From Mycobacterium sp. ITM-2016-00317 (GTDB lineage Bacteria > Actinomycetota > Actinomycetes > Mycobacteriales > Mycobacteriaceae), in contig NZ_CP134399.1 in NCBI RefSeq assembly GCF_002968295.1, positions 4,774,001-4,838,000 on the forward strand: DNA of 64,000 nucleotides, read 5' to 3'. Below the pieces are notes generated by a model that did not search any database, was not told the DNA's origin, and saw only the letters and a list, made by a program, of their open reading frames with translations. The position numbers and the translations under genes are program-made. Positions 1-64,000 of this stretch are shown in pieces; the stretch's first letter is position 1; the number at the start of each line of letters is the position of its first letter.

Positions 1-683
1 ACACCTCGCAGATCATGTGGTTCGAGACCGACCCCACCTACGTCCTGCACTTCCCCAACGCCTACGAGGACGGCGACGAGATCGTGCTGGAAGGGTTCTT
101 CCAGGGCGATCCGGAGCCGACCCAGGGCGTCGACAACGGGATGAGCCGCAAGTGGCAGCAGATCTTCCGCAGCCTCTCGCTGGACGGCATGCAGACCCGG
201 CTGCACCGGTGGCGCTTCAACCTCGTCACCGGGCAGGCGCGCGAAGAGCGGTTGTCCGACAGCTTCACCGAGTTCGGCATGATCAACCCCGATTACGCCG
301 GACGGCCGCACCGCTTCACCTACGCGGCCAGCGGTAAACCGGGCTGGTTCCTGTTCGACGGTCTGGTCCGCCACGACCTGCACACCGGTGCCGAACAGCA
401 CTTCGGATTCGGCGACGGGGTCTTCGGCAGCGAGACCGCGATGGCGCCGCGGGTCGGCGGCCAAGCCGAAGACGACGGCTACTTGATCACGCTCACCACC
501 GACATGACGGCCGACCAGTCGTACTGCCTGGTGTTCGACGCGGCCCGGGTCGAGGACGGCCCGGTCTGCAAACTGCAACTGCCCGAACGGATCTCCAGCG
601 GCACGCACTCAACGTGGGCGCCGGGCGCCGACCTGCCCCGGTGGCGCGACGCCGACGAAGCGGCCGCCGCGATCGGCCTGTAG
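1..683 (+). CDS. Carotenoid oxygenase family protein (C-terminal part, 5' end outside window)
   Basis: This is the last ~226 codons of a carotenoid cleavage/lignostilbene dioxygenase-type enzyme, which cleaves a conjugated double bond with an Fe(II) held by four histidines. The reading frame is open from base 3, so the true start lies upstream of the window. The piece begins next to the motif HFPNAYE, which in the family carries one of the iron histidines, and continues with GMINPDYAGRPHRFTY and SGTHSTWAPGADLPRW, both typical of the C-terminal propeller blades. The stop at 681-683 is followed directly by the TTG start of the HxlR-type regulator, so the two could be co-transcribed. The substrate cannot be told from this fragment. 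Confidence 0.8.
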   Translation, partial: TSQIMWFETDPTYVLHFPNAYEDGDEIVLEGFFQGDPEPTQGVDNGMSRKWQQIFRSLSLDGMQTRLHRWRFNLVTGQAREERLSDSFTEFGMINPDYAGRPHRFTYAASGKPGWFLFDGLVRHDLHTGAEQHFGFGDGVFGSETAMAPRVGGQAEDDGYLITLTTDMTADQSYCLVFDAARVEDGPVCKLQLPERISSGTHSTWAPGADLPRWRDADEAAAAIGL

Positions 684-1570
684 TTGCCCGCGCCGCCCAA
701 CGCCGTCGCCCGCATGCTGGGCCTGCTCGCCGACGAGTGGACGCTGCTGATCATCCAGCGGGCGATGTTGGGGGCGCGCCGCTACGGCGACTTCGTGGAG
801 GCGCTGCCGGTGTCCAACGCGGTGTTGTCGGGCCGGCTGAACTCGCTGACCACCGACGAACTCCTGGTCCGCAGCCGATATCAGGACAACCCTCCGCGTT
901 TCGAGTACCTGCTCACCCCGAAGAGCCGTTCGCTGTGGCCGATCCTGACCTCGATCTGGGAATGGGAACGCCGCTGGGTGCCCGAGCACACCGAGCCGCT
1001 GCCCGGCATGCGCCACCGCGGATGCGGGCGGCCGTTCCGGCCCGAGGTGACATGCCGGTCGTGTGACGAGCGGCCGGGGCAGACGACGTGGCCGCCCGGT
1101 GGGGCCCCAGCGGATCGTGGGAGCGGTCGATACCGTCGGGCACCAACCGCAGGCGGTCCAGCGGCCGCCGCTCCGGTGCCGCGCTGCTGTTTCCACAGAC
1201 CATGAGCGTGCTCGGCGATCGGTGGGCGTTCGCGCTGCTGGTCGCCGCGTTCGTCGGAGCCGGCCGGTTCACCGACTTCCAGACGCAGTTGGGTGCGCCA
1301 CCGGCCACCATCGCCGGGCGTTTGGCGGTGTTCACCGACGAGGGAATCCTCACCCAGCACGACAACCGTTACCTGCTCACCGACAAGGGGCGGGCCTTCT
1401 TTCCGGTCCTGGTGTGCGCGCTGGCGTGGGCGCAACGGTGGTTTCCGTCCCCCGAGGGGCGGGCGGTGGCGCTGACCCACGCGTCGTGCGGACGCACGTT
1501 CACCCCGGCCCTGGTCTGCGATCAGTGCGGGGGCCGCCTCCGCGGCACCCAGATCGAACCCGTTTCGTAG
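684..1570 (+). pseudogene. Tandem HxlR-family winged-helix regulator, interrupted by a frameshift
   Basis: Two HxlR-type DNA-binding domains are encoded one after the other: the first (684 to ~1070) contains LGLLADEWTLLIIQRA and a zinc-ribbon-like CGRPFRP...CRSC tail, the second (~1085-1570) contains MSVLGDRWAFALLVAAF and a CGRTFTP...CDQCGG tail. Known tandem HxlR proteins carry both domains in one chain joined by a GPSGSWERS-type linker. That linker is present here but in a different frame from domain one. The shift (apparent loss of one base) lies near the GGGG run at 1076-1079. Start TTG at 684 abuts the preceding stop. It may be a real inactivation or a sequence error; corrected length would be about 295 residues. 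Confidence 0.75.
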
Positions 1571-1602
1571 TGCCGGCACCGCCTGCGGCGGACAATGTGG
1601 TG

Positions 1603-2161
1603 ATGACCTCCTTCGAGAACCGGCCCCACAGTGCACTTCTCGTCGTCGACGTGCAGAACCTCGTGGTCGACGGCGCCCACCGCAGTACCGAGGTCGTCGC
1701 CACCATCGCATCGCTGATCGAGCGGGCGCGCCGCGAACACGTGCCTGTGGTGTGGATCCGCCATCACGATGCCGACCTCGTCCGGGGCAGCGCTGGCTGG
1801 CAGATCGTCGACGAATTGTCCCCCGGCGACGGGGAACCGGTGATCGACAAGAGCTACGGCGACGCGTTCGAGGACACCGATCTGGACAGCGTGCTGGCCG
1901 ACAGGGCGGTGGGGGCTCGTGGTCACCGGCGCGGAAACCGATGCGTGCGTTCGCTCGACGCTGCACGGCGCCTTCACCCGCGGCTACGACGTGACCCTGG
2001 TCCGCGACGCGCACACCGCCGGCGACAAGACGCAGTGGGGTGCCCCGCCGGTGGACGCGGTGATCGCCCACACCAACCTGTACTGGGCGCATCAGGCCGC
2101 ACCGGGGCGGACGGCCGAGGTGGCGGATGCCGCCGACGTCGTGCTGACGGCCGCCCCCTGA
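1603..2161 (+). pseudogene. Isochorismatase-family cysteine hydrolase, frameshifted
   Basis: The N-terminal part starting at ATG 1603 has the isochorismatase/nicotinamidase fold signature HSALLVVDVQN with the catalytic Asp. The C-terminal part, in another frame, has VTGAETDACVRST with the nucleophilic Cys, ending at 2161. Joined, they give a ~185-residue hydrolase of normal length. The frame changes at the five-G run 1911-1915; one G too many explains it, giving ...RAVG-LVVTGAETDAC when removed. The specific amide or isochorismate-type substrate is unknown. It follows the HxlR gene by 32 bases on the same strand. Both genes are broken at G runs, which points to sequencing error as a live alternative. 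Confidence 0.75.
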
Positions 2162-2210
2162 ACAGCCCCGCACGCGGAGAAAAATTGCCGGGCAGACGGC
2201 CGGAAAACTC

Positions 2211-2237
2211 TTGGCACTCTCTCGCCTCGAGTGCTAA
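2211..2237. promoter_or_regulatory. CIRCE element (HrcA operator)
   Basis: TTGGCACTC, nine bases, GAGTGCTAA. This matches the CIRCE inverted repeat TTAGCACTC-N9-GAGTGCTAA at 17 of 18 arm positions with the exact spacing. It lies 73 bases before the start codon of the Hsp20 gene. CIRCE is bound by the heat-shock repressor HrcA, which in mycobacteria mainly controls groEL/groES, so this places the Hsp20 gene in that regulon (inference). Confidence 0.9.
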
Positions 2238-2309
2238 TCTCGCTGGTGCACAGTGATTTAGCGGCCCGTCGGGGTGGCGGGCCCTGAGTGACATAGGAGG
2301 TGGATTGCT

Positions 2310-2759
2310 GTGCTCCGCTTTGATCCGTTCAGTGACCTTGACGCGTTGACCCGGGGCTTGCTGACCAGCCAGGCCGGATCAAACCGCGCTCCTCGGTTCA
2401 TGCCGATGGACCTCTGCAAGATCGACGACCACTACCTTCTGACCGCCGACCTGCCCGGCATAGATCCCGGCTCGGTCGACGTGAACGTCGACAACGGCAC
2501 CCTCACGATCTCGGCGCACCGCACCGCCCGGTCCGAGGATTCGGCGCAGTGGCTGGCCAACGAACGATTCTTCGGCAGCTACCGCCGCCAACTGTCCCTC
2601 GGCGACGGCATCGACACGTCGGCGATCTCGGCGACCTACGAGAACGGCGTGCTGACGGTGACGATCCCGGTCGCGGAGAAGGCCAAACCGCGCAAGATCG
2701 AGGTCAGCCACTCCGGTAACCAGAAGTCGATCGAGCCCACCACGGTCGAGGCCGGGTAG
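2310..2759 (+). CDS. Hsp20/alpha-crystallin small heat-shock protein
   Basis: 149 residues, cytosolic ATP-independent holdase chaperone. The start is GTG at 2310 behind a strong AGGAGGTGG ribosome-binding site at 2295-2303. The N-terminal MLRFDPFSDLDAL, the alpha-crystallin core (about residues 35-130) and the GVLTVTIPV motif near residue 123 are typical of mycobacterial Hsp18/Acr-type proteins. Length matches the family. A CIRCE element upstream (2211-2237) indicates HrcA control, so strong induction on heat or proteotoxic stress is expected. It stands alone; the following gene is convergent with only 12 bases between the stops. Confidence 0.93.
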   Translation: MLRFDPFSDLDALTRGLLTSQAGSNRAPRFMPMDLCKIDDHYLLTADLPGIDPGSVDVNVDNGTLTISAHRTARSEDSAQWLANERFFGSYRRQLSLGDGIDTSAISATYENGVLTVTIPVAEKAKPRKIEVSHSGNQKSIEPTTVEAG

Positions 2760-2771
2760 GCCCGTTGTCGG

Positions 2772-3368
2772 TCAGCCGTGGCGGTCCAGCCTGAATCGCA
2801 GGTTGGACCGCACGGCCGGCCATTCGTGGTCCAGGATCGAGTACACCACGGTGTCGCGGCGGGATCCGTCGGGCATCAGCTGGTGACTGCGAAGAATCCC
2901 GTCGCGTTTGGCGCCCAGGCGTTCGATCGCCGCGCGGCTGTCGAAGTTCAGGAAATGCGTCCGGAATTCCACTGCCACGCAACCCAACACGTCGAACGCA
3001 TGACCCAGCATCAACAGCTTGGTCTCGGTGTTGACCCCGGTGCGTCGCACTGCGCCGACGTACCAGGTGTTGCCGATCTCCAACCGCCGGTTGGGTCCGT
3101 CGACGTTGAGGTAACTCGACGACCCGACCAGCGTGCCGTCACGCCCGCGCACCACGAACGTCAGCCCCGAGTCCGGCCGCTGCACAGACAACCGCATGTC
3201 CACCCAGTCGCCGGCCCGGCCCGCCTTCGGCGCCGCGGTGAACCACAACCGCCCCAGCTCGCCGTCCGCTGCCGCCGCCTCGACCTCCGGGAGGTGTTCA
3301 CGGGCAAGCGGTTCCAGCGTGACCCCGCGTTCGCCGGTCAGCGTGACAGGTTCGACGAAGCCACTCAC
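2772..3368 (-). CDS. GNAT-family N-acetyltransferase (RimJ/RimL type)
   Basis: About 198 residues if started at GTG 3368, whose first bases overlap the TGA of the upstream membrane-protein gene (GTGA overlap, coupled translation). The sequence VTLTGERGVTLEPLAREH, LVGSSSYLNVDGPNRRLEIGNTW, TGVNTETKLLMLGHAFD and NFDSRAAIERLGAKRDGILR follows the pattern of RimJ/RimL-like acetyltransferases, which use acetyl-CoA to modify N-terminal or small-molecule amines. A longer reading frame extends upstream to 3788, but it runs inside the preceding gene and has non-coding composition, so the internal GTG is chosen. The target is unknown. Confidence 0.85.
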   Translation of the reverse strand: MSGFVEPVTLTGERGVTLEPLAREHLPEVEAAAADGELGRLWFTAAPKAGRAGDWVDMRLSVQRPDSGLTFVVRGRDGTLVGSSSYLNVDGPNRRLEIGNTWYVGAVRRTGVNTETKLLMLGHAFDVLGCVAVEFRTHFLNFDSRAAIERLGAKRDGILRSHQLMPDGSRRDTVVYSILDHEWPAVRSNLRFRLDRHG

Positions 3369-3808
3369 AACGGCGCGTGCGCCTTCGGGACCGGCGACTT
3401 CCACGCCGACAGCATCGCCCACACCGACAGCAACACCGACGCCAGCGCGAGTCCGCCTGCGACATAGAGGCCGTACCCGGCCGACACCGGCGGGTAGACG
3501 TAGAGCCGATAGAACCACGCAGTCAGCACGACCAACACCACCGAGATCGCCAGCGCCGCAGTGGAAGCCATCCGAGCCGAGATACCCCGGGCCGCCATCG
3601 CGCCCGCCACCACCAACGTCGAGGCCAGCAGCACGACCAGCTGACCCACCCCGAATCCGGGCGGCGGCACCGGCATGGCGCCTGCCACGCCGCCGATCGC
3701 GTTGGCCCGCCCACCGCCCTCGGCGGATCTCAGCCACGGCAGCCACGCACTGACCGCTACCAGCGCAGCACACAGCGCAACCAGCCACCCCGGAAGCGCG
3801 CGACCCAT
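3365..3808 (-). CDS. Four-helix integral membrane protein, unknown function
   Basis: About 147 residues starting MGRALPGWLVALCAAL. I chose ATG 3808 because the frame upstream of it runs into the divergent cupin gene; only 26 bases separate the two start codons. Four hydrophobic segments are visible (about residues 6-28, 52-73, 82-105 and 110-135), with a short basic C-terminus. I recognise no catalytic motif. It overlaps the downstream GNAT gene by four bases, so the two are an operon, but the functional link is not evident. Confidence 0.7.
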   Translation of the reverse strand: MGRALPGWLVALCAALVAVSAWLPWLRSAEGGGRANAIGGVAGAMPVPPPGFGVGQLVVLLASTLVVAGAMAARGISARMASTAALAISVVLVVLTAWFYRLYVYPPVSAGYGLYVAGGLALASVLLSVWAMLSAWKSPVPKAHAPL

Positions 3809-3834
3809 GCCCGGCAGCCTACTAGGGTGGTCCG

Positions 3835-4281
3835 ATGACCGATCTCCCCGAATGGGCGCGTCGTCTGGACCTTTCGCCACATCCCGAGGGCGGCTGGTTC
3901 AAGGAGACGTGGCGCAGCGAGCTGACGATCCCGCAGTCGGCTCTCCCGCCCGACTACACCGGGGTGCGCAATGCGGGGACAGCCATCCTGTTCCTGCTCA
4001 TGCCGGGGCAGCAGTCCGCGTGGCACACCGTGCGCAGTTCCGAGCTGTGGCTGTTCCATTCCGGCGGGCCGCTGGTGCTGGAGGTCGGGGCGGAGCAGGA
4101 CTCCGCGACCGCCCACCTGCTCGGCGCCGACATCGCGGCCGGCCAGACGCCGCAGTTCGTGGTGCCGCCGGGACACTGGCAGCGCGCCCGCCCCCGGGAC
4201 GATCAGCCCTGCCTGGTCAGTTGTGTCGTGGTGCCGGGATTCGACTTCGCCGACTTCGCGCTCGGGGCCCCTACCGGCTGA
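3835..4281 (+). CDS. DUF985 cupin-fold protein
   Basis: 148 residues. The N-terminal LSPHPEGGWFKETWRS and the mid-region SAWHTVRSSELWLFHSG are signatures of the DUF985 cupin family, a small double-stranded beta-helix barrel thought to bind a sugar-like or small ligand; biochemical function is poorly defined. It reads divergently from the membrane protein/GNAT pair. Its end overlaps the end of the convergent BKACE gene by 11 bases. Cytosolic; no signal peptide. Confidence 0.85.
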   Translation: MTDLPEWARRLDLSPHPEGGWFKETWRSELTIPQSALPPDYTGVRNAGTAILFLLMPGQQSAWHTVRSSELWLFHSGGPLVLEVGAEQDSATAHLLGADIAAGQTPQFVVPPGHWQRARPRDDQPCLVSCVVVPGFDFADFALGAPTG

Positions 4282-5008
4282 GCAGTTCGACCGCGGCGGC
4301 GACCAGCGCCGCGTTGCCGTCGGCGACGGTACCGTCCGGCAGCAGCAGCGTGTCCTCCAGGCCGATCCGCGCCTGCACGCCGCGCGCACCCGCATGTCCC
4401 AGTAGTGGCCAACAGCTTTCGTCGAGCCCGTGCAACAACACCGGCGCCGGCGAGCCGGCCGACGCGACGATGCCCAGCAGTTCGTCGGCCGTCGCCACGT
4501 CACCGTCGGCGCCGAGCTCGATCATCACGCGCATGCAGTGCGCCGCGATGTCGGACGCCGCCCACGACCGCGCCGCCTCTGCGTGGAAGATCCCGGCCTC
4601 CACACCCAGCCCCCGGCCCAGCAGCACTTCGGCCAGCTCCGGGGAGCCGGGTTCGTGCCAGTTCAGCGACGCGAAGTCCGGCAGCACCGTCCAACTCTGC
4701 ACGGCCCGCAGACGTTGGCCGGGGTCCGGCAACGCCCAGAATCCGGTCGTCACGCCCAGCGGCAGCCCCGGCAGCGCCTGCCGCACCGCGGCCACCGCCG
4801 CGTCGACCTCGGCAGCGTGCAACGAGTCCACGCCGTCGGCGTTCTTCGGATGCATGTGCACGGCCCTGGCCCCCGCCCGGTGGGCGGCCACCGCTTCGGC
4901 GGCCAGTTCCTCGGGGGTGACCGGCAGATTCGGATGCTGGTCAGGGGTGCGGGCGCCGTTGATGCACGCTTTGACGTAGATCTGCGGAGTCGGGGTCATG
5001 GACACCAT
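4271..5008 (-). CDS. BKACE family (3-keto-5-aminohexanoate cleavage-like) enzyme
   Basis: 245 residues, a TIM-barrel of the DUF849/BKACE family. These zinc enzymes condense a beta-keto acid with acetyl-CoA and cleave it to acetoacetate and a CoA ester. The metal-binding HMHPKNADG (near residues 51-59) and SLNWHEPGSPE motifs are visible, as is the N-terminal YVKACINGAR. The first ATG at 5008 is given; a second ATG three codons later (4999) is equally possible because neither has a strong ribosome-binding site. The specific beta-keto acid cannot be inferred. Its 3' end overlaps the cupin gene by 11 bases in convergent orientation. Confidence 0.85.
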   Translation of the reverse strand: MVSMTPTPQIYVKACINGARTPDQHPNLPVTPEELAAEAVAAHRAGARAVHMHPKNADGVDSLHAAEVDAAVAAVRQALPGLPLGVTTGFWALPDPGQRLRAVQSWTVLPDFASLNWHEPGSPELAEVLLGRGLGVEAGIFHAEAARSWAASDIAAHCMRVMIELGADGDVATADELLGIVASAGSPAPVLLHGLDESCWPLLGHAGARGVQARIGLEDTLLLPDGTVADGNAALVAAAVELLSR

Positions 5009-5133
5009 CTTCGCGTCGGTTGGCGTGGGACGTGCGGCACAGCACAGTCTCCGCGTACATTCAGATCCGGACCGTTTCGCGTTCCCCGGCAGGGTAGTGG
5101 AGACCCAGCGCCCCGCCCGGGCGTGATATCTGC

Positions 5134-6084
5134 ATGTCGACAGGACACTCGATGCCGAACAGTTCCACCGAACAACCGAACGAGACCGCCGAATCCGCCT
5201 GGCTGTCCAAATCCGCGTCTCAGACCCGCGGTTCGGACAAAAAAGAAGTCCAGTTCCACTACGACATCTCCAACGACTTCTTCAAGCTCTGGCAGGACCC
5301 GTCCCAGACCTACAGTTGCGCCTATTTCGAGCGCGACGACATGACCCTCGAAGAGGCCCAGCTGGCCAAGGTGGACTTGTCCCTGGGCAAGCTCGGCCTG
5401 CAGCCCGGGATGACGCTGCTCGACATCGGCTGCGGCTGGGGTTCGACGATCGCGCGGGCAGTGGAAAAGTACGACGTCAACGTCATCGGGCTGACGCTGT
5501 CGGAGAATCAGAAGCAGCACATCGAAGACAACCGGTTCCCTCAGCTCAAGAGCGACCGGAAGATGGAGGTGCGGCTGCAGCCCTGGGAGGAGTTCGACGG
5601 CAAGGTCGACCGCATCGTGTCGATCGGCGCGTTCGAGCACTTCGGGTTCAACAAGTACGACGACTACTTCAAGAAGACGTTCAGCTGGATGCCCGACGAC
5701 GGGGTGATGCTGCTACACACGATCATCATCCCCAGCGACGAGGAGATCAAAGCCAAGAAGCTGCCGCTGACCATGTCGAACGTGCGCTTCATCAAGTTCA
5801 TCATGGACGAGATCTACCCCGGCGGACGGCTGCCGCTCGCCGCTCAGGTCACCGACGCGGCCAACCGCAACGGCTACAACGTGACGCGCGAACAGCACCT
5901 GCAACCGCACTACGTCAAGACGCTCGACACCTGGGCCGCGAACCTCAAGGAGAAGAAGGACGAGGCCATCGCGATCACCTCCGAGGAGATCTACGAGCGG
6001 TTCTACAAGTATCTGGCCGGCTGCGCCGACCTGTTCCGCGACGGCTACACCGACGTCGTCCAATTCACCTGTGAGAAGCCATGA
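5134..6084 (+). CDS. Mycolic-acid cyclopropane synthase/methyltransferase family (copy 1)
   Basis: 316 residues from ATG 5134; ATG 5152 is an alternative with a slightly better AGGA spacing. S-adenosylmethionine-dependent methyltransferase that modifies double bonds or forms branched or oxygenated groups on meromycolate chains. Visible are [17 protein letters not shown], the SAM-binding LDIGCGWGS (near residue 95), the active-site IGAFEHFG with the bicarbonate-binding Glu, and YDDYFKKTF. Overall it matches the CmaA/MmaA/UmaA family in length and motifs; which product it makes (cis or trans ring, methyl branch) cannot be read from motifs. It heads a tandem pair with a paralogue 89 bases downstream and faces a KasB-like gene, forming a small mycolate-related cluster. 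Confidence 0.9.
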
Positions 6085-6173
6085 CTGACCGCGGTGTAGT
6101 AATTTGAGTACACGCGTTACCTGATTTGCACACGCAACGAGGATCCGTTTTGTCGGATGGAGGTCGGTCGGGG

Positions 6174-7070
6174 ATGGCCAAGCAAACGGTGAGCGCAGCC
6201 GAGACGGGCAAGGGCATGGAGCCCCATTTCGAAGAGGTCCAGGCGCACTACGACCTCTCCGATGAGTTCTTCGGGCTGTTCCAGGATCCGTCCCGGACCT
6301 ACAGCTGCGCCTACTACGAGCGTGACGACATGACGCTCGGCGAGGCGCAGATCGCCAAGATCGATCTGGCGCTGGGGAAACTGGAGCTGCAGCCGGGCAT
6401 GACGCTGCTCGACATCGGCTGCGGCTGGGGCTCGGTGCTCAAGCGTGCCGTCGAGAAGTTCGACGTCAACGTCATCGGTCTGACGTTGAGCCGCAACCAA
6501 TGCGGGTTCGCTCAGCAACTGCTGGACGGCCTCGACACCGACCGGTCCCGCCGCATCCTGCTGCGCGGCTGGGAGCAGTTCGACGAGCCCGTCGACCGCA
6601 TCGTCAGCATCGAGGCGATCGAGGCGTTCCCGCAGGAGCGCTACGCCCCGTTCTTCACGATGTGCAGTAATGCGCTGCCCAGCGGCGGCCGCATGCTGTT
6701 GCAGGCCATCCTCGGTCATCCGCTGAAGAAGTGGCCGGAGATGGGCATCCCCATCACGATGACCGATCTGAAGTTCATGCGGTTCATCGCCAAGGAGATC
6801 TTCCCCGGCGGCTCGGTGCCCGGCGAGGAGAACATCGTCGAACTGTCCGCCGACGCGGGATTCACGCTGGCGGACAAGCAGTACCTGAACCAGGACTACG
6901 TGCGCACGCTGGACACCTGGGCCGAGGGGCTGGAAGCCCATCACGACGAGGCGGTCGCCGCGACGTCCGAAGAGGTGTATCAGCGCTACATGAAGTACCT
7001 GACCGGTTGCAGCGACTTCTTCAACCGCGGCATCAGCGAACTGGCGCAGTTCACGCTCGTCAAGAGCTGA
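6174..7070 (+). CDS. Mycolic-acid cyclopropane synthase/methyltransferase family (copy 2, divergent active site)
   Basis: About 298 residues. ATG 6174 is chosen because GGAGG lies at 6158-6162; a TTG at 6126 in the same frame is less likely. It shares YSCAYYERDDMTLGEAQ and LDIGCGWGS with copy 1. The active-site segment reads IEAIEAFPQERY where copy 1 has IGAFEHFG, so the Glu is kept but the neighbouring His and Gly are replaced. This suggests altered reaction type or substrate rather than simple redundancy. It ends 3 bases before the stop of the convergent KasB-like gene. Confidence 0.88.
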   Translation: MAKQTVSAAETGKGMEPHFEEVQAHYDLSDEFFGLFQDPSRTYSCAYYERDDMTLGEAQIAKIDLALGKLELQPGMTLLDIGCGWGSVLKRAVEKFDVNVIGLTLSRNQCGFAQQLLDGLDTDRSRRILLRGWEQFDEPVDRIVSIEAIEAFPQERYAPFFTMCSNALPSGGRMLLQAILGHPLKKWPEMGIPITMTDLKFMRFIAKEIFPGGSVPGEENIVELSADAGFTLADKQYLNQDYVRTLDTWAEGLEAHHDEAVAATSEEVYQRYMKYLTGCSDFFNRGISELAQFTLVKS

Positions 7071-7073
7071 CGG

Positions 7074-8309
7074 TCAGGGCAGGCCGAACACCAGCGACAC
7101 GTTGTGCCCGCCGAACCCGAACGAGTTGTTGATCGCGTAGTGGTAGTCACCCGGGCGCGGGCTGCCTGCCACCACGTCCAGATTGATCTCCGGGTCCAGG
7201 TTCTTCAGATTCCGGGTCGGGGGGATGACGCCGTCGCGCAGGGCCAGCAGCGTCAGGATCGACTCCACCGCGCCGACCGCGCCGACCGAGTGCCCGAGCG
7301 CGCCCTTGGGCGCGTACACCGCGGGCGCGTGGCCGCCGAGCGCCTTGTTGATCGCCACGGATTCCGCGAGGTCACCCACGCTGGTGCCGGTCGCATGGGC
7401 GTTGATGTGGTCGATGTCGGTCGGTGACAGACCTGCCAACTGGATTGCGCGCGTCATCGCGTATCCGGCTCGTTCGCCGTTCGGGTCGGGCGCGACCATG
7501 TGGAACCCGTCCGACGTGATGCTCGCCCCCATCACCCGGCCCAGGATGTTCGCGCCGCGTGCTTTGGCGTGCTCTTCGGTCTCGATCACCAGCAGCGCGC
7601 CGCCCTCCCCGAACACGAAGCCGTCGCGGTCCCTGTCGAACGGCCGGCAGGCGCCGGCGGGATCGTCGTTGTTGGTCGACATCACGATGCGCATCTGGGC
7701 GAACCCGGCGATCGGGACGGCCTCGATCCGCGACTCCACTCCCCCGCAGATCGCGACGTCGGCCTCGCCCAGGATGATCTGCCGCCACGCCTGCGCCACC
7801 CCCTCGGAGCCCGACGCACAGGCCGAGACCGGGGTCAGGATGGCTGCGCACGCGTGGCGTTCGACGGCGACCGACGTGGACGGAGCGCTCGGGATGTACT
7901 TCTGCACCGTGGTCGGGGAGATGACCTGGTACCCGCGGTCGCGCATGTCGTCGTAGGCGAAGGCCATCACCTCCAGGCCGCCGATCCCGGTGCCGATGGA
8001 CACCGCCAGCCGCAGCGGATCCACCTCGGGTGCGCCGGCGTTCTCCCAGGCCCGCCGGCCGAGCACCAGCGCCATGCGCTGAACGTACGAATTGCTCTCG
8101 ACCTCTTCGGGGGTCATCTGTTCGTCGAAGGTCTCCAGCAGATGCCCGCCGATGCGGACCGGCAGGTCGAATTCCTCGACGAAGGGGTCGTCCAGGGTTC
8201 TGATGCCGCTGTGCCCCGCCAGCAGCCCCTGCCAGGTCGATTCGACGCTGGTGCCCAGTGCGGTGGTCATGGCGACCCCCGTCACCACCACGTCCGGAAA
8301 CTTCGCCAT
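7074..8309 (-). CDS. KasB-like beta-ketoacyl-ACP synthase
   Basis: 411 residues, a condensing enzyme of the mycobacterial FAS-II type that elongates acyl-AcpM chains with malonyl-AcpM. All catalytic residues are present: Cys164 in SACASGS, His305 in NAHATGT, Lys335 in YAPKGALGH and His340. Long stretches are KasB-like ([37 protein letters not shown]). The segment normally reading MPNGAAAA is IPSAPSTS here (residues 139-146), a change in the pocket region. KasB is usually encoded in the fabD-acpM-kasA-kasB operon; this copy stands alone next to two mycolate methyltransferases, so it is probably a paralogue with a specialised role. Confidence 0.9.
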
Positions 8310-8422
8310 GGTCCCCCCATGTTGCCGATGCGGTCGACGTCATTGCCCCCCACCCGCCATCTTCCTCGCGCGCGGGCGGTCCCGCTACGGGGTATTCGCA
8401 TCGGCTCACCGGGGAGAGCCCC

Positions 8423-9220
8423 TCAGCCCTCCACCGACGACAGGTTGAAGGCTGCGCCGGTCGGATCCGTGACCGCCGCCAGCCTGCCGTACGGGGTGTC
8501 CTCCGCGCCGCGCAGGACCCCGCCGCCGTTATCGGTGATCAGCTGCACGGTCTTGTCGACGTCGTCGGCGCCGAGGAAGAAGCTCCAGTGGGACGGCCAG
8601 TCCCCCGGGAGGTTGCCGCCGTCCATCACGCCGATCAGCGCCTCCCCGTCGAAGGTTGCTGTGCTGTAGCGGAATTCGTCGGAGTCGGCGACTGTGTCGG
8701 TGGTCCAGCCGAAAACGTCCCGGTAGAAGGTCAGCGCAGCGCGGTAGTCGCGGGTGGTGAGTTGGTGATAGACCGGAGCACCGGGTTCGCCGACGACGTC
8801 GTAACCGCGGTGGCCGGTAGGTTGCCACAGCCCGAAGAGCGCGCCCGCAGAGTCGGCTGCCATGCCCATCCGGCCCTTGTCGGGGACGTCCATCGGGGGC
8901 ACGCACGACGTGCCCCCGGCCGCGACCGCTTTGGCGACGGTCGCGTCGGCGTCTGCGGTGTGCAGGTAGGTGGTCCAGCCGTCGGGCGCGTTCCACTGCG
9001 GTTCGTTGGCCATCAATCCGGCCACCGGCCGTCCGTCGAGTAGCGCGGTGACATAGCCGCCGTACTCGGGCGCGGCGGTGTCAAAGGTCCAGCCGAAGAC
9101 CGTGCCGTAGAAATTCCTTGCGCGGTCGAGGTCGGAGGTGGCCAGGTCGACCCAGATGGGTGCGCCCAGCGGGGCGGTGGTGCGGACGGGCATTGGATTC
9201 TCCTCGGTGGTGGTGGTCAC
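8423..9220 (-). CDS. Two-domain VOC (glyoxalase-fold) protein
   Basis: 265 residues with two VOC domains, starting near residues 16 (GAPIWVDLATSDLDRARNFY) and 146 (GAPVYHQLTTRDYRAALTFY). Such double-domain proteins bind a metal and a small substrate, but the reaction is unknown for this subgroup. The 113 bases between its stop and the KasB start hold no recognisable gene. A second Met at residue 10 is a possible alternative start; the first is kept. It lies just outside the catabolic locus, separated from it by the hairpin at 9279-9327. Confidence 0.82.
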   Translation of the reverse strand: MTTTTEENPMPVRTTAPLGAPIWVDLATSDLDRARNFYGTVFGWTFDTAAPEYGGYVTALLDGRPVAGLMANEPQWNAPDGWTTYLHTADADATVAKAVAAGGTSCVPPMDVPDKGRMGMAADSAGALFGLWQPTGHRGYDVVGEPGAPVYHQLTTRDYRAALTFYRDVFGWTTDTVADSDEFRYSTATFDGEALIGVMDGGNLPGDWPSHWSFFLGADDVDKTVQLITDNGGGVLRGAEDTPYGRLAAVTDPTGAAFNLSSVEG

Positions 9221-9278
9221 CGATGCAGACCAGGCGCCCCGCGGGAACTCATCGCGCCCCCGCTCACGACCCTTCTGC

Positions 9279-9327
9279 GAATCGGGCGCGCTCGAGCACC
9301 GTGAGGGTGCCTGAGCGCGCCCGATTC
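9279..9327. terminator. Strong hairpin, probable terminator and dispersed repeat
   Basis: A 22-base arm (9279-9300) and its complement (9306-9327) pair with two mismatches around a 5-base loop. It sits directly after the stop of the aldehyde dehydrogenase gene, the last gene of the minus-strand catabolic operon. There is no U-tract, as is common in mycobacteria. The right arm is closely related to a sequence at 20718-20742, so it belongs to a dispersed palindromic repeat family. Confidence 0.7.
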
Positions 9328-9333
9328 ACCTGA

Positions 9334-10758
9334 CTAGGCGGGGGTGTACCCCAGCGCGGCCTTGACCTCGAGGAACTCGTCGAACGCGAACGGCCCCCAC
9401 TCGCGGCCGTTGCCGCTGCGCTTGTAGCCACCGAACGGCGCGGCCAGGTCGAAGCCGTGGTTGATCGCGACCGATCCGGCCCGGATCCGGCGGGCCACCG
9501 CGCGTGCCTGCTCCAGGTCGGCGCCCGAAACATAGCCGGCCAGACCGTATTCGGTGTCGTTGCCGATCGCGACGGCCTGGTCGAGGTCGTCGTAGCCCAG
9601 GATGCACAGCACCGGGCCGAAGATCTCCTCGCGTGCGATCGTCATGTCGTTGGTGACGTTGGCGAACACCGTCGGCTTGACGAAGTAGCCCTTGTCGATG
9701 CCGTCGGGACGTCCGGTGCCGCCGACGACGAGCGTGGCGCCCTGGTCGATGCCGCTCTGGATCAGGCCCTGGATCTTCTCGAACTGTGCCCGCGACGCGA
9801 CCGGCCCGATCGCGGACTTGTCGGACGGGTCACCGACCTTGACCGCCGACGCGGTGTCCCGGGCGACCGCGATGGCCTCGTCCATCCGCGAGTTCGGCAC
9901 CAGCATGCGCGACGGCGCGTTGCAGCTCTGCCCGCTGTTGACCATCATCACCGAGGTGCCCGCGGCCACGCTCTTGGCGAAGTCGTCGTCGTCGAGCACG
10001 ATGTTCGGGCTCTTGCCGCCCAGTTCCTGGGTGACGCGCTTGACGGTCGTGGCTGCGTTGCGGGCGACCTCGACGCCGGCGCGAGTCGAACCGGTGAACG
10101 ACACCATGTCGATGTCGGGGTGACTGGAGATCGCCGCACCCACACCGGGCCCGTCGCCGTAGACCAGGTTGTACACACCGGCCGGAACCCCGGCGGCGTC
10201 GATGATCTCGGAGAAGATCTGCGCCGAATACGGCGCCACCTCGGACGGTTTGAGCACCATCGTGTTACCGGTGGCCAGCGCCGGGAACACCTTGCACGCG
10301 ATCTGGTTGATCGGCCAGTTCCACGGCGTGATCAGCCCGCAGACCCCGATCGGCTCCTTGACCACCAGGGTGCTGCCGTGCTGTTCCTCGAACGCGAAGT
10401 TCTTCAGCGCGTCGATCGCGGTGGCCAGGTGCCCCATGCCGAGGTTCACCTGCGGCCCGGACGCCAGTGACGCGGGTGCGCCCATCTCCTCGGTGACGGC
10501 CTCGGCCAGTTCGCCTGCCCGCTTCTGGTACTCGGCCATGATCGCGCCGAGCAGCTCGAGGCGCTCCTCCCGGGTGGTCAGCGCCCAGCTGTCGAACGCC
10601 CGCCGCGCCGCGGTGACCGCGAGGTCCACGTCGGCCGACGAGCCCAGTGCGATCCTGCCGGAGATCTCCTCGGTGGCCGGGTTGTCGACCTCCAGGGCGT
10701 TGGGCCGTACCGGCTCGACCCACTGCCCGTCGATGTAGTGCTTCAGATAATCACGCAT
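9334..10758 (-). CDS. NAD(P)-dependent aldehyde dehydrogenase
   Basis: 474 residues, the full length of the ALDH superfamily. The nucleophile Cys is in NSGQSCNAPSRM, the general base Glu in VTQELGGKSPN and the NAD site in SFTGSTRAG. It oxidises an aldehyde to a carboxylic acid in the cytosol. It is the last gene of the minus-strand catabolic operon, 27 bases after the ThDP lyase, which suggests that it removes the aldehyde released by that lyase (inference). The start ATG is preceded by AGGGAC. A strong hairpin follows the stop. Confidence 0.92.
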   Translation of the reverse strand: MRDYLKHYIDGQWVEPVRPNALEVDNPATEEISGRIALGSSADVDLAVTAARRAFDSWALTTREERLELLGAIMAEYQKRAGELAEAVTEEMGAPASLASGPQVNLGMGHLATAIDALKNFAFEEQHGSTLVVKEPIGVCGLITPWNWPINQIACKVFPALATGNTMVLKPSEVAPYSAQIFSEIIDAAGVPAGVYNLVYGDGPGVGAAISSHPDIDMVSFTGSTRAGVEVARNAATTVKRVTQELGGKSPNIVLDDDDFAKSVAAGTSVMMVNSGQSCNAPSRMLVPNSRMDEAIAVARDTASAVKVGDPSDKSAIGPVASRAQFEKIQGLIQSGIDQGATLVVGGTGRPDGIDKGYFVKPTVFANVTNDMTIAREEIFGPVLCILGYDDLDQAVAIGNDTEYGLAGYVSGADLEQARAVARRIRAGSVAINHGFDLAAPFGGYKRSGNGREWGPFAFDEFLEVKAALGYTPA

Positions 10759-10785
10759 GTCCCTACTCTTCCCTAGAACGCATCT

Positions 10786-12507
10786 CTACTGTGTGCCTTC
10801 GGCATACCAGGTACGGAAACGGTCGTATTTCGGCATCTCCTCGGAGTTCGCCTTCGGGTCGATGCACACATGCACCACCGCGGTCTTGCCGCTGGCGTAC
10901 GCCCGTTGGATGGCCGGGCCGATCTCGTCCTCCTTCTCGACGTATTCGCCGTGGCAGCCGAAGCCCTCGGCGATCTTGTCCATCCGGACGTCCTTGCTCC
11001 AGTGCACGCCGGGCTGCGGTGACGGCTGCTCGAACGTGCGCTTGTACACGCCCACTTCCAGACCCCACTGGTGGTCGACGCCGACCACGCAGACCAACGG
11101 CAGGTTCTCCCGGGCCGCGGTCTCCAGTTCGGCGATGTGGAACAGGAACGCCGAGTCGCTGGTGAGCAACATGACCGGCCGCTTGCGACCCTCGGCGACC
11201 GACGCGCCGACGGCGTAGGGCAGGCCGGTGCCGAGGTGGCCGAAGTTCTGGTTCCAGATCACGTCGCGCGGCTTGGTCTGCGAATAGGTCCACTGGAAGA
11301 TCACCGTCGCCCCGCCGTCACGGACCATGATGCCGTCGGGCGCGTACTCGTCGAACGCCTTGGTGGCCTCGACGACGAACCGGGCCGGGTGCACCGGGGT
11401 GCGCCCGCTCGGGGCCTCTTCGGCGACCCGGGCCAACTCGGCGGCATCGTCGGCAATCAGCTTCTGCAGGTTGGCCGACGCGGTCCGTGGGGCGTCCCGC
11501 AGCGCCTCGACCAACTGCGGCACCACCCCGCGCAGATCGCCGACCAGCGGCACGTCGAATCGGCGGTTCACCCCGATCGCGGTGGGATCCTGTTCGACGT
11601 ACACCCATTTGCGGTTCGCGTCGTTGGCCGCCCAGTGCTGGGTCCGGCCGTAGTGCATCGGTTCGCCGAGTTCGGTGCCCAGCGCCACGCACAGGTCGGA
11701 CTCCTCTACCGCGGCGTTGGCGGCCGGGGAGAACAGGTACGGGAAGGTGCGGTCCTCCAGGCCGGGGATGAACGAGGTGCCGCCGGAGGTCTGGATCACC
11801 GGGCAGGCCATCAGCTCGGCCAGCTCGCGAACCTGCTCCTGGGTCCGTGAGGTGTGAACGCCGTGGCCCACCAGCAGGATCGGGCGCTCGGCCTGCCGGA
11901 TCAGTTCGGCCGCCTCGGCGACCTCGCGGGCGCCGGCGCCCTGGTTCACCAGCCGGTACGCCGACGGCTCGGGCGCGTCACCGAGGTCGAGTTCTTCGAG
12001 GATGACGTGCGACGGGAACTCGATGTAGGCAGGCCCGGGGGTGCCTGACATGGCCCGGCGGATGGCCTCGTGCACGATCTCATCGGTCTGGTCGGCGTAC
12101 TCGATCGAGCTGCTGTACTTCACCGACGGCGCGAAAAGGCCCTCCTGCTGGACGAACTGGATGCGACCGCGGCGCACCCGGCGTTCGGTGATGCGGGCGC
12201 GCTGCCCGCCGAGGAAGATCACCGGCGAGTTCTCCACCAGTGCGCACATCATCGCCCCGGCGATGTTGGCCACGCCCGGGCCGAGCGTGCCGATGCACAG
12301 GCCCGGCGCGCCGGTCATCCGGGACGCCGCCTCCGCCATGAAGCCGGCGCTCAGTTCGTGGTGCGGCGCGACGACCGACCACCCGCGGGCGTCCGCCTCG
12401 GTGAACATGTGCACGAAGTTGGGGTCGGGGATCCCGAACAGCGTGTTGACGCCCTCGGCCTCGAAGAGGTCGAGAATGCGCTTGTACACGGGTACACCCA
12501 TGGTCAT
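10786..12507 (-). CDS. Thiamine-diphosphate enzyme (acetolactate synthase/2-hydroxyacyl-CoA lyase-like)
   Basis: 573 residues from ATG 12507, which overlaps the TGA of the upstream dehydrogenase as ATGA; ATG 12501 has a better-spaced AAAGGG. The ThDP-activating Glu is Glu51 in HHELSAGFMAEA, followed by GPGVANIAGAMM and the central domain with SRTQEQVRELAEL. The ThDP-Mg motif, usually GDG...NN, reads SDSAFLFHIAELETA followed by VGVDHQWG. That resembles the GDSAFG form of oxalyl-CoA decarboxylase and 2-hydroxyacyl-CoA lyases more than true acetolactate synthases. It is unlikely to be the biosynthetic enzyme given its catabolic operon. A carbon-carbon cleavage feeding the neighbouring aldehyde dehydrogenase is the favoured role (inference). 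Confidence 0.82.
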   Translation of the reverse strand: MTMGVPVYKRILDLFEAEGVNTLFGIPDPNFVHMFTEADARGWSVVAPHHELSAGFMAEAASRMTGAPGLCIGTLGPGVANIAGAMMCALVENSPVIFLGGQRARITERRVRRGRIQFVQQEGLFAPSVKYSSSIEYADQTDEIVHEAIRRAMSGTPGPAYIEFPSHVILEELDLGDAPEPSAYRLVNQGAGAREVAEAAELIRQAERPILLVGHGVHTSRTQEQVRELAELMACPVIQTSGGTSFIPGLEDRTFPYLFSPAANAAVEESDLCVALGTELGEPMHYGRTQHWAANDANRKWVYVEQDPTAIGVNRRFDVPLVGDLRGVVPQLVEALRDAPRTASANLQKLIADDAAELARVAEEAPSGRTPVHPARFVVEATKAFDEYAPDGIMVRDGGATVIFQWTYSQTKPRDVIWNQNFGHLGTGLPYAVGASVAEGRKRPVMLLTSDSAFLFHIAELETAARENLPLVCVVGVDHQWGLEVGVYKRTFEQPSPQPGVHWSKDVRMDKIAEGFGCHGEYVEKEDEIGPAIQRAYASGKTAVVHVCIDPKANSEEMPKYDRFRTWYAEGTQ

Positions 12508-13502
12508 ATCCCTTTCGAATATCTCTGCGAGAGTCTTTTCCGTTGTGCTGCAGCAGAACCGAACAACGACCGGTTCAGCGTGGCGCGTTTGAGGTAGACG
12601 TGGATGCCGCTCTCCCACGTGTAGCCGATACCGCCGTGCAGCTGCATCGCCTTGCCTGCCACCTCGACCGCGGCCGAGCATGCGTAGGACTTCGCCATTG
12701 CGGCCGACACGGCGGCGTCGCCTCCGTCGGCGAGCACACCGACCGCATCGGAGATCAGCCTCCGGGCCACCTCGACGGCGACGAGCATGTCGGCACACGC
12801 ATGCTTGACGGCCTGGAACGATCCGATGGGCAGGCCGAACTGGTGCCGCATCTTCACGTAATCGACAGTGGCGGTGAGCATCTGCTCGGCCAGACCGAGG
12901 CTGTCGCAGGCGACGGCGACCTCGGCGCGATGCCGTAGCGCCTCCGGGTCACCGTCGAACGTCAGCAGTTCGGTGATGCCTGCCGCGTCGGCGGTGACGG
13001 TCGCGAGCCTGCGTGTCTCGTCGACGACGGGCTGTGCCGCGACGGTCACCTGCGTGCTGTCCACCACCGCCATCGTGCCGCCGGCCAGCACCAGCAGCCG
13101 GTCGGCGCCGATGGCGTCGGGGACGAACGCCGCTTGTCCGGTCAGTCTCGCCCCGTCGACGGTGAACCCGTCGGTGACCACTGCCAAGCGGCCCCGTCCC
13201 GACGCGACCCCGGCCAGCAGCTCATCCCGACCAATGCTGGGCGCCGACAGGTTCAGCGCTCCGGCGGCCAGTACCGCGCTGCCCAGGTAGTGGCTCGCGG
13301 CTGCGGCCCGCCCGATCTGTTCCAGGACCAGCGCGGCCTCGACGAACGTCGCCCCGGCCCCACCCAGTTCGTCGGGAACCTCCAGGCCGGTCCATCCGGC
13401 CTCGACCAGCACCGCCCAGTCGGGTGCGCGGTCCTTGGCCAGCAGTTCTGCTGCGGCCGAGCGGAGTTCGTCGTGGAACTCGGAGAACGCGGTGGCTGTC
13501 AC
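12504..13502 (-). CDS. Acyl-CoA dehydrogenase family protein (short, FadE type)
   Basis: 332 residues, starting at GTG 13502, which overlaps the preceding stop (GTGA). The N-terminal and C-terminal helical domains are visible, with LEQIGRAAAASHYLG and, near the end, MQLHGGIGYTWESGIHVYLKRA. It is shorter than the usual 380-400 residues, as is common for the partner subunit of mycobacterial heteromeric FadE dehydrogenases used on steroid or ring-derived CoA esters. It overlaps the ThDP gene by four bases. Probably pairs with the full-length dehydrogenase immediately upstream (inference). Confidence 0.88.
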   Translation of the reverse strand: MTATAFSEFHDELRSAAAELLAKDRAPDWAVLVEAGWTGLEVPDELGGAGATFVEAALVLEQIGRAAAASHYLGSAVLAAGALNLSAPSIGRDELLAGVASGRGRLAVVTDGFTVDGARLTGQAAFVPDAIGADRLLVLAGGTMAVVDSTQVTVAAQPVVDETRRLATVTADAAGITELLTFDGDPEALRHRAEVAVACDSLGLAEQMLTATVDYVKMRHQFGLPIGSFQAVKHACADMLVAVEVARRLISDAVGVLADGGDAAVSAAMAKSYACSAAVEVAGKAMQLHGGIGYTWESGIHVYLKRATLNRSLFGSAAAQRKRLSQRYSKGI

Positions 13503-14698
13503 GCGACGCTCGGTTCCCGCGGCAGCCCGAGCCCGCGCTCGGCGATGATGGTGCGCTGGATCTCGCTGGCGCCGCCGGGGATCGTCCACTCCCAGGAGCC
13601 CACGAAATCGAGCACCCACGAACCGGATTCCCATCCGCTCGACATCGGCTTGGCCAGCACGGTGTGCGCTTCCAGACCGCCGATCTCGGCGCCGAAGTCG
13701 GTGAGTCGTTGCAGCAGTTCGCTGTAGTACAGCTTGACGATCGACGCGTCGGCCGGCCCGGCCGCCCCGTGTTCGACGATCTGCCTGCACAGCCCCCGCA
13801 GCCCGGTGATCTCGGTGTCGAACGCAGCCAGCCGGTCGGCGACGACCGGGTCGTCCAGCGGCGCGGTCTCGACCAGCCGGCGGAACCCGGCGTTGCCCAA
13901 GCGTTCGGCGAGCTCCAGCATCGTCATCCCGCGTTCGGCGCCCAGCGTCGCCTGCGCCACCTGCCAGCCCTCGTTCTCGGCGCCGACCAGGTTGGCCGCG
14001 GGGATGATGACGTCGTCGAGGAAGATCTCGCAGAAGTGGGAGTCGCCGACCGCGTTGCGGATCGGACGGACCTCCACCCCGGGGCTGGTCATGTCGAGCA
14101 GGAAGTAGGAGATGCCCTTCCGCTTCGGCGCACCCGGATCGGTGCGGGCCAGCAGCAGGCACCAGTCGGCGTGCATCCCGCCGCTGGCCCAGACCTTCTG
14201 CCCGCTGACCACGAACTCGTCGTTACCCACCCGGCGGGCGGTGGTGCGCAGCGCGGCCAGGTCGGAGCCCGCCTCGGGTTCGGAGAAGCCTTGCACCCAG
14301 ATCTCGCCGTCGAGGATCGCGGGCAGGTGCCGCCGACGCTGTTCCTCGGTGCCCGCGATCAGCAGCGTGGACGCGGCGTGGTGGATGCCGACGAACGCCA
14401 GCACCAGTCGCGGTGCGTCGTGGGCGGCCAGCTCCTGGTACAGCACCACCTGCTGATCGACGGAGAGCCCGCCGCCCCATTCCGCCGTCCAGTGCGGCAC
14501 CGCGTAGCCGGCGCTGTGCAGTTCGGCGAACCAGGCTTTCTGGAAGCGGACGAACTCGTCGTCGCTCGCGCCGGTCTGGGAGGCACGCCAGTCGGCCGGG
14601 ATGTGTTCGCGGCACCAGGCCCGCACCTGCTCGCGAAACTGAGCTTGTGACTGAGAATCCGCCGGATGATCGCGTTGATCTTCAGTTTCGGCGGTCAT
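13499..14698 (-). CDS. Acyl-CoA dehydrogenase (full-length FadE type)
   Basis: 399 residues, FAD-dependent alpha,beta-desaturation of an acyl-CoA. The middle-domain motif WVQGFSEPEAGSDLAALRT and the C-terminal GSWEWTIPGGASEIQRTIIAERGLGLP are intact. Start ATG 14698 overlaps the upstream TGA (ATGA) and its own stop overlaps the next start (GTGA), so it is embedded in a translationally coupled run. The large/small pairing with the 332-residue neighbour follows the alpha2beta2 pattern known for mycobacterial steroid dehydrogenases (inference). Confidence 0.9.
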   Translation of the reverse strand: MTAETEDQRDHPADSQSQAQFREQVRAWCREHIPADWRASQTGASDDEFVRFQKAWFAELHSAGYAVPHWTAEWGGGLSVDQQVVLYQELAAHDAPRLVLAFVGIHHAASTLLIAGTEEQRRRHLPAILDGEIWVQGFSEPEAGSDLAALRTTARRVGNDEFVVSGQKVWASGGMHADWCLLLARTDPGAPKRKGISYFLLDMTSPGVEVRPIRNAVGDSHFCEIFLDDVIIPAANLVGAENEGWQVAQATLGAERGMTMLELAERLGNAGFRRLVETAPLDDPVVADRLAAFDTEITGLRGLCRQIVEHGAAGPADASIVKLYYSELLQRLTDFGAEIGGLEAHTVLAKPMSSGWESGSWVLDFVGSWEWTIPGGASEIQRTIIAERGLGLPREPSVA

Positions 14699-15528
14699 GC
14701 GAACAGCCCTGTCAGGCCGCGTGTTCCGGCCGCCCGGGTGAGGTGGTCGCGGGTGCCGGACGCGCCGAACGGCAGCCGGCGCAGCGGCTGGCTGTACCGC
14801 GACAGCCACGACAGCGTGGTCTCGTCGCAGAAGCCGACCGCGCCGTGGAGCTGATGGCACACCCGGAACACCACGTCGGCCGCCTCGATCGCGGCGAGCC
14901 GCAGCGCCAGCGCATCGGTGACGGCGTGCGCTTCGTCGGTCGAGATACTCCACAATGCGTGCTTGGCCAGGATGTCGAGGCCGCTGCGCTCGACTTCGGC
15001 GTCGGTGAGCTGGAACTGCACGCCCTGGAACGACGACAACGTCTGGCCGAACTGCTTGCGCAGGCCGACGTGTGCGACGGTCAGCTCCACGGCGCGATCC
15101 AGCATGCCCAGCAGGGTCCAGCACGGCAGGACCAGTCCGAGTGCGACGTCTGCAGCCCCGGACACGTCCGCCGGTGTCAGCTCCAGTTCGGTGACGAACC
15201 CCGGCTGTGTGTCGCCCCGGCCGGTGACCGTCGACCGCCGACCGTCGAGTGTCACTGCGGCCCAACGTGTCCGGAGCCCGGCGAGGGCGCCGGCCGGACG
15301 GGGGCCGCCGACCACGACCAGTCCGTCGACGTCCGGGTCGGCGGGGGCGGCCAGCCGCTCGGCCAGCGGGTAGGGCACCGCCCAGTAGCCCGCGCTGCGG
15401 CACAGCGCAGCTGCCGCCTCCAGCCCGTCGGCGTCGGTGCGGGGGTCCAGATCCCACGCGCCGAGCCCGTCGAGCACCGGTGTCACCATCGCTTCCCGGT
15501 CGTCGGGTGCGTCCTGCGCGTGCATCAC
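14695..15528 (-). CDS. Acyl-CoA dehydrogenase family protein (short), damaged or mis-started 5' end
   Basis: 277 residues from GTG/ATG at 15528, with ELTVAHVGLRKQFGQTLSSFQGVQFQLTDAE and CHQLHGAVGFCDETTLSWLSRYS typical of the small FadE partner subunit. The protein seems to start late. The same frame stays open upstream and encodes QLSEDALEYGRQARQAFGAAG, which looks like a genuine N-terminus, but contains no ATG, GTG or TTG. A GTG at 15611 overlaps the upstream stop as GTGA, exactly as in the neighbouring genes, but is one base out of frame. A single missing base near 15600-15606 would restore a ~305-residue protein. Confidence 0.75.
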   Translation of the reverse strand: MMHAQDAPDDREAMVTPVLDGLGAWDLDPRTDADGLEAAAALCRSAGYWAVPYPLAERLAAPADPDVDGLVVVGGPRPAGALAGLRTRWAAVTLDGRRSTVTGRGDTQPGFVTELELTPADVSGAADVALGLVLPCWTLLGMLDRAVELTVAHVGLRKQFGQTLSSFQGVQFQLTDAEVERSGLDILAKHALWSISTDEAHAVTDALALRLAAIEAADVVFRVCHQLHGAVGFCDETTLSWLSRYSQPLRRLPFGASGTRDHLTRAAGTRGLTGLFA

Positions 15529-15607
15529 CAGCGCATCGCCGCCGGCCGCACCGAACGCCTGCCGCGCCTGCCTGCCGTACTCGAGGGCGTCCTCGCTGAG
15601 CTGAGGA

Positions 15608-16770
15608 TCACCGCGACGCCCCCTTCAGCATCGACCTAGACAGTAGAATACGTTGCATCTCAATGCTTCCCGACGACACCGTGGACGCCTGCGAGTAGCG
15701 CCAGTGGTCCTCCACCTCGCCGAGGAACCAGGCTGCCCGCGGTTGGCCGCGCTCGACCTCGGCCGCGATGTCCATCAGCACCTCGGCGCTGTCCTGGTCC
15801 AGTGTGGTCACCGCGATGCGGTAGGCCGCCGCATCACCCGGGGTGACGCGGCCGCTGCTCTGCTGAGCGACGACGCGGTAGGCCATCAGGCGGGCCCTGC
15901 GGCAGTGGGTGAGCATCCGGATCCAGCGCCCGCGGAGCTCGTCGGACAGCATGTCCCAGCGCTCGCCGAGTACTGCAGGCGCCGCGGCGAGCAGCCGTTC
16001 GCACCGCGCGTATCTCGCGATACCGACCCGCTCGAAGGCCATCACGTCCTGCACGATCGACCAGCCCTGGTCGACGGTGCCGAGCACGTCGGCCTCGGTG
16101 ACCCGCAGGTCGTCGAAGAACACCTCGTTGAGGTGGTGCGGACCCATCATGCAGTCGATCGGGCGGACCGTGATGGCCGGATCGTCCATCGGCACCAGGA
16201 AGATCGTCAGGCCCTGCTGTTTCTTGTCCCCGCGGGAGGTGCGGGCCAGCAGGAAGCACCACTGCGCCATCGTCGCGTAGGACGTCCAGATCTTCTGGCC
16301 GCTGACCGACCAGCCGCCGGAGCCGTCCTCGACCGGGCGGGCGTGGGTGCGCAACGACGCCAGGTCCGAGCGGCCTCGGGCTCGGAGAAGCCCTGGCACC
16401 AGATCACCTCGCCGGCCGCGATCGGCGGCAGATGCCTGCGCTGCAGCTCCTCGGTGCCGTGGCGCATGATGATCGGCCCGACCCAGTTCACCCCCATGTA
16501 CTGGGCACCGCGCGGTTCGTGGTGGGCCCACATCTCCTCGCGCACGACGGTCTGCTCCCACACCGACGCGCCGCCGCCGCCGAACTCCGGCGGCCACGCC
16601 AGGCACAGCAGGTTGCGTTCGGCCAGGATGCGGCAGAACGCCTGGGCGGTTGCCAGATCGGCCGGGTCGTCGGTGAACGCACCCAGAAAGTGTTCGGGCA
16701 CATGGTCCTCGACCAGTTGCCGCAGTTCGCGGCGCAGGTCCGAAGCCCGCTTGCCCATGTCGAAGTCCAC
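15608..16770 (-). pseudogene. Acyl-CoA dehydrogenase (full-length FadE type), frameshifted
   Basis: The N-terminal half (from GTG 16770; CCTCC complement at 16775-16779 gives GGAGG) encodes MGKRASDLRRELRQLVEDH through EVIWCQGFSEPEA. The second half, beginning SDLASLRTHARPVEDG and ending SSGSIEMQRILLSRSMLKG, is in another frame. The break is at about 16366-16375, where GGCTCGG of the expected EAGSDLA reads GCTCGG, i.e. one G is missing. Repaired length is about 387 residues, normal for the family. It would pair with the short FadE-like protein downstream. It is flanked by intact coupled genes, so polar inactivation would be expected if the shift is real. Confidence 0.82.
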
Positions 16771-16778
16771 GATGCCTC

Positions 16779-17927
16779 CTACCCCGCACCGAGGCCGAGT
16801 TCGTCGAGCACCGCCGCGGTGTCGGCGCCGAGTTCCGGTGCGGGCCCGCGCACCTTGCCCGGTGTCCGGGAGAACCATGTCGGCACCCCGGGGAACCTGA
16901 CCGGCCCCTGCGGGGTGTCCACGGTCTCGAACAGCCCGACCGCGTTGAGGTGCGGGTCGTCGAACAGCGCGTCGGGGGTGTTCAGTGGGGCGGCGGGGAT
17001 CTCCAGCGCCCGGAACAGATCCAGCCATTCGGCGGTCGTGCGTTCGGCCAGCGTCTCGGCGACCAGTCCGTAGACGGCGTCGATCTGATGTGCGCGGGCT
17101 TCCAGCGTCGCGTACAGGTCCGAGTGCCACGACGGTTGCACGGCGTTGACGAACGCGTTCCAGTGCTTGTCGTTGTAGATCAGCGCGGCGATGTAGCCGT
17201 CCTTGGTGCGGTAGGGCCGCCGGTTGGGCGCCACGGTCCGTGGATAGACGGCCGGCCCGAGCGGGGGGTCGAACATGGCGCCGTTGGCATGCTCGACCAG
17301 CATGAAGGACGCCATCGTCTCGAACATGGCGACCTCGACCTCTTGCCCCTGCCCGGTCCGCTCGCGGTGGAACAGCGCCATCATCGTCGCGTACAACGCC
17401 GTCAGGCCGGCGACCTTGTCGGCCATGATGGTGCCGACGTAGTCGGCCTCACCCGTGAGTTGTCTTTGCACCTCCGGGATTCCGCACTCGGCCTGGATGG
17501 TGTCGTCGTAGGCGGGACGGTCCCGCTCCGGTCCGCGCCTGCCGTAGCCGTAGCAGTTGGTGTAGACGATCGACGGGTTGAGGGCCGCGACGTCGTCGTA
17601 GCCGAGGCCGAGCTTGGTGATCGCTTTGGCGCGCATCGAATGGATGAACACGTCGGCGCGTTCCACGAGGGCCCGGATCGCGTCACTGCCCTGGTCGGTG
17701 CGCAGATCGAGCACCACGCTGCGCTTGCCGCGGTTGACGTTGACGAACACCCCACTCATCCCGGGGATCGGGCCGACCGAGATGAACCGGGTGTTGTCCC
17801 CTTCGGGTGGTTCGACTTTGATCACGTCGGCGCCCATGTCGGTCATGATCTGCGTGCAGTAGGGACCCATCACCATCGCGGTGAGGTCGACGACGCGGAT
17901 GCCTGCGAGTGGGCCGTTCTCAGGCAT
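16779..17927 (-). CDS. CaiB/BaiF class III CoA-transferase
   Basis: 382 residues, family III CoA-transferase moving CoA between carboxylic acids (formyl-CoA/oxalate-type, carnitine or bile-acid types). The N-terminal LAGIRVVDLTAMVMGPYCTQIMTDMGADVIKVEPP, NRGKRSVVLDLR and the catalytic-Asp region PAYDDTIQAECG are all present. The start overlaps the end of the upstream SDR gene by 8 bases. In this operon it could save ATP by moving CoA from a product to a new substrate, or act on formyl-CoA released by the ThDP lyase; neither is proved by sequence. Confidence 0.9.
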   Translation of the reverse strand: MPENGPLAGIRVVDLTAMVMGPYCTQIMTDMGADVIKVEPPEGDNTRFISVGPIPGMSGVFVNVNRGKRSVVLDLRTDQGSDAIRALVERADVFIHSMRAKAITKLGLGYDDVAALNPSIVYTNCYGYGRRGPERDRPAYDDTIQAECGIPEVQRQLTGEADYVGTIMADKVAGLTALYATMMALFHRERTGQGQEVEVAMFETMASFMLVEHANGAMFDPPLGPAVYPRTVAPNRRPYRTKDGYIAALIYNDKHWNAFVNAVQPSWHSDLYATLEARAHQIDAVYGLVAETLAERTTAEWLDLFRALEIPAAPLNTPDALFDDPHLNAVGLFETVDTPQGPVRFPGVPTWFSRTPGKVRGPAPELGADTAAVLDELGLGAG

Positions 17928-18843
17928 GGCCAGCCCCCTGGGCTGCCATCCCGAAGCTGTAGCGGATGTGTTCGTTGTGGCCGTCGGGCACCACCGGGAA
18001 CAGCACCGGCTCGGAGAAGTCCCGGATCGCGTCGATCTGCCCGGCGAAATCCTCGATCGTCCACGACGGCCGGTACACCCCCGGTGTCTCGGCGATCACC
18101 GCGCGCGCCATCCGTCCGGCCAGCGCGATGAAGATCTCCCCTGTCACCGAACACGATTCGTGGGCCAGCCAGCCGACGGCGGGGGCGACCAGCTCCGGCC
18201 CCATCGGCGGGTAGGCCGAGGTGTCGATGCCCTCGGCCATCCGGGTCACGGCCGCGGGAACGATGACGTTGCTGCGCACCCCGTGGGCCGCGCCCTCGAC
18301 GGCGGCCACGTTGGACAGTCCGATCACGCCGGCCTTCGCGACGGCGTAATTGGCGACGTCGTGGTTGCCGTACAGCCCCCCGATCGAGGACGTCAGCACG
18401 ATGCGGCCGTAGCCGTTGTCGCACATCACCGGGAACACCTGCCGCACCAGGTGGAACGCGCCGCGCTGGTGCACGTCGACCACGGCGTCGAAGTCCTCGT
18501 AGCTCATCTCCCGCAGCGAACCGCGCCGTACGTTGCCGGCGTTGTGCACGAGCACGTCGGCGCGGCCGTAAGCCTCCAGCGCGGCCGCGACGATCGCCTC
18601 GCCCCCGTCGGCCGTGGCCACCGAGTCGGCGTTGGCGACCGCGTCGCCGCCCGCGGCGACGATCTCGTCGGCGACCTGCGCGGCAGGCCCGGCGTCGGCG
18701 CCGTCACCGGTCAGGCTGCCGCCGGCGTCGTTGACGACGACCTTGGCGCCGCGCGCGGCCAGCGTCAGCGCGTAGCAGCGGCCCAGGCCGCGGCCGCCGC
18801 CGGTGACGATCGCGACCCGACCGTCGAATCGCAGCTCAGCCAC
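17920..18843 (-). CDS. Short-chain dehydrogenase, MFE-2-like (3R)-hydroxyacyl-CoA dehydrogenase type
   Basis: 307 residues. The cofactor motif TGGGRGLGR and the KVVVNDAGGSLTGDG segment resemble the hydroxyacyl-CoA dehydrogenase domain of peroxisomal multifunctional enzyme type 2. The catalytic Ser is in LTSSIGG and YAVAK supplies Tyr and Lys. It probably oxidises a 3-hydroxyacyl-CoA to the 3-keto form. It begins at GTG 18843, overlapping the monooxygenase gene by 8 bases, and ends overlapping the CoA-transferase by 8 bases, so it is fully coupled. Confidence 0.88.
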   Translation of the reverse strand: MAELRFDGRVAIVTGGGRGLGRCYALTLAARGAKVVVNDAGGSLTGDGADAGPAAQVADEIVAAGGDAVANADSVATADGGEAIVAAALEAYGRADVLVHNAGNVRRGSLREMSYEDFDAVVDVHQRGAFHLVRQVFPVMCDNGYGRIVLTSSIGGLYGNHDVANYAVAKAGVIGLSNVAAVEGAAHGVRSNVIVPAAVTRMAEGIDTSAYPPMGPELVAPAVGWLAHESCSVTGEIFIALAGRMARAVIAETPGVYRPSWTIEDFAGQIDAIRDFSEPVLFPVVPDGHNEHIRYSFGMAAQGAGHA

Positions 18844-20674
18844 GGAGTTCCAGGCCTTCGAGGTCGCCCTTGGCGCGCCAGCCGGCGATCAGTTCGTCGA
18901 AGGCGTAGAAGCCGGGCGAGTAGAAGTCGCCGAGGAACGAGCCGTTGCCTTCCGCGCCGCCGCGTCCCTCGTTGTTGTAATAGCCCGGCGTGCAGGACAG
19001 TTCGAACGCGGAGTTGTCGATCGCGAGCTCGCGGACCGTGTGCACCCAGTCGTCCTGCCCTTCCTGGGTCGGCTCGACGACGGTGGCGCCCCGGTTCTGC
19101 GCCTCGGCGATGATGTAGGCGATGTGCTCGGCCTGCTGCTCGAACATCGCGGTGGTGTTCGCAGACACCCCGCCCTGGATGAACCCCATGAAGAACTGAT
19201 TCGGGAAGCCGCGGCTGGTCATCCCGTGCAGGGTCTTGTAGTCGTCGCGCCAGTAGTCGAACAGCGAGAGCCCGTCGCGGCCGACGATGCGGTCGATCGC
19301 GTAGCGGCGGCTGATCTCGGTGGAGATCTCGAAGCCGCTGGCGAAGATCACGCAGTCCACCTCGTACTCGACGCCGTTGGCGACGATCCCCTTCTCGGTG
19401 AGCCGTTCCACGCCTTTGCATTCCGACACGTCGACCAGCGTCACGTTCGGCCGGTTGAACGTCGACAGGTAGTGCTCGCTCGAACAGGGCCGCTTGCACA
19501 TGAACCGGTAGTACGGCATGAGCGCCTCGGCGGTCGCGGGGTCCTCGACCACGGCCGCGACGCGGCGCCGCAACCGCTCCATGATCTTGTAGTCCTCTTC
19601 CTCCCGGAAGGCCATGATCTGCTCGATGGTCACCGCCATGGGATCCGCGCTGCCGGCGATGCGCGCGGTCAGGTTGCGCCCGAGCTCGGTCCAGAAGTCG
19701 CACACCAGATCGGGCTCGCCGAACACGACGCCGACGAACGGCGACCAGTTGTGGAAGTTGCGCTTGCGCTCCTCCTGCCAGCCCGGCTGCAGCGAGGCCG
19801 CCCAGTTCGGATCGGTGGGTGTGTTGACCCGCTCGTCGACCGACGAGGGCGTGCGCTGGAACACGAAGAGCTGCTTGGCGTCCCGGCCGAGGTGCGGCAC
19901 CAGCTGGACGCCGGTCGCGCCGGTGCCGACGAGCGCCACCCGCTTGTCGGCCAGGTTGACCAGGCCGCCGTCGGCGTCGCCTCCGGTGTAGTCGTAGTCC
20001 CAGCGGGCCGAATGGAACACATGTCCCGTGAAGTCTTTGATGCCGGGGATTCCCGGCAGTTTCGGGCGGTTGTAGGAGCCCTGCGCCATCACCACGAAGC
20101 GGGCCCGCACGTCGTCGCCGCGGTCGGTGCTGATCCGCCACCGCTGCAGGTCGTCGTCCCAGTGGAGTTCGCGAACCTGGGTGGAGAACAGTGCGCCGTC
20201 GTAGAGGCCGAAGTGCTTGCCGATGTTGCGGCAGTGGCCGAAGATCTCGGCGCCGTCGGCGAACTTCTTGCTCGGCATGAAGCCGAGCTCTTCGAGCAGC
20301 GGGACATAGCAATACGCGTCGTTGTCGCACTGGATTCCAGGGAACCGGTTCCAGTACCACACGCCCCCGAAGTCGCCGGCCATCTCGATGACGCGGATGC
20401 CAGTGACGCCGGCCTTCCTCAGGTACGCGCCGGCGAGCAGCCCGGCGAAGCCCCCGCCGAGGATCACCACGTCGACGTCCTCGGCGACCGGATCGCGTTC
20501 GGTCACCGTCGTGTACGGGTCCACCTCGTAGAACTCGGCGAAGTCGCCCTCGAGCTCCAGGTACTGCGAGCCGCCCTCCGGACGCAGCCGCTTGGCCCGC
20601 TCCTGGGCGTACTTCTCGCGCAGTGCCGGGATGTCGATGTCGGTGGGCGTGTCAGTCGGCCCGCAAGTCTCCAC
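18836..20674 (-). CDS. Baeyer-Villiger-type flavin monooxygenase
   Basis: 612 residues. Two dinucleotide-binding motifs (GGGFAG at 73-78 for FAD; GTGATG at 250-255 for NADPH) flank a Type I BVMO fingerprint, FTGHVFHSARWD (215-226), matching FxGxxxHxxxW(P/D). The N-terminal extension of about 60 residues and overall length resemble the cyclopentadecanone/steroid monooxygenase group rather than the ~500-residue EtaA group (known family trend). Expected reaction: insertion of oxygen next to a ketone to give an ester or lactone, using NADPH and O2. A double-length SMP-30-type lactonase in the divergent operon supports a cyclic ketone substrate (inference). Confidence 0.87.
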   Translation of the reverse strand: METCGPTDTPTDIDIPALREKYAQERAKRLRPEGGSQYLELEGDFAEFYEVDPYTTVTERDPVAEDVDVVILGGGFAGLLAGAYLRKAGVTGIRVIEMAGDFGGVWYWNRFPGIQCDNDAYCYVPLLEELGFMPSKKFADGAEIFGHCRNIGKHFGLYDGALFSTQVRELHWDDDLQRWRISTDRGDDVRARFVVMAQGSYNRPKLPGIPGIKDFTGHVFHSARWDYDYTGGDADGGLVNLADKRVALVGTGATGVQLVPHLGRDAKQLFVFQRTPSSVDERVNTPTDPNWAASLQPGWQEERKRNFHNWSPFVGVVFGEPDLVCDFWTELGRNLTARIAGSADPMAVTIEQIMAFREEEDYKIMERLRRRVAAVVEDPATAEALMPYYRFMCKRPCSSEHYLSTFNRPNVTLVDVSECKGVERLTEKGIVANGVEYEVDCVIFASGFEISTEISRRYAIDRIVGRDGLSLFDYWRDDYKTLHGMTSRGFPNQFFMGFIQGGVSANTTAMFEQQAEHIAYIIAEAQNRGATVVEPTQEGQDDWVHTVRELAIDNSAFELSCTPGYYNNEGRGGAEGNGSFLGDFYSPGFYAFDELIAGWRAKGDLEGLELRG

Positions 20675-20693
20675 AGTTCCTCCTTCTCGGGGC

Positions 20694-20743
20694 GGATTCG
20701 GCGCGCAATACGACGCTGAGGGTGCTTCAGCGCGCCGGATTCG
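20694..20743. repeat. Imperfect palindromic repeat between the Rieske and monooxygenase genes
   Basis: CGCTGA (20714-20719) pairs with TCAGCG (20727-20732), and outside it CGGCGCG (20699-20705) pairs with CGCGCCG (20731-20737 region, shifted register). The right half, from GAGGGTGC to GATTC, matches the hairpin at 9303-9327 with about three differences in 25 bases. It lies in the short gap inside the operon, so it may attenuate or stabilise the messenger. Confidence 0.55.
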
Positions 20744-22156
20744 CTAAAGCTCGCGGGGCGCGCCTGTCCCCATGTACTTGGCCAGCTGGTGGTGCAGGTT
20801 CACGGTGCTGCGCTCGCGGTACGGGTTGGGCCGCGTGCCCGGGAAGCCCGCCGACTTCATGCCCTGCTGCACCGCGGCCATGTTCGAGAAGTCCTGGGGC
20901 AGCACCGACAGCCAGTTCGGCGAGTCCTTCGGGGTGTAGGCCCATTCCGTCGGCGGCTCTTGGCCTTTCGGGTACAGCTCGAAGACCGCGACCTCGAAGA
21001 TGCACTTGTTCGGGTCGTAGCTCGGATCGGGGCGCGCGCTGTAGCACAGCGCGCTGGTCAGGCCCTGGCCGATCTGGAAGTTCGGGAACAGCTGCCACGC
21101 GGTGCCGCTCTGCCCCAGGATGTCCGGCGGGATCGTCGGCCAGATCACGCCGCGGGTCTCGTCGTCGCGTCGTGCCGAGGCCAGCCAGTGCTGCAGCACC
21201 TGGTCGGCCGGGGTGCCCTCGGGGAGTTCGTCGACCAGTCGCTTGGCGGCGTTCACCAGCGTCTGCGTGGTGGTCGCGTTGGTCTCCTCCATGGTGTAGA
21301 CCTGCATCTCGGCGGTCGAGATGCGCGGATCACCGGTGCCGAGGCGGATCTTCGACTTGGTCTCGTCCATGCCCTTGGGCGCGTCGTAGCCGATGTTGCT
21401 GTGCCTGCCCTGCGCTTTGGCCCAGCCCTTGAACTCGCCGAACTTGTTGAACTCCGGGTGGGTGGTGAACACGTGGTAGGTCTCGTTGAAGGCCTCCATC
21501 GCGACTTTCCAGTTGCAGTCGAAGTTCAGCCATTTGCGCCACTTGTAGCGCATGTTCTCCAGCCCGAACGGTTCCAGGATCTTCGATGCCGGGAACAGGT
21601 AGTCGGCCAGCGGCTCGCACTCCGGGTCCATGTTGACGAACAGCCAGCCGCCCCAGGTGTCGACCTGCACGGGGGCCAGGTGAGTGTTGCGTGCGGTCAG
21701 CGTGCCCTTCCAGTCGTCCTGCTCGCGGATGTGGGTGCACGTGCCGTCCAGCCCGTAGGTCCAGCCGTGGAATCCGCAGACGAACGACTTGCGGGCCCGG
21801 CCGACGGCGTTCTTCGCGCCGTCGGGGGTGTCGACGAGCTTGCGCCCGCGGTGCATGCAGACGTTGTGGTGGGCGGCGAAGGTGTTGTCACCGGTGCGCA
21901 CGATGATGATCGAGTCGTCGAGGATGTCGTAGGTCAGGTAGCTGCCGACCTCGGGGATCTCCTCCACCCGCCCGACCTGCTGCCACACCTTGCGCCACAA
22001 CCGGTCTCGCTCGGCGCGGGCGTACTCCTCGGAGATGTACGCCTCGACCGGGATGGTCGTCGGATCCGACAGGTCCTCGGCGATCCGCCCCGTCGAGTCG
22101 TCCGGATCGGCTTCGACCTCGATCGCGGCGTCGAGATCGGATTCTGTGTGGGTCAT
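20744..22156 (-). CDS. Rieske non-haem iron oxygenase, alpha subunit
   Basis: 470 residues from ATG 22156 (AAGGAAG five bases upstream). The Rieske [2Fe-2S] ligands are Cys100, His102, Cys127 and His130 (NVCMHRGRK...CGFHGWTYGLDG). The catalytic iron site has His228 and His233 (ETYHVFTTH). The position of the Asp that normally bridges Rieske and iron sites three residues before the first His is Glu225 here, unusual but seen in some lineages. It hydroxylates a ring or alkyl substrate with electrons from a reductase, which is not encoded nearby. It probably performs the first oxidation in the pathway (inference). Confidence 0.9.
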   Translation of the reverse strand: MTHTESDLDAAIEVEADPDDSTGRIAEDLSDPTTIPVEAYISEEYARAERDRLWRKVWQQVGRVEEIPEVGSYLTYDILDDSIIIVRTGDNTFAAHHNVCMHRGRKLVDTPDGAKNAVGRARKSFVCGFHGWTYGLDGTCTHIREQDDWKGTLTARNTHLAPVQVDTWGGWLFVNMDPECEPLADYLFPASKILEPFGLENMRYKWRKWLNFDCNWKVAMEAFNETYHVFTTHPEFNKFGEFKGWAKAQGRHSNIGYDAPKGMDETKSKIRLGTGDPRISTAEMQVYTMEETNATTTQTLVNAAKRLVDELPEGTPADQVLQHWLASARRDDETRGVIWPTIPPDILGQSGTAWQLFPNFQIGQGLTSALCYSARPDPSYDPNKCIFEVAVFELYPKGQEPPTEWAYTPKDSPNWLSVLPQDFSNMAAVQQGMKSAGFPGTRPNPYRERSTVNLHHQLAKYMGTGAPREL

Positions 22157-22167
22157 TGCTCTTCCTT

Positions 22168-23022
22168 TCAGGGCCTGCTGATGGCTTCTCGGAAGGACTC
22201 GTCTTTGAGGAACAGCGACGTGTTGTCGGCGCCCAGGTGGCTCCACTTCAGGTTCAGCCCGCCGTCGACGAGCAGGGTCTGGCCGGTGATGTAGCTCGAC
22301 AGGTCGGAGAGCAGGAACAGGATCGCGCCCGCCTGTTCCTCGGGCGTGCCGCGCCGGCCCATCGCGATGGCGGTGCGGTCCCGCTCGGGGTCCTCGTCGA
22401 CATACATGCGCGACGCGGCCGTCTCGGTGACGCCGGGAGCCACGGCGTTGACCCGGATGCCGGCGGTGGCCAGTTCCACGGCCATCGTGCGGGTCATCGC
22501 GACGACGGCCGCCTTGGCCGTCCCGTAGGCGATGTGGAACGGCGCGGTGTTCATGCCGCTGATCGAAGACACCGAGACGATCGACCCCGTCAGCCCTTCG
22601 GCGCATAACTCCCGACTCACGGCCTGGCTCATGAAGAACGCGGTCTCGAGGTTCGCCGCGAACAGTGCCCGCCAGTCCTCACGGGTGACGCGGGTGGACG
22701 GCATCCACGTCGACGGGGCGGCCCCGCCGGCGATGTTCACCAGCCCGTAGAGGTCGCCGTCGAGGCCACGCACCCGATCGAGGACCGTGGCGATCCCGTC
22801 GTCGGTGGACGCGTCGGCGGCGACGGGCACCACGGCGAGGCCTCGGTCGGCCAGCGGTGCGATGTGCTCGTCGAGGTTGTCCGCCGACCGACTGACCGCC
22901 ACGACGGTGGCCCCGGCCTCGGCGGCCAGCCGGGTGACCGTGGTGCCGATACCGCCGCCGCCCGCGCCGGACACGACCACGATGCGGCCGTCGAGGGTGA
23001 GTGCGATCCCGGTTGCTGTCAC
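22168..23022 (-). CDS. Short-chain dehydrogenase/reductase
   Basis: 284 residues, classical SDR. NAD(P) motif SGAGGGGIG, catalytic Ser in VSSISG, and Tyr/Lys in YGTAK, then the C-terminal GQTLLVDGGLNLKW. It begins at GTG 23022 and is the first gene of the minus-strand catabolic operon, immediately downstream of the intergenic operator elements. It likely oxidises an alcohol made by the Rieske oxygenase to the ketone used by the monooxygenase, or acts on the starting alcohol (inference). Confidence 0.9.
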   Translation of the reverse strand: MTATGIALTLDGRIVVVSGAGGGGIGTTVTRLAAEAGATVVAVSRSADNLDEHIAPLADRGLAVVPVAADASTDDGIATVLDRVRGLDGDLYGLVNIAGGAAPSTWMPSTRVTREDWRALFAANLETAFFMSQAVSRELCAEGLTGSIVSVSSISGMNTAPFHIAYGTAKAAVVAMTRTMAVELATAGIRVNAVAPGVTETAASRMYVDEDPERDRTAIAMGRRGTPEEQAGAILFLLSDLSSYITGQTLLVDGGLNLKWSHLGADNTSLFLKDESFREAISRP

Positions 23023-23027
23023 GTCAC

Positions 23028-23039
23028 TTGTCCGGACAA
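23028..23039. promoter_or_regulatory. Perfect palindrome TTGTCCGGACAA, candidate GntR operator 1
   Basis: A perfect 12-base palindrome six bases from the start codon of the minus-strand SDR gene. The TTGT-N4-ACAA form fits the general GntR-family operator shape, and a GntR/UTRA regulator is encoded 1.7 kb away. A second, imperfect copy lies at 23125-23136. Confidence 0.65.
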
Positions 23040-23049
23040 ATAATGATGC

Positions 23050-23089
23050 TCTGCATATTGCAGAACACTATTCCGCAGGCATTATGCGG
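23050..23089. promoter_or_regulatory. Two further dyads in the divergent control region
   Basis: TCTGCA-TAT-TGCAGA (23050-23064) and CCGCA-N7-TGCGG (23073-23089) are separate inverted repeats in the AT-richer core of the intergenic region. They may mark a second regulator's site or promoter elements; no protein can be assigned. Confidence 0.4.
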
Positions 23090-23124
23090 GCGTCAAGCCC
23101 TCTTTGAGCGTCGGCGGCGACCTA

Positions 23125-23136
23125 TTGTCTGGACTA
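23125..23136. promoter_or_regulatory. TTGTCTGGACTA, candidate GntR operator 2
   Basis: Ten of twelve bases match the perfect palindrome at 23028-23039. It lies 24 bases before the chosen ATG (23161) of the plus-strand SMP-30-type gene, so the pair would bracket both divergent promoters. Confidence 0.55.
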
Positions 23137-23160
23137 GAGACGCTTGCTAACGTCCGACGC

Positions 23161-24741
23161 ATGAATGCCCGGTACGCCGCGTCCGACCCGTCTGTCGCCG
23201 AGGGCTGGCAGGTCCGCAGGATGACCGCGCCGAGCCGCTTGTTCGGCGCGAACGGCCTGCGCACCGCGCCCGACGGGCGCGTCTACGTGGCCCAGGTGAC
23301 CGGCAGCCAGATCAGCGCGCTGGACCTCGCCACCGGGGAACTGGCGACGGTCAGCGCCAAGGGCGGCGACATCGTCGCACCGGACGACGTGGCCTTCGGC
23401 GACGACGGCACCTTGTTCGCCACCGAGGTGATGGACGGCCGCGTCAGCGCCCGCGACACCTCGGGCCGCACCCGGGTGCTGCGCGACGACCTGCCCTGCG
23501 CGAACGGCATCACCGTGCACCGCGGGCGGTTGTTCATCGGCGAGTGCCGGGACGGTGGCCGGTTGATGGAGTTGCCGCTCGACGGCGGGACGCCCCGTAT
23601 CCTGCTGGAGAACCTCCCCTCCCCCAATGCGATGGAGGTCGGCCCGGACGGGCTGCTCTACTACCCGCTGATGACGGCCAACGAGATCTGGCGGGTGGAC
23701 CCTGACGGGGGCGAACCGCAGCGGGTGGCCGCCGATCTCGGGGTGCCCGATGCGGTGAAGTTCGACGCCGAGGGCTTCATCGTGTCCACTCAGGTCGCCA
23801 GCGGCCAGGTGCTGCGCATCGACCCGCGCACCGGCGAGAAAACCGTCCTCGCCCAACTCAACCCGGGGCTGGACAATCTGACCCTGGTCGGCGACCGGCT
23901 GTTCGCATCGAACTTCACCGGGGAGATCACCGAGATCCACCGGGACGGGCACACCTCGACGCTGCTGCCCGGCGGGCTGAACTGGCCGCTGGACCTGACC
24001 GTCTCCGACGGCGTGCTCCACGTCGCCGACGGCACTTATTTCTACCGGGTGGCCCCGGACGGGTCGTTGCAGACCGCCGGGATGCTGTTCTCCCCCGGCT
24101 ATCCCGGGTTCCTGCGCGGGGTGACGGCCGCCGGCGACGGCGAGTTCGTGGTCACCACCTCGGGTGGCCAGGTGGCCCGCTACCGGCCCGCCGACGGTGA
24201 AACCGACTTCCTGGCAATCGATTTCGATCAACTCTACGGGGTCGACGTCGACACCGACGGCACGATCGTGTTCGCCGAGCTCGGGACCGGCCGGGTGCTC
24301 GCACTGCGCAACGGCGCGACCGAGACACTGGCCTCGGGACTGCGGGAACCCGTCGGTGTCGCGATCGACCCGCAGGGAGCGCCGCTGGTGGCCGAGTCGG
24401 GGGCAGGGCGGGTGGTGCGCATCGGCCCCGGCGGGGTGGACACCGTCGTCGACGGGCTGCAGCGGCCGCAGGGCCTGCATGTGCGCGACGGCAGGCTCTA
24501 CATCGTGGACGCCGGCGCCAAGGAGCTCGTCGAGTTCGACCTGGACACCAAGGCGCGCAACACGATCGCATCCGGCCTCGCGGTGGGGCCGCCACCCGGG
24601 GTCGAGCCCAAACCGCTCAAGGGCATGCCGCCGTTCTCCGGTCCGCAGGGCCCGTTCGCCGGGATCACGTCCGGACCCGACGGCACGCTCTACGTGTCGG
24701 CCGACGGCGACGGCAGCGTGCTGGCGGTCGCCCGGATATGA
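23161..24741 (+). CDS. Double-length SMP-30/gluconolactonase-like beta-propeller
   Basis: About 526 residues from ATG 23161; an in-frame TTG upstream at 23104 would place the second operator inside the gene, so the ATG is preferred. It is built from two consecutive six-bladed propellers of the SMP-30/LRE type, recognisable from repeats such as NGLRTAPDGRVYVAQ, DVAFGDDGTLFATE, AMEVGPDGLLYYP and GVAIDPQGAPLVAES. SMP-30 members hydrolyse lactones with a bound divalent metal. It is the first gene of the plus-strand operon, and would open the lactone made by the divergent monooxygenase (inference). It overlaps the regulator gene by four bases (ATGA). No signal peptide. Confidence 0.8.
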   Translation: MNARYAASDPSVAEGWQVRRMTAPSRLFGANGLRTAPDGRVYVAQVTGSQISALDLATGELATVSAKGGDIVAPDDVAFGDDGTLFATEVMDGRVSARDTSGRTRVLRDDLPCANGITVHRGRLFIGECRDGGRLMELPLDGGTPRILLENLPSPNAMEVGPDGLLYYPLMTANEIWRVDPDGGEPQRVAADLGVPDAVKFDAEGFIVSTQVASGQVLRIDPRTGEKTVLAQLNPGLDNLTLVGDRLFASNFTGEITEIHRDGHTSTLLPGGLNWPLDLTVSDGVLHVADGTYFYRVAPDGSLQTAGMLFSPGYPGFLRGVTAAGDGEFVVTTSGGQVARYRPADGETDFLAIDFDQLYGVDVDTDGTIVFAELGTGRVLALRNGATETLASGLREPVGVAIDPQGAPLVAESGAGRVVRIGPGGVDTVVDGLQRPQGLHVRDGRLYIVDAGAKELVEFDLDTKARNTIASGLAVGPPPGVEPKPLKGMPPFSGPQGPFAGITSGPDGTLYVSADGDGSVLAVARI

Positions 24742-25499
24742 CCGCCACGGCCGGGGATCACCGCTACCTGCAGGTGGCGCGCACGCTACGCAAGGAGATC
24801 GTCGACGGGGTGTACCCGGTGGGCTCGCACCTGCCCACCGAGCACGAACTGTGCGAGCGGTTCGCGGTCAGCCGGTACACGATCCGCGAGGCGCTGCGCC
24901 GGCTGCGGGATGACAACCTGGTCGAATCCCGGCCCCGCTCCGGCACTCTGGTGGTGCCCCGGCCCAGCACGAACTCCTACGCCCAGGATGTCGTGTCGAT
25001 CGACGACCTGCTCGCGTTCGCCCAAGGTGCGAAGTTCGCGATCGAGACTAATGCGATGCTGACCGTCGACGACGCCCTGGCCGCGCGCACCGGGTTGACC
25101 GCGGGCTCGGAATGGCTTGCGGTGACGGGCTTTCGGCGCGTGGACGACGCCACAGCGCCGATCTGTCGCACCGAGTACTTCATCAACCGCAGTTTCGCCG
25201 CGGTGGGCCGGCTGCTGCAACGCCACAGCGGCCCGATCTTCCCGTTGCTCGAGGACCTGTTCGGTGTCAGCATCGTCGAGGTGCACCAGGAGATCTCGGC
25301 GGTGGTGCTCAACGCCGGCCTCGCTGCCCGGCTGCAGTCCGCGACGGGCACCGCCGCACTGCAGATGCAGCGCAGCTACACCACCTCCGACGGGGAGGTC
25401 GCCCAGGTGACGGTGAATACGCACCCGTCGTCGAGGTTCCGGCACACGATGACGATGCGCCGGGTGAACCCGTCAAGCCAGACCCGGGACGCGTCGTGA
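24738..25499 (+). CDS. GntR-family regulator with UTRA domain (HutC type)
   Basis: 253 residues. Winged-helix domain at about residues 8-75 (GSHLPTEHELCERFAVSRYTIREALRRL is the GntR signature), followed by an UTRA ligand-binding domain (about 90-240). HutC-type regulators usually repress catabolic genes and release DNA when they bind a pathway metabolite. Start and stop are coupled to both neighbours (ATGA before, GTGA after). The likely targets are the two TTGTCYGGACWA elements at 23028 and 23125, making it the local repressor of both arms and of itself (inference). Confidence 0.9.
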   Translation: MTATAGDHRYLQVARTLRKEIVDGVYPVGSHLPTEHELCERFAVSRYTIREALRRLRDDNLVESRPRSGTLVVPRPSTNSYAQDVVSIDDLLAFAQGAKFAIETNAMLTVDDALAARTGLTAGSEWLAVTGFRRVDDATAPICRTEYFINRSFAAVGRLLQRHSGPIFPLLEDLFGVSIVEVHQEISAVVLNAGLAARLQSATGTAALQMQRSYTTSDGEVAQVTVNTHPSSRFRHTMTMRRVNPSSQTRDAS

Positions 25500-27010
25500 G
25501 TGTCCTGCTGGCCGACGCGCTGCGCGACGCCGCCCGTGACACTCCGGACCGGGTGCTGGTGCGCGACGGCGCTGTAGCGCTGGGTTGCGCGGAGCTGCTC
25601 TCGTCGGCGACGGGTCTGGCGCATGCGCTGCTGCGCCGGATGCCGGTGGGCAGCGTGGTGTCGTTCATGATGCCGAACTGGCACGAGGCCGCGGTCGTCT
25701 ATCTCGGCGCGACGCTGGCCGGCATGGTGGTCAACCCGATCCTGCCGTCCCTGCGCGACCGTGAGCTGTCGTTCATCCTGGCCGATGCGGGCAGCCGCGC
25801 CGTCTTCATCCCGCAGACCTTCGGCGGCCACGACTACGCCGCGATGCTCGACCGCGTGGTCGCCGCGCTGCCGTCCCCGCCGGAGGTTCTCACCGTCCGG
25901 GGTGAGCCGGGACGCCTGTCGCTGACCGATCTGTGCGCCGGGGAGCGCGACCAGCCGCTGTCCGAACCGGACCGGGCTGCCACCCGGATGATCATGTACA
26001 CCTCCGGCACCACCGGGCGGCCGAAAGGTGTTCTGCACAGCCATGAGTCGCTGGGTGCACTGATCGGACAGCTCGGCACGCACTGGCGCATCGACCCGGG
26101 CGACACCTTCCTGGTCCCGTCCCCGATCGCGCACATCGGCGGGTCGATCTACGCGTTCGAATGCCCGCTGCTGCTCGGTACGCAGGCCGTGCTGATGGAC
26201 CGCTGGGATCCTGACGCGGCGGTGGCGTTGATGTGTGAGCACCGGTGCACCCACATGGCAGGGGCCACCCCGTTCCTGGACGGGCTGTTGGCCGCCGCCC
26301 GCCGGGCCGACACCAGGCTCCCGGACCTGAAGGTGTTCATCTGCGGCGGCGCGTCGGTGCCGCCCGCGCTGATCCGCGACGCCACCGACTATTTCGACAA
26401 GGCGGCGGTGAGCCGGGTCTACGGCTCCACCGAGGTTCCGGTGACCACAGTCGGCTCGCTCGACGACGTCGACCGCGCCGCCGACACCGACGGCCGCCCG
26501 GGTATCGCCGACGTCAGACTCATCGACGGCGAGATCCGGACCCGCGGCCCGCAGATGTTCACCGGATACCTGCACCCCGAGGACGGCGACGAATCGTTCG
26601 ACGACGCCGGCTATTTCCGCACCGGCGATCTCGGCCGGCTGACCGACGACGGTCATCTCGTGGTGACCGGCCGGGCCAAGGACCTGATCATCCGCAACGG
26701 TGAGAACATCTCGCCCAAAGAGGTCGAGGACATTCTCGTCACGCATCCGCAGATCGCCGAGATCGCGGTTGTCGGCGTCCCCGACCCGCGGACCGGGGAG
26801 CGGGCGTGGGCGGCGATCGTGCCCGCCGGTCCGCAGGCGCCCGGCGTCACCGAACTCAGGGATTTCCTGGTGGCGCACGGCGTCGCGAAGTTCAAAGCCC
26901 CCGAGCAGGTGCTGTGCGTCGACACCCTGCCCAGAAACGATGCGGGCAAGGTCCTCAAGCACGCGCTCAGAGCCGTGCTCGTCGGAAACCCGCGCGAAGG
27001 AGAAGCATGA
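25496..27010 (+). CDS. AMP-forming acyl-CoA synthetase/ligase (1)
   Basis: 504 residues from GTG 25496 (GTGA overlap with the regulator stop). ANL superfamily: P-loop YTSGTTGRPKGVLHSH, adenine motif YGSTEVP, YFRTGDLG and the C-terminal catalytic-lysine region PRNDAGKVLK are all present. It activates a carboxylic acid to its CoA thioester via the adenylate. Position in the operon suggests it acts on the acid released after lactone opening; chain or ring specificity cannot be told. Confidence 0.9.
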   Translation: MSVLLADALRDAARDTPDRVLVRDGAVALGCAELLSSATGLAHALLRRMPVGSVVSFMMPNWHEAAVVYLGATLAGMVVNPILPSLRDRELSFILADAGSRAVFIPQTFGGHDYAAMLDRVVAALPSPPEVLTVRGEPGRLSLTDLCAGERDQPLSEPDRAATRMIMYTSGTTGRPKGVLHSHESLGALIGQLGTHWRIDPGDTFLVPSPIAHIGGSIYAFECPLLLGTQAVLMDRWDPDAAVALMCEHRCTHMAGATPFLDGLLAAARRADTRLPDLKVFICGGASVPPALIRDATDYFDKAAVSRVYGSTEVPVTTVGSLDDVDRAADTDGRPGIADVRLIDGEIRTRGPQMFTGYLHPEDGDESFDDAGYFRTGDLGRLTDDGHLVVTGRAKDLIIRNGENISPKEVEDILVTHPQIAEIAVVGVPDPRTGERAWAAIVPAGPQAPGVTELRDFLVAHGVAKFKAPEQVLCVDTLPRNDAGKVLKHALRAVLVGNPREGEA

Positions 27011-27011
27011 C

Positions 27012-27793
27012 ATGCAGGTAGCGATCGTCACCGGCGCCAGCAGCGGAATCGGATTCGGCTGCGCGACGACACTGGCCGAGCAGGGCATGGCGGTGCTGGG
27101 CACCGGCCGCGATGCCGGCTCGCCGAACTGGAGAAGGCCGCGCCGGAGCCGGGCCGGATCGCCACGCTCGCGGTCGACCTGACCGACGACGACGCCCCGC
27201 AGCGCATCGTCGCGGCGGCGCTGGAGCGTTGGGGCCGCATCGATTTCCTGGTCAACAACGCCGGTATCGGCAGCCCCAAGCCGCTGCACGAAACCGACGA
27301 CGAGACCCTGGACCGCTTCCTGGGGATCATGCTGCGGGCGCCGTTCCGGTTGGCGCGCGACGTGCTCGCGCACATGCAGCCCGGCTCGGCGATCATCAAC
27401 GTGACGTCGACGTTCGCCGTGGTGGGCGGGCTCCGTGGCGGGGCCTACTCGGCGGCCAAGGGCGGGCTGGCCGCGCTGACCAATCACATTGCGTGCCAGT
27501 ACGGCGCGCAGGGGATCCGATGCAACGCCGTGGCGCCCGGTGTCACCCTGACCCCGATGGTGGCCACCCGGCTGGAGGACGAGCGCTTCCGCAAGATCAA
27601 CACCGAGATGACCCCTCATCAGCGGCTCGGCCGCGTCGAGGACATCGCGTCGACAGTGGCGTTCCTGTGTTCGGAGGGCGGCAGTTTCATCAACGGGCAG
27701 ACGATCGTCGTCGACGGCGGCTGGAGCTCGACCAAATACCTGTCCGAGTTCGCACTCACCTCGACCTGGGTTCCGGACGGGTCTGCGTCGTGA
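27012..27793 (+). pseudogene. Short-chain dehydrogenase, frameshifted near the N-terminus
   Basis: ATG 27012 begins MQVAIVTGASSGIGFGCA, a proper SDR nucleotide-binding motif. After GRDAG the frame runs out, while the rest of the protein (LAELEKAAPEPG onward, VNNAGIGSPKPL, the catalytic region NVTSTFAV and YSAAKGG, and INGQTIVVDGGW) continues one frame away to the stop at 27793. The break is at about 27118-27122, where GGCTCGCC should read GGCCTCGCC; one C is missing. Repaired length would be about 260 residues. Its end is coupled to the next ligase by GTGA. Either a sequence error or a recent inactivation. Confidence 0.85.
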
Positions 27794-29271
27794 ACCTGTT
27801 CGCCCTGCTCGACCAGGCCGCGGCCAGGCACGGCGACCGCGGCGCGGTGTATCACGGTGAACACCAGGTCCATTCGTGGACGTCGCTGCGCGACCGGGTG
27901 TTACGGCTCGCCGGCTCGTTCGCAGGGTTCGGTCCGGGCGCGCGGATCGCGGTGGCCGGCCAGAACAGCCCCGAGATCATCGAGCTGATGTTCGCGATCT
28001 GGGCGGCCGAATGCGTGTTCGTCCCGGTCAACTACAAGCTGCATCCACGGGAGATGCAGCAGATCCTCGACGACTCCGGTGCGGCCCGGGTGTTCGCGTC
28101 ACCGACGATCGGCGCCCGGCTGCGGCCCGTCACGTCGGTCCCGATCGAGGTGTTCGGCGCCGCGGAGTACCGGAGCCGCCGCGCCGCAGCGCCGCTCACC
28201 CCGCCCCGGCACACCGACCCGGGTTCACTGGCCTGGCTGTTCTACACCAGCGGCACCACCGGGCGGTCCAAGGGCGCGATGCTGTCCCATCGGAACCTGA
28301 TGGCGATGACGGTGTCGCATCTGGCCGACTTCGACTCCCCCGACCAGAACTGCAGCCTGGTGCACGGCGCCCCGATGTCGCACGGCTCGGGTCTTTATGT
28401 GCCGCCGTATGTTTCGCGCGGTGCGCGGCAGGTGGTGCCTGCGTCGGGGGCGTTCGATCCCGACGAGTTCCTGGACTTGTGCGAGCGGCATCCGGGCTGC
28501 AGCGCGTTCCTGGCGCCGACGATGGTGGCACGGCTGGTGCAGACCGGACGCGCGTGTCCGGCGAACCTGAACACGATCGTCTACGGCGGCGGGCCGATGT
28601 ACGTCGACAGTCTGAAGAAGGCGATGGCGGCGTTCGGTCCGGTCTTCGTGCAGCTGTACGGGCAGGGTGAGGCGCCGATGACGATCACCGGGCTGCGGCG
28701 CGCCGACCATCTCGCCGGGGAGGGGTGGGCGCCCGACGCGCTGCTCGGCTCTGTCGGCTACGCGCGCTCGGGCGTCGAGGTCGCGGTACTGGGCGCCGAC
28801 GGCGCGCCCGCGGCGATCGACGAGATCGGCGAGATCGTCTGCCGGGGGGACGTGGTGATGTCGGGTTACTGGAACAACCCGAGCGCGACCGAGGCGACGT
28901 TGCGCGACGGCTGGCTGCGCACCGGGGACATGGGGTCGTTCGACGCGCACGGGTTCCTGACCCTGCGGGACCGGTCCAAGGACGTGGTGATCAGCGGCGG
29001 CAGCAACATCTATCCGCGCGAGGTCGAGGAGGTGCTGCTGGAGCATCCCGGCGTCGTCGAGGCGGGAGTGGTCGGGGCGCCCGACCACGAATGGGGCGAG
29101 GTGGTGGTCGCATTCGTCGTCGGTGAGGTCTCCCCCGCCGACCTGGACGCCCATCTGCTGGAGCGCATCGCGAGGTTCAAGCGCCCCAAGCGTTACGAGT
29201 TCCTCGACGAGTTGCCCAAGAACAGTTACGGCAAGGTACTCAAACGCGAACTGCGCGACCGGCTCCGGTGA
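27790..29271 (+). CDS. AMP-forming acyl-CoA synthetase/ligase (2)
   Basis: 493 residues from GTG 27790, overlapping the SDR stop. ANL motifs YTSGTTGRSKGAMLSH, WLRTGDMG and PKNSYGKVLKREL are present. It shares only the family pattern with ligase 1, so the two probably activate different acids in the pathway, for example the starting acid and a ring-opened intermediate (inference). Last gene of the plus-strand catabolic operon. Confidence 0.9.
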   Translation: MNLFALLDQAAARHGDRGAVYHGEHQVHSWTSLRDRVLRLAGSFAGFGPGARIAVAGQNSPEIIELMFAIWAAECVFVPVNYKLHPREMQQILDDSGAARVFASPTIGARLRPVTSVPIEVFGAAEYRSRRAAAPLTPPRHTDPGSLAWLFYTSGTTGRSKGAMLSHRNLMAMTVSHLADFDSPDQNCSLVHGAPMSHGSGLYVPPYVSRGARQVVPASGAFDPDEFLDLCERHPGCSAFLAPTMVARLVQTGRACPANLNTIVYGGGPMYVDSLKKAMAAFGPVFVQLYGQGEAPMTITGLRRADHLAGEGWAPDALLGSVGYARSGVEVAVLGADGAPAAIDEIGEIVCRGDVVMSGYWNNPSATEATLRDGWLRTGDMGSFDAHGFLTLRDRSKDVVISGGSNIYPREVEEVLLEHPGVVEAGVVGAPDHEWGEVVVAFVVGEVSPADLDAHLLERIARFKRPKRYEFLDELPKNSYGKVLKRELRDRLR

Positions 29272-29293
29272 GAACTCTGCGCCCCGTAGCCGG

Positions 29294-29316
29294 GCGGGCA
29301 CCGGCGGGGTGACCCG
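29294..29316. terminator. Possible terminator hairpin after the catabolic operon
   Basis: GCGGG...CCCGC arms with partly complementary ACC/GGT interiors, starting 23 bases after the ligase stop. The stem is short and GC-rich with no U-tract. Offered only as a candidate. Confidence 0.3.
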
Positions 29317-29388
29317 CTCGTGGTGTCTGCCCCACCGCGCGTGGCCGAGCCACCCGATACCGGCGGCCCCGCCAGCTAACATGTCGAC

Positions 29389-31152
29389 GTGGGGTGGGTG
29401 CGGGCTGGGCAGGCCGCGGTGAAACGCGCGCAGAGGTGGCCGGGCATCGCGACGCCGACGCTCATGGCCCGCACCGCCGGTGCCTGCTTCCTCCTCGGCG
29501 GGGTCCTGGTCGCCCTGGTGACCACGGTGGCACCCGCTCACTTCCACAGCGCCGAGGTGCAGTACCGCAACGCCGCCGTCGCCGCGTTCATCGGGGTATG
29601 CGTGCTGCTGATCGGAGCGCGGCTGGCGTGGTGGCATTTCCATCTGCTCGTGCTGTCGGCGATCGCACTGATCACCGTGTCCGTCAACGGATCCATCGGG
29701 CCGGCCGCGGTGTCTTTCGCGACGCTGTATGTGTTTGTGGCCTGCGCGGCGTTCTTCGTCACCTGGCGCACCGCGGTGGTGTACCTGGGACTGGCGATCG
29801 CGTGCTGTCTGACCGTGCTGACTTTCACCCCGGGAGTGCCCCGCTGGTCGGGCGTGATCACGTCCGCTGTGGCGACCGCGATCGGGACGGTGATCGTCAT
29901 CCTCGGCCGGATCGTGTCCAAGGCCGAGCTCGACGAGGTGACCGGTGTACCCAACCGCCGTGGGTTCGATCGGGCGGTCAACGCCGAGATCCTTCGGGCT
30001 CCCTCGTCCGGGCGCGGACCTGCGGTCGTCCTGATCGCGGTCGACGACTACACCGCGCTCCACGACGGATTCGGCGACCGGGCCTGCGGTGCACTCATGC
30101 GCCAACTCGCCGCGACATGGCAGAGCACCCTGGCCCCGGACCAGGTCCTGGCCCGGCGCGGCGAGAACGAGTTCGCGCTGCTGCTGCCCGGAGCGACCGA
30201 GCAGTCCGCGTTCGAACTGACCGAGACGCTGCGCGCCGACTCCGCACGGGAGTTCTCGGCCGGGGTCAGCGCGTGGGATCACGGAGAGTCGGCGTCGCCG
30301 GTGGTGGAACGCGCCGAACTCGCACTGCGCCGGTCACGATCGATCGGCCGTGGCCGCACGATGGTCGAATCCTCGCGGCTGCCGCCGCTGGCACTGCAAC
30401 TGCACGACGCGCTGGCCGCCGAGACCATCGGCGTCCGGTACCAGCCCGTCGTCCGCCTGGCGGACGACTCCGTGGTGGGAGTCGAGGCGTTGCTGCGGTG
30501 GTCGCCGGCGCTGGGACCCGAGCTCAATGCCGCCGAGGTGGTCCGGCTCGCCGAGGACAACGACCTGATCGGTCCGCTCGATCTGTACGTGCTGCGCCGG
30601 GCCTGCCTGGACGCGGGCTGGATGCAACAGCAGTGTCCGGAGCCGGAACTGTCCCTCAGCGTGAACGTGTCCGGGCTGGAACTGGTCGAACCGGGCTACG
30701 TCGGCCGGGTGATCCAGACGCTGGCCGCGACGGGCTGGCCTGCCGGGCAACTGGTCCTGGAGGTCACCGAGAGCGTGCTCGACGTCGACAGGCCCGCGTC
30801 GATCGACGCCCTGCTGCAGCTTCGGCGGCACGGAATCCGGATCGCCATCGACGATTTCGGCACCGGTTATTCGTCGCTGTCGAGGCTGCAGAATCTGTCC
30901 ACCGACCTGTTGAAGCTCGACGCGTTCTTCATCGCCTCGATCACCCCGGCGTCGTCGCCACCGCCGCTGCTGCAGGCTGTCGCGAGCCTTGCCGACGCGC
31001 TCGGCCTGCCCGTCGTCGCCGAGGGCGTGGAGACCGAGCACCAGGCCGACGTGCTGCGGGAGATGGGCTGCGACCTGGCTCAGGGCTACTACTTCGGGCG
31101 GCCGCAGACCCGCGAGGACGTGGTGGCGGCGATCGTGCGCGCCACGCGCTGA
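29389..31152 (+). CDS. Membrane-anchored degenerate GGDEF + EAL protein (probable c-di-GMP phosphodiesterase)
   Basis: 587 residues if started at GTG 29389; ATG 29464 is an alternative. Five or so membrane helices fill residues 25-175. The GGDEF domain (about 180-325) has GENEF (258-262) in place of GGDEF, so diguanylate cyclase activity is unlikely. The EAL domain (from ~345) retains the key elements: VEALLRW (EAL at 366-368), the Asn of SVNVSG, EVTES, IDDFGTGYSS, KLD and EGVET. It should therefore hydrolyse c-di-GMP, with the degenerate domain as a sensor of GTP or c-di-GMP. It is a single gene between the catabolic operon and a convergent DUF2628 gene. Confidence 0.85.
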   Translation: MGWVRAGQAAVKRAQRWPGIATPTLMARTAGACFLLGGVLVALVTTVAPAHFHSAEVQYRNAAVAAFIGVCVLLIGARLAWWHFHLLVLSAIALITVSVNGSIGPAAVSFATLYVFVACAAFFVTWRTAVVYLGLAIACCLTVLTFTPGVPRWSGVITSAVATAIGTVIVILGRIVSKAELDEVTGVPNRRGFDRAVNAEILRAPSSGRGPAVVLIAVDDYTALHDGFGDRACGALMRQLAATWQSTLAPDQVLARRGENEFALLLPGATEQSAFELTETLRADSAREFSAGVSAWDHGESASPVVERAELALRRSRSIGRGRTMVESSRLPPLALQLHDALAAETIGVRYQPVVRLADDSVVGVEALLRWSPALGPELNAAEVVRLAEDNDLIGPLDLYVLRRACLDAGWMQQQCPEPELSLSVNVSGLELVEPGYVGRVIQTLAATGWPAGQLVLEVTESVLDVDRPASIDALLQLRRHGIRIAIDDFGTGYSSLSRLQNLSTDLLKLDAFFIASITPASSPPPLLQAVASLADALGLPVVAEGVETEHQADVLREMGCDLAQGYYFGRPQTREDVVAAIVRATR

Positions 31153-31162
31153 CCGCCACCGG

Positions 31163-31573
31163 TCAGCGGCGGCCGAGTCGACCCTCCCACGGGTTCCACG
31201 ACCGGCTGCCCTCGACCACGTGCAGGTAATAGGCGTAGTTCGCCGTCGCCATCGCCAGCACGGGCACGGGCACAATCAGGACGACAGCCCGCACCAGGGC
31301 GGCGCCGGGATCTACGGCCAGCACAGCCGCCGACAACGCACACGCCACCAGCAGGAGCGTCACGCCCTTGCGCCACATGCCTTTAGCCAGGAAGTAAGCA
31401 GGCCCGAACAGGAACGCCAACACATTCCACGAGATGCACACCCTGTCCCAGGCACTGAGGGCACGATAAGCCTGCTTGCCCTCCGGGGTGGACCACACGG
31501 AGCCGTAGGTCTCGAAGTACGCGAAGCGGATGCGCCACGACTCCGACAGTTGCCAGACGTCGTAGCCCCCCAT
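31163..31573 (-). CDS. DUF2628-type small membrane protein
   Basis: 136 residues. Conserved beginning RFAYFETYGSVWSTPEGKQAYRALS followed by ISWNVLAFLFGPAYFLAKGMWRKG, the pattern of DUF2628 proteins, then two or three membrane helices. Function unknown. It ends 10 bases from the stop of the convergent EAL gene. The 123 bases upstream, to the IS element, contain a small dyad GACAG-TATT-CTGTC near 31609-31622 but no gene. Confidence 0.7.
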   Translation of the reverse strand: MGGYDVWQLSESWRIRFAYFETYGSVWSTPEGKQAYRALSAWDRVCISWNVLAFLFGPAYFLAKGMWRKGVTLLLVACALSAAVLAVDPGAALVRAVVLIVPVPVLAMATANYAYYLHVVEGSRSWNPWEGRLGRR

Positions 31574-31690
31574 CCACCCAGCCTAAAGTCCGACGGAAGG
31601 TGCGTGAGACAGTATTCTGTCCGGGCCCCACCCACGTCGGCCCACAGATCATCTCGGCGGGCGGGTTGGTCCCCGTTGAGTCCAGCGACG

Positions 31691-31696
31691 TCTAGC
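31691..31696. repeat. IS481-type target site, left copy (TCTAGC)
   Basis: This NCTAGN hexamer abuts the left IS end. With TCTAGA at 32784-32789 on the right it forms a near-perfect 6-bp target duplication, as known for IS481 itself. They differ in the last base. Confidence 0.6.
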
Positions 31697-32783
31697 TGTA
31701 CTGACCACGGACGTTAGGTACGGCGTGGCGTGGTGACATGACGAAGACCTCCGAGTGAAGTGCGAGCTGTCTAGGAACACACCGCTCACTCCGGAGGTCT
31801 TCGTGGTCCACCGTAATGCCCCTCTGTCAGAAACAGGCCGTCTGCGGCTGGCTCAGTGTGTTGTCGATCAAGGTTGGTCGCTTCGACGAGCTGCTGAGCG
31901 CTTCCAGGTGTCGGTCAGCACCGTGCGCCGCTGGGTCGATCGGTACCGCCTCGAAGGTTCGGCCGCCATGGTCGACCGCAGTTCACGACCCCATAGCAGC
32001 CCCAACCGGACGCTGACGCGCACCGAACGGCGCATCATCAAGATCCGTGTGCTGCGCCGATGGGGACCAGCGCGGATCGGCTACCTCCTGGGGATCCACC
32101 CCTCCACGGTGCATCGGGTGTTGACCCGCTTCGGCCTGGCCAGACTGCGCTGGCTCGACCGCCCAACCGGACGGGTGATCCGCCGGATGGAGTCGGCTCA
32201 CCCTGGCGACCTGGTGCACATCGACGTCAAGAAGCTGGGCAAGATTCCCGCCGGCGGTGGCTGGCGCATGCTCGGGCGCACCGCCGGAAAACGCAATTCT
32301 CAAGCCGATAAGACAGGAGTGAGCAACAAGTACCGCCAGCCACTACGGGGCTATCACTTCTTGCACACCGCCATCGACGCGCACTCTCGGCTGGCCTATA
32401 GCGAGTTGTTGGCTGATGAGCGCAAGGAGACCGCCGCGGCGTTCTGGCAGCGCGCCAACGCCTGGTTCAACCATTGCGGCATATCGGTGCAAAAAGTGTT
32501 GACCGACAACGGATCCTGCTACCGATCGCATGCTTTCCGCGATGCCCTCGGAGGCATCGAGCATCGCCGGACCCGACCCTATCGACCCCAGACAACGGCA
32601 AAGTCGAGCGTTTCCACCGCACCCTGGCTGACGAATGGGCCTACGTCCGGCTCTACACCAGTGACGCCGAACGCTGCAACGAGTTCCCCAAGTGGCTCCA
32701 CACCTACAATTACCACCGCGGCCACACCGCACTCGGCGGCCAACCACCCGCCACCCGGGTACCTAACCTCTCAGGTCAGTACA
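31697..32783 (+). mobile_element. IS481-family insertion sequence
   Basis: About 1087 bases. The ends carry imperfect inverted repeats beginning TGTACTGACC and including GTTAGGTAC about 18 bases further in (left from 31697; right ending 32783). TGT...ACA termini, CTAG target and a single DDE transposase are the hallmarks of the IS481 family. It is inserted exactly at the stop codon of the carboxymuconolactone-decarboxylase-like gene. The transposase is frameshifted, so this copy may be immobile. Confidence 0.87.
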
Positions 32784-32788
32784 TCTAG
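31803..32788 (+). pseudogene. IS481-family transposase, frameshifted before the catalytic Glu
   Basis: From GTG 31803: helix-turn-helix region GWSLRRAAERFQVSVSTVRRWVDRY, then the integrase core with Asp in LVHIDVKKLGKI and Asp in VLTDNGSCYRS. The frame is lost after RPYRPQT at about 32595; the continuing NGKVERFHRTLADEWAY with the catalytic Glu is one frame away, requiring one restored base. Repaired length would be 328 residues, normal for the family. The stop TAG (32786-32788) is supplied by the CTAG target site outside the element. Confidence 0.85.
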
Positions 32789-33387
32789 AACAGCTCACCG
32801 TATCTGCGCATCAGGTCGGCGATGTCGCCGTCGAGTGGGAGTTCCAACGAACTGAACAGGCGCGCCAACGTGTCGTAACCACACACGGTGAAGATCAGGT
32901 CGAGCAACTGCTGGATGTCGAGTTCACCGGCCAGCGTGGCCCAGGTCGGTTCTCCGATGGCGCCCTCATGGATCAGTTCGTCGGTGGCCCGCAGCATGGC
33001 GGCCTCCAACGGCGTCCAGAACGGTGCGTCCGGTCCGTAGGCGATCCGCCCGATCTCTTCGTCGGTCAATCCGGCGTCGCGAGCGACAAACAGGTGTTGG
33101 GCCCATTCATAGCCGCACTTGCGCACCGCCGCGACGCGCATGACGAGTAGCTCGCGCTGGCGTTCGGACAGTGTGGTGGCCAGCAACAGATGCCCGTTGA
33201 AGGTGAAGTAGGCCTGCGCCAGCGCAGGATGATGAGCCAGCGTCCCCAAGACGTTGAGCGCTTTAGGGCGATCGTCGGTGGGCAGCGAAGGGTGCCGGGG
33301 GTTCGGCGGTCGTAGCGCAGCGAGTGCCGCCCGCATCTCCGGCGGATACTGCCCAGGGGCGAGAGGCTGGATGCGGGGGCCGGTCAT
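32785..33387 (-). CDS. Carboxymuconolactone decarboxylase-like (AhpD-fold) protein
   Basis: 200 residues from ATG 33387, overlapping the upstream TauD stop (ATGA). All-helical CMD domain with RQRELLVMRVAAVRKCGYEWAQH. Only one Cys is present at the motif, so it is not a CxxC-type AhpD peroxidase partner. Such proteins often act as decarboxylases or as unassigned components of catabolic operons. Its TAG stop lies in the CTAG duplicated by the IS481 insertion, so the coding sequence was left intact although its 3' flank was replaced. A truncated paralogue lies at 34581-34763. Confidence 0.85.
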   Translation of the reverse strand: MTGPRIQPLAPGQYPPEMRAALAALRPPNPRHPSLPTDDRPKALNVLGTLAHHPALAQAYFTFNGHLLLATTLSERQRELLVMRVAAVRKCGYEWAQHLFVARDAGLTDEEIGRIAYGPDAPFWTPLEAAMLRATDELIHEGAIGEPTWATLAGELDIQQLLDLIFTVCGYDTLARLFSSLELPLDGDIADLMRRYGELF

Positions 33388-34220
33388 GAGACGGCCTCCT
33401 CGCCAACCAAGGTGGTGCGGTGCATAAGCCGTCGTGAGGTCGGCTCGTACGGTATCGCGCGGTGCAGCATCCCGGTGTTGTCCCAGACCACCAGATCCCC
33501 CACTGACCATCGGTGGCGCAACACGAACTCGGGTCGGGTGGCCCAGTCCAGGAGTTCGTCGAGGAACTGCCGCCCCTGCGCGACAGGCATCCCCACGATC
33601 TCGGCGGCCGTCGCGCCGATGAGCAGCGAGTCCCTGCCGTCTCGGTGCCGCCAGACCAGTGGATGCTCACGCACCGGGATGCGGTTCCAGCTGGCCCGTT
33701 CCTCGTCGCTCGGATCGGGGTTGAGCAGCAGCTGTGAGGCCGCGACGCTGTGGATCACCCGCAGCTGTCGCAGTTCGGCCTTCTTGTCTTCGGGCAGTGC
33801 CGCGAAAGCGGCGTAGGTGTTGGCGAACTCGGTGTCTCCGCCGTCGTCGGCGACCTCACGCGCCGTCAGCAGCGTGGCCTTCTGCGGGATCTCGTCTGTC
33901 AATCCGTCGGTGTGCCAGAAGACGGTGCTGCGCCGCAAACCGGCGAGAACGCTCTTGGCCGGATCGAGGGTGACCGGCGAGATTTCCGGGTGATCCGGGT
34001 GGGCTCCGGCTTTGGCCATGACGACCTCGCCGAGCCCCCGGCTGAAGGCCACCAGATCGGCATCGGAGATGTGCGCGTCACGGTAGACCACCACCCCGTG
34101 TCGGGCGAGCAGGTTTCGGCATTGCTCGGCTGCCTGTGCGGTGCCGAAAGCATCGCTGGTGAAACCACAGACCTGCACCCCGATCCCGTCCGAGATCGGC
34201 GAGACCGTCGTCGAGGCCAT
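33384..34220 (-). CDS. TauD/TfdA-family Fe(II)/2-oxoglutarate dioxygenase
   Basis: 278 residues, ATG 34220 preceded by GGAGA. The Fe(II) ligands His103 and Asp105 (FWHTDG) and the distal His (MLHRAIPYEP), with the 2-oxoglutarate-binding Arg a few residues on (SRRLMHRTTL), are in place. It couples oxidative decarboxylation of 2-oxoglutarate to hydroxylation of an unidentified substrate (TauD uses taurine; others use aryloxyacids or alkyl sulfates). Two-gene operon with the AhpD-fold protein. Confidence 0.9.
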   Translation of the reverse strand: MASTTVSPISDGIGVQVCGFTSDAFGTAQAAEQCRNLLARHGVVVYRDAHISDADLVAFSRGLGEVVMAKAGAHPDHPEISPVTLDPAKSVLAGLRRSTVFWHTDGLTDEIPQKATLLTAREVADDGGDTEFANTYAAFAALPEDKKAELRQLRVIHSVAASQLLLNPDPSDEERASWNRIPVREHPLVWRHRDGRDSLLIGATAAEIVGMPVAQGRQFLDELLDWATRPEFVLRHRWSVGDLVVWDNTGMLHRAIPYEPTSRRLMHRTTLVGEEAVS

Positions 34221-34333
34221 CAGTTCTCCTTGTCAGTGATGTTCATTCCACCGCAGCCGGCTACTGCGCGGCCGTCGGAGACTGGAGATAGACCCCGAGG
34301 TGGCGAACTTGCCGCCGTCGTTGCCGCACCTAT

Positions 34334-34417
34334 CCCGAAGTAAGGGTACGGGCCGGTGACGAGCGCGGTTTCGGTGAAGAAGTCGAATTCCTCGATCTCC
34401 CTTGTAGCCGTGGCCAT
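34334..34417 (-). pseudogene. 5' fragment of a cytochrome P450 gene
   Basis: The short stretch ATREIEEFDFFTETALV followed by TGPYPYF has the form of the N-terminus of mycobacterial P450s (..DFFTD..LV.DPYPYF..LR). The similarity stops after about 28 residues and no haem or I-helix motif follows, so this is a decayed relic. It lies in a 673-base stretch (34221-34893) without an intact gene. Confidence 0.5.
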
Positions 34418-34478
34418 TCGGTCGTCGACAGATCTGTTCTCACTCGCCACGAACCCCTGCTTCCGCTCATCCCAAGTG

Positions 34479-34513
34479 CTTGTACACCTGCATAGTCCAT
34501 ACGGGTGTACAAG
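34479..34513. repeat. 10-bp inverted repeat between gene remnants
   Basis: CTTGTACACC (34479-34488) and GGTGTACAAG (34504-34513) are perfect complements separated by 15 bases. It sits between the P450 fragment and the AhpD-fold fragment, so it may be an old element end, an operator or a hairpin. Nothing else recognisable lies in this part. Confidence 0.5.
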
Positions 34514-34580
34514 CGCAAGGAGTACCGCTAGCCCCACGGAATCGGCTCGCGGAGAATGCCTCACGCGTCAGCGGTAGTGC

Positions 34581-34763
34581 GAAAGACGCTCTCGCCAGGG
34601 CCGGGTGATGTGCCAGCGTCCCCAGGATGTTGGCGCCTCTCGGGCGCCCTTCGCTGACCAGCTGGTACCGCGGATCGGGTGGAGTCAGCGCCGCCAGCGC
34701 TTCGCGCATCTGCGGCGACCACCGGTTGGGGGGTACAGGCTCCGTACATGGGACATGGGCGAC
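34581..34763 (-). pseudogene. 5' fragment of a carboxymuconolactone-decarboxylase-like gene
   Basis: About 60 residues (WSPQMREALAALTPPDP and GANILGTLAHHPALARA) are clearly homologous to the start of the intact AhpD-fold protein at 32785-33387 (PPEMRAALAALRPPNP, NVLGTLAHHPALAQA). Similarity ends abruptly after the Phe that follows, where the intact protein goes on for about 140 residues. It is a truncated duplicate. Confidence 0.7.
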
Positions 34764-34893
34764 CTCTCGGGATCGTGGGGGGCAGCGGGTATCACGGGTC
34801 AAAGCCGTTGCACAGCTTCGGAGATACGAAGCCCGGTGTATAAATCGCCCGCGGTGGGGCCGCATGGCGTGCTATTAGGCCTACCATCGTGCC

Positions 34894-35325
34894 ATGAGCA
34901 CGTTCGACTCCCCGATACCGCGGTTTCATCTCGCAATGCCGGTTGACGACCTGGACACAGCCCGACACTTCTACGGGGAGGTCCTCGGTCTACCCCAGGG
35001 TCGCAGCGCGGATACCTGGGTGGACTGGAACCTGCGTGGGCACCAGTTCGTCACACACCTGGCACCGGACCGGACCGCAGCCGTGCACAACCCGGTGGAC
35101 GGCCACGACGTCCCGGTGCCGCATTTCGGGTTGATCGTGACCATCCCGGAGTTCCAGACGCTCGCCGAGCGACTCCACGCCGCAGGCGTCACCTTCGTCA
35201 TCGAGCCGTATGTGCGGTTTGCCGGCGAACCCGGCGAACAGTGGACGATGTTCTTACTCGATCCCGCCGGGAACGCTCTGGAGTTCAAAGCGTTCGCCGA
35301 CGACGCGCAGGTGTTCGCCACCTAG
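34894..35325 (+). CDS. Single-domain VOC (glyoxalase-fold) protein
   Basis: 143 residues. Starts with [23 protein letters not shown], then [22 protein letters not shown], and ends [18 protein letters not shown]. Metal ligands would be the two His and the terminal Glu, as in VOC dioxygenases and isomerases. The reaction is unknown. It is the first intact gene after the graveyard and stands divergent from it; the DapB-like gene is convergent. Confidence 0.85.
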
Positions 35326-35340
35326 CTGTGCTGCGGTGCT

Positions 35341-36414
35341 TCACCACATCACCCCGCGGATCATCGCCGTCGGCGGAATGTCCTCCACCGCAACCAGCCC
35401 CGGAGGTGCGGCGCACACCCAGTCGATCGCGTTGACGGCCCTGGCCGCCGTTGAGACACATCCGGCGTCGGTCACGTCGAGCACCGGATGGGACAGGTGC
35501 GTACTGACCTCGACGCGTGGCTCCCCGGCAACGATGACCTTGTGTACGCCGACCTGGCCGTCTGGCGGATATTCCCAGTCCGGGGCGGCCGCCGGGGTCA
35601 ACCGGGTGGTGTGTTCGACGGTGATGACAGGGATCCCGCCACGCATGCCTTCTACGGCGAACCGGACGCCGGCGAGCTGCCCAGGCTCGACGGTCGTCAT
35701 CGTGCACTCGATGCGCTTGTCGGTGTACCACGGTTCATAGCGCTGACGGACGTCCTCGAGTTCCACATCCAGGTGGCGGGCGAGATTGGACACCAAGCCC
35801 CCGAACATCGACGTGATCACTCCGGGTCGAAACGCCATCGGCAGGTCATCGTCCGGCGTCGTCCCGAAACCCATTGCCGTTCCGGTGTATTCGTAGTCAT
35901 CATAGTTGCCGTAGTCAAAGATCTCCTTGACGGTCACCGACTCCGCGCGGGTGGCCAGGCTCAACGCCGCATGGACCGCGGTGTCGGCCGAGTAGCCCGG
36001 GTCGATTCCGTTGACGTACAGCGACGCGGCGCCGGCCTTGCACGCTTCCTCCAATGGGCCGCGCAGCCAGTCGTCTGCCTGATGCGGCGTCACCAACCAC
36101 ACCATCGACGTGCCGACGACGTTGATCCCGGCGGCGAGCAGTTTCGACATCTGTTCGATCGCCTCGATCGGCCGGGTCTCGCCCAGCGCCGTGTACACCA
36201 CGCAATCAGGTGCCAGCGCAATCAGTTCGTCGAGATCGCCGGTGGCGACGATCCCCGTCGGTTCGGTGAGCCCGCACAACTCCGCGGCATCGCGGCCGAT
36301 CTTGTCGGCACCGGAGGCATGGACGCCGACGAGGTCAAGGTCCGGGCGCCCGATGATGGCGCGCAACGAATGCCTGCCCACATTGCCGGTGGAGAACTGC
36401 ACGACTCTTCGCAT
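35341..36414 (-). CDS. NAD(P)-binding dehydrogenase of the DapB-like/amine dehydrogenase type
   Basis: 357 residues from ATG 36414; the frame continues upstream but across the promoter region, so this start is preferred. N-terminal Rossmann motif VVQFSTGNVGRHSLRAI, then LVGVHASGADKIGRDA, GTSMVWLVTPH and GIDPGYSAD. These are features of a mycobacterial family annotated as NAD(P)H-dependent amine dehydrogenase or dihydrodipicolinate-reductase-like. True substrates are unclear. It is divergent from the membrane-protein operon, with the 16-bp palindrome in between, and may share its control. Confidence 0.8.
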   Translation of the reverse strand: MRRVVQFSTGNVGRHSLRAIIGRPDLDLVGVHASGADKIGRDAAELCGLTEPTGIVATGDLDELIALAPDCVVYTALGETRPIEAIEQMSKLLAAGINVVGTSMVWLVTPHQADDWLRGPLEEACKAGAASLYVNGIDPGYSADTAVHAALSLATRAESVTVKEIFDYGNYDDYEYTGTAMGFGTTPDDDLPMAFRPGVITSMFGGLVSNLARHLDVELEDVRQRYEPWYTDKRIECTMTTVEPGQLAGVRFAVEGMRGGIPVITVEHTTRLTPAAAPDWEYPPDGQVGVHKVIVAGEPRVEVSTHLSHPVLDVTDAGCVSTAARAVNAIDWVCAAPPGLVAVEDIPPTAMIRGVMW

Positions 36415-36559
36415 CGATGCATCATCGCCGGGCCCTCCTCCTCCGCGCCACAGAACGCCGAACTTACGTTCCGCCCGCGGAAGAGCCAGTGCACGTCTGC
36501 CCACGCTCACGTTCGGCGCAGCGGTGGTATGGCGCCAAGACGATTGACTCAGCCCATTC

Positions 36560-36575
36560 ACTGACTATAGTCAGT
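36560..36575. promoter_or_regulatory. Perfect 16-bp palindrome, candidate TetR-type operator
   Basis: ACTGACTATAGTCAGT is a perfect palindrome ending 4 bases before the ATG of the first membrane-protein gene (36580) and about 146 bases from the divergent dehydrogenase start. Size and symmetry suit a TetR-family dimer. It overlaps the translation start region, so binding would block transcription into the operon. No regulator gene is present nearby. Confidence 0.65.
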
Positions 36576-36579
36576 CTCC

Positions 36580-37302
36580 ATGAATCTGCCGACGCGGAGC
36601 AGGGGCAGCGGTGGCGCTACCCCGCGACTGCCGGCCGGTGGGCTCGACGAACACATGGAGGCCTCGCGGCGGGCGCAACGACAGGCCGACAAATGGCTCA
36701 TCTGCGGCAGTCTGCTGATCGGCACCGCCGCCCTCGGGATCTTCGGCCTGCCGCTGTTTCTCCGCGGCGTGTGGTTGTTGCGCAAAGCCCAGCGTGACGG
36801 GCTCACGGTCCGGCCGATGCTGGTCACCCTCATCGGCTACCTGGTGATCATCGATGCCGCGATCAACACCGTGGGCTGGGCACTGGACCTGGTCGCCAGC
36901 CACACCATTCTGGCCCGAATCCTGTTGAACGGCTGGGGTGCGATGTTCAACGCCGGCTACTTCTGGCACTACAACGAGCTCTGGCTCGGCGGGGCGGCGG
37001 GCCCCGGCGAGAAGGCGATGGAAGTCGGCATGATCCTGACCGTCTTCACCATGCGGATTGCCGCGGGCATCGGGTTTCTGCAGATGAAGCGCTGGGGTCA
37101 CCAGTGGATGATCGTCACCTGCTGGATGGGAGTGCTGATCTGGTGCCTGTACGTGTTCAACATGACCATGTACGCCGACGTACGCTACGCCGGCGTGGTG
37201 CTGCCGGTGGTGGGTTGGTGGCTCTACGACATCTTCTACATCACCCCGTTCCTGGCGATCCCGTACCTCCATTCGGTCAACCGCGAGATCTTCACCGACT
37301 GA
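36580..37302 (+). CDS. Six-helix membrane protein of the VWA/AAA+/P450 operon (paralogue 1)
   Basis: 240 residues with about six membrane helices (roughly 40-62, 78-100, 112-130, 145-166, 172-192, 200-228). I do not recognise the family. Conserved polar residues sit in or near the helices: [24 protein letters not shown] and PYLHSVNREIF. These His, Glu, Asp, Asn and Tyr residues are candidates for a metal or substrate site (inference). The N-terminal ~38 residues are soluble and basic. A paralogue at 39955-40689 is roughly 80-85% identical over the last ~158 residues. First gene of the operon, behind the palindrome. Confidence 0.8.
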   Translation: MNLPTRSRGSGGATPRLPAGGLDEHMEASRRAQRQADKWLICGSLLIGTAALGIFGLPLFLRGVWLLRKAQRDGLTVRPMLVTLIGYLVIIDAAINTVGWALDLVASHTILARILLNGWGAMFNAGYFWHYNELWLGGAAGPGEKAMEVGMILTVFTMRIAAGIGFLQMKRWGHQWMIVTCWMGVLIWCLYVFNMTMYADVRYAGVVLPVVGWWLYDIFYITPFLAIPYLHSVNREIFTD

Positions 37303-37313
37303 ACTCAGTGACC

Positions 37314-37379
37314 ATGCCCCCCGATCCGATGACGACACCGAAACACCACGACGACAACGACGACGACGACGGGAATTGA
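37314..37379 (+). CDS. Possible 21-residue His/Asp-rich peptide
   Basis: ATG 37314 to TGA 37379 encodes PKHHDDNDDDDGN after a short proline-rich start. It has no convincing ribosome-binding site, and low-complexity repeats of GAC can arise without coding. If real it is a small acidic, potentially metal-binding peptide between two membrane-protein genes of the operon. Confidence 0.25.
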   Translation: MPPDPMTTPKHHDDNDDDDGN

Positions 37380-37380
37380 C

Positions 37381-37488
37381 GTGAGCGGCTGGCTATTCGA
37401 GATATTGCGCTATGTGGCCGCGTGGGGCGGCACCGGACTGATCATCTGGTTCTGGTACTGGATGTTCTCCAACATCGGGACGTTCTGA
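37381..37488 (+). CDS. 35-residue single-pass membrane miniprotein
   Basis: GTG 37381 encodes VSGWLFEILRYVAAWGGTG followed by LIIWFWYWMFSNIGTF and a stop at 37486-37488. Nearly the whole chain is one aromatic-rich membrane helix. It fills exactly the gap between paralogue 1 and the VWA gene (stop 5 bases before ATG 37494). A second miniprotein precedes paralogue 2, so each large membrane protein has a small partner. Tiny helices of this kind are typical accessory subunits of membrane oxidoreductases (known pattern); the role here is inferred. Confidence 0.55.
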   Translation: MSGWLFEILRYVAAWGGTGLIIWFWYWMFSNIGTF

Positions 37489-37493
37489 GCCTG

Positions 37494-39018
37494 ATGGACG
37501 AACTCTCGCATGCCATGGCGTTGGAACGCAGCTGTGCGGTGACTGCCGTCGCGCTCAGCGAACAGCGCCGCAGCGGCGTCCGCCTGGTCAGTGGGCAGCA
37601 CCGCGGCTTCGGGCTGAGCTCCGCGCTCGATGTCGTCCATGTCCCGTACCCGGTGCCCAACCGGGATTGGACCCGCAGAAGCGTGACATGTGGTGTGGCC
37701 CTGCAGTGTTCGCCCAGCAAGGAACGCCTGTCCGAGTACCGGCTCAACGAACTCTCCGCTCGCGAGCTCAACGCGCTGTCCCTCGTCGAAGCCGGAGTGG
37801 CTCTGGGCTGGATAGCCGCGACCTGGCCCGGCCTGCTGCCCGCGGTGCGCCGACATGTTCCCGCGCTGGTGCCCGCCGACGCGGAGATGGACGCCGAGGA
37901 GATGCTCAACCGGGCCGTCGTATTGGCCCGCATCTCGCAGTCACTCGACATCGACCCGCTGCTCGGGACGCTGCCGCGCGCGTTCATCGCGCCGCAGGGG
38001 CTGACCGACAGATTACGCCGCACCTTCGGGCGGATGCCCTGGACGACGAACCAGAAGCGGCTCCCGCGGCCTTACTCGGTGCGCCGGCGGCGACGGCGGC
38101 GTCCGCAACTCCAACCTGCCGCCGCCGAGCCGGCCCCAGGACAACGACCTCGACGTCACCCCCGAACACCGCCCGGGCATCCCCTATCCGGAATGGAACG
38201 AGTGGACCAGCAGCTTCATGCCCGACCACGTCGCCGTCGTCGAACGCACCCATGACGGCCGCACCGGCGAGGCCGGTGTCATCACGGTCGACGTCCGGAA
38301 GTGGTTCGAGAAGAACACCCACCGGGCGATGAAGAACCGCCTCGAAGACGGATCCGACATCGACGTCGACCGATACGTCGGCCACTACCTCGACGTGTCC
38401 ATCGGCGAGGCCGTCGAACCGCGCATCTTCCGCGAGCTGATGCCGGCCGGCCGCGACGTGACGACCGCCCTGCTGCTCGACGGAAGCTCGTCGCTGGGCG
38501 TGCACGGCGGCTCCATCTTCAGGCTCGAGCTGGCGTGCGCCGACGCGCTGTCCAGGGCGATGACGGCTGCCCGCGAACGGCACGGCATCTTCGTCTTCAC
38601 CGGCAACACCCGCCACCGCGTCGAAGTCGACTGCCTCAAGGACTTTGCCGACCGACGCTTCGTCCCGCCGAGCAGCCTGGGTCTGTCCACCGGCGGCTAT
38701 ACCCGCCTCGGCGCGCCGTTGCGGCACCTGACCAGCAGGTTGCTCGCTCAGCCGTCCGAGCGCCGGCTGCTCATCGTCATCGGCGACGGGCTGATCTCCG
38801 ACGAGGGCTACGAAGGCCGCTACGCGTGGGCCGACGCCGCCCACGCTGTCGAAGAGGCCGATGAGGCCGGCGTGGCGGTGTACTACGTCGGCATCGGCCC
38901 CGCGACGGTCGACCCGTTGCCGGAGGTGTTCGGGCCCCGACGATCCCAACGGATCCGCCGGGTCGAAGACCTACCGCGTGTCCTCGCCCATGTCCACAGA
39001 GAGTTGGTTTCGGCATGA
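37494..39018 (+). pseudogene. VWA-domain protein of the CoxE/NorD/CbbO kind, frame disrupted in the linker
   Basis: About 508 residues when repaired. The N-terminal helical domain (37494-38040: MDELSHAMALERS ... RLRRTFGRMP) is followed by an acidic linker (DDEPEAAPAALLG in one frame, GAGGDGG and NLPPPSRPQDNDLD in the next) and a VWA domain to 39018 with the MIDAS motif LLLDGSSSLG, IFVFTGNTRH and LLIVIGDGLISDEGY. Frame changes occur near 38040 and 38085; each needs one extra base. VWA proteins of this type work with MoxR AAA+ ATPases to insert or remodel metal centres, as NorD with NorQ and CbbO with CbbQ. It overlaps the AAA+ gene by four bases (ATGA). Confidence 0.75.
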
Positions 39019-39806
39019 ACGACACCTACTACGCGAACGGCGCCGAGGTGCGGCTGTTCGAGCAGGCCTACCGACAGCGCTTGCCCGTCATGCTCACCGG
39101 CCCGACCGGCTGCGGCAAGACGCGGCTCGTCGAGCACATGGGTCTGCTGCTGCGCCGTCCCGTTGTGACTATCAGCTGCCACGACGATCTGACCAGCTCC
39201 GATCTGGTCGGCCGGTTCATGGTCACCGGCGGTGACGTGGTGTGGACCGACGGGCCGCTGACGCGTGCCGTCAAGGCCGGCGCCATCTGCTACCTCGACG
39301 AGGTCGTCGAGGCGCGGCACGACTCGCTCGCCGTGCTGCACTCACTGACCGATCACCGGCGCACTCTCTACCTCGACCGGGCGGGCGAAGTGGTGCAGGC
39401 GCCCGAGACCTTCATGCTGGTCTGCTCGTACAACCCCGCCTATCGCAGCTCCCTCAAGGAACTCAAACCCTCGTTCCGGCAACGCTTTGTGACGCTGCCG
39501 ATGAGCTACCTGGCGCCCGACCGGGAGGCCGAGGTGATCGTCGCCGAGGCAGGCATCACGCCGGGCAGTGCCCAGCGGCTGGTGCGGTGTGCCACGGCGA
39601 TCCGTACCGCTGACGAAGCCTTCCGCTTCGAGCCGCCGTCGACCCGGGTGCTGGTCACCGCTGCACACCTGATCGCCGCGGGCGCAACCGAACTCGAGGC
39701 CGCGCAGGCATGCATCCTGGCCCCGCTGTCCGGTGACGGCGCCGTCACCGACGGACTGCGCGAGGTCGCCGCGGCCGGCCTGGCCGACGCAGACAGCCCC
39801 ATCTAG
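39015..39806 (+). CDS. MoxR-family AAA+ ATPase, CbbQ/NorQ type
   Basis: 263 residues. Walker A GPTGCGKT (29-36), Walker B ICYLDEV (about 93-99), sensor region SYNPAYRSSLKEL and RQRFVTLPMSYL. These are hallmarks of the CbbQ/NirQ/NorQ/GvpN branch of MoxR ATPases, about 260-280 residues long. Such proteins form hexamers that, with a VWA partner, activate metalloenzymes. The VWA partner is encoded directly upstream with a 4-base overlap. Enzymes it might activate are the membrane paralogues on either side or the P450 (inference). Confidence 0.9.
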   Translation: MNDTYYANGAEVRLFEQAYRQRLPVMLTGPTGCGKTRLVEHMGLLLRRPVVTISCHDDLTSSDLVGRFMVTGGDVVWTDGPLTRAVKAGAICYLDEVVEARHDSLAVLHSLTDHRRTLYLDRAGEVVQAPETFMLVCSYNPAYRSSLKELKPSFRQRFVTLPMSYLAPDREAEVIVAEAGITPGSAQRLVRCATAIRTADEAFRFEPPSTRVLVTAAHLIAAGATELEAAQACILAPLSGDGAVTDGLREVAAAGLADADSPI

Positions 39807-39826
39807 AGCACGAGGAGGAGACCGAG

Positions 39827-39958
39827 ATGGTGGACCAGAAGGAAAAGAAGCGCAAGCGGGCACTGATCGTGTTGCAGATCGTCATCTACGGCTACCTGCT
39901 CACGATGTTCCTGATCCAGCTCTACATGTCCTTTGCGCGCGGATGGTGGTATCTGTGA
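39827..39958 (+). CDS. 43-residue membrane miniprotein
   Basis: ATG 39827 has a strong GAGGAGGAG ribosome-binding site at 39812-39820. The product has a very basic start ([11 protein letters not shown]), one membrane helix ([19 protein letters not shown]) and a short aromatic end (RGWWYL). The basic N-terminus predicts N-in orientation. Its TGA overlaps the GTG of paralogue 2 (GTGA), so the pair is translationally coupled. Confidence 0.75.
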
Positions 39959-40689
39959 ATCTCCCCATGCTGAAACGGAAGTCGGGGGTAAAGGTCACGG
40001 CCGGTGTCCCGGCGCAGGGCTCGGGCAATCTCGAAGAGCACCACGAGCGGTCCCGGCTGGCCCAGCGCGGGGCGGACAAGTGGATGATCGCCGGTGCCGC
40101 GCTGATGGGGATGTGGGCGCCCGGTCTCATCGGGCTGCCGATCTTCCTGCGCGGCGTGTGGCTGCAGCGGCAGGCGCTGCAGGCAGGGCTTTCGGTCCGG
40201 CCGATGATCGTCACGCTGATCGGCTATCTGGTGTTGATCGACGGCATGCTCAACAGCCTCGGCTGGGCGCTCGACCTGGTCGCCAACCACACGCTGATCA
40301 ACCGCGTGCTGATGGTCGGCTGGGGCGCCATGTTCAACGCCGGCTACTTCTGGCACTACAACGAGGCGTGGATCGGCGGGGCCGCCGCTCCGGGCGAGAA
40401 GTCGATGGTGTTCGGCATGATCCTCACGGTCTTCGCTATGCGGTGCGCCGCGGCGATCGGCTTTCTGCAGATGAAGCGCTGGGGCCACCAGTGGATGATC
40501 ATCACCTGCTGGATGGGCGTGCTCATCTGGTGCCTGTACGTGTTCAACATGACCATGTACGCCGATGTGCGCTACGCCGGCGTGGTGTTCCCGGTCATCG
40601 GCTGGTGGCTCTACGACATCTTCTACATCACCCCGTTCCTGGCGATCCCCTACCTGCACACGGTCAACCGCGAAATCTTCACGGACTGA
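39955..40689 (+). CDS. Six-helix membrane protein (paralogue 2)
   Basis: 244 residues from GTG 39955 ([15 protein letters not shown]). The alignment with paralogue 1 (36580-37302) runs from the soluble N-terminus to the identical last residues NREIFTD. Invariant between the copies are [50 protein letters not shown] and [19 protein letters not shown]. Near identity at the DNA level in the last 220 bases suggests recent duplication or gene conversion. The two may form a heterodimer. Function unknown. Confidence 0.82.
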
Positions 40690-40709
40690 ACACCTTCAAG
40701 GAGCCGATC

Positions 40710-41111
40710 ATGACCACCACAGACGAGAAGACCGCCGAGGACCTGCCGCCGGGCACCACCCCGTATTACGCGCGGATGCACAAGTGGATCAAGCGCGCGG
40801 TGCTGGTGTGCCTGGTCGCGCTCGTCATCGAGGGTGCGTTCACGTTGCCGTTCATGGCCGTGTACTACGGCTACCCCACCCTGAGCCTCACCGAGATCTG
40901 CAGCGAACTCCTCAAGGTCCGGTACTCCGACGACGCACTCGAATGCCAGGTGCCGTATCCGGCGTTCGGCCCGCCGGAGGGCGCGGAGGGTAAGGACACT
41001 GCGCAGGACCAGTGGGGCATCCAGCCGGTCCCGCAGTACAACCGGATCGGTTTCCGTGAACTGGTGCGCATCCATGAGGAGCGCGAAGCCCGTGCGGCGG
41101 TGTCGCCGTGA
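40710..41111 (+). CDS. 133-residue single-pass membrane protein with extracytoplasmic tail
   Basis: ATG 40710 behind AAGGAG at 40698-40703. After a cytosolic start (~27 residues) one membrane helix ([24 protein letters not shown], about 30-53) leads to an ~80-residue tail. The tail has two Cys (TEICSEL and LECQVP) that could form a disulfide outside the cell membrane, and a proline/aromatic stretch. I recognise no family. It precedes the P450 with a GTGA overlap, so it belongs to the operon and may dock the P450 or the membrane subunits (inference). Confidence 0.75.
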
Positions 41112-42337
41112 CGCTGACGCCGGACCAGCATGCCGACAACTGGGATCTGCGTCATGAGGACTTCAACGACCCCGACCTGATTTACGACGTCTACTCGGTG
41201 ATGCGGAAGGGATGCCCGTTCCCCCACACCGGCACACCGTTTCTCGGCGACCCGCCAGGCGGCGCGTGGGTCGCGACGCGCTACGCCGACTGTTACCGGA
41301 TCGCCCAGGACTGGGAGCACTTCTCCAGCAACCCCTTACCCGGATCCGCCGAGTTCGTCGTCGGGGATCTGGTGGTGATGATGGATCCGCCGCGCCAGCA
41401 GAAGTTCCGCAGGGTGCTCAACCCGTACTTCTCGCCGGCGCGGATGAAGGCGCTGCGGCCGCAGATCACCGCCGAAACCGACATGCTGATCGACGATTTC
41501 GCCGCGGCAGGCGTCGGTGACCTTGCCCGCGTCGCGTGGCTTCAGCCCGGCATCGTGCTGTTCAAGTACGTTCTCGGCATGCCGACCGAGGACGTGACGG
41601 TGTGTTTCGACCTCACGGACACCGCGCTCAACGGCGACACCGAGCCCATCCGCATGTCCGCGTGGGGCGAGCTGTACCAGCACATCCACGACACGGTCAC
41701 GGCGCGCGGCGGGCGACCCGCACGCGACGACATGGTCGACGTGCTGCTGTCGGCCGAGATCGACGGCGAAAAGCTGACTTTCGAGGATATCGTGGCCAAC
41801 GCGATGCTGCTGGTGCAGGCCGGGCTCGAAACCACGGCCAGCGCGATGTCCTTCGCCTTCCATCACTTCGCCGCCCATCCCGAGGACCGGCAGCGGATCC
41901 TGTCCGAACCCGATCTGCTGCCGCGTGCTGTCGAGGAACTGATCCGCTACGCCGGGTCGATCCACGGGCTGCACCGCACCGTGGTCGAGGACGTCGAACT
42001 CGACGGCCACCTCTTCCGCGCCGGCGACACCGTGGTGGTGAACTTCGCGTCGGCCAACCGTGACGACGACGTGTTCCCCGATGCCGACCAATGCCTCCTC
42101 GACCGCAGCGAGAACCGCCACCTCGGCTTCGGCGCCGGAGTGCACCGGTGCCTCGGCTCCAACCTGGCCCGCCTCGAGCTCCAGGTCGGCGTGCAGCAGG
42201 CGCTCACCAGACTGCCGGACCTCGCGCTGGACCCCACCCGTCCGGCCCGGTTTCGCGGCAACTCGATCACCCGCGGATTCCTCTCCGTCCCAGTCACGTT
42301 CACACCCGCTGGCCGCGACGCCGGAAACCACGACTGA
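41108..42337 (+). CDS. Cytochrome P450
   Basis: 409 residues, soluble bacterial class. The oxygen-activation I-helix is AGLETTASA, the ExxR motif EELIR, and the haem-thiolate loop [17 protein letters not shown] with the axial Cys. It starts at GTG 41108 overlapping the stop before it. No ferredoxin or ferredoxin reductase gene is adjacent. It is the last gene of the unusual operon, so its substrate may be what the membrane complex handles or produces. A relic of another P450 lies at 34334-34417. Confidence 0.92.
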
Positions 42338-42436
42338 ACCGGCGGGGTTACGATGCGGCGGCCGGCACGTCGCGGTCCACCATCGTGGATACATTGGTGG
42401 TGTCGCTCGTGTTCACATCTGGGAAAGAGGTAGGTC

Positions 42437-43105
42437 ATGCGGGTCGTCATCGCCGGCGGGCACGGCAAGATCGCTCTGATCACCTCGCGACTGCTGTCGG
42501 CGCGCGGCGATTCGGTGGCGGGCTTCATCCGCAATCCCGACCAGGCCGACGACCTTCGTGTCGCGGGTGCCGAGCCGATCCTCCTCGACCTGGAGAACAC
42601 CACCAACGGCGTGGTGTCCACCCATCTGCGCGGTGCCGACGCGGTCATCTTCGCCGCCGGCGCCGGACCGGGCAGCGGGGCGGCCCGCAAGGAGACCGTC
42701 GACCGTGACGCCGCGATCCTGCTGGCCGACGCCGCCGAAGCCGCCGGTGTGCGGCGCTACGTGATGATCTCGTCGATGGGCGCCGACGCCGAGGCCCCCG
42801 ACGACGCCGGCGATGAGGTCTTCGTCGCCTATCTGCGCGCCAAGGGCGCCGCCGACGACGTGATCCGCGCGCGCACAGGTCTTCTCACCACGATCGTGCG
42901 GCCAGGACTGCTCACCGACGGCGACCCGACCGGTCGGGTCACCATTGGCGAGCACACCGGCCGTGGCAGCATTCCGCGCGCCGATGTCGCGGCAGTGCTG
43001 GTCGCGGTGCTGGATGCGCCGGCCACGGCGGGCCACACCTTCGAGGTGATCGCGGGCGCCACCGAGATCGCGGTGGCGCTGGCCGAGTCAGTCGGCGACG
43101 CGTAG
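42437..43105 (+). CDS. NAD(P)-binding protein, atypical SDR (NmrA/SDR_a5 type)
   Basis: 222 residues. Starts MRVVIAGGHGKIALITSRLLSARG, a GxxGxxx Rossmann motif, followed by VISGFIRNPDQ-like and DLENTT, ISSMGAD and IVRPGLLTD segments typical of the YwnB/NmrA-like atypical SDRs, used as regulators, epimerases or quinone reductases. It lies 99 bases after the P450 and is probably transcribed separately. It faces the convergent SRPBCC gene. Confidence 0.8.
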   Translation: MRVVIAGGHGKIALITSRLLSARGDSVAGFIRNPDQADDLRVAGAEPILLDLENTTNGVVSTHLRGADAVIFAAGAGPGSGAARKETVDRDAAILLADAAEAAGVRRYVMISSMGADAEAPDDAGDEVFVAYLRAKGAADDVIRARTGLLTTIVRPGLLTDGDPTGRVTIGEHTGRGSIPRADVAAVLVAVLDAPATAGHTFEVIAGATEIAVALAESVGDA

Positions 43106-43123
43106 CAGCGCCACGTCGGAGGC

Positions 43124-43570
43124 TCAGGACGGCGCGAAGACGGCCTTGAAGCGGTTCAGCGACTCCTGGATGTCACCCTTGAGCGCACCGGCGACCACCA
43201 TCCCGATCGGCCCGAACAGGGCGGGCCCACCCAGATGGACGTCGAACGTGACGGTCGACGCCGCCGGATCTTGCGGGCTCGGCTTGATCTTGCCGATCAG
43301 CTTGACCTTGACACCACCCTTGCCGTCACCGTTGAGCGTCATCGCCTCCGGCGGGCGGTAGTGCACCACCGTCCAGCTCACCCGGTTGGGCATACCTTTG
43401 ACCTCGACGATCGAGTCGAGCTTGGTGCCCTTTTCGATGACGTCGGGCAGCTTGGACCGCCACACCCGGTGGATGGACAGCCACTCCTTGTAGCGGGACA
43501 GATCCGACGCGCTCTCCCACGCCTTCTCGGGCGGCAGCGGAACGTCGACGGAGACCGAGAGTTTGGCCAT
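43124..43570 (-). CDS. SRPBCC-fold protein, Rv0910-type toxin homologue
   Basis: 148 residues. Polyketide-cyclase/START-like fold: VSVDVPLPPEKAWESASDLSRYKEWL, VEVKGMPNRVSWTVVHY and GPIGMVVAGALKGDIQESLNRFK. By sequence and position (next to the Rv0909-like gene and ctpE) it is the orthologue of M. tuberculosis Rv0910, reported as a toxin of a type II pair. The fold suggests lipid or small-molecule binding, so the toxin role in this species is not certain. It starts 14 bases after the antitoxin stop, consistent with one operon. Confidence 0.85.
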   Translation of the reverse strand: MAKLSVSVDVPLPPEKAWESASDLSRYKEWLSIHRVWRSKLPDVIEKGTKLDSIVEVKGMPNRVSWTVVHYRPPEAMTLNGDGKGGVKVKLIGKIKPSPQDPAASTVTFDVHLGGPALFGPIGMVVAGALKGDIQESLNRFKAVFAPS

Positions 43571-43584
43571 ACCTCAATGTCCGC

Positions 43585-43899
43585 CTACGAGGTCGGCGGG
43601 GCCGTCGGCGGCTGCTGCGGAGGCGTTGTCGGCGGCGGGTTGTTCGAGGGCGGGCTGCTCGGGGGCGGCGTGCTCGGGGGCGGCTGAGTCGGCGGCACCT
43701 GGCCGGAGTCCCCGCCCGGCGGCACGTCACCGGCATTGTTGGCGACGGCCTTCCTGGCCGCTTCCTGCACCTTGTCCACGTGCGACGCGTACTTGCCGTG
43801 CGTCCGCTTGTCGACCATCTCGCCGGCCTTGTCGATCACCGTGTCGACCTTGTCAGCATTCTTCGAGAGAAGAGCCTTCGCCTTGTCCAGAAATCCCAT
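43585..43899 (-). CDS. Rv0909-type antitoxin homologue with a proline-rich tail
   Basis: 104 residues from ATG 43899. The first ~60 residues (MGFLDKAKALLSKNADKVDTV, IDKAGEMVDKRTHGKYA, VDKVQEAARKAV) are the Rv0909 antitoxin domain, a short amphipathic helical protein. It then continues in a ~45-residue Pro/Ser/Thr-rich tail with PPP and PP repeats, beyond the usual ~60-residue length as I recall it. It overlaps neither neighbour but lies between ctpE and the toxin gene, as in M. tuberculosis. Confidence 0.82.
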   Translation of the reverse strand: MGFLDKAKALLSKNADKVDTVIDKAGEMVDKRTHGKYASHVDKVQEAARKAVANNAGDVPPGGDSGQVPPTQPPPSTPPPSSPPSNNPPPTTPPQQPPTAPPTS

Positions 43900-43907
43900 A
43901 CCCAACC

Positions 43908-46295
43908 TTAGCCCTCGCGCGGTCGCCACAGTCTGCGACTTTCCCCCAGCACCCGGCCCTCGACCCACCACAACAACTCGATCGCCGCGGCGCCGGCGAA
44001 CCCGATTCCCAATGCCATCGACGTGATCGCCGCATTCGACGGATCAAGGATGAACAGCTCGCATGCGGCCGGGATGCTGAAGATCACCACATAGGCCAGG
44101 GCAGAGACCGCCACCAGCAACACGCGCCACCATTCGTAGGGGCGTGCCACCACCGAGAGCACCCACACCGCCGACACCAGCAGGGTGATCAGCGCCGCGG
44201 TGGAGGCCTGCGTCTGCTCGGTCTCGGTGGCCGCCCGCCCCTGGTAGGCGAGCAGGTACGACGTGAACGTCGCCGCGCCGACGACGATGCCGGACGGCAG
44301 CGCCGCGGTCATCACGCGGCGCACGAAACCCGGTTGCGCGCGTTCGTTGTTCGGTGCCAGCGACAGGATGAACGCCGGGATACCGATGGTGAACCACGCC
44401 GCGATCGTGACGTGGATGGGCTGGAACGGGAAGAGCAGCGGATCGGAGCCGAACAACTTCGCCGACAACCCGGCCAGACCGACGAGCACCGCCAGCAACA
44501 CCGAGTACACCGTCTTGGTGAGAAACAGATTCGAGACCCGCTCGATGTTGCCGATCACCCGCCGGCCCTCACCCACGACATAGGGCAGCGTGGCGAACTT
44601 GTTGTCCAGCAGCACGATCTGCGCCACCGCACGCGAGGCCGAGCTGCCCGAACCCATCGCGACGCCGATGTCGGCGTCCTTGAGCGCGAGCACGTCGTTG
44701 ACGCCGTCCCCGGTCATCGCCACGGTGTGCCCACGGGACTGCAGCGCATGCACCATCGCGCGCTTCTGGTCGGGCCGTACCCGGCCGAACGTCGTGTACT
44801 CCTCCAGCGTCTCGGCGAGCGCATCCTGCTGCGCCGGCAGCCGGCGGGCGTCCATCGTCTCGCCCTCCAGCCCGAGCGAGCCCGCCACCGCCCCCACCGA
44901 CACCGCGTTGTCACCGGAGATGACCTTGATGAGGACCCGCTGGGCGGCGAAGTACTCGAGGGTGTCCCGGGCGTCGGGACGGACACGCTGCTCCAGCACC
45001 ACCAGCGCGGCCGGGGTCACCGTGCCCGGGGCGTCGGGCGCGTCGACCGGCCGGTCGCTGGACGCGAGCAGCAGCACCCGCAATCCCTGCGCACCGATCC
45101 GCTCCGCCTCCTCGGCGACCGGCGAGGCCGGGTCCAGCAGCACGTCCGGCGCCCCGATCACCCAGTTGCCGTGGTCCCGGTAGGTGGTCCCGCTCCACTT
45201 GGTCGCCGATTTGAACGGTGCGGCGGCGGTCGCGGTCCAGCCGGGTGGGCTCGGGTAGGCCTCGGCGATCGCGGCCATGCTCGCATTGGGCCGGGCGTCG
45301 TCGGCGGCCAGCTGGGCCAGCACGTCGGTCACCGCCGACTCACCGAACTGTTCGAGGTTGCTGACCCGCATGCCGTTCTCGGTCAGCGTGCCGGTCTTGT
45401 CCGCGCACACCACGTCGACGCGGGCCAGGCCCTCGATCGCGGGCAGCTCGTTGACAAGACACTGACGGCGGCCCAGCCGGATCACCCCGACCGCGAACGC
45501 GATCGAGGTCATCAGCACCAGCCCTTCGGGCACCATCGGCACCAGTGCGCCCACCATGCGCAGCACCGACTCCCGCCAGCCGGCGTCCGTGGTGAACAGC
45601 TGGGTGTAGATGATCAACGCGCCGGCCGGGACCAGCAGGTAGGTGATGAACTGCAGGATCTTGTTGATCCCGTTGCGCAGTTCGGATTTCACCAACGTGA
45701 ACTTGCTGGCCTCCTCGGCGAGTTTCGCCGCGTAGGCCTCCCGGCCCACCTTGGTGGCCCGGTAGGCGCCGCTGCCGGCCACCACGAAGCTGCCCGACAT
45801 CACGTGGTCGCCGACGACTTTGGCGATGGGGTCGGCTTCCCCCGTCAGCAGCGATTCGTCGACCTCGAGGTTGGCGTCCTCCAGGATCACGCCGTCGACG
45901 ACGATCTGGTCGCCGGGGCCCAGTTCGATGACGTCGTCGAGGACCACCTCGCTGGGCGGCAGCGGAGCGGTCCCGGACTGCCTGCGCACCAACGGTTTCG
46001 CCTGCCCCACGATGGCGAGCTGGTCCAGGGTCCGTTTGGCCCGCAACTCCTGGATGATGCCGATCGCGCTGTTGGCGACGATCAGCAGCCCGAAGGCGCC
46101 GTTGATCACCGACCCGGTGGAGAGCACGATGATCAACAGCACACCGAGGATGGCGTTGATGCGGGTGAACACGTTGCCGCGGACGATGTCCGACACGCTT
46201 CGGGCCGCCCTGGTGGGGACGTCGTTGGTCTTGCCCTCAGCGACACGCTGGGCGACCTCGGCGTCGGACAGGCCGGCGACCACCGACGTCGTCAT
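43908..46295 (-). CDS. ctpE: P-type cation ATPase CtpE
   Basis: 795 residues. Phosphorylation motif CADKTGT with Asp299, actuator TGE (151-153), MVPEGL in M4 (255-260), nucleotide-binding region with KVISGD and MTGDGVND, and about ten membrane helices. PEGL and the absence of N-terminal metal-binding CxxC domains fit the CtpE/Ca-type subgroup. CtpE is known to mediate Ca2+ uptake in mycobacteria. Context is identical to Rv0908. Its start overlaps the beta-lactamase-like gene's stop (ATGA). Confidence 0.93.
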
Positions 46296-47884
46296 CGGGT
46301 GAAGACCCCCCTGCCCTCGTCGTCGAAGTACTCCAGAGTGAGCGTGCCCCCGGCGAAGGTCGCCATGGAAATCGTTCCGGGCGGGGCGTTCTCCGACGAC
46401 ACCGGGAACGTGAACACGTCACCGTCCCACGGGGTCAGCTCGAAGACGCCGCGCGGGCCCATCGTGAGCTCCAGCCGTCCGTCGCGTTCGGCGACGGTCG
46501 CGGGCCCCCAGTACTCGTTGCGGTACACCCCGGTATAGGACGGCAGCGGTGCGGACGGCTTCGCCGCGGCGGGCCGCTCACGACCGACGAGACTGCCCAC
46601 CGGCTCGTCCATGTCCCCGAAAGCCTTGCCGTACAACCCATACCAATCCTCGCGGACCTCCCCGAACTGCACCAGGTCGGCGAACTGCGCGGTCAGCGCC
46701 TCCGGGATGCCTGCGGGGGTCGCATTGGTGAGCGCGATGATCGCGACGTCGGCCGCGGGCAGGAAGACCACGGTGCTCGCCGCCCCGAGTTCGAACGCGC
46801 CGGAATGGCTGAGCTGGGTGCGCGCACTGGAGGTGGTGCTCACGTTGAAGCCGTAGCCGTAGAAGCCCGACCTCATCGCCGGCTCCGTGCCGCGCGCCGA
46901 GACCACCTGCGGGGTGAGCGCGGGCAGCAGCGCCTCCGGGTCGACCAACGCCTTGCCCTCGTGCTGCCCGTCTGCCAGCACCATCGCCATCCACCGGGTC
47001 ATGTCGTTGACCGACGAGCTCGCACCGCCGGCCGGTGACTGTGCCTGCGCGTCGCGAACATAGCGCGGCACATATTTGCCGTCGAGGTGGATGTGGCCCA
47101 CCGCGCGGTCCGGCCTGGCCGCGTAGTCGCTGAACTGGTAGCTGGTGACGCCCATGCCCAACGGATTGAGCATCGTCTCCCGCGCCAGATCCTCCCAGCT
47201 CTTCCCGGTGCCGGCCGCCACCGCCTCGGCGCCCGCGGTCAGGCCGAAGTTGGTGTAGGCATAGGAGATCCGGAACGGGTCCAGTGGCAGGTCGCGCAGC
47301 CGTTCCAGGATCTGCCGCCGGTCGTAGCCGAGATCTTCGAGCCGGTCCCCGGCGTGATCGGGCAACCCGGAACGGTGCGAGAACATGTCCCCCACCGTGA
47401 CCATCTGGGTGACGGCGGGATCCGACAGCGCGAACCACGGCAGCCTGGACACGATCGGGGTGCCCCAGCCGACCTGCCCCTGCCCGACCAGCCCGGCCAC
47501 GACCGTCGCGCTCAGCGGCTTGGACAGCGAGGCCAACTGGAACACGGTGTCGGCGTCCACCCGATTGTCCGGGCCGTCCGGGAGGTCGAGGTTCTTCACC
47601 CCGAACCCCTTCGCGTACACAGTCTTTCCACCCTGTACCACCGCTACGGCCATGCCTGGGATCCCGGACTCGGACATCAGCTCCTCGGCGATGCCATCCA
47701 GTTTGCCGACGGCGTCCGCGACGGCGTTCTCCGGTAGCGGCATCGCCGGGACCAGGGGCGGCGGCACGTCGGAAACCGGACTCGCCGACGGACCCGCGGC
47801 AGGCGTCTCGGCGTCCTTACCGCCGCACCCTCCCAGTAGCGCGACTGCCAGGACGAGCGCGCCGAACCTGACCGGTGAATTCAT
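46292..47884 (-). CDS. Serine beta-lactamase-fold lipoprotein (Rv0907-type)
   Basis: 530 residues. Lipobox LLGGC with Cys20, so an exported lipoprotein. The serine-hydrolase SxxK motif is Ser119-Lys122 (LASLSK), and a YxN-type SYAYTNFG supports a class C beta-lactamase/esterase/DD-peptidase-like domain (about 60-400), followed by a C-terminal lipocalin-like segment. Reaction in vivo unknown. Orthologue of Rv0907 by position. Part of the minus-strand run echA6 to Rv0910-like. Confidence 0.88.
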
Positions 47885-47911
47885 CCCAGCACCGTAGCGT
47901 GTCGCCGCGGT

Positions 47912-49024
47912 TCAGAACCGCCACCACGGGTCGAATGTCGACTCCGGGTCCACCCGCTGACCGGGAATCGGCACGGTCAGGCGTACCCGCTCGGCATCGG
48001 CGGCGCTCAGCAACCTCTCGGCGGGCTCGGCCCACGGATGCGGCGCGAGGCGGAACGTGGCCCAGTGGATCGGCACCATCAGGCTCTTGTCCACCTCGGT
48101 CAGGTCCAGATGCGCGCGCACCGCCTCCTCGGGGTTCATGTGGATGTCGGCGAACGCGGGATGGTAGGCCCCGATCGGCAGCAGGGTCAGATCGAACGGA
48201 CCGTACTGGTCGCCGATCTCGGCAAAGCTCTTCGTGTATCCGGTGTCGCCACCGAAGAACGCCTTGTGCGACGGGCCGGTGATCACCCACGACGCCCACA
48301 GCGTCGAGTCGCGGGAGAACAGCCGGCCGGAGAAGTGCCTCGCCGGGGTGCAGATCAACGTCAGGTCGCCGATGCGGTGGGCTTCGTGCCAGTCCAGCTC
48401 GACGATCCGCCCCCCGGGGATGCCCCACTTGCGCAGGTGCGCGCCGATGCCCAGCGGCACCACGAACGGGGCCCGCTGCGTGTGCGCCAGCGCGACGATG
48501 GTGTCGATGTCGAGGTGGTCGTAGTGGTCGTGGCTGATCACGACGGCGTCCACGGCGGGAAGTGCCTCCAGCGGCACCGGCACGGCGTGCAAGCGCTGCG
48601 GTCCGACCGCACGCGAGGGCGAGCACCTGTTGCTCCACACCGGGTCCGCCAGCACCCGGTACCCGTCGACCTCGACCAGCACGCTGGAGTGGCCGTACCA
48701 GCTGGCCGCCGCAGGCACGGGCGTCGGATCCATCGCCGGCGGTGCGGCCAGCGGGATCGGCCCGGGCGGCTTGCCCTGGGACGCGGCGTTGGCGAGGTCG
48801 CGCAGCAGCATGCGCTGCAGGTCACGATCCATCGTGATGCCCGACGGCGGCTCCAGGTTGACGAACTTCCCGTCCCGGTAGTGCGGTGAGCGGCGGGCCA
48901 CCGGCGCGACTTCGGCCGGGGTGGCCCCCAGCGAGGCGGGCGTGCCCTGCAGGGCACGCAGCACCCATCCACCGGCAAGCAGTGACGCTGTCCCGAACCC
49001 GTAGCGCAGAGCCGTCCGCGTCAT
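47912..49024 (-). CDS. Metallo-beta-lactamase-fold hydrolase (Rv0906-type, NAPE-PLD-like)
   Basis: 370 residues from ATG 49024; the longer upstream frame reads back into echA6. The N-terminus is a short hydrophobic/signal-like stretch (RYGFGTASLLAGGWVLRAL). The metal-binding motif SHDHYDHLD (HxHxDH) and later His/Asp (PARHFSGR, FFGGDTGY) define the family, related to N-acyl-phosphatidylethanolamine phospholipase D and UlaG. Substrate is likely a phospholipid or phosphodiester (inference). Starts 2 bases after the echA6 stop. Confidence 0.88.
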   Translation of the reverse strand: MTRTALRYGFGTASLLAGGWVLRALQGTPASLGATPAEVAPVARRSPHYRDGKFVNLEPPSGITMDRDLQRMLLRDLANAASQGKPPGPIPLAAPPAMDPTPVPAAASWYGHSSVLVEVDGYRVLADPVWSNRCSPSRAVGPQRLHAVPVPLEALPAVDAVVISHDHYDHLDIDTIVALAHTQRAPFVVPLGIGAHLRKWGIPGGRIVELDWHEAHRIGDLTLICTPARHFSGRLFSRDSTLWASWVITGPSHKAFFGGDTGYTKSFAEIGDQYGPFDLTLLPIGAYHPAFADIHMNPEEAVRAHLDLTEVDKSLMVPIHWATFRLAPHPWAEPAERLLSAADAERVRLTVPIPGQRVDPESTFDPWWRF

Positions 49025-49026
49025 GA

Positions 49027-49761
49027 TCAGGCGCCCGTGAACCGGGGTGGGCGCTTCTCGATGCGCGCCACCTGCGCCTCGATGATGTCCTGGCTGGCCC
49101 ACGCTCGGTCGAAGAGTTCCTGGTGCGCCGGCCAGGGGTCCTCGTAGGCGCCGTCGTCGTTGAGCACCCGCTTAGCGTGCTGCAGGGCCAGCGGCGCGAA
49201 GCCGGCGATCTCCTGCGCCCACGCCTGTGCGTCGGCCAGCGTGCCGATCCGGTTGGCCATGCCGGTCTGCAGCGCGACGTCGGCGGTGAGCCGCTCGGCG
49301 GCCAGCAGCATGCCCCGGGCTCGGCCGGCCCCGACCAGCGAAGTCAACCGGCGGATGCTCCAGTTGTCCAGCGCGATACCGTATTTCGCGACGGGGAACT
49401 GGAAGTAGGCTTCGGGCGCGACCACCCGCAGGTCGCAGATCATCGACAGGATGACGCCCGCGCCGATCGCCGGGCCGTTGATCGCGCCGATGACCGGCAG
49501 CGGGGCGCGGTCGATCGCGAGGTTGAGCTCCTTGGCCTTGCCGGGCAGCTCGTCGGCGACGCCCTGACCGCCCGACAGATCCGCCCCCGAGCTGAACACG
49601 TGGCCGGCGCCGGTGATCACGATCGCGCGGACGTCCTCCGTCGCGGCCTTCTCGATCGCGTCGCGCAGGCCGTCGACGAGTTCGGCGTTGAGCGCGTTGC
49701 GCCTCTCCGGACGCTGCAGCTCGAGTGTCATCACGTTGCCGTCGCGGGTGACTCCAATCAT
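49027..49761 (-). CDS. echA6: EchA6-type enoyl-CoA hydratase-fold protein
   Basis: 244 residues, crotonase fold. N-terminal [24 protein letters not shown], oxyanion-loop [11 protein letters not shown] and [18 protein letters not shown]. In M. tuberculosis EchA6 (Rv0905) is not a working hydratase but binds acyl-CoAs and feeds them to FAS-II for mycolic acid synthesis; the position here next to Rv0906- and AccD3-like genes supports orthology. Divergent from accD3 with 25 bases between starts, so their promoters overlap. Confidence 0.9.
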
Positions 49762-49786
49762 GTGGACAGACTATTAGCCTTTTCCT

Positions 49787-51262
49787 GTGAGCCGGATCCG
49801 CGCCCTTGCGCTGCGTGACGCCCTGCTGGACGAAGGGTCTTTCCTCAGCTGGGACGGACCTCCGCTGGCCGTGCCGACTTCGGCGGCCTACCGCGAAGAA
49901 CTCGACGAGGCCGCGGCCGAGACCGGCCTCGACGAGTCGGTGGTGACCGGCGAGGGCCGGGTATTCGGCCGGCGGGTGGCGCTGGTGGCCTGCGAGTTCG
50001 ACTTCCTGGCCGGCTCCATCGGGGTGGCCGCGGCCGAACGCATCACCGCCGCGGTGCAGCGCGCCACCGCGGAGCGGCTGCCGCTGCTGGCGTCCCCGAG
50101 CTCCGGCGGCACCCGCATGCAGGAGGGCACGGTCGCGTTCCTGCAGATGGTCAAGATCGCCGCCGCCGTCGAACTGCACAAGAAGGCCCACCTGCCCTAC
50201 CTGGTGTACCTGCGGCATCCGACCACCGGCGGGGTGTTCGCGTCGTGGGGTTCCCTCGGGCACGTCACCGCCGCCGAACCCGGCGCGCTGATCGGTTTCC
50301 TCGGTCCGCGGGTGTACGAGCACCTCTACGGCGAGCCGTTCCCGTCTGGAATCCAGACCGCGGAGAACCTGCAGCGACACGGCGTCGTCGACGCCGTCAT
50401 CCCACTCGACGCGCTGCGCGCCACGCTCGACCGCGCGCTCAAGGTCGTCTCCGACTCCCCCGGCGAGCCGCCCGAGACCCCGGAGCCCGAACCGCAGCCG
50501 GACGTGCCGGCCTGGGAGTCGGTGGAGATCTCCCGGCGCCCGGACCGGCCCGGGGTCGGCGCGCTGCTTCGGTACGGCGCCACCGAACGGGTGCTGCTGT
50601 CGGGGACGGGCCAGGGAGAGGCGGCGACCATGCTGCTCGCGCTGGCCCGGTTCGGCGGTCAGCCGGCGGTGGTGCTCGGGCAGCAGCGGGTGGTCGGCGG
50701 TCTGGTCGGCCCGGCGGCGTTGCGGGAAGCGCGCCGAGGCATGGCGCTGGCGGCCGGCTTGAAGCTGCCGCTCGTGCTCGTCATCGACACCGCGGGCCCG
50801 GCGTTGTCGGCCGAGGCGGAAGAGGGTGGGCTGGCCGGCGAGATCGCCCGCTGCCTGGCGGAGCTGGTCACCCTCGACACCCCGACGATCTCGGTGCTGC
50901 TCGGGCAGGGCAGCGGCGGCCCGGCGCTGGCGATGGTGCCCGCCGATCGGGTGCTGGCCGCGCTGCACGGCTGGCTGGCGCCGCTGCCGCCGGAAGGGGC
51001 CAGCGCGATCGTCTTCCGAGACGTCGACCATGCCCCGGAACTCGCTGCCGCCCAGGGTATTCGGTCGGTGGACCTGCTGCGCAACGGCATCGTCGATGCG
51101 ATCGTGCCCGAGCACCCGGATGCCGCCGACGAGCCCAAGGCGTTCACGCAGCGGTTGTCGGCGACGATCGCTGCCGAACTGCACCGGATTCGCGAAGTTC
51201 CCGACGAGCAGCGACTGGCCGCCCGGCTGGAGCGCTACCGCCGCATCGGCCTACCCACCTGA
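49787..51262 (+). CDS. accD3: Acyl-CoA carboxylase carboxyltransferase, AccD3 type
   Basis: 491 residues from GTG 49787. Both halves of the carboxyltransferase (beta: about 1-230; alpha: about 240-490) are in one chain. Motifs include SPSSGGTRMQEGT and HPTTGGVFASWGSLGH in the first half and DTAGPALSAEAEEGG in the second. No N-terminal zinc ribbon is present. It would transfer CO2 from a biotinylated AccA to an acyl-CoA; the AccD3 substrate is not established. Orthologue of Rv0904c. The stop is followed at once by a strong hairpin. Confidence 0.9.
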   Translation: MSRIRALALRDALLDEGSFLSWDGPPLAVPTSAAYREELDEAAAETGLDESVVTGEGRVFGRRVALVACEFDFLAGSIGVAAAERITAAVQRATAERLPLLASPSSGGTRMQEGTVAFLQMVKIAAAVELHKKAHLPYLVYLRHPTTGGVFASWGSLGHVTAAEPGALIGFLGPRVYEHLYGEPFPSGIQTAENLQRHGVVDAVIPLDALRATLDRALKVVSDSPGEPPETPEPEPQPDVPAWESVEISRRPDRPGVGALLRYGATERVLLSGTGQGEAATMLLALARFGGQPAVVLGQQRVVGGLVGPAALREARRGMALAAGLKLPLVLVIDTAGPALSAEAEEGGLAGEIARCLAELVTLDTPTISVLLGQGSGGPALAMVPADRVLAALHGWLAPLPPEGASAIVFRDVDHAPELAAAQGIRSVDLLRNGIVDAIVPEHPDAADEPKAFTQRLSATIAAELHRIREVPDEQRLAARLERYRRIGLPT

Positions 51263-51264
51263 GC

Positions 51265-51329
51265 GCGCCGAAATTGCATTCCGTGCGGGCGATTTCGTGA
51301 AATCGGCGCACGGAATGCAATTTCGGCGC
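51265..51329. terminator. Perfect 23-bp-arm hairpin between convergent genes (bidirectional terminator)
   Basis: Arms 51265-51287 and 51307-51329 are perfectly complementary over 23 bases. The 19-base loop contains a second stem, CGATTT (51290-51295) with AAATCG (51300-51305). It lies between the stops of accD3 (plus) and the GjpA-like gene (minus). The core GAAATTGCATTC is also present in the hairpin at 60564-60630. Confidence 0.8.
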
Positions 51330-51360
51330 TTGACCGGGTAGGTGCGGTCAGGGGGTGCGG

Positions 51361-52764
51361 CTACTCGCCGGCGTCGGAGCCACCGGTCGAGCCCGAGTCG
51401 CTGTCCGAGCCGCTGTCCGAGTCGCCATCGGAGTCGCTGCCTGCGTCGTCGCTGCCCGCGTCGGCTGCATCGCCGGCCTCGTCGTCGGCTGCATCGCCGG
51501 CCTCGTCGTCGGCTGCATCGCCGGCCTCGTCGTCGGCTGCATCGCCGGCCTCGTCGTCGGCTTCTTCGTCGGGCACGGTCTCCTCGTCGGCACCCGCGTC
51601 GAGCTCGGGCTCGGCGGCCTCCTCGGGCTCGTCCCCGACGGCTTCCTCCTCGACCGTCTCATCCTCGGCGGATTCGGAAACCACTGGCACCGTGACGAAC
51701 TCGGGGTCACCACCGGTGGTGACGGCCGGGTCGGCCGTCACCGCGTCATCGGCGACCGCCTGGTCATTGGTGTCCAACGTGATCGTTTGGCCGGCAAGGA
51801 TCGACGTGTCAGCGGCATCCCGCAGCGACGGCGCGGGGGTGGTCAGCGGCGGTGCCAGCGGGTTGCCCTCGCCGTCCCAACCGATGGCCTTCGCGATGGC
51901 CTTGGTCAGGCCGATCAGGGATCCGATGAACCCAGCAGCCTGCCCGGGAAGCACCTCGGCGGGATTGTTCGGATCGAAGATGATGTCGAGGCTGTTGAAC
52001 ATCGAGCCGCCCGGGCTGAGCAGGCCACCGAAATTCAGCTCGACCTCCATGCCGGGGATCGGGAGATTCAGCCCGAGCGCGGTCAGCAGCGGCGTGACAT
52101 TCATCGACTGCCCACCGTTGAGGAACGCGTTGATCATCGTGGTGGGGATGTTGATCAACGTGTTCAGAGCAGCTGCGAAGTCCGCGTTCTCCCCGCCAAG
52201 GCTCTGGAAGACCGAGTGGATACTCCCGCCCAAGGCCAGCACCGGGTTCATCACGAGGCCGGCCAGTCCGACCAGCGCACCGCTGAGGTAGGTGGTGGTG
52301 AACTTCAACAGCGGCACCAGCTGCGGCGGCGCGGGCTCGATCGCCCCTGGCACTCCGTCGAGGATGAGGTCGTAGACGGACGCGTGCAACGGCGCGAGCG
52401 TGCTCATGTCCTCGGCGAACGGAGCCTGGAGCGCGGCGCCGACGTTGGTGCCCATCTGCCTCAGAATCGCGCCGATGTCGGGCAGCTCGCCGAGGTAGCC
52501 GATCTGGTTGGCGATGATCTGCTGCAGGATCGGCGCCGGGGCCTCCAGCCAGGCGCCGGCCAGGTTCGCGAAGTTGACCTCGGACTTGTTGAACAGGTCG
52601 AGCAGCGGCGTCAGCGGGTCGATCGCCGCACTGAGCGCCACCGCCGGGTCTGCCACCCTGAGGTCAGGCATCGCCGGGGCCACCACCACGGGGGCGATGG
52701 CGATGGCACTCGCGCCGAGCATCGCGACACCGGCGGTCGCATACGGACGAAGGGTGGTGTACAT
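51361..52764 (-). CDS. GjpA-like exported mycobacterial protein with acidic repeat tail
   Basis: 467 residues from ATG 52764 (AGGAG six bases upstream). Begins with LRPYATAGVAMLGASAIAIAPV, a signal-like N-terminus common to proteins annotated as outer-membrane porin GjpA in mycobacteria. The middle (about 40-300) is rich in Leu/Ile/Pro/Gly. The last ~100 residues are an acidic low-complexity tail with four DDEAGDAA units and Ser/Asp repeats. Porin function is not demonstrated by this sequence. The tail probably lies outside the membrane or binds cations (inference). Confidence 0.6.
   Translation of the reverse strand: MYTTLRPYATAGVAMLGASAIAIAPVVVAPAMPDLRVADPAVALSAAIDPLTPLLDLFNKSEVNFANLAGAWLEAPAPILQQIIANQIGYLGELPDIGAILRQMGTNVGAALQAPFAEDMSTLAPLHASVYDLILDGVPGAIEPAPPQLVPLLKFTTTYLSGALVGLAGLVMNPVLALGGSIHSVFQSLGGENADFAAALNTLINIPTTMINAFLNGGQSMNVTPLLTALGLNLPIPGMEVELNFGGLLSPGGSMFNSLDIIFDPNNPAEVLPGQAAGFIGSLIGLTKAIAKAIGWDGEGNPLAPPLTTPAPSLRDAADTSILAGQTITLDTNDQAVADDAVTADPAVTTGGDPEFVTVPVVSESAEDETVEEEAVGDEPEEAAEPELDAGADEETVPDEEADDEAGDAADDEAGDAADDEAGDAADDEAGDAADAGSDDAGSDSDGDSDSGSDSDSGSTGGSDAGE
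51461..51556. repeat. Four tandem 24-bp coding repeats
   Basis: Four exact copies of a 24-base unit (51461-51484, 51485-51508, 51509-51532, 51533-51556), followed by a degenerate fifth. Read on the minus strand each unit encodes eight residues of the DDEAGDAA type in the tail of the GjpA-like protein. Exact copies predict length variation between strains by slippage. Confidence 0.92.
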
Positions 52765-52995
52765 ACAGCTCCTGTTTGTCGAGTTGGATCCAGCAAGCCG
52801 CGATATTACTGCGAAGTAAGTTCAAGTTGTTGTGTTTTCACGAATGTTGCTGGAAGTTTTTTCGACGACGTCAGAATCGCCCTCGATAATGCAATGCAGT
52901 GTCCTCAGCTGCACAAATATGGCGTCGACGGCCATATCACGCACGCATGTTCCCAGCTGCAGGCACTCAGTGGGTTCGCTACGCAGAGTGGAGCG

Positions 52996-55005
52996 TCATA
53001 CCTCTATCGGAGGGTGCAGTCGATCCATCGTGTACTGCCGGTTGCGGTGTGCCGCCCACGCGCTCGCCGCCAACGAGATGACCAACAGACCTGAGAGCAC
53101 CGCGATCGCGATCCACAGCCGCGAGTCGATCCCACCGACGGTCAGCTGACGCAGACCGTTGACCGCATAAGTCATCGGGTCGAACGGATGGATGATCTGG
53201 AACGGTTTGGCGGTGGTCTCCACCGGATAGATGCCGCCGGCCGAGACAAGCTGCAGCATCAGGAAGGCCAGGGTCACGACGCGGCCCACGGCAACCCCGA
53301 AGAGCGCGTTGAACGCCTGGATCAACGCCAGGAACGTTCCCGCGATCAATACCAGGAATGCCAGGGTGGCCCACGGGTACTTGGCGTTCAGGCCCACTCC
53401 GAAGTGCACGACCGCGTACATCACGGCCACCTGGCAGACCGCGACCAACAGCCCGGGCCAATAGGAGGCCAGCACCACGCGCAGTACCCCGAGGCCGTTG
53501 ACGACAGGCCGGGATTGCAACGGGGTCAACAACATCCAGATGATCAACGCACCGATGAACAGTGCCAGCGGCATGAAGAACGGGGCAAAGCCGGTGCCGA
53601 ACGTGGCCGCCGGGTTGGTGTTCACCACGTCCAGCCCCACCGGCGCCGCCAGAGTCTGTGCGACGTCGGCGCGCTGCTGCGGAGTCCACGACGGCACCTG
53701 CCCGGCGCCCTCCTGCAGCTTGGTGGCCAGCTCCTGGCTGCCGTCGCGCAGCTTCCCCGTTCCGTCCGCGAGTTGACTTGCCCCCGAGTGCAGCTCGCGT
53801 CCACCGGCGGCCAACTGCACCAGCCCGGAGTCGAGTTGCCGTGCGCCCGCGTTCAACCGGTGCACCCCGTCTCGCAGCGTGACGACATCGGAGCGCAGCC
53901 CGCCGTTGAGCGCTCTGGTCAGGAAGACACGCAGTTTGCTGCCCGGGTCGCCGAACTCGCTCTCCAGCCGGGCTGCGCTGTCACGCAGCCGAAGCAGGCC
54001 CTCATCGGTGGTCGGGTCGATGCCCTGAGACCGCAGCAGCCGCTGCGCCGCGGCCAGCGCCTGGCCCGCGTCGCGCACCGTCGGATCCGGATTGGTCTGC
54101 AGGAACCAGACGGCTTGATCGACGATCGCCGCCGCCTGCGCGCTGTTGAAGTTCAGCGCGGCAATGCGTTCGGTCGTCGAGCGGACTGCCCCGGACAGAT
54201 GCTGGGCGGCGATCGCCACGTCGTCGGGGTTCAGTTGCAGGCCGCCGACACGATCCAGGACCTCCAGCAACGGGTCCGTCGCGGTGTCCACGGCATCCGT
54301 CAGTTGTTTTGTGCCCGAGGCCAGCTCGGCTGAACCGGCGCGGGCACTGTCCAGACCCGACGACAACGTGCCCGCGCCGGTGGTCAGCCGTCGGGCGCCG
54401 TCGTCGGCGGTATCCAGGCCGGTGGCCAACTGCTGCGCGCCGTCGGCGGCCTGTTCGAGTCCACGGCCCGCGTCACCGAGTCCGGTCAACACATTGCCGA
54501 CCGTGCCCTGGCCGATCTTCGCGTTGACCTCGTTGAGCACATCCCGGGACGCGTTCTGCCCGATGATGGTGGCCAGGTAGTTGTTGGCGTCGTTGAAGGT
54601 GAACCGGATCTGGGCCTGCTGCGGGTCATCGCCCTCGGGCGACGCGACACGCTCGCTGAAGTCCGGTGGCAGGGTGATCGAGAAGTAGTAGTCCCCGCGC
54701 GCCACCCCCTCGGCGGCCTGCTGCCCCGACACCTCGGTCAAGTCGAGTTGCCCCGACTGCATCAGCGCGGTGGCGACCTCGTCGCCTGCGCGCAGCGGCT
54801 GACCCTGAGCCGACGCACCGCGGTCCTCGTTGACCAACGCCACCGGCACCTTGTTCACCTCGGCGAACGGATTCCAGAACGCCCACAGATACATCGCGCC
54901 GTACAGCAGCGGCATCAGGATGATGGTGATCAACGCGACCCGCGGCATGAGCCCTCGGGAGTAGCGCTTGAGATCGGTACCCAGCGACATTCCGGCAAGC
55001 GCCAT
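52996..55005 (-). CDS. YhgE/Pip-type large membrane protein (ABC-2 permease-like)
   Basis: 669 residues. One N-terminal helix (ALITIILMPLLYGAMYLWAF), a long extracytoplasmic region (about 45-460) with heptad-like repeats (QQLATGLDTADDGARRL, AELASGTKQL, GLVQLAAGGRELHSGASQL), then five helices (about 480-660) ending near HRNRQYTMDRLHPP. This is the YhgE/Pip architecture of ABC-2-related exporters, proposed to move lipids or large molecules or serve as phage receptor-like proteins. The ATG overlaps the stop of the upstream ATPase gene by one base (TGATG). The 231 bases upstream of its 3' end, to the GjpA-like gene, hold no gene. Confidence 0.87.
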   Translation of the reverse strand: MALAGMSLGTDLKRYSRGLMPRVALITIILMPLLYGAMYLWAFWNPFAEVNKVPVALVNEDRGASAQGQPLRAGDEVATALMQSGQLDLTEVSGQQAAEGVARGDYYFSITLPPDFSERVASPEGDDPQQAQIRFTFNDANNYLATIIGQNASRDVLNEVNAKIGQGTVGNVLTGLGDAGRGLEQAADGAQQLATGLDTADDGARRLTTGAGTLSSGLDSARAGSAELASGTKQLTDAVDTATDPLLEVLDRVGGLQLNPDDVAIAAQHLSGAVRSTTERIAALNFNSAQAAAIVDQAVWFLQTNPDPTVRDAGQALAAAQRLLRSQGIDPTTDEGLLRLRDSAARLESEFGDPGSKLRVFLTRALNGGLRSDVVTLRDGVHRLNAGARQLDSGLVQLAAGGRELHSGASQLADGTGKLRDGSQELATKLQEGAGQVPSWTPQQRADVAQTLAAPVGLDVVNTNPAATFGTGFAPFFMPLALFIGALIIWMLLTPLQSRPVVNGLGVLRVVLASYWPGLLVAVCQVAVMYAVVHFGVGLNAKYPWATLAFLVLIAGTFLALIQAFNALFGVAVGRVVTLAFLMLQLVSAGGIYPVETTAKPFQIIHPFDPMTYAVNGLRQLTVGGIDSRLWIAIAVLSGLLVISLAASAWAAHRNRQYTMDRLHPPIEV

Positions 55006-55706
55006 CAGGCACCACCTTTCTGAGGTTCCGCAAGCTCGGCGCGGGTGACGTTCTCGACCGCGATCTGGACGACGGGATGGCCGCGCACCTCGTTGACGCC
55101 GGCGGTGACGACGGTCTGGTCGCGGCCGAGTTCGACCAGCCTGGCCACCAGCAGATCGCGGCTGCGGTCACTGGTGACCTGCTCCAGGTTGCCGACCACG
55201 AGCAACGGCGGCCGGGCGGTGTTCGCCAGCGCGACACGGAGCAGCAATCCGTCGAGTTCGGTCAGCTCTTCGACGAACTCAGACAACGGGGGCAGTGGCA
55301 GCTCGCCGAACACCGGGCCGCACACCCGCGCCAGGTCGTCCTCGTCGGCGCGTCCGATCAGCTTGTACCACTTGGCATCCCAGCGCAGTTGCTCGGTGAT
55401 CAGGTCCCGCACCGTCACCGATTCTGCAACGGTGTCGAGTTCGTCGATGCCTGCGAGGGCGGCGTGGGCGAAGATGTCCCGGGCCCGGGTGTGCCCGAAC
55501 ACCGACAACGAACCAGAGATGGGGCGCATCCGGCCCGCCAGCGTCATCAGCAGCGCGGTGCGTCCCGAACCAGGCGGGCACAGCAGCACCGTGACCCCGC
55601 CTGCGGTGATGTCGAGGTTCACTGGACCGTAGACCGGGCCCCACGGCCCTCGCATCGTGATCGCCCGCGCCGTTACCGCCATTTCGGGCGTTGAACCTTC
55701 TGACAC
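55005..55706 (-). CDS. ABC-type ATPase partner of the YhgE-like protein, with degenerate Walker A
   Basis: 233 residues from GTG 55706. ABC-like fold, but the P-loop reads PPGSGRTA (44-51) with Arg where the nucleotide-binding Lys should be, and the signature and Walker B regions (EELTELDGLLLRVALA, PPLLVVGNLEQVTSD) are also weak. ATP hydrolysis may be lost or very slow. It is coupled to the permease-like gene, so the two work together, perhaps with the ATPase as a regulatory clamp (inference). Confidence 0.8.
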   Translation of the reverse strand: MSEGSTPEMAVTARAITMRGPWGPVYGPVNLDITAGGVTVLLCPPGSGRTALLMTLAGRMRPISGSLSVFGHTRARDIFAHAALAGIDELDTVAESVTVRDLITEQLRWDAKWYKLIGRADEDDLARVCGPVFGELPLPPLSEFVEELTELDGLLLRVALANTARPPLLVVGNLEQVTSDRSRDLLVARLVELGRDQTVVTAGVNEVRGHPVVQIAVENVTRAELAEPQKGGA

Positions 55707-55758
55707 CTGCCAATCCCATCACACCGGCAGCGAGAGTCCCATACTTCGCCGGTCGCGA

Positions 55759-56203
55759 TCAGGCGAGTGTCAGCGCGGTCAGCATCGCGCCCGACGTGAG
55801 CATCAGCAATGGAAGCCGCAGCAGGTTCCTCCTCGTCCACCGGACCGCAGCGACTCGTCGACGGCGGCGGGGTCGGTGCGTTCGAACTCCGCCGCCCGCG
55901 GGATCAGGTCGAACAGCGCCCACAACCGCATCACCACCTGGCCGGCCAGCGCGATCAGCAACGCGACCCCGACCTCGGGGTCACCCCACGTCACGACCAG
56001 GGTGACGACCAGCAGCACCCCGAAGACCAGCGGTGCGGGCAGCAGAACCGGACGCGCGCGATGCCGCCGTTGCGCGACTGGATGATGCCCGGCCGCCTGG
56101 GCCAATACGGGTCGACGACGAGCGCCTCGTAGATCGCGGCACCGAGGCAGACGCAGGCGGCCAAGGTCGTCGCGGCGATCAGCATGAGCGTCGGGGTCCC
56201 CAC
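55759..56203 (-). pseudogene. Small membrane protein with two frame disruptions
   Basis: From GTG 56203 the product begins MLIAATTLAACVCLGAAIYEAL, YWPRRPGIIQSRNGGI; it then shifts near the GCGCGCG run at about 56052-56060 into PAPLVFGVLLVVTLVVTWGD, VALLIALAGQVVMRLWALFDLI, RAAEFERTDPAAVDE; and shifts again near 55845 into RRNLLRLPLLMLTSGA, MLTALTLA, ending at 55759. Read through, it is a ~148-residue, four-helix membrane protein. I do not recognise the family with confidence (DUF1772-like at most). Divergent from the epoxide hydrolase. Confidence 0.6.
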
Positions 56204-56270
56204 AACCTGTGATTATGCAAGTGTCAGAAGGGACGTGGGCCGGCATGTGGCCGCTGTGCCAGGATGTGTC

Positions 56271-57374
56271 ATGAACCCCATCCAGCCGTTCCGCATCGAT
56301 ATCGCCGACTCGGTACTGACTGACCTCGAAGACCGTTTGCGGCGCACCCGCTGGCCGGAACCCGAGTGCGTCGACGATTGGACCCAGGGCATCCCGCTGG
56401 CCTACACCCAGCGGCTGGCGGACTACTGGCTGACCGAATATGACTGGCGGGCAAGGGAAGCCGCTTTGAATCGATTCGATCAGTTCACCACGGAAATCGA
56501 CGGCCTCGACATTCACTTCATCCATCAGCGCTCGGCACGTTCCGATGCCTTCCCGCTGGTCATCACCCACGGGTGGCCCGGCTCAATCGTGGAGTTCCAC
56601 AAGGTGATCGGTCCGCTCGTCGACGCCGGCTTCGACGTGGTGTGCCCGTCGCTACCCGGTTACGGGTTCTCCGGCAAGCCGACCGCCACCGGGTGGGGGG
56701 TGCAGCGCATCGCCGCCGCGTGGGACGAACTCATGGTGCGGCTGGGGTATGACCGCTACGGCGCACAAGGCGGCGACTGGGGCGCCGCGGTGACCACGCA
56801 GATCGGACGCGACGTCGGGCACTGCGTGGCGATCCACACGAACATGCCGTTCGGGCGGCCGCCGAAGGATCTCACCGATCCGACCGCCGACGAGCAGGCG
56901 GCGTTGGAACGGCTTGCCCACTACCGGAAGTGGGACTCGGGATACAACAAACAGCAGTCGACGCGGCCGCAGACGCTGGGCTACGGGCTGGTCGACTCAC
57001 CGGTCGCGCAGTTGGCCTGGATCGTCGAGAAGTTCTGGTCATGGACGGACTGCGACGGTGATCCCGAGAACGTGCTCACCAAGGACGAGATGCTCGACAA
57101 CGTGATGCTGTACTGGGCCAACGGCGCAGGCGCCTCGTCGGCGCGACTGTACTGGGAGAGCTCGGGCGCGTTTGGTGCCGGCGACCGCGTCACCTTGCCC
57201 ACCGGGGTGGCGTCGTTCCCGAAGGAGATCCTGCGTTCGCCCCGAGATTGGTGCGAGCCCAACTACGACATCACCCGGTGGACCGACATGCCGCGCGGCG
57301 GTCACTTCGCGGCGTTCGAGCAACCGGAGTTGTTCGCCGAGGACGTCGCCGCCTTCTTCACCGACTTCCGCTGA
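56271..57374 (+). CDS. Epoxide hydrolase-type alpha/beta-hydrolase
   Basis: 367 residues from ATG 56271 (AGGA at 56261-56264). N-terminal EHN domain PFRIDIADSVLTDLEDRLRRTRWPE, oxyanion motif HGWPGS, nucleophile Asp in GAQGGDWGA and the terminal His in RGGHFAAFEQPE. Matches soluble microsomal-like epoxide hydrolases, which open epoxides to diols. Substrate unknown. Convergent with the large secreted protein gene; a partial GAATGCGATTT repeat lies in the gap. Confidence 0.9.
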   Translation: MNPIQPFRIDIADSVLTDLEDRLRRTRWPEPECVDDWTQGIPLAYTQRLADYWLTEYDWRAREAALNRFDQFTTEIDGLDIHFIHQRSARSDAFPLVITHGWPGSIVEFHKVIGPLVDAGFDVVCPSLPGYGFSGKPTATGWGVQRIAAAWDELMVRLGYDRYGAQGGDWGAAVTTQIGRDVGHCVAIHTNMPFGRPPKDLTDPTADEQAALERLAHYRKWDSGYNKQQSTRPQTLGYGLVDSPVAQLAWIVEKFWSWTDCDGDPENVLTKDEMLDNVMLYWANGAGASSARLYWESSGAFGAGDRVTLPTGVASFPKEILRSPRDWCEPNYDITRWTDMPRGGHFAAFEQPELFAEDVAAFFTDFR

Positions 57375-57422
57375 TCGAGTCGAAAGACCGCTTCCTGAAT
57401 GCGATTTAGGCGAAAACGACGC

Positions 57423-60400
57423 TCACAGCGCAGTGGGGGCGGTGAACGTGCGCACCGTCGTCACGAAGGCGCCGTCGACACGCTCCGACACCGTCACGAA
57501 CGCCCTGCCGTCGGGTCCGAACTTCACCGGCTCGACGAGCTCGCCGGGTCCGAGGTCGAGGTCGAGGACCTGCACCGGCCCTGTCGACGTCAACGCCCAG
57601 ACCCCCTGATCGGCGCCGGTCAGGGTGACGTACGGCGTGCCGTCGGGCCCGAACACCACCCCTTCCTGCCAGGAGACGTAGTCCTGTTCGGCCGCCTGCA
57701 GGAACCCGGAAAGGTCCCCGGTGGCGATCGTGTCGCCGTTCTGATCGAACCGCAGGAAGTGGTATTCGAACGGCGACTGGCCGGATTCGACCGTGATCAG
57801 CACACCGCTGCCGTCCGGCCCGAACTGGATCGCCGGGAAGTTCGGGCGCAGCGGATTGCCCGGCAGCGCGGGCGTCACCGTGTCGTTGGCCAACGCGAGC
57901 ACCGCCCGTGACGTGACCCGGCCCTGCGCGTCCCGAGTTTCGATGACCTGGTACGCCGCGCCGTCCGGACCGAACTCCACCGGGGTGGCGACCGTGGTGC
58001 CGGCGGGCAAGGTCACCGTGCGGGCGATGGTCCCGCCGGGGTTCACCACGGCGAGGTGGCGGACGCCGCCGGACTCGTAGACGACGTAGCCGTCGTCGCC
58101 GGTGTTCGGGCTGGCGTCGTAGCCGCCGACCACCGGGCTCACACTCGGCAGCACCGGGACGATCGTGCCCGGGATCTCGACGATGACCAGGTCACCGGTA
58201 TCCCTGATGACCGCGACGCTGTCGGTGCCGGTCGCGGAGTCACGCACCGACACGTACACCGTGCCGTCGGGGGTGACGCTGATCGGGTTGATGACGCGTC
58301 CGTCGAGCGCAGCGAAGGTGGTGATGGCGTCCGCGGTGACCCGGGAGATGTAGGACGTCCCGGTCGACTCGTCGTAGGTGTACTGGTAGACGCCGTCTGC
58401 GGTGATCACCGTCGCGCCGTCCGGCGTGCCGGGCAGGCGCCGCACGGTGTGGGCCGTCCCGTTGAACGTGTACACGCGAGTTGTATTGACTCCCAGTACG
58501 TTTCGCTCGACCGCCAGGTAGCCCCGACCGTCCTGACCGATGACGACGTCGTTGACGATGCCCGCACCCCACGGCAGCGACACCCGCCGCGAGTCGCCGC
58601 CCGGGCCGACCGCCAGCACCGACGTGACGCCGAACGAACGGGACACGAGGTAGACACTGCCGTCGGGTGCGACACTGGGCGTGTCGGCGGCGGTCCCGAG
58701 CCGATAGACCCGCGGCCAACCGGCGGCGGAGACGCGGACGAGCCGGTCGCCGGAACCCGACGGGAACTGCCGGGTCGTGAAGAACACCACCCCGTTCGGA
58801 GCGAGCACCATCGGCGCCGACGGTTGCCCGATCACCGTTCCGACCCTCTGCACGGCACCCTGGCCGTCGACGATGGAGATGGTGGACGTGTTGGACGACG
58901 CCTTGAAGGTCGTCACCACCAGGCTGCCGTCCGGCCGGACCACCGGAAGTGATTGTTCCACCGGGTATCCGGCCAGGACGTCGGTGGTCCTGAGCACCCG
59001 ACCGTCCTCGTCGAGGATGCTGACCCGGGTGCGGATCGGTGTATTGGTCGAGTCGAGATCGTAGGTGACCTGGTAGATGGTGCCCGTGGAGCTCACCAGG
59101 ACCGGGCCCGCGGCCCGCCCCGGGGTCGACGCGCTCGCCTCGACATAGGCGGCAACGACCACATCCACTGTGGCCGTTCGGATCCCGCCGTGGCCGTCAT
59201 CGACGGTGAAGGTCAGGGTGTCGATCCCGGCACCAGCCGGCGCCCCGACCGCACCTGCGGCTTCCCGGGCGGCGGCGGTCGGAGTGTAGGTGAAAGTGCC
59301 GTCACCGTTGTCGACCAGCGTGCCCTTGTCGGTCGAGAGAGGCCCGGTGATGTGCAGTGTGTCCCGGTCGAAGTCGTAGGCACTGACGCTGACGATCGCT
59401 GTGCCGGTGGTCAGGCTCGGGTTGCCTGCGCGGGCGCGTGCACCGATCGGATCGGCGTTGCGGGGCAGGATTTCCACGGTGACGGGGACTTCCACCGCGT
59501 TGCCGGCGGCGTCCCTCACCGTGACGGTGAAGCTGTCGGCCTTGTCCTGTGCGCTCGCCCCAGCCGCAGCGGCGGCGTGGCGGGCCGCGGCGGTCGGGGT
59601 GTAGCGGAAGGTACCCCACGCCGTGACGGTGACCTTGCCCTTCTCGGTGTCGGCCGAACCGCTGTAGGTGAGCCAGCCGCCATCGGGATCGGTGGCGTTG
59701 ACGCGGCCGCTGACCGAGCCGGTGAAGACACCCGGGTCGCGGGTGGTGACCTGTCCCGGTTGCGGGGCGGCACTGCTGCTGCCGTCCGCGAGTCCGGTCG
59801 TGCCCGTGGGTGTGCCGCCGTCACCGAGTTCGGTTCGCGGCTGCCCGAACTGCCGCCGGGCGAATGCCAGCAGCGCCCACAGCAGAGGCGACTCGACCGG
59901 CGCGGTCGGCGCAGGTCCGTCGGACGACTGCGGGGCGAACAACGTCCTGACCACCGGGGCCGGTGTCGACGTCCGCTCGCGGTCGGGTTCTTCGGAAATC
60001 TCGACGGCGTGTTGCGGTGTCACGTCCTCGGCGGGCGGGACGGGCTCCTGGGCCGGTTCTGCGGCCGCGTCCTCGGCTTCGTCGCGGTCACCCTCGACCG
60101 GGTCCTCGGCTTCGGCGTCCTCGATCTGCGTGTCGTCAGGGCCCAACTCCTCGTGCTCGCCCCCGTCACGATTGCTGCCGTACGTGCCTTCCTTCCCGTC
60201 CTCGGCCGGTGGCTCGTCGTCGGTCTCGTCCTCGACCGCGGAATCCTGCGCGTCGGCGTCGTCCGCGGAATCGACATCAGCGTCAGCATCATCGGTGGGC
60301 CGGGCGCCGGTCTCGGCGGTCGAATCCTCGGAGTTGTCATCTATTTGCGCATGCTCGGCGCTGGTCGAAGTGTCGGTCTCGCCAGGTTCGGCCCACGCCA

Positions 60401-60485
60401 CCCCCGGCAGCGTGACCGTCGCCGCACCGATGCCGAGGGCGACCGCCAACGCCCCGACCCGTCCCACGAACCGTGCATGCCCCAT
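57423..60485 (-). CDS. Large secreted protein: acidic region, two tandem Ig-like/VCBS repeats, propeller-like C-terminus
   Basis: 1020 residues from ATG 60485 (GGGGGG nearby). Sec signal peptide ending in GVAWA (about residue 31), then a very acidic Asp/Glu/Ala region (~35-165). Two cadherin/VCBS-like repeats share the FTYTPTAAAR motif: WGTFRYTPTAAARHAAAAAG and DGTFTYTPTAAAREAAGAVG. The remaining ~600 residues repeat blade-like units such as SVAPDGSVYLVS, VTPDGTVYVSV, EFGPDGAAYQV and KFGPDGRAFVTV, consistent with one or two beta-propellers. Probably a cell-wall or matrix protein; no catalytic residue is evident. A hairpin precedes the gene. Confidence 0.82.
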   Translation of the reverse strand: MGHARFVGRVGALAVALGIGAATVTLPGVAWAEPGETDTSTSAEHAQIDDNSEDSTAETGARPTDDADADVDSADDADAQDSAVEDETDDEPPAEDGKEGTYGSNRDGGEHEELGPDDTQIEDAEAEDPVEGDRDEAEDAAAEPAQEPVPPAEDVTPQHAVEISEEPDRERTSTPAPVVRTLFAPQSSDGPAPTAPVESPLLWALLAFARRQFGQPRTELGDGGTPTGTTGLADGSSSAAPQPGQVTTRDPGVFTGSVSGRVNATDPDGGWLTYSGSADTEKGKVTVTAWGTFRYTPTAAARHAAAAAGASAQDKADSFTVTVRDAAGNAVEVPVTVEILPRNADPIGARARAGNPSLTTGTAIVSVSAYDFDRDTLHITGPLSTDKGTLVDNGDGTFTYTPTAAAREAAGAVGAPAGAGIDTLTFTVDDGHGGIRTATVDVVVAAYVEASASTPGRAAGPVLVSSTGTIYQVTYDLDSTNTPIRTRVSILDEDGRVLRTTDVLAGYPVEQSLPVVRPDGSLVVTTFKASSNTSTISIVDGQGAVQRVGTVIGQPSAPMVLAPNGVVFFTTRQFPSGSGDRLVRVSAAGWPRVYRLGTAADTPSVAPDGSVYLVSRSFGVTSVLAVGPGGDSRRVSLPWGAGIVNDVVIGQDGRGYLAVERNVLGVNTTRVYTFNGTAHTVRRLPGTPDGATVITADGVYQYTYDESTGTSYISRVTADAITTFAALDGRVINPISVTPDGTVYVSVRDSATGTDSVAVIRDTGDLVIVEIPGTIVPVLPSVSPVVGGYDASPNTGDDGYVVYESGGVRHLAVVNPGGTIARTVTLPAGTTVATPVEFGPDGAAYQVIETRDAQGRVTSRAVLALANDTVTPALPGNPLRPNFPAIQFGPDGSGVLITVESGQSPFEYHFLRFDQNGDTIATGDLSGFLQAAEQDYVSWQEGVVFGPDGTPYVTLTGADQGVWALTSTGPVQVLDLDLGPGELVEPVKFGPDGRAFVTVSERVDGAFVTTVRTFTAPTAL

Positions 60486-60563
60486 ACGAACCCCCCGTTT
60501 GCTGATGGCAGGGACAGCGTAGGGCGCGATGTTGCCAATTGGAACAACTTCGACATTTCCATC

Positions 60564-60630
60564 CTCGGCGAAATTGCATTCTGGTAGGCCGCCACCCGGA
60601 TTTCGGCGCGTGGAATGCGGTTTCGGCGAG
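60564..60630. terminator. Hairpin after the ABC exporter genes; related to the hairpin at 51265
   Basis: Arms 60564-60581 and 60613-60630 are complementary with three mismatches over 18 bases, enclosing a GC-rich 31-base interior. It begins 10 bases after the exporter stop on the minus strand and 79 bases before the secreted-protein start. The GAAATTGCATTC core is identical to that of 51265-51329. Confidence 0.65.
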
Positions 60631-60639
60631 AAGGGGGCG

Positions 60640-62460
60640 CTACGCCAGCGACTGCACCCAGGAGCGGTGCAACGCCGCATAGTGCCCGTCGGTGCGGGCG
60701 GTGAGTTCGTCGGGCGCGCCGTCCTCGACGATGCGACCGTGCTCCAGCACCAGCACCCGGTCGGCGATCCGCACGGTCGAGAGCCGGTGCGCGATCACCA
60801 CCGCGGTCCGGTCGGCCAGCACGGTTTCCAGCGCGCGCTGCACCATCCGTTCACTCGGGATGTCCAGCGATGACGTCGCCTCGTCGAGGATCAGCACCGC
60901 GGGGTCGGCCAGGAACGCCCGCGCAAACGCGACCAGCTGACGTTGCCCGGCCGACAGCCGGCCGCCGCGTTTGGCGACGTCGGTGTCGTATCCGTCGGGC
61001 AGCGCCTCGATGAAAGTGTGCGCCCCCACCGCGCGGGCCGCTGCCCGCACCTCGTCGTCGGTGGCGTCGGGCCTGCCGAACCGGATGTTGTCGGCGATGG
61101 TGCCGCCGAACATGAAGTTCTCCTGCGTCACCATCACGACGTTGCGGCGCAACTCGGACTGGGTCACGTCGCGCAGGTCGACCCCGTCCAGCGAGACCGT
61201 GCCGGACACCGGATCGTAGAACCGGGTGATGAGTTTGGCGATGGTCGTCTTGCCCGCGCCGGTGGTGCCGACCAACGCGACGGTCTGCCCCGGCGGGATC
61301 ACCAGATCCAGCCTGGGAAGCACCGGTCTGCCCGGGACGTACTCGAACCGCACGTCGCGCAGGGCGATTTCGCCACGTACCGCGCCGAGCTCGACCGGAT
61401 GAGCGGGATCGCTGATGCCCGGCTTCTCGGCCAGCACCCCGGCGAGCTTCTCCAGCGCCGACGCCGCCGACTGGAACGTGTTGAAGAACTGCGAGATCTC
61501 CTGCATCGGCTCGAAGAACATCCGCAAATACAGCAGGAACGCCGCCAGGGTGCCGATGGTCATCTCGCCGTGCAGCACCCGGTAGCCGCCGTAGATCAGC
61601 ACCACGCCGGTGGTCAGGTTGCCGACCAGCTTGACCGCAGGCATGAAGACGGCCAGCAGCTTGAACGTCTTCTCGTTGATCTCGCGGTAGCGATCGGCGA
61701 TGTCCTCGAAGATCTGCTGATTCCGCGGCTCGCGCCGGTAGGCCTGCACCGCCTTGATGCCCGTCATCGTCTCGACGAACTGCACGATCACCAGTGCCGA
61801 GACCTCGCGGACCTCACGGTAGGTCTTGGACGACTCCCGCTGGAACCACCACACCAGCAGCACCAGGATCGGGAACGCGGCCAGGCACATCAGGCCCAGC
61901 TTGACGTCGAGCACCACCAGCAGCACGGCGGTGCCGAACATGGTGAGCACCGCGGTGATGAGGCTGTCGAAGCCGGTCTCCAGCATGTCCTGGATGGCCT
62001 CGACGTCGTTGGTGGACCGGCTCACCACCCGGCCCGAGGTGTAGCGGTCGTGGAAGGCGATGTCGAGCCGGACGAACTGGCGGAAGACCCGGCGCCGCAG
62101 TTCCAGCAGCACCTTCTGGCCGATCCGCCCGGACCGGCGCAGGAAGTACATCCGGCTGGTGGCCTGAACCACCACCACCGCGCACAACGCGACGACGACG
62201 GTCAGCAGGGTGGTGGCCGGTCCCCCGTCGAGCAGCGGCGGGATCCCGTCGTCGATGCCCTTCTGCACCAGCAGCGGAACCGATAGGCGCGCCGCGTTCT
62301 CCACCACGACGACGACGGCGAGCGCGGCGACCACCCAGCGGTAGGGACGCAGCAGCGAGTACAGCAGCGACCGCGCCTCGCGCTGCCGCGGCACCGTCTC
62401 GTCGATCGGCAGATCCTGGCGTTCGTCGAACTTTCCGCGCCAGTCGGTTCCGGAACTCAC
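60640..62460 (-). CDS. ABC exporter half-transporter (Rv1272c-like)
   Basis: 606 residues from GTG 62460 (GTGA overlap with the partner's stop). An N-terminal soluble stretch (~30), six helices (about 40-330) and an ATPase domain with Walker A TTGAGKTT, signature RLSAGQRQLVAFA (LSAGQ rather than LSGGQ), Walker B VLILDEATSSLD and H-loop IAHRLST. With the following gene it forms a heterodimeric type IV exporter, as in the M. tuberculosis pair Rv1272c/Rv1273c, which it resembles in order; that orthology is inferred. Substrate unknown, lipid or drug likely. Confidence 0.88.
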   Translation of the reverse strand: MSSGTDWRGKFDERQDLPIDETVPRQREARSLLYSLLRPYRWVVAALAVVVVVENAARLSVPLLVQKGIDDGIPPLLDGGPATTLLTVVVALCAVVVVQATSRMYFLRRSGRIGQKVLLELRRRVFRQFVRLDIAFHDRYTSGRVVSRSTNDVEAIQDMLETGFDSLITAVLTMFGTAVLLVVLDVKLGLMCLAAFPILVLLVWWFQRESSKTYREVREVSALVIVQFVETMTGIKAVQAYRREPRNQQIFEDIADRYREINEKTFKLLAVFMPAVKLVGNLTTGVVLIYGGYRVLHGEMTIGTLAAFLLYLRMFFEPMQEISQFFNTFQSAASALEKLAGVLAEKPGISDPAHPVELGAVRGEIALRDVRFEYVPGRPVLPRLDLVIPPGQTVALVGTTGAGKTTIAKLITRFYDPVSGTVSLDGVDLRDVTQSELRRNVVMVTQENFMFGGTIADNIRFGRPDATDDEVRAAARAVGAHTFIEALPDGYDTDVAKRGGRLSAGQRQLVAFARAFLADPAVLILDEATSSLDIPSERMVQRALETVLADRTAVVIAHRLSTVRIADRVLVLEHGRIVEDGAPDELTARTDGHYAALHRSWVQSLA

Positions 62461-64000
62461 CCGCGCCTCCCCAGGATCTCTTGGTCGAGGCGGCCGAGTT
62501 CTTCGTCGTGGTCGAGTCGGGCGCGCTCCTCCTGTCCGATCGCCTGTTCTTCGCGCGAACGGTCGTCCTCCCAGTCGCATTCGCGTTCGCTGCCGTCGTC
62601 GAGCTCGTCGTCGGCGGCCAGCAGGTAGCGGTACGCGGGCACCCCGGCCAGCAGTTCGGCGTGGGTGCCGGTGTGGGTGATGGTGCCGTTCTGCAGCAGC
62701 GCCACCCGGTCGGCGAGAAGCACCGTCGACGCCCGGTGCGCCACCACGATGCCCGTCACCTGGTGCAGCACGCGGCGCAATGCCTCCTCGACGATCGCCT
62801 CGGTGTGCACGTCGAGCGCGGACAGCGTGTCGTCGAGCACCAGGATGCGGGGTGCGGCCAGGATCGCGCGGGCCAGCGAAAGACGTTGGCGCTGACCGCC
62901 GGACAGGCTCATGCCCTGCTCGCCGATGCGGGTGTCCAGGCCGAACGGAAGGTCGTAGACGAACTGCGCGGCAGCGACCTCGACGGCGCGGCGGACCTCG
63001 TCGTCGGTGGCCCGATCCTCACCGGAACGGCCCAGCGTGAGGTTCTCGGCGACCGACATCGAGAACAGCGTCGGATCCTCGAACGCGGTGGCCACCGTGC
63101 GGCGCAGCGCGTCCAGCGACAGCTCGCGGATGTCGTGCCCGTCAATGAGGATCTGGCCTTCGGTGACGTCGTAGAGCCGCGACATCAGCCCGGCCAGCAC
63201 CGACTTGCCCGACCCCGTCGCACCGACAAGCGCCACCGTCTCCCCGGGTTCGACGGTCAGGTTCACGTGCCGCAGGACCCATTTGTCCGGCTCGCCGGAC
63301 GGCGCCACTCGGTCCGAGTCGGGGAACCGGAAGCCCACGTCGACGAGTTCCAGCCGGCCGCTCTGCGGGGCCTGCGCGCGCGGGCCGTCGGTGATCTCCA
63401 GCGGCGCGTCGAAGATCTCGGCGATGCGGTTGGCCGCGGTGAACGACTCCTGGGTCATCGACAGCAGAAAGCCCAACGACGCGATCGGCCACACCAGCGA
63501 CAGCATCATCGTGATGAACGCGACCAGGGTGCCCATCGTGACGTATCCATGCCCGGCCGCGTAGGCGCCGAAGCCGAGCACCACGATCAGGGTCAGGTTC
63601 GGGATGATCTCCAGCAGCGTCCAGAATTTCGCCGACACCGACACCCGGCTGACCTGGGTGTCGTACAGGTTGGTGAGCTGCTGGTCGAACCGCTCGTAGA
63701 CGTAGTCCTCGCGGCCGAACGACTTGACCACGCGCAGGCCCAGGGCGGCCTCCTCGACGTGGGTGGCGACGTGGCCGGCCTGGTCCTGCGCGAGCCGGGA
63801 CAGCCGGGTGTACTCCTGCTGGAAATGCAGCACCGTCAGCGTGATCGGCACGATCGAGACCAGCACGACCACGCCCAGCGGCCAGTACATCACCAGCAGG
63901 ATCGCCGTCACGATGGTGATCTGCAGGACATTGAGCATCAGGAAGATCAGACCGAACGACGAGAACCGGCGAATCGTGCTCAGGTCGTTCATGATTCGAG
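62457..64000 (-). CDS. ABC exporter half-transporter (Rv1273c-like), 5' end outside window
   Basis: Open to the window edge; at least 514 codons visible, missing about 100-130 N-terminal residues. The membrane part (to about residue 200 of the visible piece) contains RLSRLAQDQAGHVATHVEEAALGLRVVKSFGRE. ATPase motifs: Walker A GATGSGKS, signature MSLSGGQRQRLSLARAI, Walker B LVLDDTLSALD and H-loop VAHRAST. Note Walker B is followed by Asp rather than Glu (LDDTLSALD), so this site may be catalytically weak, as common in heterodimeric exporters. The charged tail ends DHDEELGRLDQEILGRRG. Confidence 0.88.
   Translation of the reverse strand, partial: RIMNDLSTIRRFSSFGLIFLMLNVLQITIVTAILLVMYWPLGVVVLVSIVPITLTVLHFQQEYTRLSRLAQDQAGHVATHVEEAALGLRVVKSFGREDYVYERFDQQLTNLYDTQVSRVSVSAKFWTLLEIIPNLTLIVVLGFGAYAAGHGYVTMGTLVAFITMMLSLVWPIASLGFLLSMTQESFTAANRIAEIFDAPLEITDGPRAQAPQSGRLELVDVGFRFPDSDRVAPSGEPDKWVLRHVNLTVEPGETVALVGATGSGKSVLAGLMSRLYDVTEGQILIDGHDIRELSLDALRRTVATAFEDPTLFSMSVAENLTLGRSGEDRATDDEVRRAVEVAAAQFVYDLPFGLDTRIGEQGMSLSGGQRQRLSLARAILAAPRILVLDDTLSALDVHTEAIVEEALRRVLHQVTGIVVAHRASTVLLADRVALLQNGTITHTGTHAELLAGVPAYRYLLAADDELDDGSERECDWEDDRSREEQAIGQEERARLDHDEELGRLDQEILGRRG

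Follow-up and report, generated by a model that had tools for sequence, protein, structure and literature searches.

A gene cluster conserved among actinobacteria combines membrane proteins predicted to fold like EBP, the human sterol isomerase (3-beta-hydroxysteroid Delta8,Delta7-isomerase), with a chaperone pair of the NorQ/NorD type, otherwise linked to metal insertion. The cluster was followed from a 64,000-nucleotide stretch of Mycobacterium sp. ITM-2016-00317 (the window; its source contig is a single one, for a genome of 6.06 Mb), where it forms a gene run far beyond chance (Table 1). The run described by the earlier note was verified at its coordinates, as were the overlaps at 39015, 39955 and 41108. 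In the literature searched, mostly without subscription journals, no named system with this gene set was met, as the earlier note had already stated, nor was any description found of an EBP-like fold linked to a MoxR/VWA machine. The new element would be a NorQD-type chaperone pair with an EBP-like client.

Table 1. Features of the cluster and its borders, in window positions
Feature	Positions	Strand	Basis
DapB/2,4-diaminopentanoate dehydrogenase-like oxidoreductase, divergent neighbour, associated, not core	35341..36561	-	Pfam DAP_DH_C
Likely TetR operator, palindrome TGACTATAGTCA directly ahead of MemA1	36562..36573	.	TGACTNNAGTCA near aligned MemA1 starts of relatives
MemA1, polytopic membrane protein, predicted EBP/EXPERA-like fold	36580..37302	+	fold via 74% identity to modelled MemA2
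mini1, 35 aa, probably single-pass	37381..37488	+	no hydropathy segment above threshold; matched in 79/80 loci
NorD-like VWA gene, frameshifted near 38082	37494..39018	+	5' piece 37494-ca. 38081; 3' piece ca. 38082-39018 with VWA domain
NorQ/CbbQ-type MoxR AAA+ ATPase	39015..39806	+	Pfam AAA_5 core and CbbQ_C; PDB NorQ structures E 3.1e-76; Walker A/B
mini2, 43-aa single-pass membrane protein	39827..39958	+	80/80 loci; one hydropathy TM
MemA2, MemA1 paralogue, predicted EBP/EXPERA-like fold	39955..40689	+	AlphaFold model
Single-pass protein, two Cys after TM segment	40710..41111	+	80/80 loci; one hydropathy TM
Cytochrome P450, closest solved structure CYP125MRCA	41108..42337	+	Pfam p450; PDB E 3.4e-57

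Relatives of MemA2 are encoded at 283 loci, and the best 80 were picked by similarity to MemA2, a ranking that biases the set towards complete clusters. In 79 of these 80, MemA1, mini1, the VWA gene (both halves), the AAA+ gene, mini2, MemA2 and the two-Cys gene lie on one strand and in this order. In the 80th locus (L055) the contig ends inside the VWA gene, and the remaining genes are present from there onward. The closest named loci belong to Mycolicibacterium (M. vaccae, M. parafortuitum, M. austroafricanum), and a homologue of the DapB-like gene, paralogues counted, occurs in 65 of the 80. More widely, MemA was present in 23 of the 35 listed genomes of the same genus, in 26/298 genomes of the order, in 22/345 of the class (one false match removed) and in 9/396 of the phylum, as well as in a single one (G121) of 249 genomes of another class. 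Weak matches at L101, L102 and L161 (G1129) were rejected by eye after reading their ORFs; a short match in G787:C7 had an E-value of 2.9e-6.

A distant group of MemA proteins is about 30-45% identical to the rest (31-37% to MemA2). The gene set varies between genomes. Three genomes of the same family (G050, G846, G881) carry a single MemA with mini1, NorD, NorQ, mini2 and the two-Cys protein, and the same set is found in three genomes from another family of the class (G1160, G1088, G1111), the first two of which add a P450 and an SDR-like gene. Genome G121 combines a P450 with MemA, NorD (35-37%) and NorQ (51%); a short two-Cys protein, mini1 and the two-Cys TM part were identified there by eye. 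In L172-L174 and M. branderi, mini1 and the two-Cys TM part are joined in one fusion protein. One MemA copy of G918 goes with NorD and NorQ; after its second copy, as after the MemA of G899, a PF00004 AAA ATPase comes in their place. Neither NorQ nor NorD was seen within the stretches read around MemA in G947 and on the M. branderi megaplasmid, and the best VWA matches of G947 and G899 are remote (E 2e-27 and 8e-18). Moreover, third copies in G775 and G746 comprise mini1, mini2, MemA and the two-Cys gene, and that of G850 the last three, with AMP-binding, P450 or aldehyde dehydrogenase genes in the vicinity; each of these genomes has one close NorD, located in the main cluster. Since these third copies lack NorQD, the four membrane genes behave as a unit separable from it.

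The two MemA proteins of the window are 74-75% identical overall, with 88% in the C-terminal half and 63% in the N-terminal part, and the earlier term "near-identical" is therefore apt only for the former. In a tree limited to 62 rows, whose long branches the program itself flagged as unsure, MemA1 and MemA2 form separate clades (support 99/98 and 100/100), which indicates that the duplication is old and that both copies have been retained, a history that fits two different subunits, as in the heterodimer of the earlier note. Among the positions tallied across 31 members, R82, D96, N100, W104, Y131, E148, R206, W218 and P232 are invariant, and D128 is Asp in 29, the two exceptions being the Asn of both window copies. 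No family entry in Pfam or NCBIfam matches MemA.

Very probably, MemA represents a distant EBP/EXPERA fold. The AlphaFold model of MemA2 has six long helices in the EXPERA arrangement. With regard to the six helices proposed before, simple hydropathy scanning yields five segments per MemA. An EXPERA protein tops the first VIA list of fold matches and EXPERA proteins fill the top four places of the second, with near-full coverage of EBP (residues 33-215); Foldseek E-values lie above 0.8. The sigma-2 receptor with bound cholesterol is among the top matches. The Pfam profile PF05241 gave at best 19.3 bits for a MemA family member against a curated cut-off of 25.7, for which reason we speak of an EBP-like fold and not of PF05241 membership, and it gave no match to the MemA proteins of the window. 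Aligned by hhalign, MemA showed no signal with human EBP alone or with one bacterial EBP-type protein, and weak, full-length alignments with an EXPERA set. The EBP residues compared here, H76, E80 and D108, are taken from PMC4263179, according to which the D108 position is the most conserved one in EXPERA. A non-significant hhalign alignment pairs D119/Y122 of the G121 protein (equal to D128/Y131) with EBP D108/Y111, and by hand the D96-D128 spacing of 32 residues equals that of EBP H76-D108. The position so equated with EBP 108 is Asp in 188 of 190 sequences (the 188 being distinct translated stretches, some of them one gene with two start points). The equivalent of EBP position 80 is Asn in all 31 members, by an alignment partly manual and partly from non-significant hhalign, and therefore the chemistry of MemA need not equal that of EBP. 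MemA resembles EBP and TMEM97/sigma-2 receptor in a predicted fold that spans most of the EBP chain and, as far as the non-significant hhalign pairing holds, in the conserved Asp, but differs from them by D and N at the places of H76 and E80, by about one extra N-terminal helix, by its duplication and by the company of mini proteins and usually NorQD.

PF05241 is a mostly eukaryotic family (84%; PMC9903846), and bacterial proteins of PF05241 or EBP type have already been noted in mycobacteria (PMC9903846 and PMC4818103). Searched with this profile at E <=1, 12 of 61 family genomes, and also 7 of 14 control genomes, gave matches; one exceeded the cut-off (L176), L177 and L180 were weaker, and no MemA locus was among the matches listed. 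Together with L190 and L191, found alongside L177, five EBP-type proteins were collected, which unlike MemA keep the EBP-type GD.RY or AD.RY motif and have no NorQD within the stretches of about 3-4 kb seen. The matches at L178, L179 and L181 proved unrelated on reading.

Regarding the AAA+/VWA pair, domains and PDB matches agree on the NorQ/NorD type proposed before. The 3' piece of the VWA gene matches PDB NorD (E 2.6e-24) and carries the MIDAS motif DGSSS. The earlier note had taken this gene as a 266-aa open frame; it is in fact longer, with its true start upstream and a frameshift, and it is a single open frame in 79/80 related loci, L055 being cut within it. The likeness to NorQ/NorD and CbbQ/CbbO includes the NorQ/CbbQ type of the AAA+ protein, the NorD-like VWA protein and the motifs kept in both; the differences are that the norB/norC families are absent from the 15 window reading frames scanned (32785-43570), that the membrane partners have another predicted fold, and that the VWA protein of L005 has about 510 aa versus 638-646 aa for NorD PDB chains. 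According to PMC13036017 and PMC9976466, the characterised NorQ/NorD pair activates a membrane enzyme, cNOR, which depends on it to receive FeB; NorD is proposed to touch acidic cNOR surface residues via its VWA MIDAS site or linker. This role makes a membrane client likely for the present pair and does not imply metal insertion. By analogy, and given the link with MemA in several lineages, NorQD probably acts on the MemA complex; in the type of the pair and in its linkage to MemA the earlier note is supported.

The P450 keeps the heme Cys motif, ExxR and the I-helix motif. Its best solved match, at E 3e-57, is a chain named CYP125MRCA, by which it is a candidate relative of the CYP125 family of cholesterol hydroxylases. 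It is rather divergent (median identity of 69% to its orthologues versus 79% among them), as is that of L029. The link of the P450 to the cluster, which the earlier note had extended to a shared substrate or product, is loose, an orthologue (>55% identity) occurring in 41/80 loci, though G121, G947, G918, G775, G1160 and G1088 have other P450s at most about 9 kb away from a MemA gene. In other loci a DapB-like dehydrogenase comes directly next, often with other P450s further on.

The palindrome before MemA1 is likely a TetR operator. In 66 of 79 related loci the pattern TGACTNNAGTCA is present between -200 and +40 relative to the aligned start of MemA1, compared with 63 sites in 1.29 Mb elsewhere in those loci, some also within the cluster. 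Two sites occur in the 6.06 Mb of the own genome, as many as for a backward-read control, and hence no wider regulon is suggested. A related TetR gene is found in 78/80 loci, between MemA1 and mini1 (L005) or upstream (L061, L138) in the loci read. In the window this TetR gene is absent while the operator-like palindrome remains, and the best other TetR proteins that the genome encodes share 54% and 51% identity with that of L005. The system of this genome looks partly decayed, judging from the frameshift in the NorD-like gene, the absence of this TetR gene beside the remaining palindrome, and the Asn in both MemA copies versus Asp in the 188 other translated stretches; sequencing error could account for the frameshift alone, hardly for all three signs. 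The divergence of the P450 would point the same way, though that of L029 is equally divergent. Counter to decay, the other frames of the cluster are unbroken, and NorQ, the VWA domain and the P450 keep their motifs.

Altogether, we incline slightly towards an explanation in which an EBP-fold membrane complex converts a lipid, NorQD assembles or activates it, and P450s and dehydrogenases perform adjoining steps. MemA1, MemA2, mini1, mini2 and the two-Cys protein would most likely form one membrane complex, which may bind and chemically convert a polycyclic or isoprenoid, sterol-like lipid using the polar cluster D96, N100, D128, E148 and R206, placed roughly as in EBP. A lipid or sterol-like substrate is itself somewhat favoured. 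The NorQ/NorD pair would be a dedicated machine that docks on the complex and remodels it, whether to assemble it, to insert a cofactor or to reactivate it. The neighbouring P450 and dehydrogenases would catalyse preceding or following steps of a catabolic route, and TetR would control the cluster by binding the palindrome. That a bacterial enzyme of EBP/sigma-2-receptor fold, made of two paralogues and tiny single-pass subunits, actually depends on a NorQD-type AAA+/VWA machine is advanced more tentatively; its reaction might be an isomerisation or the epoxide opening of a P450 product.

The metalloenzyme of the earlier note, by which MemA1/MemA2 would be a metal-dependent membrane oxygenase or oxidase with iron inserted by NorQD as in cNOR, is unlikely, and any involvement of a metal is equally doubtful. 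Its "invariant" His and Glu had been judged on two paralogues; among 31 members, His occupies position 134 in 26 and position 178 in 23, and Glu occupies position 137 in 25, while D, L or F replace His even in the G121 and G918 copies that carry NorQ and NorD. No evidence of a metal was found, and no metal-dependent membrane oxygenase is among the fold matches listed, including the copper monooxygenases PmoA/PmoC and AmoA/AmoC, whose absence is no proof. The resemblance of MemA is to a fold already characterised in a different role, a match that the earlier note had itself named as counter-evidence, and EBP and sigma-2 receptor are not known to need a metal. Less probable still is a device binding or transporting lipids or sterols like the sigma-2 receptor, which would supply the P450 and dehydrogenases without catalysing anything itself: the cholesterol-bound receptor among the top fold matches and the MlaE/MlaD (Mce-type) genes near MemA in G121 speak for it, but several polar residues are invariant across distant members, and such a device would not usually be expected to come with a MoxR/VWA pair. 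Least probable is that small helical membrane proteins merely happen to look alike here and that MemA belongs to a new family without relation to EXPERA. The absence of any sequence score past the cut-off, the high Foldseek E-values and the weak hhalign alignments speak for it; against it, EXPERA proteins lead both lists with near-full EBP coverage, and the independent PF05241 match points to EXPERA too.

The EXPERA proteins EBP, sigma-2 receptor/TMEM97 and TM6SF2 are drug targets. They also matter in human sterol disorders (PMC4263179). MoxR/VWA chaperones are known from respiration, CO oxidation and Rubisco. If the more tentative reading, in which an EBP-like complex depends on NorQD, is true, MoxR chaperones would gain a lipid-converting client and EXPERA-fold proteins an ATP-driven activation step, neither of which was met in the literature searched, and MoxR/VWA chaperones would be extended to lipid metabolism. 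Moreover, with a widespread bacterial EXPERA relative encoded in a defined operon, the role of this fold could be studied genetically.

At position 128 (MemA2 numbering), both copies of the paralogous membrane protein MemA in the window carry Asn, while Asp is found in 188 of the 188 other translated stretches compared; this residue is aligned to D108 of EBP, the human sterol isomerase, in an hhalign pairing that is not significant. The NorD-like (VWA) gene of the window contains a frameshift near 38082, and it is intact in 79 of the 80 related loci (the best 80 of 283 by similarity to MemA2). The perfect palindrome TGACTATAGTCA, which is kept in relatives, is also present upstream of MemA1, although the TetR gene of the cluster is absent from the window. 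EBP-type (EXPERA) proteins occur in several mycobacterial relatives, the one in L176 being above the PF05241 cut-off in a profile search.

Features and their coordinates
Feature	Locus	Coordinates
Palindrome	window	36562-36573
MemA1	window	36580-37302
NorD-like gene	window	37494-39018
MemA2	window	39955-40689
MemA with a following PF00004-type AAA ATPase	L173	8230-9490
MemA with a following PF00004-type AAA ATPase	L174	10133-11002
Second VWA/AAA+ pair	L037 (Aldersonia)	15086-15958
EBP-type protein	L176	802-1830
EBP-type protein	L177	1069-1821
EBP-type proteins	L180, L190, L191	
Apparent mini1/two-Cys fusion	L099	11726-11974

In L173 and L174, MemA is followed by a PF00004-type AAA ATPase in place of the NorQ/NorD pair, with a Rieske-domain protein coming next in L173. 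The second VWA/AAA+ pair of Aldersonia (32% and 52% identity, respectively) lies ~7 kb downstream of MemA2. Additional modules without NorQ/NorD, comprising the tiny membrane proteins mini1 and mini2, MemA and the two-Cys gene, were observed in L133 and L136, and L137 has one in which mini1 was not detected; AMP-binding, P450 or aldehyde dehydrogenase genes are close to these modules.

By eye, one small protein in L172-L174 and, likewise, in L099 appears to be a fusion of mini1 with the transmembrane segment of the two-Cys protein, which hints that these two subunits are located together.
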